Positions 1 to 42,583 of a DNA stretch of 42,583 nt are shown here, in pieces; positions within the stretch are counted from its first letter, which is position 1; the number at the start of each line of letters is the position of its first letter. Position numbers and translations under genes: made by a program. The notes under the pieces were generated by a model. It saw only the letters and a program-made list of their open reading frames with translations. It had not been told where the DNA came from and did no database searches. The DNA is taken from NCBI GenBank assembly GCA_028287505.1, contig JAQBPN010000078.1:1-42583 (forward strand), read 5' to 3'. Source of the DNA: Fibrobacterota bacterium. GTDB lineage: Bacteria > Fibrobacterota > Fibrobacteria > UBA11236.

Positions 1-120
1 CGTCGGGCGTCGGGCGTCGGGCGTCGGGCGTTAAGAAATAACGAGCGAAAAAACCGTGCTGAGGCAAGCCTCGGTATTCTTCGGTTTTTTCGCCCGACGC
101 CCGACGCCCGACGCCCGACG
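1..120. repeat. Palindromic heptad intergenic element, copy 1 (may be cut by window edge)
   Basis: Positions 1-30 are four CGTCGGG heptads plus CG. Positions 91-120 are their exact reverse complement (30 of 30). Between the arms are a 15-nt AT-rich spacer and an inner hairpin (46-56 with 82-92) that has an A-run on one side and a T-run on the other. The right end continues as GACGAAACGCTT, the same flank as copy 2. The element lies 56 bp upstream of the sdhB-like gene, so anything transcribed into it from the left would probably stop before that gene. Its left end may extend beyond the window. Confidence 0.85.
46..92. terminator. Bidirectional hairpin inside repeat copy 1
   Basis: An 11-bp perfect stem, CGAAAAAACCG (46-56) with CGGTTTTTTCG (82-92), encloses a second small hairpin GAGGC-AA-GCCTC (61-72). 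The six A and six T make it look like an intrinsic terminator on either strand. The outer heptad arms would extend the stem by another 30 bp around the spacer. Confidence 0.55.
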
Positions 121-176
121 AAACGCTTCCACAAACCTCTTCAGCTTCAAACCACCTCCGCTACTGGAGCGATCTC

Positions 177-938
177 ATGAATTTTACTCTTCGAGTCTGG
201 AGACAGAAGAACGCCGAGGATAAAGGCGGCTTCAAGGAATACAAAGCGACCAAGATCCTGGCCGACATGTCCTTCCTGGAAATGCTGGACGAGGTCAACA
301 ACGAGCTCGTGATCAAGAACGAGGAGCCCATCGCCTTCGAGAGCGACTGCCGCGAAGGCATTTGCGGCACCTGTTGCCAGATGATCGACGGCGAGGCCCA
401 TGGTCCCGAGTCGGCGACCACGGTGTGCCAGCTCTTCATGCGCAGCTTCAAGGACGGCGACACCATCGTCATCGAACCCTGGCGCGCCAAAGCGTTCCCG
501 ATCATGAAGGACCTGGTGGTGGATCGCTCCGCGTTCGATTCGATCATCGCCGCCGGCGGCTTCATCACCGCCAACGTGGGCGGGGCCCAGGACGCCAACA
601 GCATCCTGATTCCCAAGCCCGATGCGGACACGGCCATGGACGCGGCCCAATGCATCGGCTGCGGCGCTTGCGTAGCGGCCTGTCCCAACGCTTCGGCCAT
701 GCTGTTCGTGGCCGCCAAGGTTTCCCATCTGGCGCACATGCCCCAGGGCAAACCCGAAAAGGCGAAGCGCGCGCTGGCCATGGTCTCCAAGATGGACGGC
801 CTGGGGTTCGGCAATTGCCGCAACCACTACGAATGCGAAGCCGCCTGTCCCAAGGAAATCTCCGTGGAACACATCGCCAAGATGAACCGCGAATACGGTT
901 CGGCGGCGCTGTTCAGCAAGGAAAATCCGCCCGCCTGA
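177..938 (+). CDS. sdhB: Succinate dehydrogenase/fumarate reductase iron-sulfur subunit
   Basis: Iron-sulfur subunit (253 aa) of complex II, passing electrons between the flavoprotein and the membrane quinone site on the cytoplasmic face. The N-terminal plant-type ferredoxin domain carries the [2Fe-2S] motif CREGICGTC. The C-terminal half has [13 protein letters not shown] for the [4Fe-4S] cluster and a second set [14 protein letters not shown] for the [3Fe-4S] cluster. The length fits the family. The start is ATG 177 with TGGAG 7 nt upstream. The usual partners (sdhC, sdhA) would be expected upstream but lie outside the window. The repeat element just before this gene separates it from whatever precedes it, so it may have its own promoter or receive only read-through. 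Sequence alone does not separate SDH from FRD. Confidence 0.93.
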
Positions 939-962
939 AGCGGCTCGTCGCACCGCCCATCG

Positions 963-991
963 AAGGCCGCTCCCCAGGGGGCGGCCTTTTT
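963..991 (+). terminator. Rho-independent terminator after sdhB
   Basis: AAGGCCGC (963-970) pairs perfectly with GCGGCCTT (981-988). The loop itself can form CCCC-A-GGGG, and the stem runs into TTTTT. It starts 25 bp after the sdhB stop codon. Confidence 0.8.
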
Positions 992-1167
992 CGTTTTTCC
1001 CCGGAAAACCGGAGGCGCATTTCCCTGAAATCACGATTCCCCGGGACGCGAGCGCCGACTATTCATTAGATTTTGGACCCGGTTTCGGATTGAGGATGAC
1101 GAACCTCACATGCCCTACCGGCGCGCGGTGCAATCTGCCGGCGCGGATCCCCTGTTGCGAGGAAGCC

Positions 1168-3165
1168 ATGCACGAATCACTCCTCAATGGCCAGGTGCAC
1201 CTGCTGGAAATGCTCGTCCTTGGCGAACCCCTGGAGCAAATCCTCGACTCCTGCTTGCGGCTATGCGAAGCCAACTCCGATGAAATGCTTTGTTCCATCC
1301 TGATCCTGGATCCGGACGGGATCCATCTCCGCCATGGCGCCGCGCCCAGCTTGCCGCCCGAGTTCATGCGCCTCATCGACGGCAGGCCCATAGGACCCTC
1401 CGCCGGTTCATGCGGCACCGCGGCCTTCCTCAAGGAACCGGTGATCGTCGAGGACATCGCCACCGATCCGCTTTGGTCGGAATACCGGGATTTCACGCTA
1501 CCCTTCGGGCTGCGCGCCTGTTGGTCCACGCCTATATTCGATCGGAAGCGCCAAGTGCTGGGCACGTTCGCCATCTACTACCGCAAGCCTTGCCGTCCCA
1601 CCCCCGAACACCTCAATCTCATCGGTATCGTCACCAATATCGCCGGCATCGCCATCCATTGCCGTCGGGCCGAGGAAAAGAAACGCCAGGTATTCGAGCG
1701 CATATCGGATGCCTTCGTGGCCCTGGACACCGAATGGCGCTTCACCTACGTGAATTCCAAGGCCGGGGGGTTTATCGGCCATGACCCGGCAAGTCTGATC
1801 GGCAAGAACATCTGGTCGGCGTTCCCGGATCGCGTCGGACAGAAATTCCACCTCGCATTTGAGAAGGCGATGGCGGAACAGATCCCGATTGTTCTGGAGG
1901 ACTTCTATCCGCCGACCGGGAAATGGTTCGAAAACCGCGTCTACCCCTCTCCCCAGGGCCTATCCGTCTATTTTCTGGACGTCACCGAGCGCAAGCGCAT
2001 AGAGGAGAAGATCAGGCAGAGCGAAAAGATGACCGCGATAGGGCAACTGGCGAGCGGCATCGCGCATGACTTCAACAACCAGCTCAGCGTCATGCTCGGC
2101 TACGCCGGATTGCTGGAAAGCCGGCTCACCGATCCGGAATTGAAAAGGTTCTCCGCCGCCATCGTCCGCGCCGCGGATCGGTCCGGCGACCTTACGCGGA
2201 ACCTGCTCGCCTTCACCCGCCAAGGGCACCACGAAAACGTGGCCATCGATATCCATGAGCTGATCGGCGAGGTCATCGAACTCCTCGGACACAGCATCGA
2301 TCGGCGCATAACCCTGGAAACGAATCTCCGGGCGCCGAACGCGCTTGTCATGGGCGATCCGGCGACGCTCCAGAATGCGCTGCTCAATCTGGCTCTGAAT
2401 GCGCGCGACGCCATGCCGGAGGGAGGCGTCATGGGTTTCGCGACGGAGGCCTTGGAAATACCGGGGTCCCCGGGAGCCAAGGGCGGCGACCGGGCCGGGC
2501 AGGCGGAGTTTTCCGATCTTCCCCCGGGCTCCTATCTGCATCTGTCCGTCACGGACACGGGAACGGGAATGTCCGACGAAGTGAAGCGACGGGCCTTCGA
2601 ACCGTTCTTCACCACCAAACCGGTGGGCAAGGGAACGGGTATGGGTTTGGCTTCCGTGTTCGGCACCGTGAATGCCCATAAGGGAGGGGTCGCGGTGGAA
2701 AGCGTGAGCGGCCACGGGACCCGCTTCCGGGTCTACCTGCCACTGACGGGGCGGGAGGCGGAGGCGAATCCGCCGCCGGCCGCCCAGACCGGATCCCCGC
2801 AGGGACTGCGCGTCCTGATTGTGGAAGACGAAGGCCCCATCCGGGATTTGATCGGGGACATGCTCCGGGCCGGCGGCCACTCGGTCATAGGCGCCTCCGG
2901 AGGCCATGAAGCGCTTGTGATTTACCGGGAACGCTGGCGGGAAATCGATCTGATCATTCTCGACATGGTCATGGCCGATATCGATGGATTCCGGACTTTC
3001 CGGGAACTGAGGCGGATCAACCCCGAGGCGAAGGTGATCATCTCTTCCGGTTACAGCCCGGAAGGTGAGATCCAGACCCTCCTGGACGAGGGGGCGAAAG
3101 GCCTCCTGCAGAAGCCTTACGGAAAATCCCAGTTGGACAAGGTGATCGCCGGCGTCATGGACTGA
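1168..3165 (+). CDS. Hybrid sensor histidine kinase (GAF-PAS-HisKA-HATPase-REC)
   Basis: Soluble hybrid two-component kinase, 665 aa from this start, with no membrane segment. Order: GAF domain (about 10-165, with GPSAGSCGTAAF), PAS domain (about 175-285), HisKA box GIAHDFNNQL with His300 as phospho-acceptor, N box NLALNARDAMP, G boxes DTGTGMS and GKGTGMGLA, then a C-terminal receiver (about 550-665) with acidic VEDE, Asp599 in ILDMVMAD and a KPY lysine. The H box (HDFNN) and fused receiver are typical of NtrB-like orphan hybrid kinases. ATG 1168 was chosen because GAGGAAG lies just upstream. In-frame TTG 1090 and ATG 1096 would add up to 26 residues. No cognate regulator is adjacent; the fused receiver would pass phosphate to an Hpt protein elsewhere. 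The signal is unknown. Confidence 0.92.
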   Translation: MHESLLNGQVHLLEMLVLGEPLEQILDSCLRLCEANSDEMLCSILILDPDGIHLRHGAAPSLPPEFMRLIDGRPIGPSAGSCGTAAFLKEPVIVEDIATDPLWSEYRDFTLPFGLRACWSTPIFDRKRQVLGTFAIYYRKPCRPTPEHLNLIGIVTNIAGIAIHCRRAEEKKRQVFERISDAFVALDTEWRFTYVNSKAGGFIGHDPASLIGKNIWSAFPDRVGQKFHLAFEKAMAEQIPIVLEDFYPPTGKWFENRVYPSPQGLSVYFLDVTERKRIEEKIRQSEKMTAIGQLASGIAHDFNNQLSVMLGYAGLLESRLTDPELKRFSAAIVRAADRSGDLTRNLLAFTRQGHHENVAIDIHELIGEVIELLGHSIDRRITLETNLRAPNALVMGDPATLQNALLNLALNARDAMPEGGVMGFATEALEIPGSPGAKGGDRAGQAEFSDLPPGSYLHLSVTDTGTGMSDEVKRRAFEPFFTTKPVGKGTGMGLASVFGTVNAHKGGVAVESVSGHGTRFRVYLPLTGREAEANPPPAAQTGSPQGLRVLIVEDEGPIRDLIGDMLRAGGHSVIGASGGHEALVIYRERWREIDLIILDMVMADIDGFRTFRELRRINPEAKVIISSGYSPEGEIQTLLDEGAKGLLQKPYGKSQLDKVIAGVMD

Positions 3166-3167
3166 CC

Positions 3168-3189
3168 GGAACCCGCTATCGCGGGTTCC
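3168..3189. terminator. Short hairpin between convergent genes
   Basis: GGAACCCGC pairs with GCGGGTTCC around a TATC loop in the 37-bp gap between the kinase and the minus-strand lipoprotein. There is no T-run on either side, so it is a weak terminator candidate that could serve both genes. Confidence 0.4.
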
Positions 3190-3202
3190 CGAGGTCGGCG
3201 CC

Positions 3203-3724
3203 CTACTTGGACAGGGTCAAGTTGATGGCAAGTTTGGCGCTATACGAAAAACCGCCGGACGTGGCCGTCGTGTCGACGTTGAGGGTTCCCGTCAGGTCGT
3301 TCCCGGAAACCGCCACCTGGTCGATTTTGGTGGTGACGTTCGCGGAAGAAACCAAGGTCAGGGTCGAGCCGGACGTCGTCCATGTCCCGTTTTCCAATGC
3401 CGCGACGGCCGAAGCTTTCGGAGCTCCGATACCGGGATTATCGGGCCGGTTGGAATTATAGGTGTTGTCCGACTTGAATTCGATATAGTTAACGCTACCG
3501 GTATAGGTTGCAGTCGTGTCGAGGACTTCGGTGGTATCGTATTTCTGAGTGCCGATGGTGAAACTGGTTTTGATGGTGCCTTTGGTTACCGCTTTCCGGT
3601 AGAACCACTTGCCGATCAAATCCCCGGAAGCGATGGGGGCCGTTGAACCGCCGCCCGAATTGCACGCCGCCAAGAACAGGCCCATCACCACTGCGAGTCC
3701 AATCAATCCGTTTTTCATTTTCAT
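3203..3724 (-). CDS. Predicted lipoprotein, unknown function
   Basis: 173-aa exported lipoprotein. The signal peptide ends in a lipobox LAAC (Cys about residue 21), followed by a Gly/Ser linker and a GDLIGKWFYRK segment, then alternating short strands rich in Thr and Ser. The arrangement (lipobox, then 'G.W' strand, then about 130 residues of beta-type sequence) resembles small lipocalin-like or META-like lipoproteins, but I cannot assign a family. The start is ATG 3724 with AAAGGAG 8 nt upstream; the second Met two codons later is less well placed. It lies 82 bp downstream of the OmpA-family gene, and a possible sigma-54 promoter in that gap suggests separate control. Confidence 0.72.
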   Translation of the reverse strand: MKMKNGLIGLAVVMGLFLAACNSGGGSTAPIASGDLIGKWFYRKAVTKGTIKTSFTIGTQKYDTTEVLDTTATYTGSVNYIEFKSDNTYNSNRPDNPGIGAPKASAVAALENGTWTTSGSTLTLVSSANVTTKIDQVAVSGNDLTGTLNVDTTATSGGFSYSAKLAINLTLSK

Positions 3725-3763
3725 AGCACTGCTCCTTTTGAAAAAAAACCGAATCCGAATGCC

Positions 3764-3780
3764 CGCAAACCGCGGTCCAG
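3764..3780 (-). promoter_or_regulatory. Possible sigma-54 promoter before lipoprotein gene
   Basis: Read on the minus strand, TGGACCGCGGTTTGC has GG and GC separated by exactly 10 nt and an intact TTGC. The -24 half is TGGACC rather than TGGCAC, so the match is imperfect. It would put the transcript start about 30 nt before ATG 3724. The same stretch, followed by a T-run, could instead be part of a weak terminator for the upstream ompA-like gene. Confidence 0.35.
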
Positions 3781-3806
3781 CCGCGTCGCGTCAGGATGCC
3801 TTCAGC

Positions 3807-4754
3807 CTAAGGGGCGGCCTTCTTGTCCATGATCACAAGGTCCACGCGCCGGTTCTTCTGGCGCCCTTCCTTGGTGGCGTTGTCCGCGAGGGGCTTGGAG
3901 AATCCATACCCCATGGACGTCAGGCGCGTGGCGGCGATGCCGCCCGGGCTGGTCAGGAATTCCATCACGTTGCTGGCGCGCTTTTCCGACAGCTTCTGGT
4001 TGTATTCCTCTCCGCCCACGTTGTCCGTATGACCTTCCACCTGCACGTTGGCGTCCTTGTAGATGGTGAGGATGCCGGCGATCTTGGCCAGGTTGGTTTT
4101 CAGGTCCTGGGTCAAGGTGGCCTTGCCCACGTCGAAGAGGATATCGGACATGGAGATGATGGTGCCGCGCGCATCCTTGGAAACCTGGATGAGCGCGCTG
4201 TTCAGTTCGCTGAAACGCTTCTCGGCGTCGTCCCGGGCGGCTTGGGCCTTGCGCTTGGCTTCATCCAGATCCGACTTGAGGCTGGAGGCGTAGCCGCGTT
4301 CCAATTTGAAGATCTCGTCCTGGGTGGCCACCAGCTCCGACTGGGCGGAGATGCGATCCTGTTGCAGGCGCGTGCGCTCCAGCTCTCCGGCCTTGGCATG
4401 GATCTGCGTCACGGCGGCTTCGGTGAGAAGGGAACAGGCCTGGACCCAAGAGGGCGCTTGTTTGGACTTGGGATCCTCTTTCAGGAGAACGGCCAACTCG
4501 TGGATGCGCGCCGAAGCGGCCGGCACCAGATCGGGCGGCGCCACTTGCGGATCGAGTTCCTTGAGAGCCGCGTCCAGCTTGGCTTGCAGCGTTTCCACGG
4601 GACCCGCCTGGGCGGCTGCCTTGGGAGCGGCGGCGGGCGCCGCTCTGGGCGCCTGGATGGCGGCGGCTTGCAGGGGCGTAACGTTCAGGATCAGGGCGGC
4701 CGCGACGGATGCGCATGCGGCGGCGAAGGAAAGGTCGGCTCGACGTACCATCAT
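3807..4754 (-). CDS. OmpA-family peptidoglycan-binding protein
   Basis: 315-aa periplasmic or outer-membrane-associated protein. An N-terminal signal sequence precedes an Ala/Pro-rich stretch (about 30-55), a helical and probably coiled-coil region (about 60-200), and a C-terminal OmpA domain. The OmpA domain carries the conserved block VEGHTDNVGG, the NQKLSEKRASNV helix and the basic QKNRRVDLVI end, which in the family bind the diaminopimelate of peptidoglycan. The start ATG (4752-4754) overlaps the stop of the upstream DUF4398 gene by 4 nt (ATGA), so the two are probably translationally coupled. The pairing of a DUF4398-type lipoprotein with an OmpA-domain protein implies a joint role in tethering the outer membrane to the cell wall. 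Confidence 0.9.
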   Translation of the reverse strand: MMVRRADLSFAAACASVAAALILNVTPLQAAAIQAPRAAPAAAPKAAAQAGPVETLQAKLDAALKELDPQVAPPDLVPAASARIHELAVLLKEDPKSKQAPSWVQACSLLTEAAVTQIHAKAGELERTRLQQDRISAQSELVATQDEIFKLERGYASSLKSDLDEAKRKAQAARDDAEKRFSELNSALIQVSKDARGTIISMSDILFDVGKATLTQDLKTNLAKIAGILTIYKDANVQVEGHTDNVGGEEYNQKLSEKRASNVMEFLTSPGGIAATRLTSMGYGFSKPLADNATKEGRQKNRRVDLVIMDKKAAP

Positions 4755-5140
4755 GGCTTCCTCACGGATTTCATTTCGCCCAGGATTTCCTGGTAGGTTT
4801 GCAGTTGATCCTTGTCCTTGGCGAGGCCCTTCTTGAGGAGCTCGACCTGGGATTGGACATCGGCCAGATCCTTGCGGGCCATGGCGAGACGATAGAGCGT
4901 GCCCGCGAGATCGGATTCCACGGAGGCTTCATCCTCGTCGCCGTCCTTGAGATGCTTGGCCGCCGATGCGAGCGATGCGTCCGCGCGCTGGGTCTCGGCG
5001 TTGTTGAGGCCCGCCCGGGCGCAGTATCCCTGAAGATGCGTCGCTTCGCTTTGGCTGCGCTCCGCAAGCATTGCATGGTTGGAACCGCATGCGGTAAGGC
5101 TCAAGGCCGCCGCCAAGGTTCCGAGTATCGATCTGATCAT
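4751..5140 (-). CDS. DUF4398-like lipoprotein
   Basis: 129-aa lipoprotein from the chosen start. The signal peptide MIRSILGTLAAALSLTAC gives a clean lipobox LTAC. The rest is almost entirely helical with a repeating Ala/Asp/Glu/Lys pattern (SLASAAKHLKDGDEDEASVE and following), as in DUF4398 proteins, which are short outer-membrane-anchored helical proteins. ATG 5140 is preferred over ATG 5167 because it puts the signal peptide at the N-terminus; a purine-rich GCGGGA lies directly upstream. The stop overlaps the OmpA-family start by 4 nt. Family assignment rests on size, helical pattern and the OmpA neighbour. Confidence 0.75.
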   Translation of the reverse strand: MIRSILGTLAAALSLTACGSNHAMLAERSQSEATHLQGYCARAGLNNAETQRADASLASAAKHLKDGDEDEASVESDLAGTLYRLAMARKDLADVQSQVELLKKGLAKDKDQLQTYQEILGEMKSVRKP

Positions 5141-5302
5141 TCCCGCCCCGCTTTCATGTGCAGACATAATTTAGTGATCCGTATGTCGGCTGTCTTTTTT
5201 TTCCGGTGCTTCCGAATGGGAATTGGAACCGGAGACATTCCCGCGGACCGGCCCCGGGGGGCGGTAGCGAGGCTGCGGTTGCTAATGAGGGGAGAGAGTT
5301 TA

Positions 5303-5386
5303 TGCCCGAGGGGAGAGTCGAACTCCCACGACCTTGCGATCACAAGAACCTGAATCTTGCGTGTCTGCCAATTCCACCACCCGGGC
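5303..5386 (-). tRNA. tRNA-Leu (anticodon CAG)
   Basis: On the minus strand the sequence starts GCCCGGG, which pairs with CTCGGGC at the 3' end apart from one non-Watson-Crick position, followed by discriminator A. The anticodon stem CAAGA/TCTTG holds the 7-nt loop TTCAGGT, giving CAG, which reads CUG leucine codons. The long variable arm and the T arm GTTCGACTC fit a class II tRNA-Leu. The 84-nt length is normal. CCA is not encoded. Confidence 0.97.
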
Positions 5387-5402
5387 ACGAGCGATTTTGA
5401 AC

Positions 5403-5421
5403 CGGAAATCGAGGATTTCCG
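5403..5421 (-). terminator. Hairpin between SEC-C gene and tRNA-Leu
   Basis: CGGAAATC-GAG-GATTTCCG is a perfect 8-bp stem with a 3-nt loop, downstream of the SEC-C gene stop and 17 bp before the tRNA gene. There is no clean T-run, so termination is only possible; it could also be a tRNA processing or spacer element. Confidence 0.35.
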
Positions 5422-5477
5422 TTCGGACAGGGGATCAAAGATGGGAAAGGATCCCGATTATGTCAAGGTTTGGGGCC

Positions 5478-5951
5478 CTATTGGATGAGTTCCATGCAGC
5501 ATTTTTTGAATTTCTTACCGCTGCCGCACGGGCAAGGGTCGTTCCGTCCCACGTCCGTGTACTGCTTCTTGAAGGTGTTTCCCTTGACCGAACCGTCCGG
5601 GCGCAAGCTGTCCAGATAGCGCTTGCGATTGGCTTCCACGCACATGCGCCAGGCTCCGGCCGGCGGAAAGCGCCCCGTATCCTTTAGGAAGGCGAAAAAA
5701 GCCTCCAACTGATCGGGAACGGCGCGCTTAAGCTCCGAGGAAAGGTCCAGGCGGGACATGCCGTTGAGGAGGACATCCTCCACGTCCTTGGCCTTGAGGG
5801 CGTCCAAGGCGGGAGCGCCGCCCTCGGCGGCCTTCCTGAAGAACGCCATCAGGACCGGCTCCACGTTTTCCTTGGCCTTGGGGTCCAGGAACATGAAATG
5901 CTCCGAGACCGCGTAATCCGAGATGAGGCTTTCGGCCTGGTCCATGAACAT
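5478..5951 (-). CDS. SEC-C motif protein
   Basis: 157-aa cytoplasmic protein. The C-terminus carries the zinc-binding SEC-C motif GRNDPCPCGSGKKFKKCC, as found at the end of SecA and in many stand-alone proteins. The N-terminal 120 residues are helical (VEPVLMAFFRKAAEGGAP, RLDLSSELKRAVPDQLEAFF) without a domain I recognise. The start is uncertain: ATG 5951 and ATG 5945 both lack a Shine-Dalgarno. The reading frame stays open far upstream (to about 6863), but that part is antisense to a better gene and is not counted. The gene is divergent from the SUMF1-like gene at 6012, leaving 60 bp for both promoters. Function beyond metal binding is unknown. Confidence 0.82.
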   Translation of the reverse strand: MFMDQAESLISDYAVSEHFMFLDPKAKENVEPVLMAFFRKAAEGGAPALDALKAKDVEDVLLNGMSRLDLSSELKRAVPDQLEAFFAFLKDTGRFPPAGAWRMCVEANRKRYLDSLRPDGSVKGNTFKKQYTDVGRNDPCPCGSGKKFKKCCMELIQ

Positions 5952-6011
5952 GGAAGGAAAATAGAATTTTCGCTTTGCTATTTTAACGCAGGTCCGGGAC
6001 AAGGAGAGCAA

Positions 6012-7124
6012 GTGGAGCATTCGGGAAAGGATCCTGGAAAGGGCCCGAAGGATCGGCGGCGCTGGCTTCCCCTCCTGGTTTTTTGCCTCACCCTGCTCTT
6101 GGCCCTGGCGCTGCACCGCTGCCAGGAGGAAAAGCTCCCCCCCTCCTCGATCCTTCCCAAACCGCCCATCGGCTCCGGTCCCGCCCAGCCTCCGGTTGCC
6201 GCTCCGGAAACCACTTTGGCGCCCCAGCCCAGGCCGGTCAACCCGGAGGCGGCCAAGCCCCCGAAACCCAAGGATACCGTGGCCGCACCGCGGGTCCTGG
6301 CTCCGGTGGATTCCGGTCCCTATCTCTGGGCCGATCCGTGGGGCGGCCGGCATTTCGATTCCGTGCGCGTGACCCTGCATTGCCGGGAGGGCTGCCTGCT
6401 GCTTTACTCTCTGGAAGACAGCATCCATTTCAAATCCTACGAAGACCCGCTGGTGTTCAAGCGCAACACCACCCTGTGGATCTCCGGCATCGACTCCCTC
6501 AACCGCCAAGCCGAAGCTATCCGCGTCGACTACGTGATCGAACGGAACCCGGGAGCCTGCGCGGGAAACTCCATGCCGATCCCGTTTCGGGGATCGGCCC
6601 CCATCCCGTCCCCGGGATCGGCCCCGGTCCAGGTTTCCGGATCGGCAGCGGGCGCGGCCGGCGGCAAGACCGTCTGCATGGATCTGTATGAATGGCCCGA
6701 CAGCGACGGCGCGGTACCGCGCGCGTTCGTGAATCAGAAGGAAGCGGCGGACTCGTGCAAATCCGTGGGCAAGCGCCTCTGCACGGAGCCTGAATGGCGC
6801 GAGGCCTGCCAGGGCCCCGATAAGGAGGCCTATCCCTACGGGGGCAGGTACAATGAGAACCATTGTCCGGCCAAGGAGGCCGCCGCCGCCCGATCCGGCC
6901 GCTTCCCGGTATGCCGATCCTATTACGGGGTTTACGATATGACGGGAAATCTATGGGAATGGACGTCGACTTCGGCTCCCGATCCGGATTTCTTCATGGT
7001 GGCCGGCGGAAACTGGACGGCGGGCAATGCGGCCACGTGCGGTTACTCCAAGTTCAGCTTCTATCCCACCGTGCGCTATCCTTTCGTGGGTTTCCGATGC
7101 TGCCAGGACGTGCGCGCGCATTGA
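6012..7124 (+). CDS. Membrane-anchored SUMF1/FGE-like protein, probably non-catalytic
   Basis: 370-aa protein with one N-terminal membrane segment (LPLLVFCLTLLLALAL) followed by a Pro/Ala-rich linker. A region around 100-180 resembles chitobiase C-terminal-like Ig modules (VRVTLHCREGCLLLYSLE, ending in VDYVIE). A linker with three imperfect GSAPIP-type repeats follows, then a C-terminal sulfatase-modifying-factor fold (VCMDLYEWP, GKRLCTEPEWREAC, YDMTGNLWEW, GGNW, FVGFRCCQ). The region where formylglycine-generating enzymes carry two catalytic Cys reads CGYSKFSF, with only one Cys, so enzyme activity is doubtful and a binding role is more likely. GTG 6012 was chosen because AAGGAG lies 5 nt upstream and it avoids overlap with the divergent SEC-C gene. 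Confidence 0.82.
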   Translation: MEHSGKDPGKGPKDRRRWLPLLVFCLTLLLALALHRCQEEKLPPSSILPKPPIGSGPAQPPVAAPETTLAPQPRPVNPEAAKPPKPKDTVAAPRVLAPVDSGPYLWADPWGGRHFDSVRVTLHCREGCLLLYSLEDSIHFKSYEDPLVFKRNTTLWISGIDSLNRQAEAIRVDYVIERNPGACAGNSMPIPFRGSAPIPSPGSAPVQVSGSAAGAAGGKTVCMDLYEWPDSDGAVPRAFVNQKEAADSCKSVGKRLCTEPEWREACQGPDKEAYPYGGRYNENHCPAKEAAAARSGRFPVCRSYYGVYDMTGNLWEWTSTSAPDPDFFMVAGGNWTAGNAATCGYSKFSFYPTVRYPFVGFRCCQDVRAH

Positions 7125-7158
7125 CCATCGATGGTAGGGTTGTGCGCGCGGGTCCGGC

Positions 7159-7164
7159 TATAAT
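7159..7164 (+). promoter_or_regulatory. Candidate sigma-70 -10 box (TATAAT)
   Basis: A perfect TATAAT lies 70 bp upstream of the gene at 7235, in the 110-bp gap after the SUMF1-like gene. No convincing -35 sits at 17 nt; a TTGTGC at 7140-7145 is too close (13 nt). An extended or activator-dependent promoter is possible. Confidence 0.4.
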
Positions 7165-7234
7165 ATACTGGGCTGGATAAAGCGCCTCTCCGCCGGACCG
7201 GATCCAGCGGAAAGGGAATCAGGCGCATTTTGGA

Positions 7235-8101
7235 ATGGTTTGCATGCCCGATCAACCCGAAAAAAAAGCTTCCGAGTCCGGGGAACCGGATCGCACCTGG
7301 ATGGGTGTGGCCCTTCTGGTCCTTTTCTTCACCGCCTCCATCTGGTTCATTACGCTGGCGGACGACACCAAGCCTATGGATTGGACCGAGGGAAAGCTGA
7401 CCTACCTCCCCTCGGGAAAGCTGCTCAAGCCCATGATGATGGACCTGGACGAGGCCGCGGGCGACCTCCTTTGGGTCAACGCCATGGTCTATTTCGCCGA
7501 CGCATATCTGGCCAACAAATCCTATGAATGGCTGGGCCACATGTTGGACGTGGTCACGATCCTCAATCCGCATTTGTATGCGGCCTACGAGTTTGGCGGC
7601 GTGGTGCTGACCAAGAAGAAAAGCCAGCTCCCCAAGACCATGAAGTTGCTGGACCGGGGCATGGAGGAATTCCCCAAGGACTGGAAACTCCGCTTGTACG
7701 CCTCCACGGCGCAACTGGCGCTGGATTCCAATTTCACCAAGGCGGCCGGTTACCTGGAGCCGATCACCCTGGACAAGGAAGTGCCCGATCATATCCGCAC
7801 CATGTGCGCCTCCCTGCTCAACAAGGGAGGAGGACGGCGCGTGGCCCTGGCCTTCCTGGTGGATCGCTATATCCACTCGCAAAATACCATAAACCGGGAA
7901 ATTTTCGTGGATAAGATCCTGAGCCTGTATCCGGGATCTCCCGAAAAGAATTCCGAACGCAAGGAAACGGTGATGCGGATCCTCAAGGAGGTCCTGGCGG
8001 AACCCATGGCCGAAATGATGGGGCTGGGACTGATACACGAATACCTTTCGGATACGTTATCCCCCCAATCCAGGAAGCTATTGGAGCTTCTTTATGATTA
8101 G
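7235..8101 (+). CDS. Unknown protein with N-terminal membrane anchor and TPR-like helices
   Basis: 288 aa. A single membrane segment (VALLVLFFTASIWFITLA, about 26-43) follows a short charged cytoplasmic N-terminus. The rest is helical and TPR-like (LNPHLYAAYEFGGVVL, LLDRGMEEFPKDWKLRLYA, NFTKAAGYLEPI), with alanine and large hydrophobic spacing typical of such repeats. ATG 7235 and ATG 7244 are both possible; neither has a strong Shine-Dalgarno. It ends 285 bp before the first pilin gene and its stop is followed by the pilin promoter region, so a role in pilus assembly is conceivable from position only. I do not recognise the family. Confidence 0.78.
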   Translation: MVCMPDQPEKKASESGEPDRTWMGVALLVLFFTASIWFITLADDTKPMDWTEGKLTYLPSGKLLKPMMMDLDEAAGDLLWVNAMVYFADAYLANKSYEWLGHMLDVVTILNPHLYAAYEFGGVVLTKKKSQLPKTMKLLDRGMEEFPKDWKLRLYASTAQLALDSNFTKAAGYLEPITLDKEVPDHIRTMCASLLNKGGGRRVALAFLVDRYIHSQNTINREIFVDKILSLYPGSPEKNSERKETVMRILKEVLAEPMAEMMGLGLIHEYLSDTLSPQSRKLLELLYD

Positions 8102-8196
8102 CGTAACACCCCAAGCAACGAAACACGCATGTTACCTGGCCGAACTTCAAAAAACGATTGTTCCCAAAGAATCCCATCGCATTTTTCCAAGAATAC

Positions 8197-8211
8197 TTCG
8201 CAGATTGCGAA
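8197..8211. promoter_or_regulatory. Candidate upstream activator site
   Basis: TTCGCA-GAT-TGCGAA is a perfect inverted repeat centred about 93 bp upstream of the -24 element of the pilin promoter, the distance range used by sigma-54 enhancer-binding proteins such as PilR. Assignment is by position and symmetry only. Confidence 0.3.
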
Positions 8212-8294
8212 AAGAATCGCTTCAAGTTTTCCAACCCGTACCCTACCTCCCCGCCAATCCCCCGAATTACCGCATTGCGGCCCGACCAGGGCGG

Positions 8295-8311
8295 TTGGTA
8301 CGGCTCTTGCG
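8295..8311 (+). promoter_or_regulatory. Sigma-54 promoter of the pilin array
   Basis: TTGGTACG-GCTC-TTGCG: GG (8297-8298) and GC (8309-8310) are separated by 10 nt, and both half-elements are close to the TGGCACG-N4-TTGC consensus. Transcription would start near 8321, about 65 nt before the first pilin ATG. Sigma-54 control of major pilin is well known in Pseudomonas, Myxococcus and Geobacter. Confidence 0.8.
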
Positions 8312-8385
8312 CTTGACTGGAATCCTGGAAAAGCGTAGGATGAACATAGTTTGTGCTTTTTCGCAAATTTGAAAAGGAGCCGGAA

Positions 8386-8790
8386 ATGAAGATGCAGAAG
8401 GGATTCACCCTCATCGAGCTTATGGTTGTAATCGTGATCATTGGAATCTTGTCCGCTTTGGCCGTCCCGAAGATGTTCGGCACCAGCGCCAAAGCCAAAG
8501 CAGCCGAAGCGCCCGGCGTCATTGCGCACTGGGAAACCCTGGAGAGTGCGTTCGTCCAGGAAAAGGCCGTCGCCGGCGGATGGCCCGAAATTGGTTTCAC
8601 GACGCCTACTTCAAAATGGTTCGGCTACGCGGACGGTACCACGCTGATCACCGCCACAGCTATTAACGACTTCGGGGATTGCAAAACCGGAAACACCTTC
8701 ACTTCGACCTACGATGCAGCGACGGACGTTGCGACGCACGATGCCAATAATCCCCTTTGCTCGGCCTACGTTCCGAATTTCATGCCTTAA
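8386..8790 (+). CDS. pilA: Type IV pilin-like protein 1 (divergent copy)
   Basis: 134-aa prepilin. The short basic leader MKMQKG is followed by the classic FTLIELMVV start of the mature chain (Glu5 present) and one hydrophobic helix that serves as signal and assembly core. PilD-type peptidase would cleave between Gly and Phe. The C-terminal domain is short and has two Cys (CKTG and LCSAY) that could form the pilin disulfide loop. ATG 8386 is preceded by AAAAGGAG 6 nt upstream; an in-frame ATG 33 nt earlier would spoil the leader. It is the first of three tandem pilin genes and shares the N-terminal half and the FGDC and AYVPNF features with copies 2 and 3, while the middle region differs. Confidence 0.93.
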   Translation: MKMQKGFTLIELMVVIVIIGILSALAVPKMFGTSAKAKAAEAPGVIAHWETLESAFVQEKAVAGGWPEIGFTTPTSKWFGYADGTTLITATAINDFGDCKTGNTFTSTYDAATDVATHDANNPLCSAYVPNFMP

Positions 8791-8853
8791 TCGGCAGGAC
8801 ATAAAAAGTCACAGGGCATGAAAATCATAAATCGAAATCAGGAGACACGGAAA

Positions 8854-9270
8854 ATGCAAAAGGGATTCACTTTAATCGAGCTGATGGTCGTCATCGTCAT
8901 CATCGGTATCTTGTCCGCCTTGGCCATCCCGAAGATGTTCGGCGTGAGCGCCAAGGCCAAAGCGGCCGAAGCCCCGGGCGTCATAGCCAATTGGGAAACG
9001 CTCAATAGCGCCTATGCCCAGGAAACCGGCGCCGCCGGAGCTTTCGCGGCCATCGGCTTCCAGAACCCCACCGCAAATTCCAAGTGGTTCACCTACACGG
9101 ATGGCACCACATTGCTCACCGCCAAGGTGGCCAAGACTTTCGGGGATTGCACCATCACCACCGATACCTTCATTTCCACCTACACCGTCGGCAACGATAC
9201 CTTTGCGCACACCGGTGCCGGACAGGGAGCTGTGGGCGGGAAATGCAGGGCTTACGTTCCTAACTTCTAA
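8854..9270 (+). CDS. pilA: Type IV pilin-like protein 2
   Basis: 138-aa prepilin with leader MQKG, mature FTLIELMVV start and Glu5. The C-terminal domain carries two Cys (FGDC and GKCRAY), likely a disulfide loop, and ends in AYVPNF. ATG 8854 has AGGAGA 8 nt upstream; an in-frame ATG at 8818 would give an unusually long leader. The stop-to-start gap from copy 1 is 63 bp without a promoter or terminator, so the three genes probably share the sigma-54 transcript. It is almost identical to copy 3: the differences cluster around ETGAAG/QNPTAN and GNDTF, the likely exposed loops, while long stretches are identical in DNA. Confidence 0.94.
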   Translation: MQKGFTLIELMVVIVIIGILSALAIPKMFGVSAKAKAAEAPGVIANWETLNSAYAQETGAAGAFAAIGFQNPTANSKWFTYTDGTTLLTAKVAKTFGDCTITTDTFISTYTVGNDTFAHTGAGQGAVGGKCRAYVPNF

Positions 9271-9343
9271 ATTTAAGTCGAAAATCTTAGTATTAATATC
9301 GAGGGGTACGATAATGAAAATCAGAAACAAGGAGATACGGAAA

Positions 9344-9760
9344 ATGCAAAAGGGATTCACTTTAATCGAGTTGATGGTCGTCATTGTCATTATCGGAATC
9401 TTGTCCGCCTTGGCCATCCCGAAGATGTTCGGCGTGAGCGCCAAGGCCAAAGCGGCCGAAGCCCCGGGCGTCATAGCCAATTGGGAAACGCTCAATAGCG
9501 CCTATGCCCAGGAAACTGGCGGCGCCGGAGCTTTCGCGGCTATCGGTTTCCAGGATCCCACGGGCTCTTCCAAGTGGTTCACCTACACGGATGGCACCAC
9601 ATTGCTCACCGCCAAGGTGGCCAAGACTTTCGGGGATTGCACCATCACCACCGATACCTTCATTTCCACCTACACCGTCGGTACCGACTCTTATGCGCAC
9701 ACCGGTGCCGGACAGGGAGCTGTGGGCGGGAAATGCAGGGCTTACGTTCCCAACTTCTAA
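9344..9760 (+). CDS. pilA: Type IV pilin-like protein 3
   Basis: 138-aa prepilin and near-duplicate of copy 2 (roughly 95% identical DNA by eye). It has the same leader MQKG, mature FTLIELMVV helix, Glu5, paired Cys and AYVPNF end. The Shine-Dalgarno AGGAGA and its spacing to ATG 9344 are duplicated along with the gene, as is the preceding upstream ATG (9314). Amino-acid differences from copy 2 are GGAGAFAA for AAGAFAA, QDPTGS for QNPTAN and GTDSY for GNDTF. A strong terminator follows 26 bp after the stop and closes the pilin operon. Confidence 0.94.
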   Translation: MQKGFTLIELMVVIVIIGILSALAIPKMFGVSAKAKAAEAPGVIANWETLNSAYAQETGGAGAFAAIGFQDPTGSSKWFTYTDGTTLLTAKVAKTFGDCTITTDTFISTYTVGTDSYAHTGAGQGAVGGKCRAYVPNF

Positions 9761-9786
9761 CAGTTTCGAACGGATTCCTTAACTCG

Positions 9787-9813
9787 GACCCGGCATATGC
9801 CGGGTCTTTTTTT
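9787..9813 (+). terminator. Rho-independent terminator after pilin array
   Basis: GACCCGGCATATGCCGGGTC is a perfect 20-nt palindrome (9787-9806) followed by seven T. It ends the pilin operon and lies 13 bp before the next gene's start. Confidence 0.93.
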
Positions 9814-9826
9814 GCCCTGGGAAATA

Positions 9827-11833
9827 ATGCCCACCATACTTAAGCGCACCCTCATCCTCCTTTGCCTCGCCCTGATATGGGGCGGCGCCTTGGCCATTAC
9901 GGGCGGTCTGTCGCACCCTTCCGATTTGAAAGCCCCTCTGATGGTGGCCGGCATGATGGGTCTGGCGCTCCTGTATCTGCCGCGCCTGCGTATGACCCGT
10001 GCGTTGGTGCCGTTCCTCGTCTTCTGGATGTTCGCCTATTTCAGGTTGTCGCGGAACACGGTATTCCAGGAAACGGCCCTGTTGCAGGTGGGCGTGCTGC
10101 TGGCTTTCCTGCTGGGTTTCCTGCGCGCTCCGCTGGCCCATAAGTGGCTCCTGCCGGCCTTGGTCCTGCTCTGCGTGACCCGCGGCCTCATGGACCTGGT
10201 GACCCTGACCCACCTGGGGATGGGCCCCGTGCAGTCCGTCCAGGACGGTTTCGATGCCGCCACGGCCTATACGGTGACTTCCTTTTTCGGGGACAAGCAC
10301 GTATTCGGCGGGGTGCTCATCCTGGGCGCGTTCCTGCATTTCTACCTGATGGAAAAAGGGGAACCGCACAAACCCGTGCAGGTCCTCCTGTATACCTCCA
10401 GCCTGCTCGTGCTCTTGTCCATCCTGGTGGTGGATTCGCGCATGGTGCTGGGCGTATTCTTCCTTTGCTTCCTGCCCCTGCTCTTCCTCTCGCTCAGGCT
10501 GGACGGACGCGAACCGCGCCTGGAGCGCCTCGCCTGGATCACCGGCATCACCCTGAGCCTGGGTTTCGCCTGGATCAATCTTCCCGATATGCAGCTTCAC
10601 AAAATGGCGTCGGCGCTCTCGCCCTCCTCGCCCGGCTTTCTGCCTTGGGCATGGGCTTCGGCCTGGAGGACCTGGCTGGCCGCCCCATTGCTGGGCGGCG
10701 GCATCGGCGGGTTCCGCTACCTGGTGGTCCCATTCCAAGGCGTGTGGGCGACCAGCGGCAGCGATGCGGGGCTGCCCGTCCTCTTCCATGCCCAGAACCA
10801 CTTTCTGGAAACCCTGGCCGAAGGCGGCGCGGTGTACCTGGCCCTGGAACTGCTCCTGGTGGCCGGCGCCTGCTGGGGATTCGCGCGCATCTATTACCGC
10901 GAATGGCGCATGGAGGCCAAGTACTCCTTCTTCTCCCTGGCCGCATTGTCCATGCTCGGGCTTTTCTGCCCCATCCTGGAGCAGGCGCCCATGCGCATCG
11001 TTTACTGGGCGCTCATCGGATACGGCTGGTCTTTTCTGGCGGCGGGACTGCCTTCCCGGCGCTTTACCTTCACGGCCAAGGCGCTGGCGGGAGGCGCATT
11101 GGCTTCCCTGGCCTGCCTGCATCTATGCCTCCGGGTTCCGGAACTGCTTTCGGAGCGCGAGTTCGCCAAGGCCGTCGCGGTCGCCGATCGCGATTCCAAA
11201 GCTTATACCAATCTGCTGGTGGAATCCCTGCGCCTGAACCCGCGCAATGAAGAGGCGAACTACGGGTATGTGACGGTGCTGGCGGAGTTCCGCCGGGAAG
11301 CCGATGCGGTGCGCTTGCTGGACTTCGTGCAGAAATTCGCCCCGGACGCAAAGAAGCGGGAAGAGACCCTGGCAAGGGTCTACGCAGGCCTGGATCGCTA
11401 CGATTCCAGCGCCAAGTACGCCGCCTCCATCCTGGAATGGTACCCCAACCATCTGCCCGCCATGGAAATCCTGATGGATGCCTACGCCCACCAGGGCCGC
11501 TGCGAAGCCGTCGATTCCCTGCGCAAAGCGTCCCTATCCCTGGACTACGAATACCCCATGCCTCCCGCACAGGACTTCACCATCTCCAGCCTGGACAGCC
11601 TGTTCCGCACCAACCGCGAGGTACTCTTCCTGCAACGATGGTTCGGAGGCGGCGCCTTGCGGCGGAAATTCGTGGAACGGCGGTTGTACGCCTACAATCA
11701 GCGCATCCAGGATCATGCCCGCATGCGCTTCCTCAAGGAAATGCACTGCCTGCGTCCGGGCGACCCGCCCGACCTGCCCGCAAGGCCCACTCGCCCCGCC
11801 CGCCCGCGCCTGCTCTATCGCGGCTGGGGCTAG
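9827..11833 (+). CDS. O-antigen ligase/polymerase-like membrane protein with TPR tail
   Basis: 668-aa integral membrane protein. About ten hydrophobic segments fill residues 5-430. A large periplasmic loop holds the motif HAQNHFLETLAEGG, which matches the conserved HxxNxxLxxxxxxG signature of the Wzy_C/WaaL family that joins O-antigen or other undecaprenyl-linked glycans to an acceptor; some relatives glycosylate pilin instead. The C-terminal 230 residues are soluble and TPR-like (SLRLNPRNEEANYGYVTV, ASILEWYPNHLPAMEIL). ATG 9827 was chosen since the in-frame ATG at 9797 lies inside the pilin terminator hairpin. It sits directly after three pilins and before a GT2 and a methyltransferase, so either surface-glycan assembly or pilin O-glycosylation is plausible. 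Confidence 0.85.
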   Translation: MPTILKRTLILLCLALIWGGALAITGGLSHPSDLKAPLMVAGMMGLALLYLPRLRMTRALVPFLVFWMFAYFRLSRNTVFQETALLQVGVLLAFLLGFLRAPLAHKWLLPALVLLCVTRGLMDLVTLTHLGMGPVQSVQDGFDAATAYTVTSFFGDKHVFGGVLILGAFLHFYLMEKGEPHKPVQVLLYTSSLLVLLSILVVDSRMVLGVFFLCFLPLLFLSLRLDGREPRLERLAWITGITLSLGFAWINLPDMQLHKMASALSPSSPGFLPWAWASAWRTWLAAPLLGGGIGGFRYLVVPFQGVWATSGSDAGLPVLFHAQNHFLETLAEGGAVYLALELLLVAGACWGFARIYYREWRMEAKYSFFSLAALSMLGLFCPILEQAPMRIVYWALIGYGWSFLAAGLPSRRFTFTAKALAGGALASLACLHLCLRVPELLSEREFAKAVAVADRDSKAYTNLLVESLRLNPRNEEANYGYVTVLAEFRREADAVRLLDFVQKFAPDAKKREETLARVYAGLDRYDSSAKYAASILEWYPNHLPAMEILMDAYAHQGRCEAVDSLRKASLSLDYEYPMPPAQDFTISSLDSLFRTNREVLFLQRWFGGGALRRKFVERRLYAYNQRIQDHARMRFLKEMHCLRPGDPPDLPARPTRPARPRLLYRGWG

Positions 11834-11892
11834 CGCCCTGACAGCCGGGAAGGGATGGCTCCCGCGCCGATACCCATGGGATAATCAACCCT

Positions 11893-12591
11893 ATGCGGAT
11901 TTCCGTGGTCATTCCGGTATACAACGAAGCGGCCACCGTGGCCGTGTTGTACGCTTCCGTGGTGGCCACCGGACTCACGGATGAGATCATCCTCGTCGAC
12001 GACGGCAGCACGGACGGTACGGCGGAAATCCTGGACGGTCTGACCCGGCGTGGAGATCCTACCCGCGTCATCCACCAGCCCAGGAACGCCGGCAAGGGAG
12101 CCGCCCTGCGCGCCGGCATGGCCCTGGCGACGGGGGACATCATTCTCATCCAGGACGCGGACCTGGAGTACGACCCGGCCAACTACGGCACCCTGCTCAA
12201 ACCCATCCTGGACGGCCGCGCGGACGTGGTATTCGGCTCGCGCTTCCTGGGCGACACCCGGCGCGTTCTCTTCTTCTGGCATTCGGTGGGCAACAACCTG
12301 CTCACCTTGCTTTCCAACATCTTCACCAACCTCAACCTCAGCGACATGGAGACCTGCTACAAGGTCTTCACCAAATCAGCCCTGGAAGGCATCCGCATCC
12401 GCGAGAACCGCTTCGGTTTCGAACCGGAGATAGTGGCCAAGGTGGCGCGCAAGCGTTTGCGCATCTACGAAGTGCCCATCTCCTACCACGGCCGCACCTA
12501 CGAAGAGGGAAAGAAGATCCGCATGAGGGACGGTTTCCGCGCCTTGTGGGTGATCCTGAAATACGGAATCTTCTGCCGGAACCCGGGTTGA
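11893..12591 (+). CDS. Family 2 glycosyltransferase (DPM1-like)
   Basis: 232-aa GT-A fold enzyme without membrane segments, like polyprenyl-phosphate mannosyl/glucosyl transferases that load a sugar onto the lipid carrier at the cytoplasmic face. Visible are the N-terminal [16 protein letters not shown], the nucleotide-binding [20 protein letters not shown], the metal-binding DAD in [11 protein letters not shown], and the [11 protein letters not shown] and [16 protein letters not shown] blocks typical of this subgroup. Its stop overlaps the start of the methyltransferase (TGATG). With the ligase-like gene upstream, it likely supplies an activated sugar for surface glycan or protein glycosylation. 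Confidence 0.92.
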
Positions 12592-13220
12592 TGGGATCGA
12601 ACGTCCCGCAACCGGACCTGCGTCCCACGCGGGGAGCCGGCAGGCTGGAAGGTCTGATTGCCCGGCTGCGCATGGAACGGGTTCTCAAGGCCATCAACCC
12701 ATCCCTGCACGGATCGGAAATCCTGGACGTGGGATGCGGCAGTTACCCCTTGTTCCTGATGCATGCGCCTTTCCGGCGCAAGGTCGGCGTCGATCAAATC
12801 GCCCCCGCATGGACGGAGCGAAGCGGCGGCCCTCCCGAAGGCATGGAGATCCTGCAAATGTCCCTGAACGGCACCCTGCGCCTGCCCTTCCCGGACCGGA
12901 GCTTTTCCTGCGTCACGTCCCTGGCCGTCATCGAACATCTGGAGCCCGCGGGCCTGCCGTTCCTGATGGCGGAAATCCACCGGGTCCTGAAGCCCTCGGG
13001 CCAACTGGTGCTTACCACGCCCCATGCGTTCGCCGATGGAATCCTGAAACTGCTCGCCCGCCTGGGCCTGGTCAGCAAAGAGGAGATCGACGAGCACAAA
13101 AGCCTTTTCTTCCATCGCCACCTCAGAGAACTGTTGGGCCAGGCCGGCTTTTCCCCCGCAAAAACCGGTATCCGGGGTTTCCTGTTGGGATTGAACATCT
13201 TGGCAGTGGCGGAGAAATGA
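12591..13220 (+). CDS. Class I SAM-dependent methyltransferase
   Basis: 209-aa cytoplasmic protein. The SAM-binding motif I is ILDVGCGSYPLF (about 42-53), an acidic end of strand 2 (GVDQI) follows, and the later blocks LPFPDRSFSCVTSLAVIEHL and LKPSGQLVLTTP are typical of Methyltransf_11 enzymes. ATG 12591 overlaps the glycosyltransferase stop by 1 nt and is preferred; an in-frame ATG at 12546 would lie inside the upstream gene. The substrate is unknown; coupling to the GT2 gene suggests a glycan or lipid-linked sugar. Confidence 0.88.
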   Translation: MGSNVPQPDLRPTRGAGRLEGLIARLRMERVLKAINPSLHGSEILDVGCGSYPLFLMHAPFRRKVGVDQIAPAWTERSGGPPEGMEILQMSLNGTLRLPFPDRSFSCVTSLAVIEHLEPAGLPFLMAEIHRVLKPSGQLVLTTPHAFADGILKLLARLGLVSKEEIDEHKSLFFHRHLRELLGQAGFSPAKTGIRGFLLGLNILAVAEK

Positions 13221-13273
13221 CATAAAGCTATTTTCACCCTACCGGATCCGTGGTCCGGAGGAGGGTTGATCCT

Positions 13274-13477
13274 GTGAGCGACAAGGCGAGCATGACATGG
13301 ATCCGCGGCGGCGCTCTGGTTTCCCTGGGCCTGGCCGCCGTGTTCGCCCTGTTCCGCCGTTGGAGAACCGCCAGAGTGTTCGCCGCGTTCACCGCCGCCT
13401 TCGCGGAAAAATGGCGGGAAACCCGCTTGGCCGCCGACGTCCAGAAGCTGCTTTCCAAAGCCGGGGGGGACGCCTGA
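13274..13477 (+). CDS. Small membrane protein, unknown
   Basis: 67-aa protein with one hydrophobic segment (WIRGGALVSLGLAAVFALF) followed by a basic, amphipathic tail. GTG 13274 is chosen because of the strong GGAGGAGGG upstream (about 13257-13265). The stop overlaps a CTG that may start the next gene, so the two could be coupled. Short length keeps this tentative, but the ribosome binding site is among the strongest in the window. Confidence 0.55.
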   Translation: MSDKASMTWIRGGALVSLGLAAVFALFRRWRTARVFAAFTAAFAEKWRETRLAADVQKLLSKAGGDA

Positions 13478-15093
13478 ACCGGACCGCTCCCGCCGCTCCC
13501 TTCGCCTTCACTGCGGGAGACCGCGCCCAGTTCCGCGGCCTGGGCATCAGCGAGGAACGGGCCCTGGCCCAGTTGGAGATATTCCGGACGGGCCAGAAGC
13601 ACACCCGTCTGGAGCGCGCCTGCACCCTGAACGACGGCATCGTCCGCCTGTCCCAACCGGAAATCGAAAGCCTCTCGGCCACTTACTCTGCCGCCGCGGA
13701 CTCGGGGCGCGCGCTGCAATTCGTGCCCGCCTCCGGCGCGGCCACGCGCATGTTCAAGGGCTTGCTGGCGGTGATGAACCGTTCCGATCGGCCCGCCTTT
13801 CCCGCCCTCGTCAAGGAAGCCTCCCAGGGCGGGGATGCCAAAGAGACGGTGGATTGGTTCAACGGACTGGCCCGGTTTCCCTTCCTGGAACAACTGCGAT
13901 CGACCCTGACCCGGCAAGGCCGGAACCTGGACGCGCTCATGGCAGCCAAGGATTATGCGCCCATCCTGGAAGCCCTCCTGTCTCCGTCGGGCCTGCATTT
14001 TTCCGATCTGCCCAAGGCCCTGATTCCGTTCCACGCCTATCCCGAAGGCGCCCATACCGCCCTGGAGGAACATCTGGCGGAGGCGGCGGGACTGGTCAAG
14101 GACGGCAATGGCGTATGCCGGCTCCACTTCACCGTTTCCCCCGAGCATGAGAAGGCCATCCAGGCCGCGCTGGACGCCGTGCGCCGCAAATACGAGGCTT
14201 CCGGAATCCGCTTCGAAATCGGCCTCTCCCAACAGAAAGCTTCCACCGACACCCTGGCGGTGGATCAGGACAACGCGCCCCTACGTAACGCGGACAATAC
14301 CCTGGCCTTCCGCCCCGGCGGCCATGGGGCGCTCCTGGAAAACCTGTTCCATACCGGCGGGGACATCGTCTTCATCAAGAATATCGACAACCTGGTCCCC
14401 GGACGCCTGCGCGCGGACGTGCTGGCCCGCCGCAAAGCCCTGGGCGGCTACCTGGCGCGCCTGCAGGAGCGCGTCTTCGCCTATCTGGGCCGCTTGCGCG
14501 GCGAGCGGGATACGGACCGGATCGCGAACCTGATCGAAGAGGCCGCCCATTTCGCCGAGCAACGCCTTTGCGCAGTCCCTCCCGAGGCAATGCGCCAGCC
14601 CGCCGCGGATTCCCCGGCCCTGGCGGAAAAGGCCGCCTACCTGATCAAGACCCTGGATAGGCCGCTGCGGGTCTGCGCCATGGTCAAGAACCAGGGAGAA
14701 CCCGGAGGCGGGCCCTTCTGGGTCAAGGCCAAGGACGGATCCATGCGCGCGCAGATCGTGGAGACGGCCCAAGTGGATATGGGTTCGTCCCAACAGCGCA
14801 AGATCCTGGAAGCGGCCACGCATTTCAATCCCGTGGATCTGGTCTGCGCCCTGCGCAATGCCAAGGGCGAGCTCTACAAACTGCAGGACTTCGTCGATCC
14901 GGACGCCTATTTCATCACCGGCAAATCCAAGGACGGCAAGACCCTGAAAGCCCTGGAGCTTCCCGGATTATGGAACGGATCCATGGCGTTCTGGAACACC
15001 GTGTTCGTGGAAATGCCTGTTGAGACATTTAATCCCGTGAAAACGGTAAATGATCTTTTGAGGCCGAGTCATCAGGGGAGAGTGGCGGAATAA
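13474..15093 (+). CDS. DUF4301 family protein
   Basis: 539 aa from the start chosen. The sequence matches my recollection of DUF4301: an N-terminal D..QF...GIS...A..QLEIF..G block, the highly conserved FVPASGAATRMFKGL, the later HPG-like and DNAPLR segments and GHGALLENL, then VFIKNIDNLVP. The GAATRM and IDN motifs recall nucleotidyltransferase-like enzymes, but the function is unknown. The start is odd: no ATG, GTG or TTG lies near the family's usual N-terminus. CTG 13474, which overlaps the previous gene's stop (CTGA) and has GGGGGGGA just upstream, fits best. ATG 13411 is the nearest conventional alternative and would add 21 residues in overlap. Repeat copy 2 follows and probably terminates transcription. 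Confidence 0.82.
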   Translation: MNRTAPAAPFAFTAGDRAQFRGLGISEERALAQLEIFRTGQKHTRLERACTLNDGIVRLSQPEIESLSATYSAAADSGRALQFVPASGAATRMFKGLLAVMNRSDRPAFPALVKEASQGGDAKETVDWFNGLARFPFLEQLRSTLTRQGRNLDALMAAKDYAPILEALLSPSGLHFSDLPKALIPFHAYPEGAHTALEEHLAEAAGLVKDGNGVCRLHFTVSPEHEKAIQAALDAVRRKYEASGIRFEIGLSQQKASTDTLAVDQDNAPLRNADNTLAFRPGGHGALLENLFHTGGDIVFIKNIDNLVPGRLRADVLARRKALGGYLARLQERVFAYLGRLRGERDTDRIANLIEEAAHFAEQRLCAVPPEAMRQPAADSPALAEKAAYLIKTLDRPLRVCAMVKNQGEPGGGPFWVKAKDGSMRAQIVETAQVDMGSSQQRKILEAATHFNPVDLVCALRNAKGELYKLQDFVDPDAYFITGKSKDGKTLKALELPGLWNGSMAFWNTVFVEMPVETFNPVKTVNDLLRPSHQGRVAE

Positions 15094-15135
15094 GCGAAGT
15101 GGAAAATTGACGAGGTGGCGCATGTTGCGTCATTT

Positions 15136-15293
15136 CGTCGGGCGTCGGGCGTCGGGCGTCGGGCGAAAAGAAAAAACCAGGAGAGCAATTTCCTGGTTTT
15201 TTCTTTTCCTGCTCTTTACGCCCGACGCCGAGTCGCCAAGCTAATGTCTCTTAAAAGTTTAACTCGTACGCGACGGTCGCCCGACGCCCGACG
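15136..15293. repeat. Palindromic heptad intergenic element, copy 2
   Basis: 158 bp between convergent genes. The left arm (15136-15165) is identical to the left arm of copy 1. An inner terminator hairpin (15166-15207) follows, then a partial arm (15219-15230), a 47-nt internal segment (15231-15277) and a two-heptad right arm (15278-15293) ending GACGAAACGCTT as in copy 1. The reverse complement aligns along its whole length with copy 3, including the internal segment and the CCAGGA hairpin core. It lies 42 bp after the DUF4301 stop and 6 bp before the GH26 stop. Confidence 0.88.
15166..15207. terminator. Bidirectional terminator in repeat copy 2
   Basis: A perfect 17-bp stem (15166-15182 with 15191-15207) with an 8-nt loop. 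The base is A/T-rich (AAAAGAAAAAA opposite TTTTTTCTTTT), so it reads as an intrinsic terminator from both sides and would serve DUF4301 (+) and the GH26 gene (-). Confidence 0.8.
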
Positions 15294-15299
15294 AAACGC

Positions 15300-16478
15300 T
15301 TATAATTGCACCGCAGCTTCAGGTTCCACCGCAATCGCCCGCGCCGCCTCTTCCCCTATAGCCGGCAGCGAAAAGTACGTGATGGAATTGTTGGAAATCG
15401 CCCAGTTCCTGAATTTCTCTCCGGAGTCCTTATCGCTGTCGAAGCGCCAGTTGGGTTCTCCGGCGTATTGTTTGTCCTCGTTGAACCACACGAATACGCG
15501 CACGTCCTTGTCCGCGTTGAAATGGCCGAAGAAGTCCTGGATCCATTCCGCTTTGCCCGGTCCCTCCGCGCACCCGATCTCCGTGATCCAAAGGGGCTTT
15601 TTGGGGAAGTGCTCCTTCAGGCCGTCCAGGGAGACCTGGAAAACGTCGCGGAACGATTTCCATTTGTGGTTCCGCGAATGCGTGTCCCCGAAGTTGTAAC
15701 CGTCCAGGCCCACCACGTCCACGTACTTGTCGCCCGGATAATAGGGCACGATGTCCGCCTTGACCGTGCGATCGTCCCAGATCACGTTGGCGCTGAACAC
15801 CCATTTCACGTTGTCGGCCCTTTCCTCCCGGAAAATCTTCCAGGCGCGCCGCCAGGCCTTCGTGAACTTGTCCGGCTGCTCGCCCCATGCCATCCAGTCC
15901 CCGTTCATCTCGTAGCCGAACCGGTAATAGATCGTCTGGTGCGTGGCCCGCGCCTCTTTGGCGAAGCGGCGGAAATAACCGTCCCAGCGCCCCGCCAGGA
16001 TGGAATCCAATACGTGAAAGTCGTCACGATTCGTGTAGCTTTCCAATTCCTGGCTGAGCACGGTCTTGATGTTGCGCTCCGCGTTGAAATGGACGATGTC
16101 CTTGGGGAAACCCATGTCCTTGTCCACGAAATACATCGCATAGGTGGGGCTGGTGCCCAGGGCATTGATTTCGCTTTGCAGCCCGGCCTGGTAGGTGGAA
16201 TCCTTGTTCCACTGATAAATGCCGAAGGCCTTGGCGTCGCCCGTGATGGGCTGTTCCGCCGCGGCGGCGGGAGGCGCGATCTTTTCCACGGGAGTCCTAT
16301 CCAGGCAGCCGGCCAACAAGGGCAAGAGCGCCGCCGACAATGCGCTCGCGCGGAGGCCCTGGCCGCGTAAGGGCGCGGGGCCGCGTAAGAACGCGGGGCC
16401 GCGCAGGAAAGCGGGACCGCACAGAAGGGCGAGGCCGCGGAAGACCGCGGAAGAAATTCCGGCTGAAGAGAAGCGCAT
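15300..16478 (-). CDS. Glycoside hydrolase family 26-like lipoprotein (beta-mannanase type)
   Basis: 392 aa from ATG 16478. The catalytic (beta/alpha)8 domain starts near residue 75 (FGIYQWNKDS). The acid/base Glu is in YRFGYEMNGDW and the nucleophile Glu in LWITEIGCAEG, with WVFSAN and VDVVGLDGYN between, as in GH26 endo-beta-mannanases and related enzymes. The N-terminus ends in a lipobox LLAGC, so it is likely anchored in a membrane and acts on polysaccharide outside the cytoplasm. Before that lies an odd run of six-residue GPAFLR-type repeats encoded by an 18-bp tandem repeat (16361-16450). ATG 16502 is an alternative start. A perfect TATAAT lies between the two ATGs. Substrate is not provable from sequence. 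Confidence 0.85.
   Translation of the reverse strand: MRFSSAGISSAVFRGLALLCGPAFLRGPAFLRGPAPLRGQGLRASALSAALLPLLAGCLDRTPVEKIAPPAAAAEQPITGDAKAFGIYQWNKDSTYQAGLQSEINALGTSPTYAMYFVDKDMGFPKDIVHFNAERNIKTVLSQELESYTNRDDFHVLDSILAGRWDGYFRRFAKEARATHQTIYYRFGYEMNGDWMAWGEQPDKFTKAWRRAWKIFREERADNVKWVFSANVIWDDRTVKADIVPYYPGDKYVDVVGLDGYNFGDTHSRNHKWKSFRDVFQVSLDGLKEHFPKKPLWITEIGCAEGPGKAEWIQDFFGHFNADKDVRVFVWFNEDKQYAGEPNWRFDSDKDSGEKFRNWAISNNSITYFSLPAIGEEAARAIAVEPEAAVQL
16361..16450 (-). repeat. 18-bp tandem repeat in the signal-peptide region of the GH26 gene
   Basis: Five imperfect 18-bp units of the type GGCCGCGTAAGGGCGCGG follow each other in the plus-strand reading. On the coding strand they give repeated GPAFLR/GPAPLR hexapeptides between the start codon and the lipobox. 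Because 18 is a multiple of 3, unit gain or loss would keep frame and change the length of the leader. Confidence 0.7.
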
Positions 16479-16486
16479 TGATCTGA

Positions 16487-16553
16487 TTATAGAGCCATGC
16501 ATGCCGATATTCCAGTTCCCGAATGACCCAAAAAGCACAATGCCCGAATGACC
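16487..16553 (-). promoter_or_regulatory. Candidate GH26 promoter with two direct-repeat operator sites
   Basis: On the minus strand a perfect TATAAT sits at 16492-16487, 9 nt before ATG 16478. Two identical 11-nt sites GGTCATTCGGG occur at 16553-16543 and 16528-16518, 25 nt apart; the nearer one abuts the -35 region, which is itself poor (CTGGAA). This layout suggests activator-dependent transcription, and nearly leaderless mRNA if ATG 16478 is the start. Confidence 0.4.
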
Positions 16554-16729
16554 GGTAAGCGCCCTTGCGAATCCGCGCGAATTGCGCGCCCCAGGCGGCC
16601 CGAGGCTGCCAGAAGGGAATCTACAATACCAAGGGGCCCTGGGGAAACCCACCGTACAGGACGGAACTTAAAGTGCTTTTGACCTTGCCTTGACCGTGCG
16701 GGCGGGGAACGCCTGGGAAGGGCTCCAGC

Positions 16730-17992
16730 TCAGCGCGGGACGGGGCAGCCCGCATGCAGGCGCATCCCCAAGGGAGGTACGTCTCCGGTGCGCAGGTTTT
16801 TCTTTTTGATACGCGCCACTTCGGCGCATTCGGAAAAGTGGTACACGTCGGAATTCACGCTCCAGGAATACCTGCCTTCCGGAATGCGGGCGCCATGGGA
16901 CCTTGCCGGTTTGGCATGCTTTGCCGCCTGCGCCGCCGCCGCGGGGGGCTTGGCTGCGGAAACCGTATCCGCTTCCTCGGCGCCGCCGGCCGTTTCCCGG
17001 ATCTCATCCGCCTGCCGGAAAAATGCGCCTTTGTCATCGCGCCATCCCGGGGCCGGCCTGGCCAAAGGCGCCACCGCCGTTTTCGATCCCGGATCCAGGG
17101 CCCGGTTCAGCGCAAAGGCCAGGCGCACGCCGGCGATCTTGAGCTGCTCGAAAACGGTCAGGGTCGCGGCGTCGACATAGTCCTTATCGAGCTGGATTTT
17201 GATGCCCTTGCGGAGGGGCTTGCCCCGCAGGAGATAGCATTTCGCCGCCTTGGCATGGGTTTCGTCCGTCCAGGCCTCCACGGTACCGGACGCGTTACGT
17301 TGGATGAAAGCGGGATCGGCGGCGATTTCCCGCTCCAGCATACCGTGCAGGGAATCCAGGGAAAGATGCAACCGCTCCAGGAGCACGTAGTCCCAGACCG
17401 CGTGCAGGTTGTAGGTGCGGCGGTTCACCTTCACCTTCTGCAGGTTGCCGCCCTTGTCGTGATCTTCGCCCGTGTGCAGGGGTTGATGCAGATCCCCCAC
17501 CAGATGGACCACCCACTTGAGAGCCTCCTCGCGCGCATATCGATCCGCGTCCGGCTTGGCCAGAATGGCAAGCTGGCGCTTGAGCGCTTTGACCACATTG
17601 GCGGAATCCGCATGGGTGGAATCGTAGCGCGGCTCGCCTATCTGGAGGGTGACGTAATGCCAAGGCCGCGTTTCCGGCCGGAGCATGCGGATGTCGTCGG
17701 CCCAAGTGGAGATGGATGCCAGGGAAACGGATCCGCCCGCGGGTCCCAGGATTTTTTTCACTTCCGCTTTCGCGCCGGGAGTGAGCATGTCTTCGGCGAG
17801 GGCGGCTACGGTTTGGTGGCCAAGCTCACCCCAAGCGAATGCCTGATTCGCGGTGAAGAAGACTGCGGCGATGATAAAAAGGAAAGGTGTCAGGACTCCT
17901 CGTCCGGAGCCTGATAAAGAATCGCCTGTGAAAGGTCTCTTCAAAAGTGCAACCAGGATTTCGAGGAGCCTGGGAGATGGACTTTGATCCAT
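16730..17992 (-). CDS. S1/P1-type nuclease with C-terminal His/Cys metal-site module
   Basis: 420-aa secreted zinc nuclease, expected to degrade single-stranded DNA/RNA and 3'-nucleotides. The signal peptide (LFIIAAVFFTANQAFA) leaves Trp54 as the mature N-terminus; in this family that Trp and the His six residues in (WGELGH) bind zinc. Further ligands are visible in WADD, PWHYV, HLVGDLHQPLH and DHDKGGN. The nuclease domain ends near residue 310. A Lys/Ala/Pro linker then leads to DVYHFSECAEVARIKKKN...HAGCP, which resembles the VYHxxxC...N...C metal site attached to some other secreted nucleases and to Ada. The start ATG 17992 lies inside a strong hairpin (17969-18000), so a later start is possible. 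Confidence 0.87.
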   Translation of the reverse strand: MDQSPSPRLLEILVALLKRPFTGDSLSGSGRGVLTPFLFIIAAVFFTANQAFAWGELGHQTVAALAEDMLTPGAKAEVKKILGPAGGSVSLASISTWADDIRMLRPETRPWHYVTLQIGEPRYDSTHADSANVVKALKRQLAILAKPDADRYAREEALKWVVHLVGDLHQPLHTGEDHDKGGNLQKVKVNRRTYNLHAVWDYVLLERLHLSLDSLHGMLEREIAADPAFIQRNASGTVEAWTDETHAKAAKCYLLRGKPLRKGIKIQLDKDYVDAATLTVFEQLKIAGVRLAFALNRALDPGSKTAVAPLARPAPGWRDDKGAFFRQADEIRETAGGAEEADTVSAAKPPAAAAQAAKHAKPARSHGARIPEGRYSWSVNSDVYHFSECAEVARIKKKNLRTGDVPPLGMRLHAGCPVPR

Positions 17993-18000
17993 CTCCCAGG
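17969..18000 (-). promoter_or_regulatory. Hairpin covering the nuclease start codon
   Basis: A perfect 13-bp inverted repeat, CCTGGGAGATGGA / TCCATCTCCCAGG with a 6-nt loop. In the minus-strand transcript the putative ATG 17992 and the GGGAG before it are both inside the stem, which should hide the start from ribosomes unless the hairpin is opened. Confidence 0.5.
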
Positions 18001-18241
18001 CTGAGTTGAATGGGCCGTTATTACCCGCGCAACGGACACCACTCGAGGGACAAATAAGATAAGATTTTGAAGCATGATTGCAAGCCGCTTTGGGGGCCGG
18101 CTTTTTTATTTATCCCGGATTTGACCAAAATCCAGCATCTACTTCCGGGAGCGATTGTACCGGGAGGAAAGCCCCTCCCCCGAAAAAAGTCTAAATTTAG
18201 GCTTCATCAACTTTACTCCCTTTTAATCCGGGAAAGACACC
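18001..18241 (+). other. Divergent intergenic region with internal terminator-like hairpin
   Basis: Between the nuclease (-) and rpiA (+). It contains AAGCCG-10 nt-CGGCTT followed by TTTTT (18082-18107), an intrinsic-terminator shape reading toward rpiA with no gene upstream of it on that strand. A second GGGAGG/CCTCCC hairpin lies near 18162-18180. This could be the end of a small transcript or an rpiA leader attenuator; no motif decides. Confidence 0.35.
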
Positions 18242-18925
18242 GTGGACGATAAACAACGAGTGGGCCTGGAAGCGGCCAAACAAGTCAAAGACGGCATGGT
18301 GGTGGGATTGGGCACCGGATCCACCGCCACCCATTTCATCCGGGAACTGGCGCGCCGCATCCGGGACGAAAAGCTTTCCATCCAGTGCGTATCCAGCTCC
18401 TTCGCCTGCTCCCTGCTCGCGCGCGCCGAGGGCCTGACCCTGCTTTCCGCGGACCAGGCCGAACGCATCGACCTGTACGTGGACGGAGCGGATGAGGTTT
18501 CGCCGGAAAAAGGGCTGATCAAGGGACGCGGCGCTGCCATGGTAGGCGAGAAACTGCTCGCGGAAGCCTGCGCCTCGTTTCTCGTCATAGTCGACGAAGG
18601 CAAGTTGGTGAAACGCTTGGGCGCGAAATTCCCCGTTCCGGTGGAAATCATGCCAGCGGCGGTCCGCCTGGTCCAGCCGGGCATCATCGCCTTGGGCGGC
18701 AAACCGGTGCTGCGCCTGGCCCCGGGCGGCAAAGATGGGCCCGTGGTCTCGGACAACGGCAACCTCATCCTGGACGTGACGTTCCCGGCCGATCCCGATT
18801 GGAGCGCTTTGGACTCGGCCCTGAACTGCCTTCCCGGCGTGGTGGGCCACGGTCTGTTCCTGCGCTACGCGAAAAAATCCACCATATTGGTGGGCCATCC
18901 AGGAGGCGTGCGCGTCCTGCCTTGA
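18242..18925 (+). CDS. rpiA: Ribose-5-phosphate isomerase A
   Basis: 227-aa cytoplasmic enzyme interconverting ribose 5-phosphate and ribulose 5-phosphate in the pentose phosphate pathway. The family signatures are all present: VGLGTGSTATHFI near the N-terminus (phosphate loop), DLYVDGADEV with catalytic Asp residues, KGRGAAMVGEK containing the catalytic Glu/Lys region, and DEGKLVKRLG. Length is normal. The start is GTG 18242 with GGGAAAG about 8 nt upstream. It is the first gene of a tight plus-strand run with the DUF502 gene (21 bp gap) and the DegP-type protease. Confidence 0.95.
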   Translation: MDDKQRVGLEAAKQVKDGMVVGLGTGSTATHFIRELARRIRDEKLSIQCVSSSFACSLLARAEGLTLLSADQAERIDLYVDGADEVSPEKGLIKGRGAAMVGEKLLAEACASFLVIVDEGKLVKRLGAKFPVPVEIMPAAVRLVQPGIIALGGKPVLRLAPGGKDGPVVSDNGNLILDVTFPADPDWSALDSALNCLPGVVGHGLFLRYAKKSTILVGHPGGVRVLP

Positions 18926-18946
18926 GGCTTGGGACCGCCGAAAACC

Positions 18947-19537
18947 ATGCAAAGACTGTTTACCAACTTCCTCAAAGGCATCCTGATCCTGGCCCCCATG
19001 CTCGTGACGGGCTGGGTCATCTATACCATTTTCACCAAGATCGACGGCCTGCTGGGCATCTCCATCACCGGCCTCGGCTTTGTGATCACCATCGTTTTCA
19101 TCATCCTGGTGGGCGCGCTGGCCTCGAACGTCTTCTTCACCAGGCTCTTCAACTATTTCGAAAAGGTCCTGACGCGGCTTCCCGTGGTCAAGCTGCTCTA
19201 CTTTTCCATCAAGGATCTGATCGGCGCTTTCGTGGGCGAGAAGAAAATGTTCAACCGCCCGGTGATGGTGGACATGGCCCATCTCCCGCTTGCCGTGGAC
19301 AACCCGGTGTCGCCCCCGGGCAAGGACATCAAGCTGCTCGGTTTCATCACCTCGGATACGCTGGAGTTCCTGCCCGAGGCCGGCGATCGCGTGGCGGTCT
19401 ACATGCCCCAATCCTACAATATGGGCGGATACATGATGCTGGTGCCCAAGGAGCGGATCACGCCCCTGGCCTCGGCGGAAAGCGCCAAACTCCTGGCGTT
19501 CATCGTTTCCGGAGGTGTGGCACGGGGCAACTCCTGA
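18947..19537 (+). CDS. DUF502 membrane protein
   Basis: 196 aa. Two membrane segments near the N-terminus (LKGILILAPMLVTGWVIYTI and LGFVITIVFIILVGALASN) are separated by a short loop. They are followed by the family's conserved LPVVKLLYFSIKDLIGAF and a soluble C-terminal domain (LLGFITSDTLEFLP, VAVYMPQSYNMGGYMMLVP). These blocks are characteristic of DUF502, whose function is unknown. ATG 18947 is preferred to TTG 18929; neither has a strong Shine-Dalgarno. Position between rpiA and degP makes co-transcription likely. Confidence 0.9.
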   Translation: MQRLFTNFLKGILILAPMLVTGWVIYTIFTKIDGLLGISITGLGFVITIVFIILVGALASNVFFTRLFNYFEKVLTRLPVVKLLYFSIKDLIGAFVGEKKMFNRPVMVDMAHLPLAVDNPVSPPGKDIKLLGFITSDTLEFLPEAGDRVAVYMPQSYNMGGYMMLVPKERITPLASAESAKLLAFIVSGGVARGNS

Positions 19538-19556
19538 AAGTATCTTCTTGAGGCCC

Positions 19557-21197
<1,641 letters not shown>

Positions 21198-21225
21198 GTT
21201 CGGGAGATCGCCCGACCCAAAGGGT

Positions 21226-23025
21226 TCAGGGAAGCGGCCGCGCGGGCGGCCCATTTTCCCCGCCTTTGTCCCCGCGGATAAGCTCGGACAATTGCCCTAC
21301 GCAAGGCACGGGCCCCAAGCCCGCCTCCGCAGCCGCGAGGATTTTCCGCGCCTTTTCCCTGTCCCCCATTTTGATATACAGGAATCCGAGATTGCAGTAG
21401 TGGGAAGGATCCCAAGGATTGTCCGTGACCGCCGCCTCCAGACTCCGGATCGCCGTCGCCGTGTCCCCGCTCAAGGCCTGGCGTTGGGCCAGGAAGGAAT
21501 GCGCCATCGCGCGCCAGGGTTTTTCCTCGTTGCCCGCCAGCAGGGAATCGGGAACCAGGGCGGACAGGTATTCGCCATAAGCCGCGCTCCCGTTCCCCGC
21601 TTGCGACAGCATGGTCCCGAATTGCACGCGCATGGCCACATCCGTGGGATGCCCGGCCAGGTAGTGCGCGAAGGCTGTCCGCGATTCCTCCCATTCACCC
21701 AGGGATGCCGCGGTGATTGCCAGCTTCCGTTCCGTATCCGCGTTTCCGAACAAGCTCCACGTTTGGGCCAGGCGCAAGTGGCCCGCGCATGCCGCGGCCG
21801 ATTCGGGACGTCCGAACAGGCGATCCCCGAAGAACGTCTGGGAATGCACGAACGCGCTGTGGCCGGTGAGGATCAGAAATGCCGCCATCGCGAGCCTTGC
21901 CGGGGCGGTCAAACCGATCCGATCCTTCCGGCCGGAACCCCGAGGGGCCGCCGTCAAGCGCTCCCGGTACGCGCGCATAAACCGGATGGCGGCGGCGCCC
22001 CCGATGACGCCGATGCTTCCCGCCAGGAAGATTCCGATCTCATACAGTCCCCGGTATACGGTCATCGTGAACAGGAAGACCACCGTGAAAATCGCCTCCT
22101 CCCCGAGGGTGAAGTCGAATCGCTTCTTCGCGCGCACCGCGGTTTTCTTTTCCTTCCCGGAAAAGCCCCAAGGGATTTTGAATCCCACGCCGATGGCGCC
22201 CGTGGGGCATCCCGCCACGCAGTCCAGGCTCTTGAGGCAATTGGTGTCGACGACGGTTCCGAACTGTTTGAGCTCCTGGATGACCTTGACGCCGGATTTG
22301 CAATTCAGGCTGCACAAGCCGCAGCTCTCGCAGCTTCCGGACAAGACCAGACGGCCCGCGGGGGAAAACCGATCCGCCCACCCGAAGAAGACTCCGTAAG
22401 GGCAGACCGAATAGCAGAAGCTTCGGGAACCCAGGAAATAGACCATCGCCGCGCCGCACACCGCCAGCGTTATGATGGAGAACGCGGGTCCCGGCATGGC
22501 GCGGAAGAGATGGCTGGTGGTCAAGGATCCCCATCCTTCCGCATCCCCTTGGAGGACGAAAGCGGGTTGAGCCCGGTGGGCCAGAATGCGCAGAAGCTGG
22601 GGCCACAAGTAGATGTAAGCCATGATCCCCAAGGGAACCAGGGCCATGGTCCGCGAGCGCAAGGGCCTCGGCTTGATACCGAACTTCCCCAAAAGCCAAG
22701 CGCAGCCGTCCTGGATCGCCAGGATATGGCAACCCCACCCGCAGAAATACCGGCCGAACGCCAAGGTCGCCAGGACCGCGGCCACCGCGAACAGAAACCC
22801 CACCGTGATCACGCCATCGTGCAGAGTATGCAGCGATTCGCTGAACTCCATCGGAGCCAGGGAGCGGCCGTGGAGCTTCCAATGGAGGAAGTGGATGGCG
22901 AACAGGAGATGCACGGCGATGAGGGTGAAGGTCCGCCAGCGGCGAAGGTTCCGCTTCGCGAAAGGTCCGGCCTTGGATCCGGGCGACGGCGCTTTGATAT
23001 CGGGAACGGTGAGAGCTTTCGGCAT
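21226..23025 (-). CDS. Membrane polyferredoxin (NapH/CcoG-like) with C-terminal TPR region
   Basis: 599-aa inner-membrane electron carrier. Several membrane helices span residues 25-215, with FCGWGCHILAIQDG and CYSVCPYG at their ends, the Cys pairs typical of the NapH/CcoG/NosR group. Two ferredoxin motifs follow (CESCGLCSLNC, and CLKSLDCVAGCPTGAI, where one spacing is longer than usual). Two more membrane segments come next, then about 210 residues of TPR-like helices (LRLAQTWSLFGN, NPWDPSHYCNLGFLYIKMGD). A TPR tail on such a polyferredoxin is unusual and may recruit a partner protein. It lies 10 bp downstream of the BNR protein gene, so the two form an operon. Redox partner unknown. Confidence 0.85.
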   Translation of the reverse strand: MPKALTVPDIKAPSPGSKAGPFAKRNLRRWRTFTLIAVHLLFAIHFLHWKLHGRSLAPMEFSESLHTLHDGVITVGFLFAVAAVLATLAFGRYFCGWGCHILAIQDGCAWLLGKFGIKPRPLRSRTMALVPLGIMAYIYLWPQLLRILAHRAQPAFVLQGDAEGWGSLTTSHLFRAMPGPAFSIITLAVCGAAMVYFLGSRSFCYSVCPYGVFFGWADRFSPAGRLVLSGSCESCGLCSLNCKSGVKVIQELKQFGTVVDTNCLKSLDCVAGCPTGAIGVGFKIPWGFSGKEKKTAVRAKKRFDFTLGEEAIFTVVFLFTMTVYRGLYEIGIFLAGSIGVIGGAAAIRFMRAYRERLTAAPRGSGRKDRIGLTAPARLAMAAFLILTGHSAFVHSQTFFGDRLFGRPESAAACAGHLRLAQTWSLFGNADTERKLAITAASLGEWEESRTAFAHYLAGHPTDVAMRVQFGTMLSQAGNGSAAYGEYLSALVPDSLLAGNEEKPWRAMAHSFLAQRQALSGDTATAIRSLEAAVTDNPWDPSHYCNLGFLYIKMGDREKARKILAAAEAGLGPVPCVGQLSELIRGDKGGENGPPARPLP

Positions 23026-23035
23026 CCGTCGACCG

Positions 23036-24208
23036 TCAAGGAGCCTGGGGTGAAGTGGCCGAAGACGGGGCGGAGAGCCGGCTGCCCGTGGCGCGGTATT
23101 CTCCGGCGGGGACTGGGCCCGAAGGTTCGGCGGGAATGCGGAAATTTCCGGGGGCCGGATGAATCCGCCTGCGCCGCTCCTCCGCGCCGGACCGTTCCCG
23201 ATCGGTCCTGACGGCCGTTGCCGCTGCCGGCAGGAACCAGACTCCTCCCGCTCCGGTCGAAGCGAACAAAGCGCCGTCGCAAACGGTCAGGGATTGGAGC
23301 ATAAGGCTTTTGGGAATCCCCGCGCCATACGGAATCCAGGATGCCCCGTCATCCTCCGAACGATAGATCGGGGTCACCGATGAATCCACGGGATCGATGG
23401 ATTGCATTCCCGCGAACAGGGTATTCCCCACATAGGCCAGATCGACGGCCCGGACCTGGCTGCCGCGCGGCAGGCCCGAATCCGCGGGAGTCCAGGTAAG
23501 TCCGTTGTCTTCCGAGCGATTGACGGTGACCACCCCTCCGGGGGAAGGATTTCCCAGGCTGGCCGAAAACAGGAATCGGCCTTTGGAAATCACCGCCTTG
23601 GGATAGCGCAAGTCTTTCTCGATCCAGGCATAGCCGCCGCCTTCCGGCACACCCCGGTATGAGGCTCCCGTGTTGGTGGCCAGAAAGACCATGGTACCCG
23701 TGACGCAGATCTTGGGGATGTAGACATCGTTGGGTATGGCAGCGTTGAGGGACGCCCAATCTTCCCCCCGGTTCTGGGAAGAATAAATGCCATGGTTGGT
23801 TCCGGCCAATACCAGTGTAGGCGTTACCGCCACGGTCAGCACATCCTTGTCCGCGGGGAAACCCGCATTGACCGCCTTCCAGGCGGCATCGCCGGCTCCG
23901 GCGCGGAACATCCCGCCCTCGCGTCCGGCCGCGAAAAAGTCCGGGGTTTTCCAGGCCACGGTGATTGGATACAAATTGTCCGGCAGCACCGGGCTGGCGG
24001 CCGACCAATGGGCGCCCTGATCCACCGAAACCATCATTCGGCGATCCCGCATCGCATACAGTTTGGCCCCATCCACAAGCAGAAAATTCGTGAGTTGGTC
24101 CGTCACTCGCGTCCACTGGGCGGGAGTAGCCCCTCGCCCGGATTCCGGCAGCGTCGCTCCCAGGACAACCGCCCACAAGATTCTCCAGCGACCGGATAAT
24201 ATCGACAT
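23036..24208 (-). CDS. Secreted BNR/Ycf48-like beta-propeller protein
   Basis: 390 aa. A signal peptide (ILWAVVLGATLPESGRG) leads into repeated beta-propeller blades with the BNR-type S.D.G..W motif: SVDQGAHWSA, SQNRGEDWASL, SEDNGLTWTPA, SEDDGASWIPY. Such repeats occur in sialidases and in Ycf48-type assembly factors, but no catalytic sialidase residues are evident, so a binding or assembly role is more likely. The C-terminal 60 residues are Arg/Pro/Ala-rich and look disordered. ATG 24208 is preferred (GGGGA upstream); ATG-like starts further up would precede the signal peptide. Partner of the polyferredoxin downstream by operon position. Confidence 0.78.
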   Translation of the reverse strand: MSILSGRWRILWAVVLGATLPESGRGATPAQWTRVTDQLTNFLLVDGAKLYAMRDRRMMVSVDQGAHWSAASPVLPDNLYPITVAWKTPDFFAAGREGGMFRAGAGDAAWKAVNAGFPADKDVLTVAVTPTLVLAGTNHGIYSSQNRGEDWASLNAAIPNDVYIPKICVTGTMVFLATNTGASYRGVPEGGGYAWIEKDLRYPKAVISKGRFLFSASLGNPSPGGVVTVNRSEDNGLTWTPADSGLPRGSQVRAVDLAYVGNTLFAGMQSIDPVDSSVTPIYRSEDDGASWIPYGAGIPKSLMLQSLTVCDGALFASTGAGGVWFLPAAATAVRTDRERSGAEERRRRIHPAPGNFRIPAEPSGPVPAGEYRATGSRLSAPSSATSPQAP

Positions 24209-24253
24209 GCCATCCCCATTCTTCGCAACGGTCAACCGGACCCTAACGGAGAC

Positions 24254-24283
24254 AACTCCCGCCCGCATGCGCGGGCAGGAGTT
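24254..24283. other. Hairpin between minus-strand genes
   Basis: AACTCCCGCCCGC pairs with GCGGGCAGGAGTT apart from one position, around a 4-nt loop. It lies upstream of the BNR protein gene and has no T-run. It could be an operator or mRNA-structure element in that gene's leader. Confidence 0.4.
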
Positions 24284-24308
24284 CGATCCGGAATAATCTA
24301 CTTCCGAA

Positions 24309-24332
24309 AGGAGCCTTTCCGCAAAGGCTCCT
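24309..24332 (-). terminator. Terminator after the 24348-25181 gene
   Basis: A perfect 10-bp stem AGGAGCCTTT / AAAGGCTCCT with loop CCGC (plus-strand reading). On the minus strand it follows the stop codon at 24348 by 15 bp and runs into TTTC, so it is a short-tailed intrinsic terminator. Confidence 0.6.
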
Positions 24333-24347
24333 GGCTCCGAGCCCGGG

Positions 24348-25181
24348 TCAGTAGTGATTCTGTCCCAGGAAATCAGCCTGTACTTTGGCGCCGTTCTGGA
24401 TGGTGTAGACGTTCGCCGTCGCTCCCGTCACGGTCACAACCATCTGCCGGCCCTGGTATCCAATCAATTCATTGGCCGAGGTCAGGTTATTGGTTCGGGC
24501 CTTGGCGGTGATATAAATCTTCCCATACGTCGAATTGGTCGAGTACGCTCCGTAATAAAGCGAATCGGACGACACCAAGGTGGTCGTCCCCGCGGCAAGC
24601 TCGACGGTCTCCATGGGAATGAACAGGGACAAAGGCACGTTCCACTGCGTCGTCACCCACACCCGGTTGTTGTTCAGGTTCTCATCGGCTGAATTGAGAT
24701 TGGCCGGATCGACCTTGACAACGACGGTAGGTTTGGCTGTATGGCTGATGGAAGCGCTGCTGGGAAGGGTGTTGTAGTACTCGTCGTCCCACCCCCGCGA
24801 GATATGACTGCCCGCGCAACCCATGTAAGGCCGGGAAGGATTCGGGGTGAACCAGCCGTTGGTGATGGGGTTGAAGTCCGTCTGATACACCACGGTCTTG
24901 GGCACCACCGATCCTATCCGCTTGCCCGCCTCGTCGCGCCATTGGGCGTCGGCCCAGGTGGTCCCGCAATTGTTCACCGGACCCCAATCGTCCTTTCCCA
25001 CGTTCCATACGTTGAAACTGACCGAAGAGTTGCCGCTGCTCAGGGAGGCCGCGACGGGCCCCCGATCGGGCGTCAGGTCAAAGGCCAGCGCGCCCACCGC
25101 GGTTCCGGCCAGGAAGATTCCCAGCAACCACGCGGAGGTCTTGCCGGACCCTCCTCGGGTCAGGTCGGTTCCGTTTTCCAT
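24348..25181 (-). CDS. Secreted or anchored protein, unknown
   Basis: 277 aa. One N-terminal hydrophobic segment (AWLLGIFLAGTAVGALAF) may be a signal anchor. The rest is beta-rich with many Asn, Thr, Ser and Tyr. A CARDB-like stretch (SSVSFNVWNVGKDDWGPVNN, ENLNNNRVWVTTQWNVP) resembles adhesion-type modules. Two Cys (NNCGTTW and MGCAG) could form a disulfide. The start ATG 25181 overlaps the stop of the upstream S74-domain gene (TAATG) and has GGGAGGTGGG just before it, so expression is coupled to that gene. Probably an extracellular partner of it; family not recognised. Confidence 0.75.
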   Translation of the reverse strand: MENGTDLTRGGSGKTSAWLLGIFLAGTAVGALAFDLTPDRGPVAASLSSGNSSVSFNVWNVGKDDWGPVNNCGTTWADAQWRDEAGKRIGSVVPKTVVYQTDFNPITNGWFTPNPSRPYMGCAGSHISRGWDDEYYNTLPSSASISHTAKPTVVVKVDPANLNSADENLNNNRVWVTTQWNVPLSLFIPMETVELAAGTTTLVSSDSLYYGAYSTNSTYGKIYITAKARTNNLTSANELIGYQGRQMVVTVTGATANVYTIQNGAKVQADFLGQNHY

Positions 25182-26014
25182 TACCCACCTCCCAGGCGCT
25201 TCTTCAGCCTTTCGATCTCGGCGGATTGTTCCTGGATGGCGCCTATCAGATACGGAATCAATGCGACGTAATCGACGGTCTTGTAGGTCTCGGGCTTTTT
25301 AGGAGCGGCAATCCCGGCCGGGTCGGCTTTGGCATCGGTCGGGGACTCCGGCATGGTGGCCTCACGGACCAGTTCGGGGAGGGCCTCTTCCACATCCTGG
25401 GCGACCAGACCGGTCTGGTGGCCTTTCGGAAGATGCATGGCGGGGAACTCATCCGAACGGTAATCGTATTCCTTGGGGGAAAGACGATTGATGATCGCCA
25501 GGGAGTTCTTCATATCCACGATGTTCTTCTTCAGCTTGCGGTCGCTGGTGTGCACCAGGGCGCCAGTATACTCGAGATCCCCGGCGAAGTACCCGGCGCG
25601 GCTATTGACGCCGCTCGCGACGGCGTAAACGCCGTAGTTGGCTCCCGTCGTTCCGGTGGCGTAAGTATAGGTACCGTAGTTGTAGGCGCCGTAATCCGCT
25701 TGCCCGTATAGGCCGAACCGGTTGCCGACGCCGGTATTGGGCGTGGAGACCAGACTCTGGCCATATACGCCCATGTAGCCGCCCATGCCTTTGACACCGA
25801 TGCCGTAGTAGCCGGTGGGCACGGAAACCCCCTGGACCCCGATTTTGTCCGCCGCGCTGGGATTGACGTTTTTGCCCTGCAGAATGATTGAGGAATTCGA
25901 GCCGTCGCCGCGCACGTCGAAATCCTGTGAAAAGCAGAAGCCGACGCCCAACAGGATCCCCAACGACGCCTTCCAGGCCCCATGCTTCATGATGTTTCCA
26001 TACTTCTCGATCAT
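25181..26014 (-). CDS. Secreted protein with C-terminal S74 intramolecular chaperone domain
   Basis: 277 aa. After a signal peptide (SLGILLGVGFCFSQ), a Gly/Tyr/Asn/Val-rich region carries repeated short blocks (GIGVKGMGGYMGVYGQ, NRFGLYGQADYGAYNYGTY, ANYGVYAVASG) that look like a trimeric beta-helix or fibre shaft. The C-terminal 120 residues are a peptidase S74/endosialidase-chaperone domain: SDRKLKKNIVDM with the conserved Ser at the autocleavage point, YDYRSDE, HQTGLVAQDVEEALPELV, VDYVALIPYLIGAIQEQ and a terminal coiled coil. In phage tail spikes this domain drives trimer folding and then cleaves itself off. No other phage gene is nearby. ATG 26014 has AAGGAG 6 nt upstream. Confidence 0.85.
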   Translation of the reverse strand: MIEKYGNIMKHGAWKASLGILLGVGFCFSQDFDVRGDGSNSSIILQGKNVNPSAADKIGVQGVSVPTGYYGIGVKGMGGYMGVYGQSLVSTPNTGVGNRFGLYGQADYGAYNYGTYTYATGTTGANYGVYAVASGVNSRAGYFAGDLEYTGALVHTSDRKLKKNIVDMKNSLAIINRLSPKEYDYRSDEFPAMHLPKGHQTGLVAQDVEEALPELVREATMPESPTDAKADPAGIAAPKKPETYKTVDYVALIPYLIGAIQEQSAEIERLKKRLGGG

Positions 26015-26048
26015 CTTGAACTCCTTGCGGTGTGCTTGGTTTGTTTCG

Positions 26049-26066
26049 GCCCGCATCGGCGGGCCA
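26049..26066. other. GC-rich hairpin in the leader of the S74-domain gene
   Basis: GGCCCGC-ATCG-GCGGGCC is a perfect 7-bp stem, 35 bp upstream of ATG 26014 and downstream of the gene ending at 26124. No T-run is present, so it may be a weak terminator for the latter or a leader structure for the former. Confidence 0.35.
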
Positions 26067-26123
26067 ACAAAAACGTAAACCGCCGCAAGATTACTTTCCG
26101 ACTACATGTCGCCTACCCGCCGC

Positions 26124-26513
26124 TTACCTGTGGACTACCGCGCGCATACCCTGGGCGGGGTCGCGGAACGACTGGATGCTCAAACGCTCTTCTCCCGCGT
26201 AACTGAAATGGAGTTTTCCGGGTCCGATAACCTCGAATCTGAAACGGGGGAGTTGGATCCGCACCAGCTTCATCAAGCGGCGGAGCCTGACCTCGAAATT
26301 CGTGGTCTTGGGCTGCACGAACAGTTCCCTGTCGCGCTTGAATTCCCGGTACTCGAAATACGTCCTGTTCTCATACACGTGATATTCGAGCAGCTTCTTA
26401 AGGATGCGCGCCGGCACGCCCTTGGTCAGGTAACAATGATTGCAGGAAATGCTATCGTCCAGCTCGTGGTAAAGGAAATCCAGTTCCCTGCTTGCAAGAA
26501 GACATAGTCCCAT
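26124..26513 (-). CDS. Unknown small exported protein
   Basis: 129 aa from ATG 26513 (147 aa from ATG 26567). The N-terminus MGLCLLASRELDFLYHE is hydrophobic and, with the longer start, would be a full signal sequence (SIFVIALRGLLMGLCLLA). A CNHCY pair occurs near residue 25. The middle is basic and aromatic (VYENRTYFEYREFKRDRELF) and the C-terminal half looks like beta strands with charged turns. No family is recognised. It has independent spacing from the downstream S74 gene (110 bp) and is divergent from the flagellin operon. The reading frame could be real or a chance frame; codon pattern is consistent with coding. Confidence 0.5.
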   Translation of the reverse strand: MGLCLLASRELDFLYHELDDSISCNHCYLTKGVPARILKKLLEYHVYENRTYFEYREFKRDRELFVQPKTTNFEVRLRRLMKLVRIQLPRFRFEVIGPGKLHFSYAGEERLSIQSFRDPAQGMRAVVHR

Positions 26514-26567
26514 TAGTAAACCCCGTAATGCGATTACGAAGATAGAACCGAGGCCGGATCGCAACAA

Positions 26568-26854
26568 GGATCGGTGCGTTGAATGCCCATTTCAAGCGTG
26601 CAGAATGTAAGTGGAAATAACCAGCAAAACGGGTGATTCAGAAAGAACTATTTCATCTCCTTTGGCGTTCCGACATGGAGCTTTGTGCCTGTCCCGGCGC
26701 GGCTCCGGACTCCTGGGGTTCCGGCCTTGGCTATGAATCCGGCTCCAGGGAAGTTTCCTCCCGGCGTCGGGCAGAAATTTCCGGATGTCGATCCGGACGG
26801 ACTGCGACGGGAATGCGAAAGACGAAAACGCCGCATAAAGCCCATTCGACCCGG
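26568..26854 (+). other. Flagellin upstream region
   Basis: Gene-free stretch before the flagellin promoter. The only structure seen is TCCGGA-TGTCGA-TCCGGA at 26780-26797, two copies of a hexamer palindrome about 60-75 bp upstream of the -24 element, a possible activator site. Short open frames on either strand here lack start signals. Confidence 0.5.
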
Positions 26855-26873
26855 TTGGCACCTACTTTGCTTT
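26855..26873 (+). promoter_or_regulatory. Sigma-54 promoter of fliC-fliW-csrA
   Basis: TTGGCAC-CTACT-TTGCTTTT: GG (26857-26858) and GC (26869-26870) are 10 nt apart and both halves match the consensus almost perfectly. Transcription would start near 26882, giving a leader of about 53 nt that contains the two GGA sites described below. Confidence 0.88.
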
Positions 26874-26891
26874 TAAAGGCCATTCAAGAGC

Positions 26892-26930
26892 CGCCAAGGA
26901 TTGGCGCCATCCGAAAAAGCCCAGGGAGGG
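26892..26930 (+). promoter_or_regulatory. Candidate CsrA-binding leader of flagellin mRNA
   Basis: A perfect 5-bp stem CGCCA/TGGCG (26892-26896, 26902-26906) presents AGGAT in its loop, the classic CsrA recognition form. A second GGA lies in the Shine-Dalgarno AGGGAGGG (26923-26930), 27 nt downstream. The same two-site layout controls hag in Bacillus subtilis, where CsrA blocks translation and FliW relieves it. Confidence 0.7.
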
Positions 26931-26934
26931 CCGC

Positions 26935-27804
26935 ATGTCCAGAATCAACCATAACATTTCGGCGATGATCACCGCGGGATCGCTGGCGCAGAACGATTCC
27001 GGCCTGGCCAAGTCCCTGGAACGCCTGTCCACGGGCCTTCGCATCAACCGCGCCGCCGATGACGTGGCCGGCCTTTCGGTTTCCGAAAAGATCCGCACCC
27101 AGGTGCGCGGCACCGCCGTGGCCATGCGCAACGCCGGCGATGGCATCGCCCTGTTGAACATCGCGGAAGGCGCCTGCAACGAGGTCTCCGAGATCCTGCA
27201 GCGCATGCGCGAACTGGCCATCCAATCCGACAACGACACATTCTCCACCACCGAGCGCGCCTATACGAACCAGGAGTTCCAGTCGCTGATGTCGGAAATC
27301 CAGCGCATCTCCCAAAGCACCCAGTACAACGGCATGACGCTGATGGACGGGGGCGCGGGCTCATTCGGCGTGACCGGGGGCAACAATTCCATCCTGCACA
27401 TAGGCGCGAACTTCAACGGGGGTAGCGTGCTGGGTACGGTGGATACCCTTCCGGTCAACATCCAGCCTATCACTCTGGGCGCCTTGGGGTTGCCCCAGGG
27501 AGCCATGTCCATTTCCAGCCGCGACGCGGCCTTCGCCGCCATCAGCGCCGTAGACGCGGCCATACGGTCCGTCAGCACGGTGCGCTCCAACCTGGGCGCC
27601 ATCATCAATCGCCTGGATCATGCGGTCAAGAACCTGGAGATCCAGGAAACCAACATGACTTCAGCCGAATCGGCCATCCGCGACGTGGACTTCGCCAAGG
27701 AGATGACCGAATTCACCCGCAACCAGATATTGACGCAGAGCGCGACATCCATGTTGTCCCAAGCCAACCAGGCTCCCCAGCGCGTCCTGGAACTCTTGAA
27801 ATAA
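26935..27804 (+). CDS. fliC: Flagellin
   Basis: 289-aa filament protein. The N-terminal D0/D1 helices show the signature INHNISAMITAG, LERLSTGLRINRAADDVAGL and MRNAGDGIALLNIAEGACNE. The C-terminal D1/D0 part has LGAIINRLDHAVKNLEIQETN, AESAIRDVDFAKEMTEFTRN and ILTQSATSMLSQANQAPQRV, ending in LELLK. The central variable region is short (about 135-200), so this is a compact flagellin. The start is ATG 26935 with AGGGAGGG 4 nt upstream. It heads an operon with fliW (18 bp gap) and csrA, so filament protein and its regulators are made together. Confidence 0.97.
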   Translation: MSRINHNISAMITAGSLAQNDSGLAKSLERLSTGLRINRAADDVAGLSVSEKIRTQVRGTAVAMRNAGDGIALLNIAEGACNEVSEILQRMRELAIQSDNDTFSTTERAYTNQEFQSLMSEIQRISQSTQYNGMTLMDGGAGSFGVTGGNNSILHIGANFNGGSVLGTVDTLPVNIQPITLGALGLPQGAMSISSRDAAFAAISAVDAAIRSVSTVRSNLGAIINRLDHAVKNLEIQETNMTSAESAIRDVDFAKEMTEFTRNQILTQSATSMLSQANQAPQRVLELLK

Positions 27805-27822
27805 CCACGCCGGTAAGGCATA

Positions 27823-28281
27823 ATGGATGACCTGGAAGGAACCCGGATCGGAATGAAAGAAACTCAGCAAATCACGTCGGGCGGCGTGCCGTGGACCACG
27901 GATCAGGTCATCAACTTTCCCGCCGGCATTCCCGGATTCGAGAATGCCCGCAGATTCATCATCATGTCCGTGCCCGAGCACCAGCCTTTCCACTGGATGG
28001 AATGCGTGGACGAAGGCAATACCATCCGCTTCGCCATCATCAATCCGCTTTCCTTCCGGCCCGACTATCAGCCCAAAATCAAGAAGGAGGAGCTGGCTTC
28101 CCTGAACATCCAGGATTCCAAGGAGCTGCTCCTCTATGTCATCGTCACCCTGCGCACCCCGTTGATGGAATCGACCGCCAATCTGATGGGGCCATTGTTC
28201 ATCAACATCCGGGAAAAAGTCGGGAAGCAAATCATTATCGAAAACGATGCGTATTCGTTACGGGAACGGATCATTCCCTGA
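27823..28281 (+). CDS. fliW: Flagellar assembly factor FliW
   Basis: 152-aa cytoplasmic protein that binds both flagellin and CsrA; when flagellin is exported, freed FliW sequesters CsrA and relieves repression of flagellin translation. Family features: [16 protein letters not shown] near the N-terminus, [42 protein letters not shown] and a [15 protein letters not shown] end. ATG 27823 and ATG 27853 are both possible; the second has GGATCGGA before it and would give 142 residues, close to typical length. The stop overlaps the csrA start (TGATG). Confidence 0.95.
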
Positions 28282-28514
28282 TGCTCATCCTCACACGCAA
28301 GGTGGGCGAATCCATCCGCATCAACGACAACATCTGCATCACCATCGTGGACATGGACGGAAAGAACATCAAGATCGGCATCGAAGCGCCGAAGGAGATT
28401 TCCATCCACCGCGAGGAGGTGTTCAAACGCATCAAGGAAGAAAACCAGAAAGCCGCGACCGGCGGCGGGGACGGGGACTTGGGAGCGTTGTCGGACCTGT
28501 TCAAGAAGAAGTGA
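28281..28514 (+). CDS. csrA: Carbon storage regulator CsrA
   Basis: 77-aa RNA-binding dimer. [20 protein letters not shown] is the textbook N-terminus; [21 protein letters not shown] contains the conserved Arg44-equivalent region used to bind GGA motifs. The C-terminal tail (about 15 residues, Gly/Asp-rich then FKKK) is longer than in enteric CsrA, as often in FliW-regulated homologues where the tail contacts FliW. ATG 28281 overlaps the fliW stop by 1 nt. Its likely target is the flagellin leader of the same operon. Repeat copy 3 follows 49 bp after the stop. Confidence 0.96.
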
Positions 28515-28563
28515 CGGGGCAAGCGCAACTGTACTGGATACTGTGGCGCTACTAGTTAGATCT

Positions 28564-28711
28564 CGTCGGGCGTCGGGCGACCGGCGCGTACGACATTAAC
28601 ACTTAAAAAAAGTAGCTTGGCGCCTCGGCGTCGGGCGTAAAGAAAAAAGAAACCAGGAAAAGATTTCCTGGTTTTTCTTTACGCCCGACGCCCGACGCCC
28701 GTCGCCCGACG
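28564..28711. repeat. Palindromic heptad intergenic element, copy 3
   Basis: 148 bp between convergent csrA (+) and the minus-strand gene at 28781. Order: two heptads (28564-28579), a 46-nt internal segment (28580-28625) with CGCGTACGA and TAGCTTGGCG, a partial arm CGGCGTCGGGCG, an inner hairpin with CCAGGAAA core (28651-28673), then four heptads with one substitution (28682-28711) and the flank GACGAAATG. The reverse complement of copy 2 has the same parts in the same order, so copies 2 and 3 are the same element in opposite orientation. Confidence 0.88.
28651..28680. terminator. Bidirectional terminator in repeat copy 3
   Basis: AACCAGGAAA (28651-28660) and TTTCCTGGTT (28664-28673) form a perfect 10-bp stem with a 3-nt loop, followed by TTTCTTT and preceded by an A-rich run. 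It should stop csrA transcription and, in reverse, that of the minus-strand gene. Confidence 0.8.
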
Positions 28712-28780
28712 AAATGTTTCAAAGGGCGATGCCGCTGCGAGTCTCTGGAATGTCGACCTTGCGGTCTTGGGGGGTCGGTC

Positions 28781-29251
28781 TTACTTGCCGGTGAAGACGA
28801 GCTTCTTGGTCATCTCACCCTGGGCGGTCCGTACCGTAAGGTAGACGAAGCCGGTGCTCATGCCCTGCAGGGGCACCACTTCCATGGCGCGCTCGGAATC
28901 CAGATGGTAGACCTGCTGCCCGCGCGAGTTGTACACGAAAATCGCGGCCGGGCGGTTGAGATAGACGCGCAATGCGGTTTGGGCGATGAAGGCGTCCGCA
29001 AGGATGGGCTTGGAGGCGCTATTGGCGGGCTCGGAAGCGGGGTCTACCGTACCTTGTGCGTTACCTGGGGTCGCGGGTTCTCCGCCGGAAACCTGGGGAA
29101 GCTGCGCCGCCTTGGGCTTGATGGCCTTGGCGGGAGCCGTTATCGCCGGTTTGGCGGGAACGAGCGCAGGAGATCCGGAGGCTGACCATGCCAGGTCGGC
29201 CGCCCAAAGGGAAATAAATCCCAGTGACCGTAAGGAAAACCGCTTCGCCAT
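28781..29251 (-). CDS. Small secreted protein with sorting-domain-like C-terminus
   Basis: 156 aa. A signal sequence (SLGFISLWAADLAWSA) is followed by a Pro/Ala/Lys-rich linker of about 65 residues and a C-terminal beta domain: LRVYLNRPAAIFVYNSRGQQ, then VVPLQGMSTGFVYLTVRTAQ and the ending MTKKLVFTGK. That pattern (G..V, L..L..G.Y...V, K.V) resembles type IX secretion sorting domains, yet there is no cargo domain before it, only the linker. It may be a minimal surface protein or an accessory of the sorting system. ATG 29251 is the only good start at the signal peptide. Function unknown. Confidence 0.7.
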   Translation of the reverse strand: MAKRFSLRSLGFISLWAADLAWSASGSPALVPAKPAITAPAKAIKPKAAQLPQVSGGEPATPGNAQGTVDPASEPANSASKPILADAFIAQTALRVYLNRPAAIFVYNSRGQQVYHLDSERAMEVVPLQGMSTGFVYLTVRTAQGEMTKKLVFTGK

Positions 29252-29283
29252 ATTCCCATTATGCCTTTTTTTTACCGGAAATG

Positions 29284-30177
29284 CTAGTTTGCCCGGGAAG
29301 AATTTTGTATGGCTTGTGTTTTTTGAGAGCCGGACTTTCCGGCCGATTTCGGCTTTTCCGCGGAAAACAGGCTTTTGAGCAGGCCGGAGGCTTTTTCCGA
29401 GTAAAAGGAAAAGTCATGCTCGCCATCCGGAAAGTAGTGAAGATGAGCGTTGGGATACAGTTTTTCCCATTGTTGCAGGTAGGGCACAACCTGGTCCGGG
29501 GGAAATAACCGGTCCCGGCCGCCCTGCAGGAAGTCCCAGGTGCCTTGGGCAAAGCGCGCTTGGCCGGGCAGCGATTCCAAAGGGAGCACAAGCTGCGGTG
29601 CGCTGGAAATGAGCACCCGGCGATTGAGCGCATGTCCGCCTTGCAGACTGTAGGCGATCACTCCCAGGTTTCCATCCGAGACGCCCACCATGTTGATGTC
29701 CGCGGTGTCCAAGGCATAGTGGGCCGACATATAGTCGATCAGGGCATCGATATGGGCTATGCCCTGGGGTGTAGGCCACTCCTGGCCGGCGAAGGCGGAG
29801 GGGCTGCACAGGTAATACCCGGCCGGGTCCACGAAGGGAAGCAAGGCGCGATGGGCTTCCAGGCCTTTTTCCCGGTTCTGGCTGCGCATGCCCCCATGCA
29901 ACCAGACGATGAGGCCGGGCTTACGCCGGGATTTTCCCACCGCTTTTGCGCCCGATTTCGCGGCCGGCAGGGTGATGCCGCAGGCATTGCTGTCCGGGCC
30001 CAGGCGCAGGTGCAGGGCGGGCGGGGCCTGGACGGATGGGGATGCGGGAGTAACCGGAGGGTTACTGGAAGCGGGGGCCGCCGAGGATGCGGATGGGGCC
30101 GTCAGCAAGGCGATGGAAAAAGCGCAAACGGGGAGAATGCGGAATTTCGCGGGGGAAAAAAGAAACCGGCGGAGCAT
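29284..30177 (-). CDS. Secreted alpha/beta hydrolase (esterase/polyhydroxyalkanoate depolymerase-like)
   Basis: 297-aa exported serine hydrolase. After the signal peptide (LPVCAFSIALLTAPSASSA) and a Pro/Ser-rich linker comes an alpha/beta fold: oxyanion-hole strand LIVWLHGGM, nucleophile elbow GVSDGN, acid in LQGGRDRLFP and catalytic His in DGEHDFSF. The architecture is like esterase or polymer depolymerase families with small lids, but no substrate can be named. A Ser/Lys-rich tail of 25 residues follows. ATG 30177 is preferred over TTG 30183; there is no clear Shine-Dalgarno. It begins 58 bp after the stop of the Spy-like gene upstream. Confidence 0.83.
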   Translation of the reverse strand: MLRRFLFSPAKFRILPVCAFSIALLTAPSASSAAPASSNPPVTPASPSVQAPPALHLRLGPDSNACGITLPAAKSGAKAVGKSRRKPGLIVWLHGGMRSQNREKGLEAHRALLPFVDPAGYYLCSPSAFAGQEWPTPQGIAHIDALIDYMSAHYALDTADINMVGVSDGNLGVIAYSLQGGHALNRRVLISSAPQLVLPLESLPGQARFAQGTWDFLQGGRDRLFPPDQVVPYLQQWEKLYPNAHLHYFPDGEHDFSFYSEKASGLLKSLFSAEKPKSAGKSGSQKTQAIQNSSRAN

Positions 30178-30235
30178 GGCCAAAAGATAGCCATAACCCG
30201 CGCCGGTGGGACGATCCGGGCGATTGGATACTGGT

Positions 30236-30874
30236 CTACTCGTTTCCGCCCTTATCGTCTTTGCCGTCTCTCCCCTTCCTGAAATTCTTCCGATCGTTCT
30301 GCATTTCCTCTTTCCAGGCCTTGCGTTTTTCGATGAACTCTTCCTGGAGATCCATCAGCTTGGCATGCTGTTCCGCCGTCAGGCTCCCGAGCAGCTGGGT
30401 CATGTTCTCGACCTTCTGCAGGGTCATCCTTTTCTCGACGTCGGCGATCTTCTCGGCCAGCTTCATGGCATCGGCCTTTTTCACCGGATAAGTGCTCAGG
30501 ATGTTCTTCAGATCCAACTCCAGCATGGCCTTTTCGCTATGGAGCTGGATTTTCTTCTTTTGGGCCGCGAGGCGGTCTTCCTTCAGTTTCCGTTCCTGAT
30601 CGGGAGACAGGTGCAACTCGCGCATCATGTGCGGATTGAATCCCATTCCGACTCCGCCGTGGTCTCCCGGTCCGCCGGGACCGCCCGGGCCTCCGGGCTC
30701 GTCCCGGAAATCGCCCGGCTGCGCCTGCACGGCCATGCTCAGGGCCAGCACCAGCGCGGCTCCCATGCCCATGATCCGGATTCCGCGTCCGCGGCCAACG
30801 CGTCCCATCATACCGGGTCCGCGGCTTCCGCGGCCGCGACCGACGCGGTCCACGACCTCATTCGCTTGCTTCAC
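30236..30874 (-). CDS. Spy/CpxP-like periplasmic protein
   Basis: 212 aa. A long Arg/Gly-rich N-terminus precedes the hydrophobic signal (MGMGAALVLALSMAVQAQ). A Gly/Pro-rich spacer (PGGPGGPGGPGDHGG) leads to a helical domain with LHLSPDQERKLKE and LGSLTAEQHAKLMDLQEEF, two copies of the LTxxQ-type motif of the Spy/CpxP family, whose members act as periplasmic chaperones or metal/stress sensors. The C-terminus is highly charged. Its start overlaps the stop of the anti-sigma gene by 4 nt, so it is the third gene of the sigma-factor operon and a likely envelope-stress effector or sensor for it. Confidence 0.82.
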   Translation of the reverse strand: MKQANEVVDRVGRGRGSRGPGMMGRVGRGRGIRIMGMGAALVLALSMAVQAQPGDFRDEPGGPGGPGGPGDHGGVGMGFNPHMMRELHLSPDQERKLKEDRLAAQKKKIQLHSEKAMLELDLKNILSTYPVKKADAMKLAEKIADVEKRMTLQKVENMTQLLGSLTAEQHAKLMDLQEEFIEKRKAWKEEMQNDRKNFRKGRDGKDDKGGNE

Positions 30875-31236
30875 AAAACCTCCTCGGCCTCATCGGCCTC
30901 CAAATCGATTTCTCCAAGATCCGCGTGCCATCCCAGCAACTCCGGATCGACCAGTTCCAATTGCTCAGAGTCCGCCGCATCGGCCGCCACGGCGGAAACG
31001 GAGGTAACCGCCACTTGTTTGGGCTTATGCTGCATGAAAAGTCCCAGCCCCAGGCATCCGACGGCCAATACCACCGAGGCCGCCACCCGCAAGATCGGGC
31101 TTTGCCAGAAGGCGGCGCCGCGCCCTCCTTTGCTTCCGGCGGAGGGCAACTCCACCTGCGCCTCGATTAACCGCCAGAGTCCCGGCGAGGGAGTGAGGCG
31201 TTCCGCGTCCTGGAACAGCTGCCTATACTTTTTCAA
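30871..31236 (-). CDS. Putative anti-sigma factor
   Basis: 121 aa with one membrane segment (ILRVAASVVLAVGCLGLGLF, about 48-67). The cytoplasmic N-terminus (RQLFQDAERLTPSPGLWRLI) is short and helical, and the outside C-terminus is acidic (DLGEIDLEADEAEEVL). No zinc HxxxCxxC motif is present, so it is not a ZAS-type anti-sigma. The call depends on position: it overlaps the ECF sigma gene by 14 nt at its start and the Spy-like gene by 4 nt at its end. In Cnr/RpoE-type systems this gene order is sigma, membrane anti-sigma, periplasmic sensor. Confidence 0.72.
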   Translation of the reverse strand: MKKYRQLFQDAERLTPSPGLWRLIEAQVELPSAGSKGGRGAAFWQSPILRVAASVVLAVGCLGLGLFMQHKPKQVAVTSVSAVAADAADSEQLELVDPELLGWHADLGEIDLEADEAEEVL

Positions 31237-31774
31237 ATTTGGCCTCCTTTTCCAGGTACTCTTTGACCCGGTCGCGCGCCCGCGACAATTTGGACTTGAG
31301 GGTGCCTTCCGGCAGCCCGAAGATTTCCATCAGCTCCTTGAGAGGCACGCCCTCTCCCTCCTTCAGCCAAAGGAGCGAGCGGGTTTCCGCATCCAGCACC
31401 GCGAGCGCCTTGCCCAGCAAATCCGAAAGCTCCACCGAGGTTCCCGATCCGCGCGGGGCCAAGGCCTCGGCGTTCTCCCATTCCAGCTTGTTCCGGTTCT
31501 TGGCCTGCTGTAAACGGTTCAGGCACATATTGTGCGCCACCCGGTACAGCCAGGTTCCCAATGCGCTCTCTCCGCGGAACTCGGAGATGATGTCCGGAAG
31601 CTTCAGGAATACATCCTGCACCACGTCCTCGGCCTGTTCCCGGGAAAGCAGGATCCTGAAACACTGATTCAGGATTCGTTGGGAATAGGTTTGATAGATC
31701 CAATGCAATCCCTCCAGCCGGCCTTCGCGCAGCTGCTCGATGCTTTTCTTTTCCGGTCCGAACCAATTCACCAT
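31223..31774 (-). CDS. ECF-family RNA polymerase sigma factor
   Basis: 183 aa. Region 2 shows RILLSREQAEDVVQDVFLKL, the classic DA/ED-VQDVF core, then GTWLYRVAHNMCLNRLQQ for -10 recognition. Region 4 shows LGKALAVLDAETRSLLWLKE, LKELMEIFGLPEGTLKSKLS and RARDRVKEYL, the helix-turn-helix for -35 recognition. ATG 31774 fits the usual ECF length; the reading frame stays open to 31972 but those residues look non-coding. It leads an operon with the membrane anti-sigma and the Spy-like protein, so envelope stress is the probable trigger. No autoregulatory promoter was identified with confidence. Confidence 0.92.
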   Translation of the reverse strand: MVNWFGPEKKSIEQLREGRLEGLHWIYQTYSQRILNQCFRILLSREQAEDVVQDVFLKLPDIISEFRGESALGTWLYRVAHNMCLNRLQQAKNRNKLEWENAEALAPRGSGTSVELSDLLGKALAVLDAETRSLLWLKEGEGVPLKELMEIFGLPEGTLKSKLSRARDRVKEYLEKEAKFEKV

Positions 31775-32193
31775 CGGCGACTCGGTACGGCGGATTCCTG
31801 TTTCGGATTCACGGGCACAAGGATAAATTACACTCCCCGCCGGGCTTCCGAGGGGTGCGGCGGAAATCCTCCGCCGCACATTCTCTTCTGCCGTAATTCC
31901 AAATTTAGACCGCCCGCGCCAAACCTTGGTTCCCGGATTCTTCCCGTTATCGGAAAAAATGATTTTGATCACGATTTTTGGGAGATTGGGAGTGGGAAAC
32001 CGGAGTGAAAATGCCGGGAGAGCCTGGATTCATGGGGATTTCCGGCAGCGTGCCGCGTTATCGTCGCGATGATTTGCATGGCGCGGATTGTCCCGGTCGA
32101 GTACAATGGTTTGGTCTTTGGGAGTGAAGTTCCGCGCGCTTTCAACCGCCCCAAGCGGCTGGCGCGGACCGGAAAAAAAACGGGAGGACATAT
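31775..32193. other. Divergent intergenic region between ECF sigma and DUF1800 genes
   Basis: About 420 bp with promoters for both directions presumably inside. I see a GATCACGATTTTT AT-rich block near 31965 and a palindrome CGGCA-GCG-TGCCG at 32043-32055, but no convincing -35/-10 or sigma-54 match and no small gene. Confidence 0.4.
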
Positions 32194-33888
32194 ATGGACA
32201 GACGCACCATGCTGGCCAAGACTTCGGGTTCGGCCGCCTTGGCCGGGGATCCGGCCTTTGCCAGATACGCCAACGCCGCGCTCCCCAAGCGCGCCGCAGT
32301 GACGGCAGGCCTGGAGCCCTTCGCGGGGGCCTGGGACAAACGCCACGCTTCGCATCTTTTGCGCCGGGTCCTGTTCGGGTTCGCCAAGGCGGATTTGGAC
32401 AAGGCTCTGTCGCTGAACTCGGCCAATTGCGTGGATGCCTTGCTGGACGTGGCGGAGGAAACCCTGCCGCCTCCCGTTTCCACGGATGCGGGCGATACCG
32501 GCGTGACCGTGGGTCAGACCTGGACCACCGTCGCCTATGACGGCAACTTCAACGGCACGCGCCAACGTTCCCTGCAGAACTGGTGGATGGCCCTGATCCT
32601 GGGCCGGAAATTCTCGGCGCGGGAAAAGCTGATCCTGTTCTGGCACAACCACCTGGCCACGGAGCTGGACGTGGTGGGCGATCCCAAGTACGCGTATATG
32701 CACCATCTGCTGTTGCGGAAGAATGCGGTCGGCAATTTCCGGGATCTGGTGCGGCAGATCACCGTCGATCCCGCCATGCTGCAATACCTGAACGGGGACA
32801 GCAACACCAACACCAATCCCAACGAAAACTACGGCCGCGAGCTGCAGGAACTGTTCACGGTGGGAAAGGGGCCGGAAACCGCCGCCGGCAACTATACCAA
32901 CTATACCGAAGAGGACGTGAAGGCCGCGGCCCGGGTGCTGACGGGATGGCGGGACGTGCGGGATACGCCCACGGCGGAATTCCAGGACAAGAAGCACGAC
33001 GTCAAGGACAAGGTCTTCTCGGCCGCCTACGGGAACACGGTCATCACCGGCAGGGCGGGAACGGATGCGGGAACCCTGGAGCTGGACGACCTCATCAAGA
33101 TGATTTTCGCCCAGACCGAGACCGCGAAATACTTCTGCCGCAAACTGTACCGGTTCTTCGTGTACTACGCCATCGACGCCACCGTGGAGGCGAACATCAT
33201 CGCCCCCTTGGCGGACCAATTGATGAAGGCGGACTACGATATCAAGCCCGTGCTCGCCACCTTGTTCAAGAGCGCCCACTTCCATGACGCCGCCAACCTG
33301 GGCTGCCAGATCAAGACGCCCATGGACGTGGTGGCGGGAACCCTCAGCCTATTGGAAGCGGCGCTTCCGGACGGCGCGGACCCGATCAAGCAATACACCC
33401 TGATGGCGCTGATGGTGGGCGAAGCCTCCCGCATGCAGTTGGAGATCGGCAATCCTCCCAACGTCGCGGGCTGGTCGGCCTATTACCAGGATCCGGTCTT
33501 CTACGAAGTGTGGATCAATTCGGACACCCTGCCCCGCCGGGTCCAGTTCACGGATAAGCTGGCTTCCGCCAAGGGCTACGGTTATCCCACGGGCAACGCC
33601 ATCACCACCGATGTGCTGGCGCTGGCCAACGCCACGTCCAAGCCGGGAACGGTGGACACGCTCGTCTCCGAGCTGGCCGCGATCTTCTACCCCATCACCC
33701 TCACGGACGTCCAGATCAAGTACCTGAAGGACGTGATGCTTTCGGGCCTGCCCGAATACGAATGGGGCGTGGAATGGGACGATTACGTGGCCGCGCCTGC
33801 GGACGCGACGAAGATCAAACCGGTGGAAACTCGCCTCAGGGCCCTGTTCGGGGCCATGATGCAATTGGCGGAGTTCCAATTATGCTAG
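32194..33888 (+). CDS. DUF1800 domain protein
   Basis: 564 aa. The N-terminal block AWDKRHASHLLRRVLFGF is the hallmark of DUF1800, followed by LILFWHNHLATELDV, HHLLLRKNAVGNFRDLV, the ITVDPAMLQYLNG motif, NPNENYGRELQELFTVG and the ARVLTGWR segment, all family features. The start is ATG 32194 with GGGAGGA 5 nt upstream; the N-terminus MDRRTMLAKTSGSAAL resembles a Tat-type leader but has only RR without a strong hydrophobic stretch. Its stop lies 14 bp before the DUF1501 start. These two are a widely conserved pair whose biochemical role remains unclear; the pair is probably exported and works as one unit. Confidence 0.93.
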   Translation: MDRRTMLAKTSGSAALAGDPAFARYANAALPKRAAVTAGLEPFAGAWDKRHASHLLRRVLFGFAKADLDKALSLNSANCVDALLDVAEETLPPPVSTDAGDTGVTVGQTWTTVAYDGNFNGTRQRSLQNWWMALILGRKFSAREKLILFWHNHLATELDVVGDPKYAYMHHLLLRKNAVGNFRDLVRQITVDPAMLQYLNGDSNTNTNPNENYGRELQELFTVGKGPETAAGNYTNYTEEDVKAAARVLTGWRDVRDTPTAEFQDKKHDVKDKVFSAAYGNTVITGRAGTDAGTLELDDLIKMIFAQTETAKYFCRKLYRFFVYYAIDATVEANIIAPLADQLMKADYDIKPVLATLFKSAHFHDAANLGCQIKTPMDVVAGTLSLLEAALPDGADPIKQYTLMALMVGEASRMQLEIGNPPNVAGWSAYYQDPVFYEVWINSDTLPRRVQFTDKLASAKGYGYPTGNAITTDVLALANATSKPGTVDTLVSELAAIFYPITLTDVQIKYLKDVMLSGLPEYEWGVEWDDYVAAPADATKIKPVETRLRALFGAMMQLAEFQLC

Positions 33889-33902
33889 AAGGGAAATCCG
33901 GC

Positions 33903-35465
33903 ATGGACAGAAGAAGGTTCCTCAAAATCGGCGCCTCGGCCTGCGCGATCCCGCTGGCCTCCGGCAAACTCACCGCGAGCGTCTACGGCAGCCCGCTTTC
34001 CTCCCTGGCCGCGTTGGCCGGCAACGATCGCGTCCTGGTGGTGATCCGCCTGGACGGCGGCAATGACGGACTCAACATGGTCCTGCCGCTGGATCAATAC
34101 GCCAACCTGGCCAAGGCCAGGGCCAACATCCTCATCCCGGAGGCCAAGGCCCTGAAGCTCACCACCGCCACCGGCCTGCATCCGGCCATGCCGGGCCTGG
34201 CCAAGATGTACGCGGACGGCAAGCTGCGCGTGATCCAGTCCGTGGGGTATCCCAACCACAACCAGAGCCATTTCCGGTCCACGGACATCTGGTTCTCCGC
34301 GTCGGACTACAACCAGGTCCTGACCACGGGGTGGCTTGGACGTTACCTGGAGACGATCTACCCCGGCTACCCGGACGGCTATCCCAGCAAGGATTTCCCG
34401 GATCCCCCCGCCATCCAGATCGGATCCGCCCTCTACACCTTGCTGCAAGGCTCTTCGGTGCCCATGGGCATGGCCGTGGCCAGCGCCACCTCCATCTACT
34501 CCCTGGTGCCCGCGGGATTCGACACGGCGCCGGCCACTCCCGCCGGCCATGAACTCACCTTCATACGCCAGATGTTCACGGAAACCCAGAAATACGGGGA
34601 GTCCATCAAGAAGGCCATCGCCGCGGCGACCAACAAGTCCACCCTGTATCCCGCCACCGGCAACACCCTGTCCGATCAGCTCAAGGGCGTGGCCCGCCTC
34701 ATCGCGGGCGGACTGCAGACCAAGGTCTACGTGGTGTCCCTGCGCGGCTTCGACACCCACGCCAACCAGGTCCTGGCGGCCGATGTCACCACCGGCTCCC
34801 ACGCCGCCTTGCTGACCAAGCTGAACGACGCCATCGTCGCCTTCCAGGACGACCTGCGCCTGCTGGGCCTGGAGAACCGCGTAATGGGCATGACCATGTC
34901 CGAGTTCGGGCGGCGTATCCTTTCCAACGCATCGCTGGGAACCGATCACGGCACCTCGGCGCCCTTGCTGGTATGGGGCGCGGGAGTATCCGGCGGCCTG
35001 CTGGGTACCAATCCCGTCATTCCCGCCACGGTCACGGTGAAGGACAACATCCCCATGCAATACGATTACCGTTCCATCTACTCCAGCATCCTCAAGGACT
35101 GGATGGGCGTTGCGGGAGCCGATTTGCAGACCGTGCTCTTGAAGGACTTCCCCGCCCTGCCCATCGTGGGCTCGCCCGTGCTGCCCCGCAGCCTTGCGGG
35201 CGCCGGCGCGGAGCTGGAGCAGAACTTCCCCAACCCGTTCCGCGGGGCCACCACCTTGCGTTATCGGGTTTCCAGCGGAGACAGGGTGCGCCTGCGCGTA
35301 TTCGATTCCCACGGCGCCCTGGTGCGGGTGGTCGCGGACGGCTTCCACGCGCCCGGAACCTACGCCCGCACGCTGGAGGCGGGCTCTATGAGTCCGGGAA
35401 CCTATTTCTATCAGTTGGAAATGGGCGGCAAGACCTTGCAACGTCCCATGGAAGTGATGCGCTGA
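33903..35465 (+). CDS. DUF1501 protein with C-terminal sorting-domain-like module
   Basis: 520 aa. The Tat leader MDRRRFLKIGASACAIPLAS is clear. The DUF1501 core has VLVVIRLDGGNDGLNMVLPL, the QSVGYPNHNQSHFRSTDIW block and VMGMTMSEFGRRILSN followed by GTDHGTSAPLLVWG, as in sulfatase-like alkaline phosphatase relatives. The last 90 residues form a separate beta module: LEQNFPNPFRGATTLRYRV, VRLRVFDSHGALVRVV, LEAGSMSPGTYFYQLEM, which matches type IX secretion sorting signals. Tat export followed by sorting domain is unusual. ATG 33903 has AAGGGA 8 nt upstream; ATG 33882 would overlap the DUF1800 stop and precede the twin-arginine motif. Confidence 0.92.
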   Translation: MDRRRFLKIGASACAIPLASGKLTASVYGSPLSSLAALAGNDRVLVVIRLDGGNDGLNMVLPLDQYANLAKARANILIPEAKALKLTTATGLHPAMPGLAKMYADGKLRVIQSVGYPNHNQSHFRSTDIWFSASDYNQVLTTGWLGRYLETIYPGYPDGYPSKDFPDPPAIQIGSALYTLLQGSSVPMGMAVASATSIYSLVPAGFDTAPATPAGHELTFIRQMFTETQKYGESIKKAIAAATNKSTLYPATGNTLSDQLKGVARLIAGGLQTKVYVVSLRGFDTHANQVLAADVTTGSHAALLTKLNDAIVAFQDDLRLLGLENRVMGMTMSEFGRRILSNASLGTDHGTSAPLLVWGAGVSGGLLGTNPVIPATVTVKDNIPMQYDYRSIYSSILKDWMGVAGADLQTVLLKDFPALPIVGSPVLPRSLAGAGAELEQNFPNPFRGATTLRYRVSSGDRVRLRVFDSHGALVRVVADGFHAPGTYARTLEAGSMSPGTYFYQLEMGGKTLQRPMEVMR

Positions 35466-35484
35466 GCCGACTGGCTCTACGCGG

Positions 35485-36183
35485 TCAGGTCGAGACCAGC
35501 GACTTGGCCGGGGCGGGAGGGACGGTGGGTATGGCCGTGCGGATCAACCGGTTGATGATGTAGATGGCGATCAGCGTGGTGCCGACGGCGGCTCCCAGGA
35601 CCACCCAATTCCATACCGTGAGTCCCGATGGATCTTCGAGCAGGCCCTTGCCCACGTGTCCCACGTAGAGATAGAAGAAGATGTCCGGCGTCAGGCCCAG
35701 AAAGGAACTGAGCAGGTATTTGCGGAAGTCCAGTTTGGGAATGGTGAACAGGTAGTTGAGCACCGAGAAGGGAAGCAGGGGATTGAGGCGGATGAGGAAG
35801 ACCAGGATGGGACCATGCCTGGAAATGGCCTCATAGATGGATTCGAAGCGGGGATGATCGTGGCGCAAGGCTTCCACCCGCTTGCGCCATAGGCGCTTTC
35901 CCAGGCCGTAGGTCACGGCGATGGAGGCCAGACCGGAGACGGCCACCAGCAGATAGCCCATCCAGAAACCGTACAGGGTTCCGGCCGCCAGGATCAGTCC
36001 CGTAATGGGGACGAAAAAAACCGAAGCCGCCACGAAAAGGATCACATACGGCACCACCGCGAGGGGACCCAGGGCCCGGAACCAGGCGATAGCAACTTCC
36101 AGGTAATCCTTGAAGGGAAGGAACGCATTGAATGCGATCACGCCGAGCACGACCAGGGTGATGAGCAGGATTTTCGATTTCAT
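35485..36183 (-). CDS. TVP38/TMEM64 (VTT/DedA-like) membrane protein
   Basis: 232 aa with about five membrane segments. The conserved VTT core is visible: VFFVPITGLILAAGTLYGFW and VSGLASIAVTYGLGKRLWR, then ILVFLIRLNPLLPFSVLNYL with the R.NP..PF motif, IPKLDFRKYLLSSFLGLTPD and a final helix. Members are lipid scramblase-like or DedA-type transporters. ATG 36183 is the start, with no clear Shine-Dalgarno. It is convergent with the DUF1501 gene (19 bp gap) and 171 bp downstream of the flavoprotein fusion gene on the same strand. Confidence 0.9.
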   Translation of the reverse strand: MKSKILLITLVVLGVIAFNAFLPFKDYLEVAIAWFRALGPLAVVPYVILFVAASVFFVPITGLILAAGTLYGFWMGYLLVAVSGLASIAVTYGLGKRLWRKRVEALRHDHPRFESIYEAISRHGPILVFLIRLNPLLPFSVLNYLFTIPKLDFRKYLLSSFLGLTPDIFFYLYVGHVGKGLLEDPSGLTVWNWVVLGAAVGTTLIAIYIINRLIRTAIPTVPPAPAKSLVST

Positions 36184-36300
36184 CGCGCCAAGGATTCCGA
36201 TCCGTCGCCAAACGGATAGACGTAACGTCCGTTCCGTCGGAGGGCATCAATCTAGAAATTCCTGCCCTGGGGCAATGGTTTCCGGGAGGTTACAACCCCG

Positions 36301-36340
36301 AAAAAGGCCGGATTCCTTTATCATTTTGGGGATCCCGGCC
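36301..36340 (-). terminator. Terminator after the flavoprotein-polyferredoxin gene
   Basis: On the minus strand GGCCGG and CCGGCC pair across a 23-nt loop that can fold further, followed by TTTTT. A competing CTTTATC/GATAAAG pair exists in the same stretch. It begins 14 bp after the stop at 36355. Confidence 0.5.
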
Positions 36341-36354
36341 CGGATAAAGCGGGG

Positions 36355-38781
36355 CTAGCGGATGCCGGCCTTCCAGTCATCCTTGGAAAAGGCCGGGACT
36401 TCCTGGCGGGTGCGGTTTTCGGAATCCGCCGCGGCCTTGATTTTGCCGAAGGAAAGGACCTCGGTGGGGCAGGCTTCCACGCATGCGGAACACCGGACGC
36501 ATTCCACATCGTTCATGGGAACGCCCTTGTTGGCGTAGTTCATGACATCGATGCCCATGTGGCAGACCTTTGTGCAGATGTTGCACGAAATGCATTTCTT
36601 CTTCTCGGCGAAGATGCGGTATTTGGAGAAGCGGCTGTAGATGTGCATGAGCGCCGCCAACGGGCATCCATAGCGGCACCAGATGCGGCCGGACAGGAAG
36701 AAGTACACCCCCAGTCCCAACACGCCCGCGAAGAACACATCGATGGCGAGCTTGTACGCGCCCCGCAGGGTATCCACCCAGGCCGGGTGCCCGCCCATGT
36801 GATTGGTGAAATAGCCGAATGCGGTGACCACGACCGCCGAGGCCAATACGAATTGCCCGATATTGTCCAGCTTCTTGGGCGTCTTGCCGTGGGGCGCCTG
36901 CATGCGGTATTCATCGCCAAGGGTTTCCGCCATGCCGCCGCAGCTGCAGATCCAACCGCAATAAGCGCCCTTGCCCCATTGCCAGACGATGAGGGCCAGG
37001 ATCCCGAAAGTCTGCACGAACGGGAACCAGGTCCAGAAGGAACTGGTGCCGAAATCGTTCATGTCCAGGGGCCAGAACAGCACCAGCCCGAAGCAGGACC
37101 ATTTTCCGGAGGGGAAGATCTCCCGCATCACGTAGCCGTCCGGCGAGAAATTGGCCTTGATGAGCGGTTCGAAGAGGTGGAAGGGAAGCAGGAACAGGAA
37201 GAAAACCTGGACGATGATGAGGGACAGCACCTGGTATTTGATATATCGCGTCTTCTTCACCATCATGCGCCGGACGCCGAAGAGGAGGATGGTGATGCTG
37301 TAGAGGAGGCTATAGTAATAGGTGGGCTCTTCCACCCAGCCGGCGGTGCGGCCGAGCAGGAAGTGGAAATAGACCCAGGTGAAGAATACGGCCGCCGCGA
37401 TGAAGTACCCGTACTTGATCCTGGACCAGGCGGTGCCGAAGTATTTGTCGCGCCGCTTGATCATCATGGCCAACGCCGCCGTTCCGCTGGCCAGGAATGC
37501 CAGCGACCCCAGCCAACCCAGGTAGAAGTTGAGGGACGAGTACCAGGAATAATGGTTCAATGACCAGCTCAGTTTGCCTGTCACGGCGCCCGAAAAGGGA
37601 CCGGTGAGGTAGGCGAGGATGAATCCGGGCAGGGAATGGACATCGTGGAACAGGTCCCGGGCCACGCCCGCCTTGCCGAAATAGAGCATGGAGAAGAAGC
37701 TGATCATGGCCACGACGTAGACATACCAGGAGCGATCCTTCTGGCCCGCCATGCGCAGGCCCGATCGCTTGAAGAATGCGGTCGGCAATTCCCTGCCGAT
37801 GAGGACGAACACCTCGTCCGTCTTGATGGTCTTCTCGCCGTCCGCGGTCTTGAGGACGGTTTCGCCCGGGCGGATGGCCTTGGGCTGGGATTGGAAAATG
37901 GGTTCGATGAGACCGGCCTCCCGGAGGAACTCGAAGCGCTCCAGGTTTTCCGGTTTGGGCCGGTCCAGGGACTCCTTGCGATAGGAAAGCGTGACCCGGT
38001 TGCCCGCCTCCGCCAACGCGGCCGCGGCCTCCACGGCCGAATCGCCTCCGCCCACCACCAGGATGTCTTCCCCGTGGAATTCCCCGGGATCGAAAAGCCG
38101 GTTGAATACATTGGGCTGGTGCTCGCCGGGAACGCCCAGTTTGCGGGCGTCTCCGGTCTTGCCGATGGCCAGCACCACGCGCAAGGCCTGGAGCGGACCC
38201 TGGTTGGTTTCCAGGGTCAGCACATCGCCGGCGTCCTGGGAAAGGCGCTTGCGCTTGATGGCTTCCACGCGCACGCCCATCCGGGTGCGCAGGGATTTGC
38301 CGGAGATCTGGCGGTGCAGATCCTCGAGCAGGGTTTCCTTATAGCCGTCCTTGATGGAAAGCGGCGACTCCTCCCGATAGCCGTCCGGCTTTGCCAGGAT
38401 GAGCTTGTGCTTTGGGAAGTTCTCGATGGTACTGAAGAGGCCCGAGGACTCGAGCAATTCGTAGTCCAGGCCCCGCTTTTCGCATTCCAGCGCGCAGGCC
38501 ACCCCGGCCGGCCCACCGCCGATGATGAGCACATCGCGGACATCGCCGGACGCGGGCTTACGGGACGCGAACTCCTTGTCGGCCAGAATGTGGCGCACCA
38601 CCTTGGCGCCGCTTTCGGAAGCCAGTTTCAGGAGCGGGGTTCCCGTCAGGTCACCGACGATGTAAACGCCTTTGACCGAAGATTGGTAGTTGGAATCTAT
38701 TTCGGGATAGCGCTCCACTTCCCCGACCGGGTTGCCTTTTTGGAGCCAGCGCAGATAAGTGGCGATGAGAGGAACTTGCAC
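36355..38781 (-). CDS. Flavoprotein-polyferredoxin fusion, apparently permuted FAD domain
   Basis: 808 aa. Residues 80-375 resemble a thioredoxin-reductase-type flavoprotein: FAD loop VLIIGGGPAGVACALECEKRG, NAD(P)-binding VVGGGDSAVEAAAALAEAG and TDEVFVLIGRELPT. The GVYIVGDLTGTPLLKLA block that normally closes the FAD domain after these lies instead at residues 35-60, so the fold looks circularly permuted. About six membrane helices follow, then NosR/NapH-like CGWICSCGG, WCRYGCP, and two ferredoxin motifs CISCNICTKVCHMGI and CVRCSACVEACP. It would carry electrons between NAD(P)H and a membrane or periplasmic partner. GTG 38781 (GAGG upstream) fits better than GTG 38871. Confidence 0.85.
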   Translation of the reverse strand: MQVPLIATYLRWLQKGNPVGEVERYPEIDSNYQSSVKGVYIVGDLTGTPLLKLASESGAKVVRHILADKEFASRKPASGDVRDVLIIGGGPAGVACALECEKRGLDYELLESSGLFSTIENFPKHKLILAKPDGYREESPLSIKDGYKETLLEDLHRQISGKSLRTRMGVRVEAIKRKRLSQDAGDVLTLETNQGPLQALRVVLAIGKTGDARKLGVPGEHQPNVFNRLFDPGEFHGEDILVVGGGDSAVEAAAALAEAGNRVTLSYRKESLDRPKPENLERFEFLREAGLIEPIFQSQPKAIRPGETVLKTADGEKTIKTDEVFVLIGRELPTAFFKRSGLRMAGQKDRSWYVYVVAMISFFSMLYFGKAGVARDLFHDVHSLPGFILAYLTGPFSGAVTGKLSWSLNHYSWYSSLNFYLGWLGSLAFLASGTAALAMMIKRRDKYFGTAWSRIKYGYFIAAAVFFTWVYFHFLLGRTAGWVEEPTYYYSLLYSITILLFGVRRMMVKKTRYIKYQVLSLIIVQVFFLFLLPFHLFEPLIKANFSPDGYVMREIFPSGKWSCFGLVLFWPLDMNDFGTSSFWTWFPFVQTFGILALIVWQWGKGAYCGWICSCGGMAETLGDEYRMQAPHGKTPKKLDNIGQFVLASAVVVTAFGYFTNHMGGHPAWVDTLRGAYKLAIDVFFAGVLGLGVYFFLSGRIWCRYGCPLAALMHIYSRFSKYRIFAEKKKCISCNICTKVCHMGIDVMNYANKGVPMNDVECVRCSACVEACPTEVLSFGKIKAAADSENRTRQEVPAFSKDDWKAGIR

Positions 38782-38882
38782 GCAGACCTCGTTCTTTCCC
38801 GGAAAATAGCTTATTCGGAGGATTAGTCCCGGCCCGGTGGAAAACGTTTCCAGGAGCGGGCGAGGTCGCACTTTGCTAAACT

Positions 38883-39719
38883 ATGGGCATGGATATCCAC
38901 TTGGTGCAAATGGCCATCGCCCGCGGAAAGCCCGGGTTGAACCGGGCCAAGGTTCTGTCTTTGACCGCCGGCATCAAACCTAGAACGGCCCAGGGAGCCG
39001 AGGAATCCCTGCTCGTCCTGCCCGAACTGTTCAGCACCGGGTTCCTGGACGATTCGGTCCTGCGCCCGGACGGCGCGGCCGCGATTGCCGGGGTGGCCGG
39101 CGAAGACCGCGCCTTCCTGGCCTCCCTGGCCCGCAAATCGGGTTGCTGGGTGGCCGGCGCCACCGTCGAGGCCGGCCCCACAGGCATGGACGGCAACGCC
39201 GGCTACCGCAATCTCAGCCTTTTGTACTCGCCGGACGGAACGGAGCGTGCGCTCTACCGCAAGGTGCATCCTTTCAGCTACGGCGGCGAGGATCGGCTGT
39301 TTTCCAAAGGTAACGAGATTGTTACCGCAGGCATCGGGGATTGGGTGGTCCAGCCCACCGTCTGCTATGACCTGCGCTTTCCCGAGCTGTACCGCGCGGG
39401 CTCGCAACGCGGCGTGCACCTCATCCTGGTCCAGGCCAATTGGCCCCATGCCCGCCAGGCCCATTGGGAAACCCTGCTCCGGGCGCGCGCCATCGAGAAC
39501 CAGGCCTATGTGGCCGGAGTCAATTGCACCGGGTTCCAGGAATCCCTGCGCTTCGCGGGCGGTTCGTCCATCCACTCGCCCAAGGGAGAGACCCTGGCCG
39601 TGGGGGACGAGTCCGAAGGCGTGGTACGCTCCCGGCTGGACCTGGACGGATGCAAGCAATGGCGCAAACAGTTCCCGGCCCTGCGGGACCGCATGCCCTG
39701 GGAATTCTACGGCCCCTAG
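38883..39719 (+). CDS. Nitrilase-family amidohydrolase (omega-amidase-like)
   Basis: 278-aa cytoplasmic carbon-nitrogen hydrolase. The triad is visible: Glu48 in LVLPELF, Lys in LYRKVHPFSYGGED, Cys in TVCYDLRFPEL. The last motif and the length fit the YafV/NIT2 omega-amidase branch, which hydrolyses alpha-ketoglutaramate and related metabolites. ATG 38883 is followed six nt later by a second ATG (38889) that could be used; no Shine-Dalgarno precedes either. It is divergent from the flavoprotein fusion gene with a gap of about 100 bp when that gene's inner GTG start is used. Confidence 0.92.
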   Translation: MGMDIHLVQMAIARGKPGLNRAKVLSLTAGIKPRTAQGAEESLLVLPELFSTGFLDDSVLRPDGAAAIAGVAGEDRAFLASLARKSGCWVAGATVEAGPTGMDGNAGYRNLSLLYSPDGTERALYRKVHPFSYGGEDRLFSKGNEIVTAGIGDWVVQPTVCYDLRFPELYRAGSQRGVHLILVQANWPHARQAHWETLLRARAIENQAYVAGVNCTGFQESLRFAGGSSIHSPKGETLAVGDESEGVVRSRLDLDGCKQWRKQFPALRDRMPWEFYGP

Positions 39720-39803
39720 TCCGGCTCCCGCGCCAAAAAAAATCCGCGACGTCCAAGAAGATCCTGTGCAAGCGCGCGAGGTTTTGTGTAAATTTCGGAA
39801 AGC

Positions 39804-40253
39804 ATGAAGATCGCCACGGAAGTCGCCGTCCAGGCCTCCCCGGACAGGATCTGGCAAACCCTCATAGACTTCGCGGCCTATCCCGAGTGGAACCGGTTGC
39901 TCAAAGCGGTGCGGGGCCAGGCCGCTCCCGACGCGGCCATTGAGTTGGACCTGCAGTTCTACGGCAAACCCTCCGCCGAGAAAAAATCCTGCACGATCAC
40001 GGGCTTCATCCCGCCCAAATATATGAGCTGGGTATGGAACCATAAATTCGGATCCTGGTTCCTCTCTTTCGAGCATGTCTTCCGGGTCAAGGAACGGGAA
40101 AACGGCAAAGTCATTTTCTTCCAGGAGATGTATTACACCGGCCTGGGACTCAAGTTTCGGCGTCGTGACGTAGAGCATATGGTGAAACTCTCCCTGAACA
40201 AGCTGAACGACGATCTGAAACACAGAGTGGAACCGCCAGGGACTTCCGACTAG
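39804..40253 (+). CDS. SRPBCC-fold protein
   Basis: 149 aa. MKIATEVAVQASPDRIWQTL and FAAYPEWNRLLKAVRG are the usual beginning of polyketide-cyclase/START-like (SRPBCC) proteins, followed by a strand-rich middle (MSWVWNHKFGSWFLSFEHVF) and a long C-terminal helix (VEHMVKLSLNKLNDDLKHRV). These small helix-grip proteins bind hydrophobic ligands in a central cavity; the ligand is unknown. The ATG at 39804 is preceded by GGAAAGC. It follows the nitrilase gene by 84 bp and may be co-transcribed. Confidence 0.85.
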   Translation: MKIATEVAVQASPDRIWQTLIDFAAYPEWNRLLKAVRGQAAPDAAIELDLQFYGKPSAEKKSCTITGFIPPKYMSWVWNHKFGSWFLSFEHVFRVKERENGKVIFFQEMYYTGLGLKFRRRDVEHMVKLSLNKLNDDLKHRVEPPGTSD

Positions 40254-40311
40254 TTCGGGGAAACCTCCTTCGGGCGCGGGAAAACGGGTTCCGGAATATT
40301 TTTTTGTGAAA

Positions 40312-40338
40312 TCCCGCATTCGCCAACCGGCGATGCGG
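40312..40338. other. Strong hairpin upstream of receiver gene
   Basis: CCCGCATTCGCC pairs with GGCGATGCGGG around AACC, with one bulged base. It lies 59 bp after the SRPBCC stop and 21 bp before the receiver start; no T-run follows. It may be a terminator of atypical form or a leader structure for the receiver. Confidence 0.4.
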
Positions 40339-40359
40339 GGAAAAAGACAGATTAGGGTA

Positions 40360-40782
40360 ATGGCCTCGGGAGGCATGATGCAGGACCTGATTCGCACGGT
40401 GTTGGTGGTGGAAGACGAGGACGGGGTCCGCAATCTCATCCGCACGCTTTTCCGCCTGGAGGGATTCGACGTGATATCCTGCCAGGACGGCGTGGAAGCG
40501 TTGGACCTGATGCAGGCCCGCGGCGGCAACATCCACCTGGTCGTCACGGACCTCAACCTGGGTCCGTACATGGATGGCATCGAACTGGCGGAGAACCTGC
40601 GGACCGTCTATCCTTCCGTGAAAGTCCTCTTCATCTCCGGAGAGGAAGAAGAAGGCCGTCTGGGCCGCGAAGTCGCCGGCGGCCGCGCTTTCTTTCTCAA
40701 GAAGCCTTTCACGCCCCGGGGTCTCACGGAAAAGGCCAAGGCCATCCTGGCCATGGCCCCGGTCATTTCCGTTTCGCGCTGA
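40360..40782 (+). CDS. Stand-alone receiver-domain response regulator
   Basis: 140 aa containing only a CheY-like receiver: VLVVEDEDGVRNLI with the acidic pair, phospho-acceptor Asp64 in LVVTDLNLG, VKVLFISGEE with the switch Ser, and FLKKPF with the conserved Lys. No output domain follows. Single receivers of this type relay phosphate from hybrid kinases or steer motility; the partner is not in the neighbourhood. The start is uncertain: ATG 40360 (AGGG close upstream), ATG 40375/40378 (GGGAGG upstream) or ATG 40306. Its 3' end overlaps that of the convergent adenosyltransferase gene by 20 nt. Confidence 0.88.
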   Translation: MASGGMMQDLIRTVLVVEDEDGVRNLIRTLFRLEGFDVISCQDGVEALDLMQARGGNIHLVVTDLNLGPYMDGIELAENLRTVYPSVKVLFISGEEEEGRLGREVAGGRAFFLKKPFTPRGLTEKAKAILAMAPVISVSR

Positions 40783-41476
40783 CTTTCTTTCCCGCGGCCG
40801 CGCTTGCCTTGGCGGGTTTCGCGGCCTTCTCCGGTTTGGCGGCTTTGGCCGCCTTGGCGGATTCCAACCCGTACTCCCACAGGTATTCCTTGCACCCGGC
40901 CTTGCGCGAGGCATAGCGGGACATCACGAAGAAATAATCGCTCAACCGGTTGATGTACTTGACGAGCCTCTTGTCCACGGACTCTTCCCGGGAAAGACGC
41001 AGGATTTCCCGCTCCGCCCGCCTGCATACCGCCCGGCACTGGTGAAGGGCCGCGTTGGGCAGGGTGCCCCCCGGCAGGACGAATGAATTCAACGGCTCCA
41101 GGGATTTCTGCATGCCATCCATTTCCCGTTCCAGGCCCGCGGAATCTTCGTCCCCTATTTGGGGCATGTTCGGGTAGGATTGGCCGGCGGGAGTGGCCAA
41201 GATGCTGCCCATGTCGAACAGGCGATTCTGGACCCGGCGCAGGCTGGTCTCCAATTCGGAACGGACGACGGCAGGGAGGCCGCCGCTTTTGGTTCCTTTG
41301 CCGGCGGAGTCCGCGGCGATCAGGGTGCGGGCCGTGCCCACCAGGCAGATCAATTCATCCACCGTGCCGTAGCTTTCCAGCTTCCTGCAGTCCTTGTCGA
41401 CGCGCGCTCCGCCCACCAGGGAAGTCTGTCCGCCGTCTCCGCCGCGGGTGTAGACGCGGGTAATATGTATGGCCAT
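40763..41476 (-). CDS. pduO: PduO-type ATP:cob(I)alamin adenosyltransferase
   Basis: 237-aa cytoplasmic enzyme transferring the adenosyl group of ATP to cob(I)alamin to make coenzyme B12. The N-terminus VYTRGGDGGQTSLVGGARVD is the ATP-binding signature, then SYGTVDELICLVG, VQNRLFDMGSILAT, LNSFVLPGGTLPNAALHQCR, CRRAEREILRL and YINRLSDYFFVMSRYA, the full set of conserved helices. The last 35 residues are an Ala/Lys/Pro tail absent from most relatives. ATG 41476 has GGAG 8 nt upstream. No other cobalamin gene is nearby. The gene is convergent with the receiver gene and overlaps it by 20 nt. Confidence 0.95.
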   Translation of the reverse strand: MAIHITRVYTRGGDGGQTSLVGGARVDKDCRKLESYGTVDELICLVGTARTLIAADSAGKGTKSGGLPAVVRSELETSLRRVQNRLFDMGSILATPAGQSYPNMPQIGDEDSAGLEREMDGMQKSLEPLNSFVLPGGTLPNAALHQCRAVCRRAEREILRLSREESVDKRLVKYINRLSDYFFVMSRYASRKAGCKEYLWEYGLESAKAAKAAKPEKAAKPAKASAAAGKKVSAKRK

Positions 41477-41757
41477 GGGAATCTCCGGAAAGCGCGCCGA
41501 GAATCCGGCGGCGAACATTGCCGGGGAAGATAGCTCGCACGGAGGCGTTTGGAAATGTCCCTGCCGAAACCGGGGATGGAAGTCCGGCGCGCGTTCGCTA
41601 TACGATGAAGCTATTCCAGGAGGAGCGTCCGGGATTTCCGGACCTGAATCCCCGGGGCGATCATTCGTTGCCGGTCAAATCCTGAACCGACCTCTATCGG
41701 ACCGCGCCAGTCGGGCCCATTCCCGCTTGGAATCGGACAGGCCATAGACTATCCGGC
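41477..41757. other. Intergenic region with no gene seen
   Basis: Gene-free stretch between the adenosyltransferase (-) and the secreted protein at 41813. Apart from the sigma-54 promoter that starts at its right end, I see no structure; an open frame on the plus strand here overlaps the adenosyltransferase start and lacks coding character. Confidence 0.45.
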
Positions 41758-41774
41758 TTGGCAAGGCTATTGCT
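41758..41774 (+). promoter_or_regulatory. Sigma-54 promoter before secreted protein
   Basis: TTGGCAA-GGCTA-TTGCT: GG (41760-41761) and GC (41772-41773) are 10 nt apart, with both halves close to consensus. The transcript would begin near 41785, about 28 nt before ATG 41813. Confidence 0.72.
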
Positions 41775-41812
41775 TTGGGTATCCCCCACACGCCTTTCCG
41801 AAAGAGTGATTC

Positions 41813-42472
41813 ATGGTTTCCCCATCCCGCCCGCTCAGGTCCGCGACCCTGTTACCGCTCTTCCTCATCTGCTTGGTTTCCCTTTCCCACGGTGGGGGAA
41901 ACCTTCCGGCCAAGGCGCTGGTCGCCGACAAGGACACCGTGCTGGGCATTGACAAGCAGCACTGGGACGATTTGGGTGAATGGAAGCCGGCCAACCGCAT
42001 CCAGATTCGGAACGCGTCCCCTGAAGCCGTGATCATCGATTCCGTACGCCAGCGCGTCGACACGCTGTCCTACGGTTCGCAGATGGAAATGGTCTTTTCC
42101 TGGCGGGAAAAGGAGGGGGAACCAACGCGGCCCGTTCTGAACGGCGACAAGATCCCAATCCGGATCCCGGCAGGTGACTCCCTGGAACTCGGTATGTTTG
42201 AAATCGGCGATTTGGGAATCCTCGTGAAGCAAAGCGCACAGGCCCGGAAGTACCCGATTGACGACTCCATCGCTACGACCATCACAGTCCACTTCGGCCG
42301 GGATTCCCTGCAATTCGTCCTGAAGGCGAAGGTGAAAATGTTCTCGTTCGGAAGTGCCGTCCGCAAACGGGACCCCGTTTTGAGAAGGCGGAACGCGCCG
42401 ATTGGGTGCGGAGCCGACGGTAGGCAGGTTTCCAAAACCGGAAGGAGCGCCCATGGACGCGCATTTTTTTGA
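41813..42472 (+). CDS. Secreted protein, unknown, sigma-54-preceded
   Basis: 219 aa. A signal peptide (LLPLFLICLVSLSHGGG) is followed by a beta-rich domain of about 150 residues (IQIRNASPEAVIIDSVRQRV, IPIRIPAGDSLELGMFEIGD, ATTITVHFGRDSLQFVLKAK) that resembles Ig-like or abnormal-spindle-type modules with an 'N.S...V.IDSV' strand. No family is recognised. The last 40 residues (RKRDPVLRRRNAP and on) change to Arg/Gly-rich sequence and run into the next gene by 20 nt, so a lost stop or frameshift near 42370 is possible. ATG 41813 has a weak AAAGAG upstream. Confidence 0.65.
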   Translation: MVSPSRPLRSATLLPLFLICLVSLSHGGGNLPAKALVADKDTVLGIDKQHWDDLGEWKPANRIQIRNASPEAVIIDSVRQRVDTLSYGSQMEMVFSWREKEGEPTRPVLNGDKIPIRIPAGDSLELGMFEIGDLGILVKQSAQARKYPIDDSIATTITVHFGRDSLQFVLKAKVKMFSFGSAVRKRDPVLRRRNAPIGCGADGRQVSKTGRSAHGRAFF

Positions 42473-42583
42473 GTCGACGGAACGCCTGATGGGCGCCGCC
42501 CGCAAGGACGGCGCCACTTCCTATCGCAAGGCCGGAGTGCGGATCGAAAGGATCTTTCCCGCGGCGGAGAAGACTTCGGATTC
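42453..42583 (+). CDS. Start of an unidentified gene, cut by window end
   Basis: ATG 42453 is preceded by AAGGAG at ideal spacing and the frame stays open to the end, giving 43 residues beginning MDAHFFESTERLMGAARKDG. The part seen is hydrophilic and helical and lacks an export signal. It overlaps the end of the previous frame by 20 nt. Too little is visible to name it. Confidence 0.6.
   Translation, partial: MDAHFFESTERLMGAARKDGATSYRKAGVRIERIFPAAEKTSD

Follow-up and report, generated by a model that had tools for sequence, protein, structure and literature searches.

A conserved circular permutation in a family of thioredoxin-reductase-type flavoproteins fused to a NapH-like membrane polyferredoxin

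Layout of the gene and its product

The window, by which we mean the whole stretch of 42,583 nucleotides that was analysed, carries on its minus strand a gene for a flavoprotein fused to a membrane polyferredoxin (Table 1). The open frame extends over 36355-38871 and would encode 838 aa if counted from the upstream-most start. The later GTG at 38781, which gives a product of 808 aa, is the likely start of the gene, and we favour it because the relative in another genome (G004) has an in-frame TAG upstream of the N-terminal segment. In the protein, a FAD-closing segment is followed by the FAD loop, the NAD(P) loop, the membrane helices (from about residue 350) and the cysteine motifs. The preliminary description of this DNA had placed a GVYIVGDLTG-type motif at residues 35-60, ahead of the first Rossmann loop, and this was correct, the motif lying at residues 38-47 and the FAD loop at 88-93. 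That the chain then runs into membrane helices and NosR-like ferredoxin motifs also held, the likeness to NapH/NosR being one of motif: Fer4_5 (PF12801) was matched with 31.6 bits for a gathering score of 22, while the full NapH subfamily model (TIGR02163) gave 54.8 bits, short of its curated cut-off of 213.05. Over the 72 aligned rows of the family, each of the eight ferredoxin cysteines was present in 71 or 72 and, in the CxxxCP motif, C702 was found in 72, C706 in 71 and P707 was invariant. Elsewhere in the window there is another NapH-like frame, and the genome's second match to the query (E 2.3e-8, at 22183-22485) falls inside it.

Table 1. Coordinates of the gene, of the parts of its product and of other features of the window
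Feature	Position	Strand	Residues	Remarks
Whole gene, permuted flavoprotein fused to membrane polyferredoxin	36355-38781	-		808 aa; likely GTG start at 38781; stop included
FAD-closing segment at N-terminus	38557-38724	-	about 20-75	GVYIVGDLTG 38-47; helix 51-67
FAD + NAD(P) core, thioredoxin-reductase/YpdA type	37741-38541	-	81-347	no CxxC
FAD dinucleotide loop	38503-38520	-	88-93	GGGPAG
NAD(P) dinucleotide loop	38035-38052	-	244-249	GGGDSA
Membrane part	36622-37734	-	350-720	C608xxxCxC and C702xxxCP motifs of NapH/NosR type
Two [4Fe-4S] motifs	36469-36594	-		Cys 730, 733, 736, 740 and 761, 764, 767, 771
VTT/TVP38-family membrane protein	35485-36183	-		next gene downstream on the same strand; adjacency in same-genus loci
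Second Fer4_5 (NapH-like) iron-sulfur ORF	21226-23025	-		599 aa
DUF1800 beside DUF1501 gene	32194-35465	+		DUF1501 protein with weak C-terminal sorting-domain match below cut-off
DUF4301 protein	13297-15093	+		very strong match (4.5e-187)

Position of the FAD-closing segment

Alignments with NCBIfam profiles showed that the N-terminal stretch of the protein corresponds to positions 290-334 of dihydrolipoyl dehydrogenase, which in that enzyme are downstream of the NAD domain, and that its flavin core corresponds to positions 1-270 of the 316 of YpdA. Among solved structures, residues 28-70 aligned with glutathione reductase 315-358 (E 1.6e-5) and the core, again, with YpdA. Since the profile and structure matches of the segment carrying GVYIVGDLTG normally sit after the NAD(P) domain, we regard it as a closing segment that stands first in the chain. 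Its residues G43, G47 and P49 were invariant in 72 of 72 aligned rows and D44 was aspartate in 69, glutamate in two and serine in one, although the conservation of G43 and G47 is partly selected, since a GD-type pattern was used to pick 68 of the rows. No GD-like motif was present at 333-380 in 70 of the 72 rows, and the other two (L030 and L075) displayed only GEL/GEM there. The first hydrophobic 19-mer followed P333 at a short distance: with a hydropathy threshold of 1.0 the median was 15 residues, with values of up to 30 in 67 rows and a maximum of 37, and with a threshold of 1.4 the median was 16, with up to 30 in 53 rows, more than 30 in 19 and a maximum of 128. A second closing segment, which would take up about 55 residues, would find little space within such distances. 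Among the relatives, the stretch that links segment and core differs in length, with insertions in two of them (P0002 and P0003), as is to be expected where an old C-terminus has been newly joined to an old N-terminus.

The same order was found in other genomes. Of five further genomes in the genus, three have the gene, at 69-85% identity, and two do not; in the whole phylum the protein is present in 14 of 167 genomes. A scan of named genomes yielded at least 546 relatives, of which the best 80 loci were kept, and since these were ranked by similarity to the permuted query, relatives of other order could be under-sampled among them. Within these best 80, the permuted order was present in all 71 loci that could be assessed, in 68 by pattern and in three (L071, L072 and L084) by reading, the other nine (L029, L049, L050, L058, L069, L070, L080, L083 and L088) not being assessable, as they are truncated at a contig end, masked, broken in frame or wrongly anchored. 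The permuted relatives span many phyla, among them Ignavibacteriota, Bacteroidota, Planctomycetota, Verrucomicrobiota, Acidobacteriota, Gemmatimonadota and Latescibacterota, and one is encoded on a Pseudoalteromonas plasmid; a single scan of viral contigs with the window protein gave no relative. Two annotated members of the family are both named only "NAD(P)-binding domain-containing protein".

An unfused homologue, which the preliminary description had asked for, was found in Emticicia. This protein (WP_015031197, 440 aa) presents a hydrophobic N-terminal stretch (as judged by eye), a two-cluster ferredoxin and then the permuted module, with no membrane polyferredoxin at its end. Its residues 120-429 align unbroken with the window protein and, in searches of the phylum genomes, 12 of the 14 matched genomes aligned from its residue 120 and the other two from 165-168; where the window protein has GD, it has GE. 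Because this relative is permuted and lacks the membrane polyferredoxin, the permutation either preceded the fusion to the membrane part or arose independently of it, as judged from this one protein. The idea that the permutation freed the other end of the flavin module for joining to the membrane part stood only in part: in the window protein the permuted module does run into the membrane, but the Emticicia module is permuted with no membrane part and has its ferredoxin at the N-terminus. The two-cluster ferredoxin partners the flavin module in proteins of both types. At the Emticicia locus (L014, 3641-8927) the gene for the permuted module plus ferredoxin adjoins cytochrome c3 family genes, and a ccsA gene is nearby.

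Matches to canonical enzymes became longer when the segment was moved to the end of the core. For the window protein, the score rose from 28.8 to 53.8 bits with the dihydrolipoyl dehydrogenase profile (27.9 with a shuffled segment), from 58.8 to 70.0 with that of thioredoxin reductase (shuffled, 57.8) and from 129.9 to 140.2 with that of YpdA (shuffled, 129.9); for the relative at locus L015, the corresponding changes were from 54.0 to 73.4 (shuffled, 53.2), from 86.6 to 100.2 (shuffled, 86.0) and from 155.8 to 164.4 bits (shuffled, 157.2). These three profiles are a selection from longer lists, in which several further disulfide-reductase profiles also rose and some single-loop profiles were unchanged or slightly lower. 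Over the 72 rows, a YpdA profile built from two sequences, a weak yardstick whose own closing segment is without GD, placed the restored order above the shuffled segment in 60 and above the reversed one in 52. Because this profile was too weak, we built a canonical TrxB-type profile of 11 sequences out of 14 loci, L156 having been dropped on account of a stop, L155 and L157 not having been picked up, and L158 being included though below the family cut-off. With it, the restored order won in all 72 rows over a shuffled as well as over a reversed segment, in 71 over the natural order and in 67 over the core alone, the rows being mutually related and these wins therefore non-independent trials. 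The gain over the shuffled segment was modest, with a median of 6.1 bits and a minimum of 0.1.

The AlphaFold2 model of the window protein, computed with a 72-sequence alignment, had a pLDDT of 88.7 and a pTM of 0.86. The residue blocks between 21 and 70 were modelled at pLDDT 91-96, with a strand at 39-41 and a helix at 51-67, and the linker block 71-80 at pLDDT 79. A second AlphaFold2 model, for the divergent relative L062 (33-34% identity with the window protein), displayed the same elements with a pLDDT of 89.0 and a pTM of 0.86. That residues 1-70 complete the FAD fold, a point that had been left to structure prediction, is made probable by the confident modelling of the segment in both proteins. 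The closest solved fold to the window model was that of YpdA/Bdr (Z 24.3, rmsd 3.0, 267 aligned), in structural alignments that keep the sequence order, begin at residues 77-82 and therefore do not cover the moved segment. Of the 50 structural alignments listed for the window model, 30 reached residues 731-747 and 20 stopped at the NAD domain; for the L062 model, 27 of 50 reached residues 676-718 and 23 stopped at the NAD domain. In the thioredoxin reductase (TrxR) alignments that ran on, the last aligned residue was 731-735 in the window protein and 676-678 in L062, which is the first [4Fe-4S] loop (Cys733; Cys676 in L062). This loop was superposed on TrxR chain residues of about 285-296 (range ends only), which we take to be close to the flavin. 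Since the structural alignments end on the first [4Fe-4S] loop and superpose it on these residues, the models suggest that the first cluster may dock at the flavin.

Genomic neighbourhood and co-occurrence

The VTT/TVP38 gene adjoins the family gene in all four same-genus loci that carry the latter. In other phyla the family gene has DUF547, TIGR04282/TIGR04283 and ArsM/ArsS genes as frequent neighbours. Near the 72 rows, DUF547 was found in 18, a GT/DUF2064 cluster in 16 and an ArsM/ArsS cluster in 12; either of the last two was near 20 rows, and both together with DUF547 near seven. These counts refer to flanks of up to 8 kb, short contigs included, and to clusters formed by single-linkage BLAST, of which the GT cluster mixes several kinds of glycosyltransferase and the ArsM/ArsS cluster has members that are only partly profile-checked. 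On a quick tree, and without a shuffled control, the GT or ArsM/ArsS neighbourhood underwent 15 changes. An Ignavibacteriales locus (L019) displayed ArsS, TIGR04282, TIGR04283 and TIGR04169 above their cut-offs, together with an ArsM-like methyltransferase below its cut-offs. In three loci of Gemmatimonadota/Latescibacterota (L040, L063 and L074), a gene of one and the same BLAST cluster is directly upstream of the family gene, and its L040 member is a DUF3179 protein with FlgD_ig.

Within the phylum, the glycosyltransferase-like TIGR04282 was found at E 1e-15 in 14 of the 14 genomes with the protein versus three of the 153 without it, and above its cut-off in 12 of 14 versus one of 153; counted by genus, the figures were 10 of 10 versus two of 30. 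For ArsS (TIGR04167) they were five of 14 versus two of 153, and for TIGR04283 at E 1e-20, where only one match was above cut-off, 10 of 14 versus six of 153; the p-values of these co-occurrences ignore common descent. The family gene and the TIGR04282 gene were a few kb apart in eight of the 14 genomes. As to the same-genus genomes without the protein, one (G001, 90% complete) had a TIGR04282 fragment with a stop and the other (G005, 95% complete) no match. In the genome of the window, the TIGR04282 gene is on another contig (C117), adjoining a glycosyltransferase gene. This region (L135, 5244-9436) resembles the set around the family gene in Pseudoalteromonas: beside the TIGR04282 gene it contains a glycosyltransferase that is CelA/PgaC-like and another frame that is glycosyltransferase-like.

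Of the links to TIGR04282 and to ArsS, the former is the stronger, and the organism of the window should not be given the arsenosugar label. A plain arsenosugar enzyme was considered for it and not accepted, as its genome contains no ArsS (TIGR04167) above the cut-off and no TIGR04283 at the threshold used. Altogether, genomic linkage suggests a pathway in which TIGR04282 glycosyltransferase-like proteins take part, in some cases along with arsenosugar genes.

Proposed activity, alternative explanations and known enzymes

These results show a conserved circular permutation in an uncharacterised family, in which a TrxR/FNR-type flavoprotein is fused to a NapH-like membrane polyferredoxin. The permutation, which the preliminary description had put forward, is supported by the conserved segment at the front, the little room left after the NAD domain, the longer canonical matches obtained on restoring the order and the two confident AlphaFold2 models. 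As a whole, the data are best explained by a single-chain membrane oxidoreductase with a circularly permuted flavoprotein of TrxR/YpdA type, working from NAD(P)H to a membrane acceptor (probability about 0.78). In such an enzyme, the FAD-closing segment, normally C-terminal after the NAD(P) domain, would begin the chain, and the variable linker would bridge the two original termini. Where the NAD(P) domain ends, the chain would depart from the flavin module, presumably on the cytoplasmic side, and pass into the membrane shortly afterwards. NAD(P)H would most likely reduce the FAD, both ligands being suggested by the binding motifs; the FAD would hand single electrons to two [4Fe-4S] clusters putatively docked beside it, and the cysteine motifs of the membrane part would carry them to a lipid, a quinone or an extracytosolic acceptor.

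Other explanations were weighed against this one. An assembly or sequencing artefact of the contig, which had been named as a possible refutation, was ruled out, because the order of the parts is the same in three same-genus genomes and in 71 of 71 assessable loci of many phyla. The N-terminal segment could also be a separate small domain, or the remnant of a duplicated reductase, with the core closed in some other way. The variable linker behind it, with its insertions, would agree with such an arrangement, as would the 19 rows in which the first hydrophobic stretch at the 1.4 threshold is found more than 30 residues beyond P333; at the 1.0 threshold, however, that distance never exceeds 37, and the GD motif is conserved up front while behind the NAD(P) domain, at 333-380, at most GEL/GEM appears. 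Moreover, the scores rise with the restored order, and the segment, at pLDDT 91-96, is modelled as one strand and one helix like a closing segment. Folding of the segment on its own, the other refutation that had been contemplated, is thus made unlikely by the AlphaFold2 models, and we consider this whole explanation very improbable. Somewhat less improbable, yet still unlikely, is a domain swap in which the segment completes the FAD domain of the other subunit in a dimer. Thioredoxin-reductase-type enzymes are dimers, the length of the linker varies and its block 71-80 was modelled less surely; against this, the monomer models are already confident, even if a monomer prediction is compatible with a swap.

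With regard to the direction of electron flow, the reverse might apply, with a quinol or lipid oxidised by the membrane part and NAD(P)+ or another cytoplasmic acceptor reduced by the flavin module. This is doubtful, given that the transfer from quinol to NAD(P)+ is uphill and that the TrxR/YpdA class normally draws its electrons from NAD(P)H, though it merits more credit than a domain swap. Returning to the oxidoreductase that works from NAD(P)H, the family could represent a new and widespread class of one-chain membrane enzymes in which the permutation puts the FAD against the [4Fe-4S] clusters of the polyferredoxin, and which supplies electrons to a step at the membrane in a glycoconjugate pathway that is undescribed so far and has TIGR04282 as its marker; to this fuller proposal we give even odds. 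The permutation, which is kept over many phyla and tied to a membrane electron route, would be a concrete example of how a fold can be cut anew so that a flavin comes to lie beside an iron-sulfur cluster, and it offers a first functional entry point to a large family and to the pathway linked with TIGR04282.

Among known enzymes, YpdA/Bdr (TIGR04018; PDB 7a7b, 7a76) is the best match of the flavin core in both sequence and fold, but with 129.7 bits, or 140.2 with the order restored, the protein remained below the curated cut-off of 339.9. YpdA is soluble and has the order FAD core, NAD(P) domain and C-terminal closing segment, whereas the window protein has its closing segment first and is fused to a membrane part. 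With thioredoxin reductase (TIGR01292) the protein shares the fold of two dinucleotide-binding domains, and once the order is restored the alignment reaches into the closing segment as well; the score was 57.4 bits, or 70.0 when restored, for a curated cut-off of 343.45. None of the 72 rows has a CxxC in the flavin core (residues 78-348), and therefore the family is not thioredoxin reductase proper; unlike that enzyme, the window protein has no redox CxxC, is permuted and is membrane-bound. In the open-licence PMC literature we found no description of a permuted TrxR-type enzyme. To our knowledge, circular permutation has not been described for any natural flavoprotein of the two-dinucleotide-binding fold.

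The other half of the chain resembles the membrane iron-sulfur proteins NapH, NosR and PceC, with which it shares Fer4_5, the CxxxCP motif and the twin [4Fe-4S] motifs after the membrane helices; we know of no NAD(P)H flavoprotein part in those proteins. With the TrxR-type ferredoxin-NADP reductases (PDB 3ab1, 3lzw, 6gar), the window protein has in common a fold class without the disulfide. These reductases also trade electrons with an iron-sulfur protein, but they are soluble and not permuted, and their ferredoxin is a separate protein.
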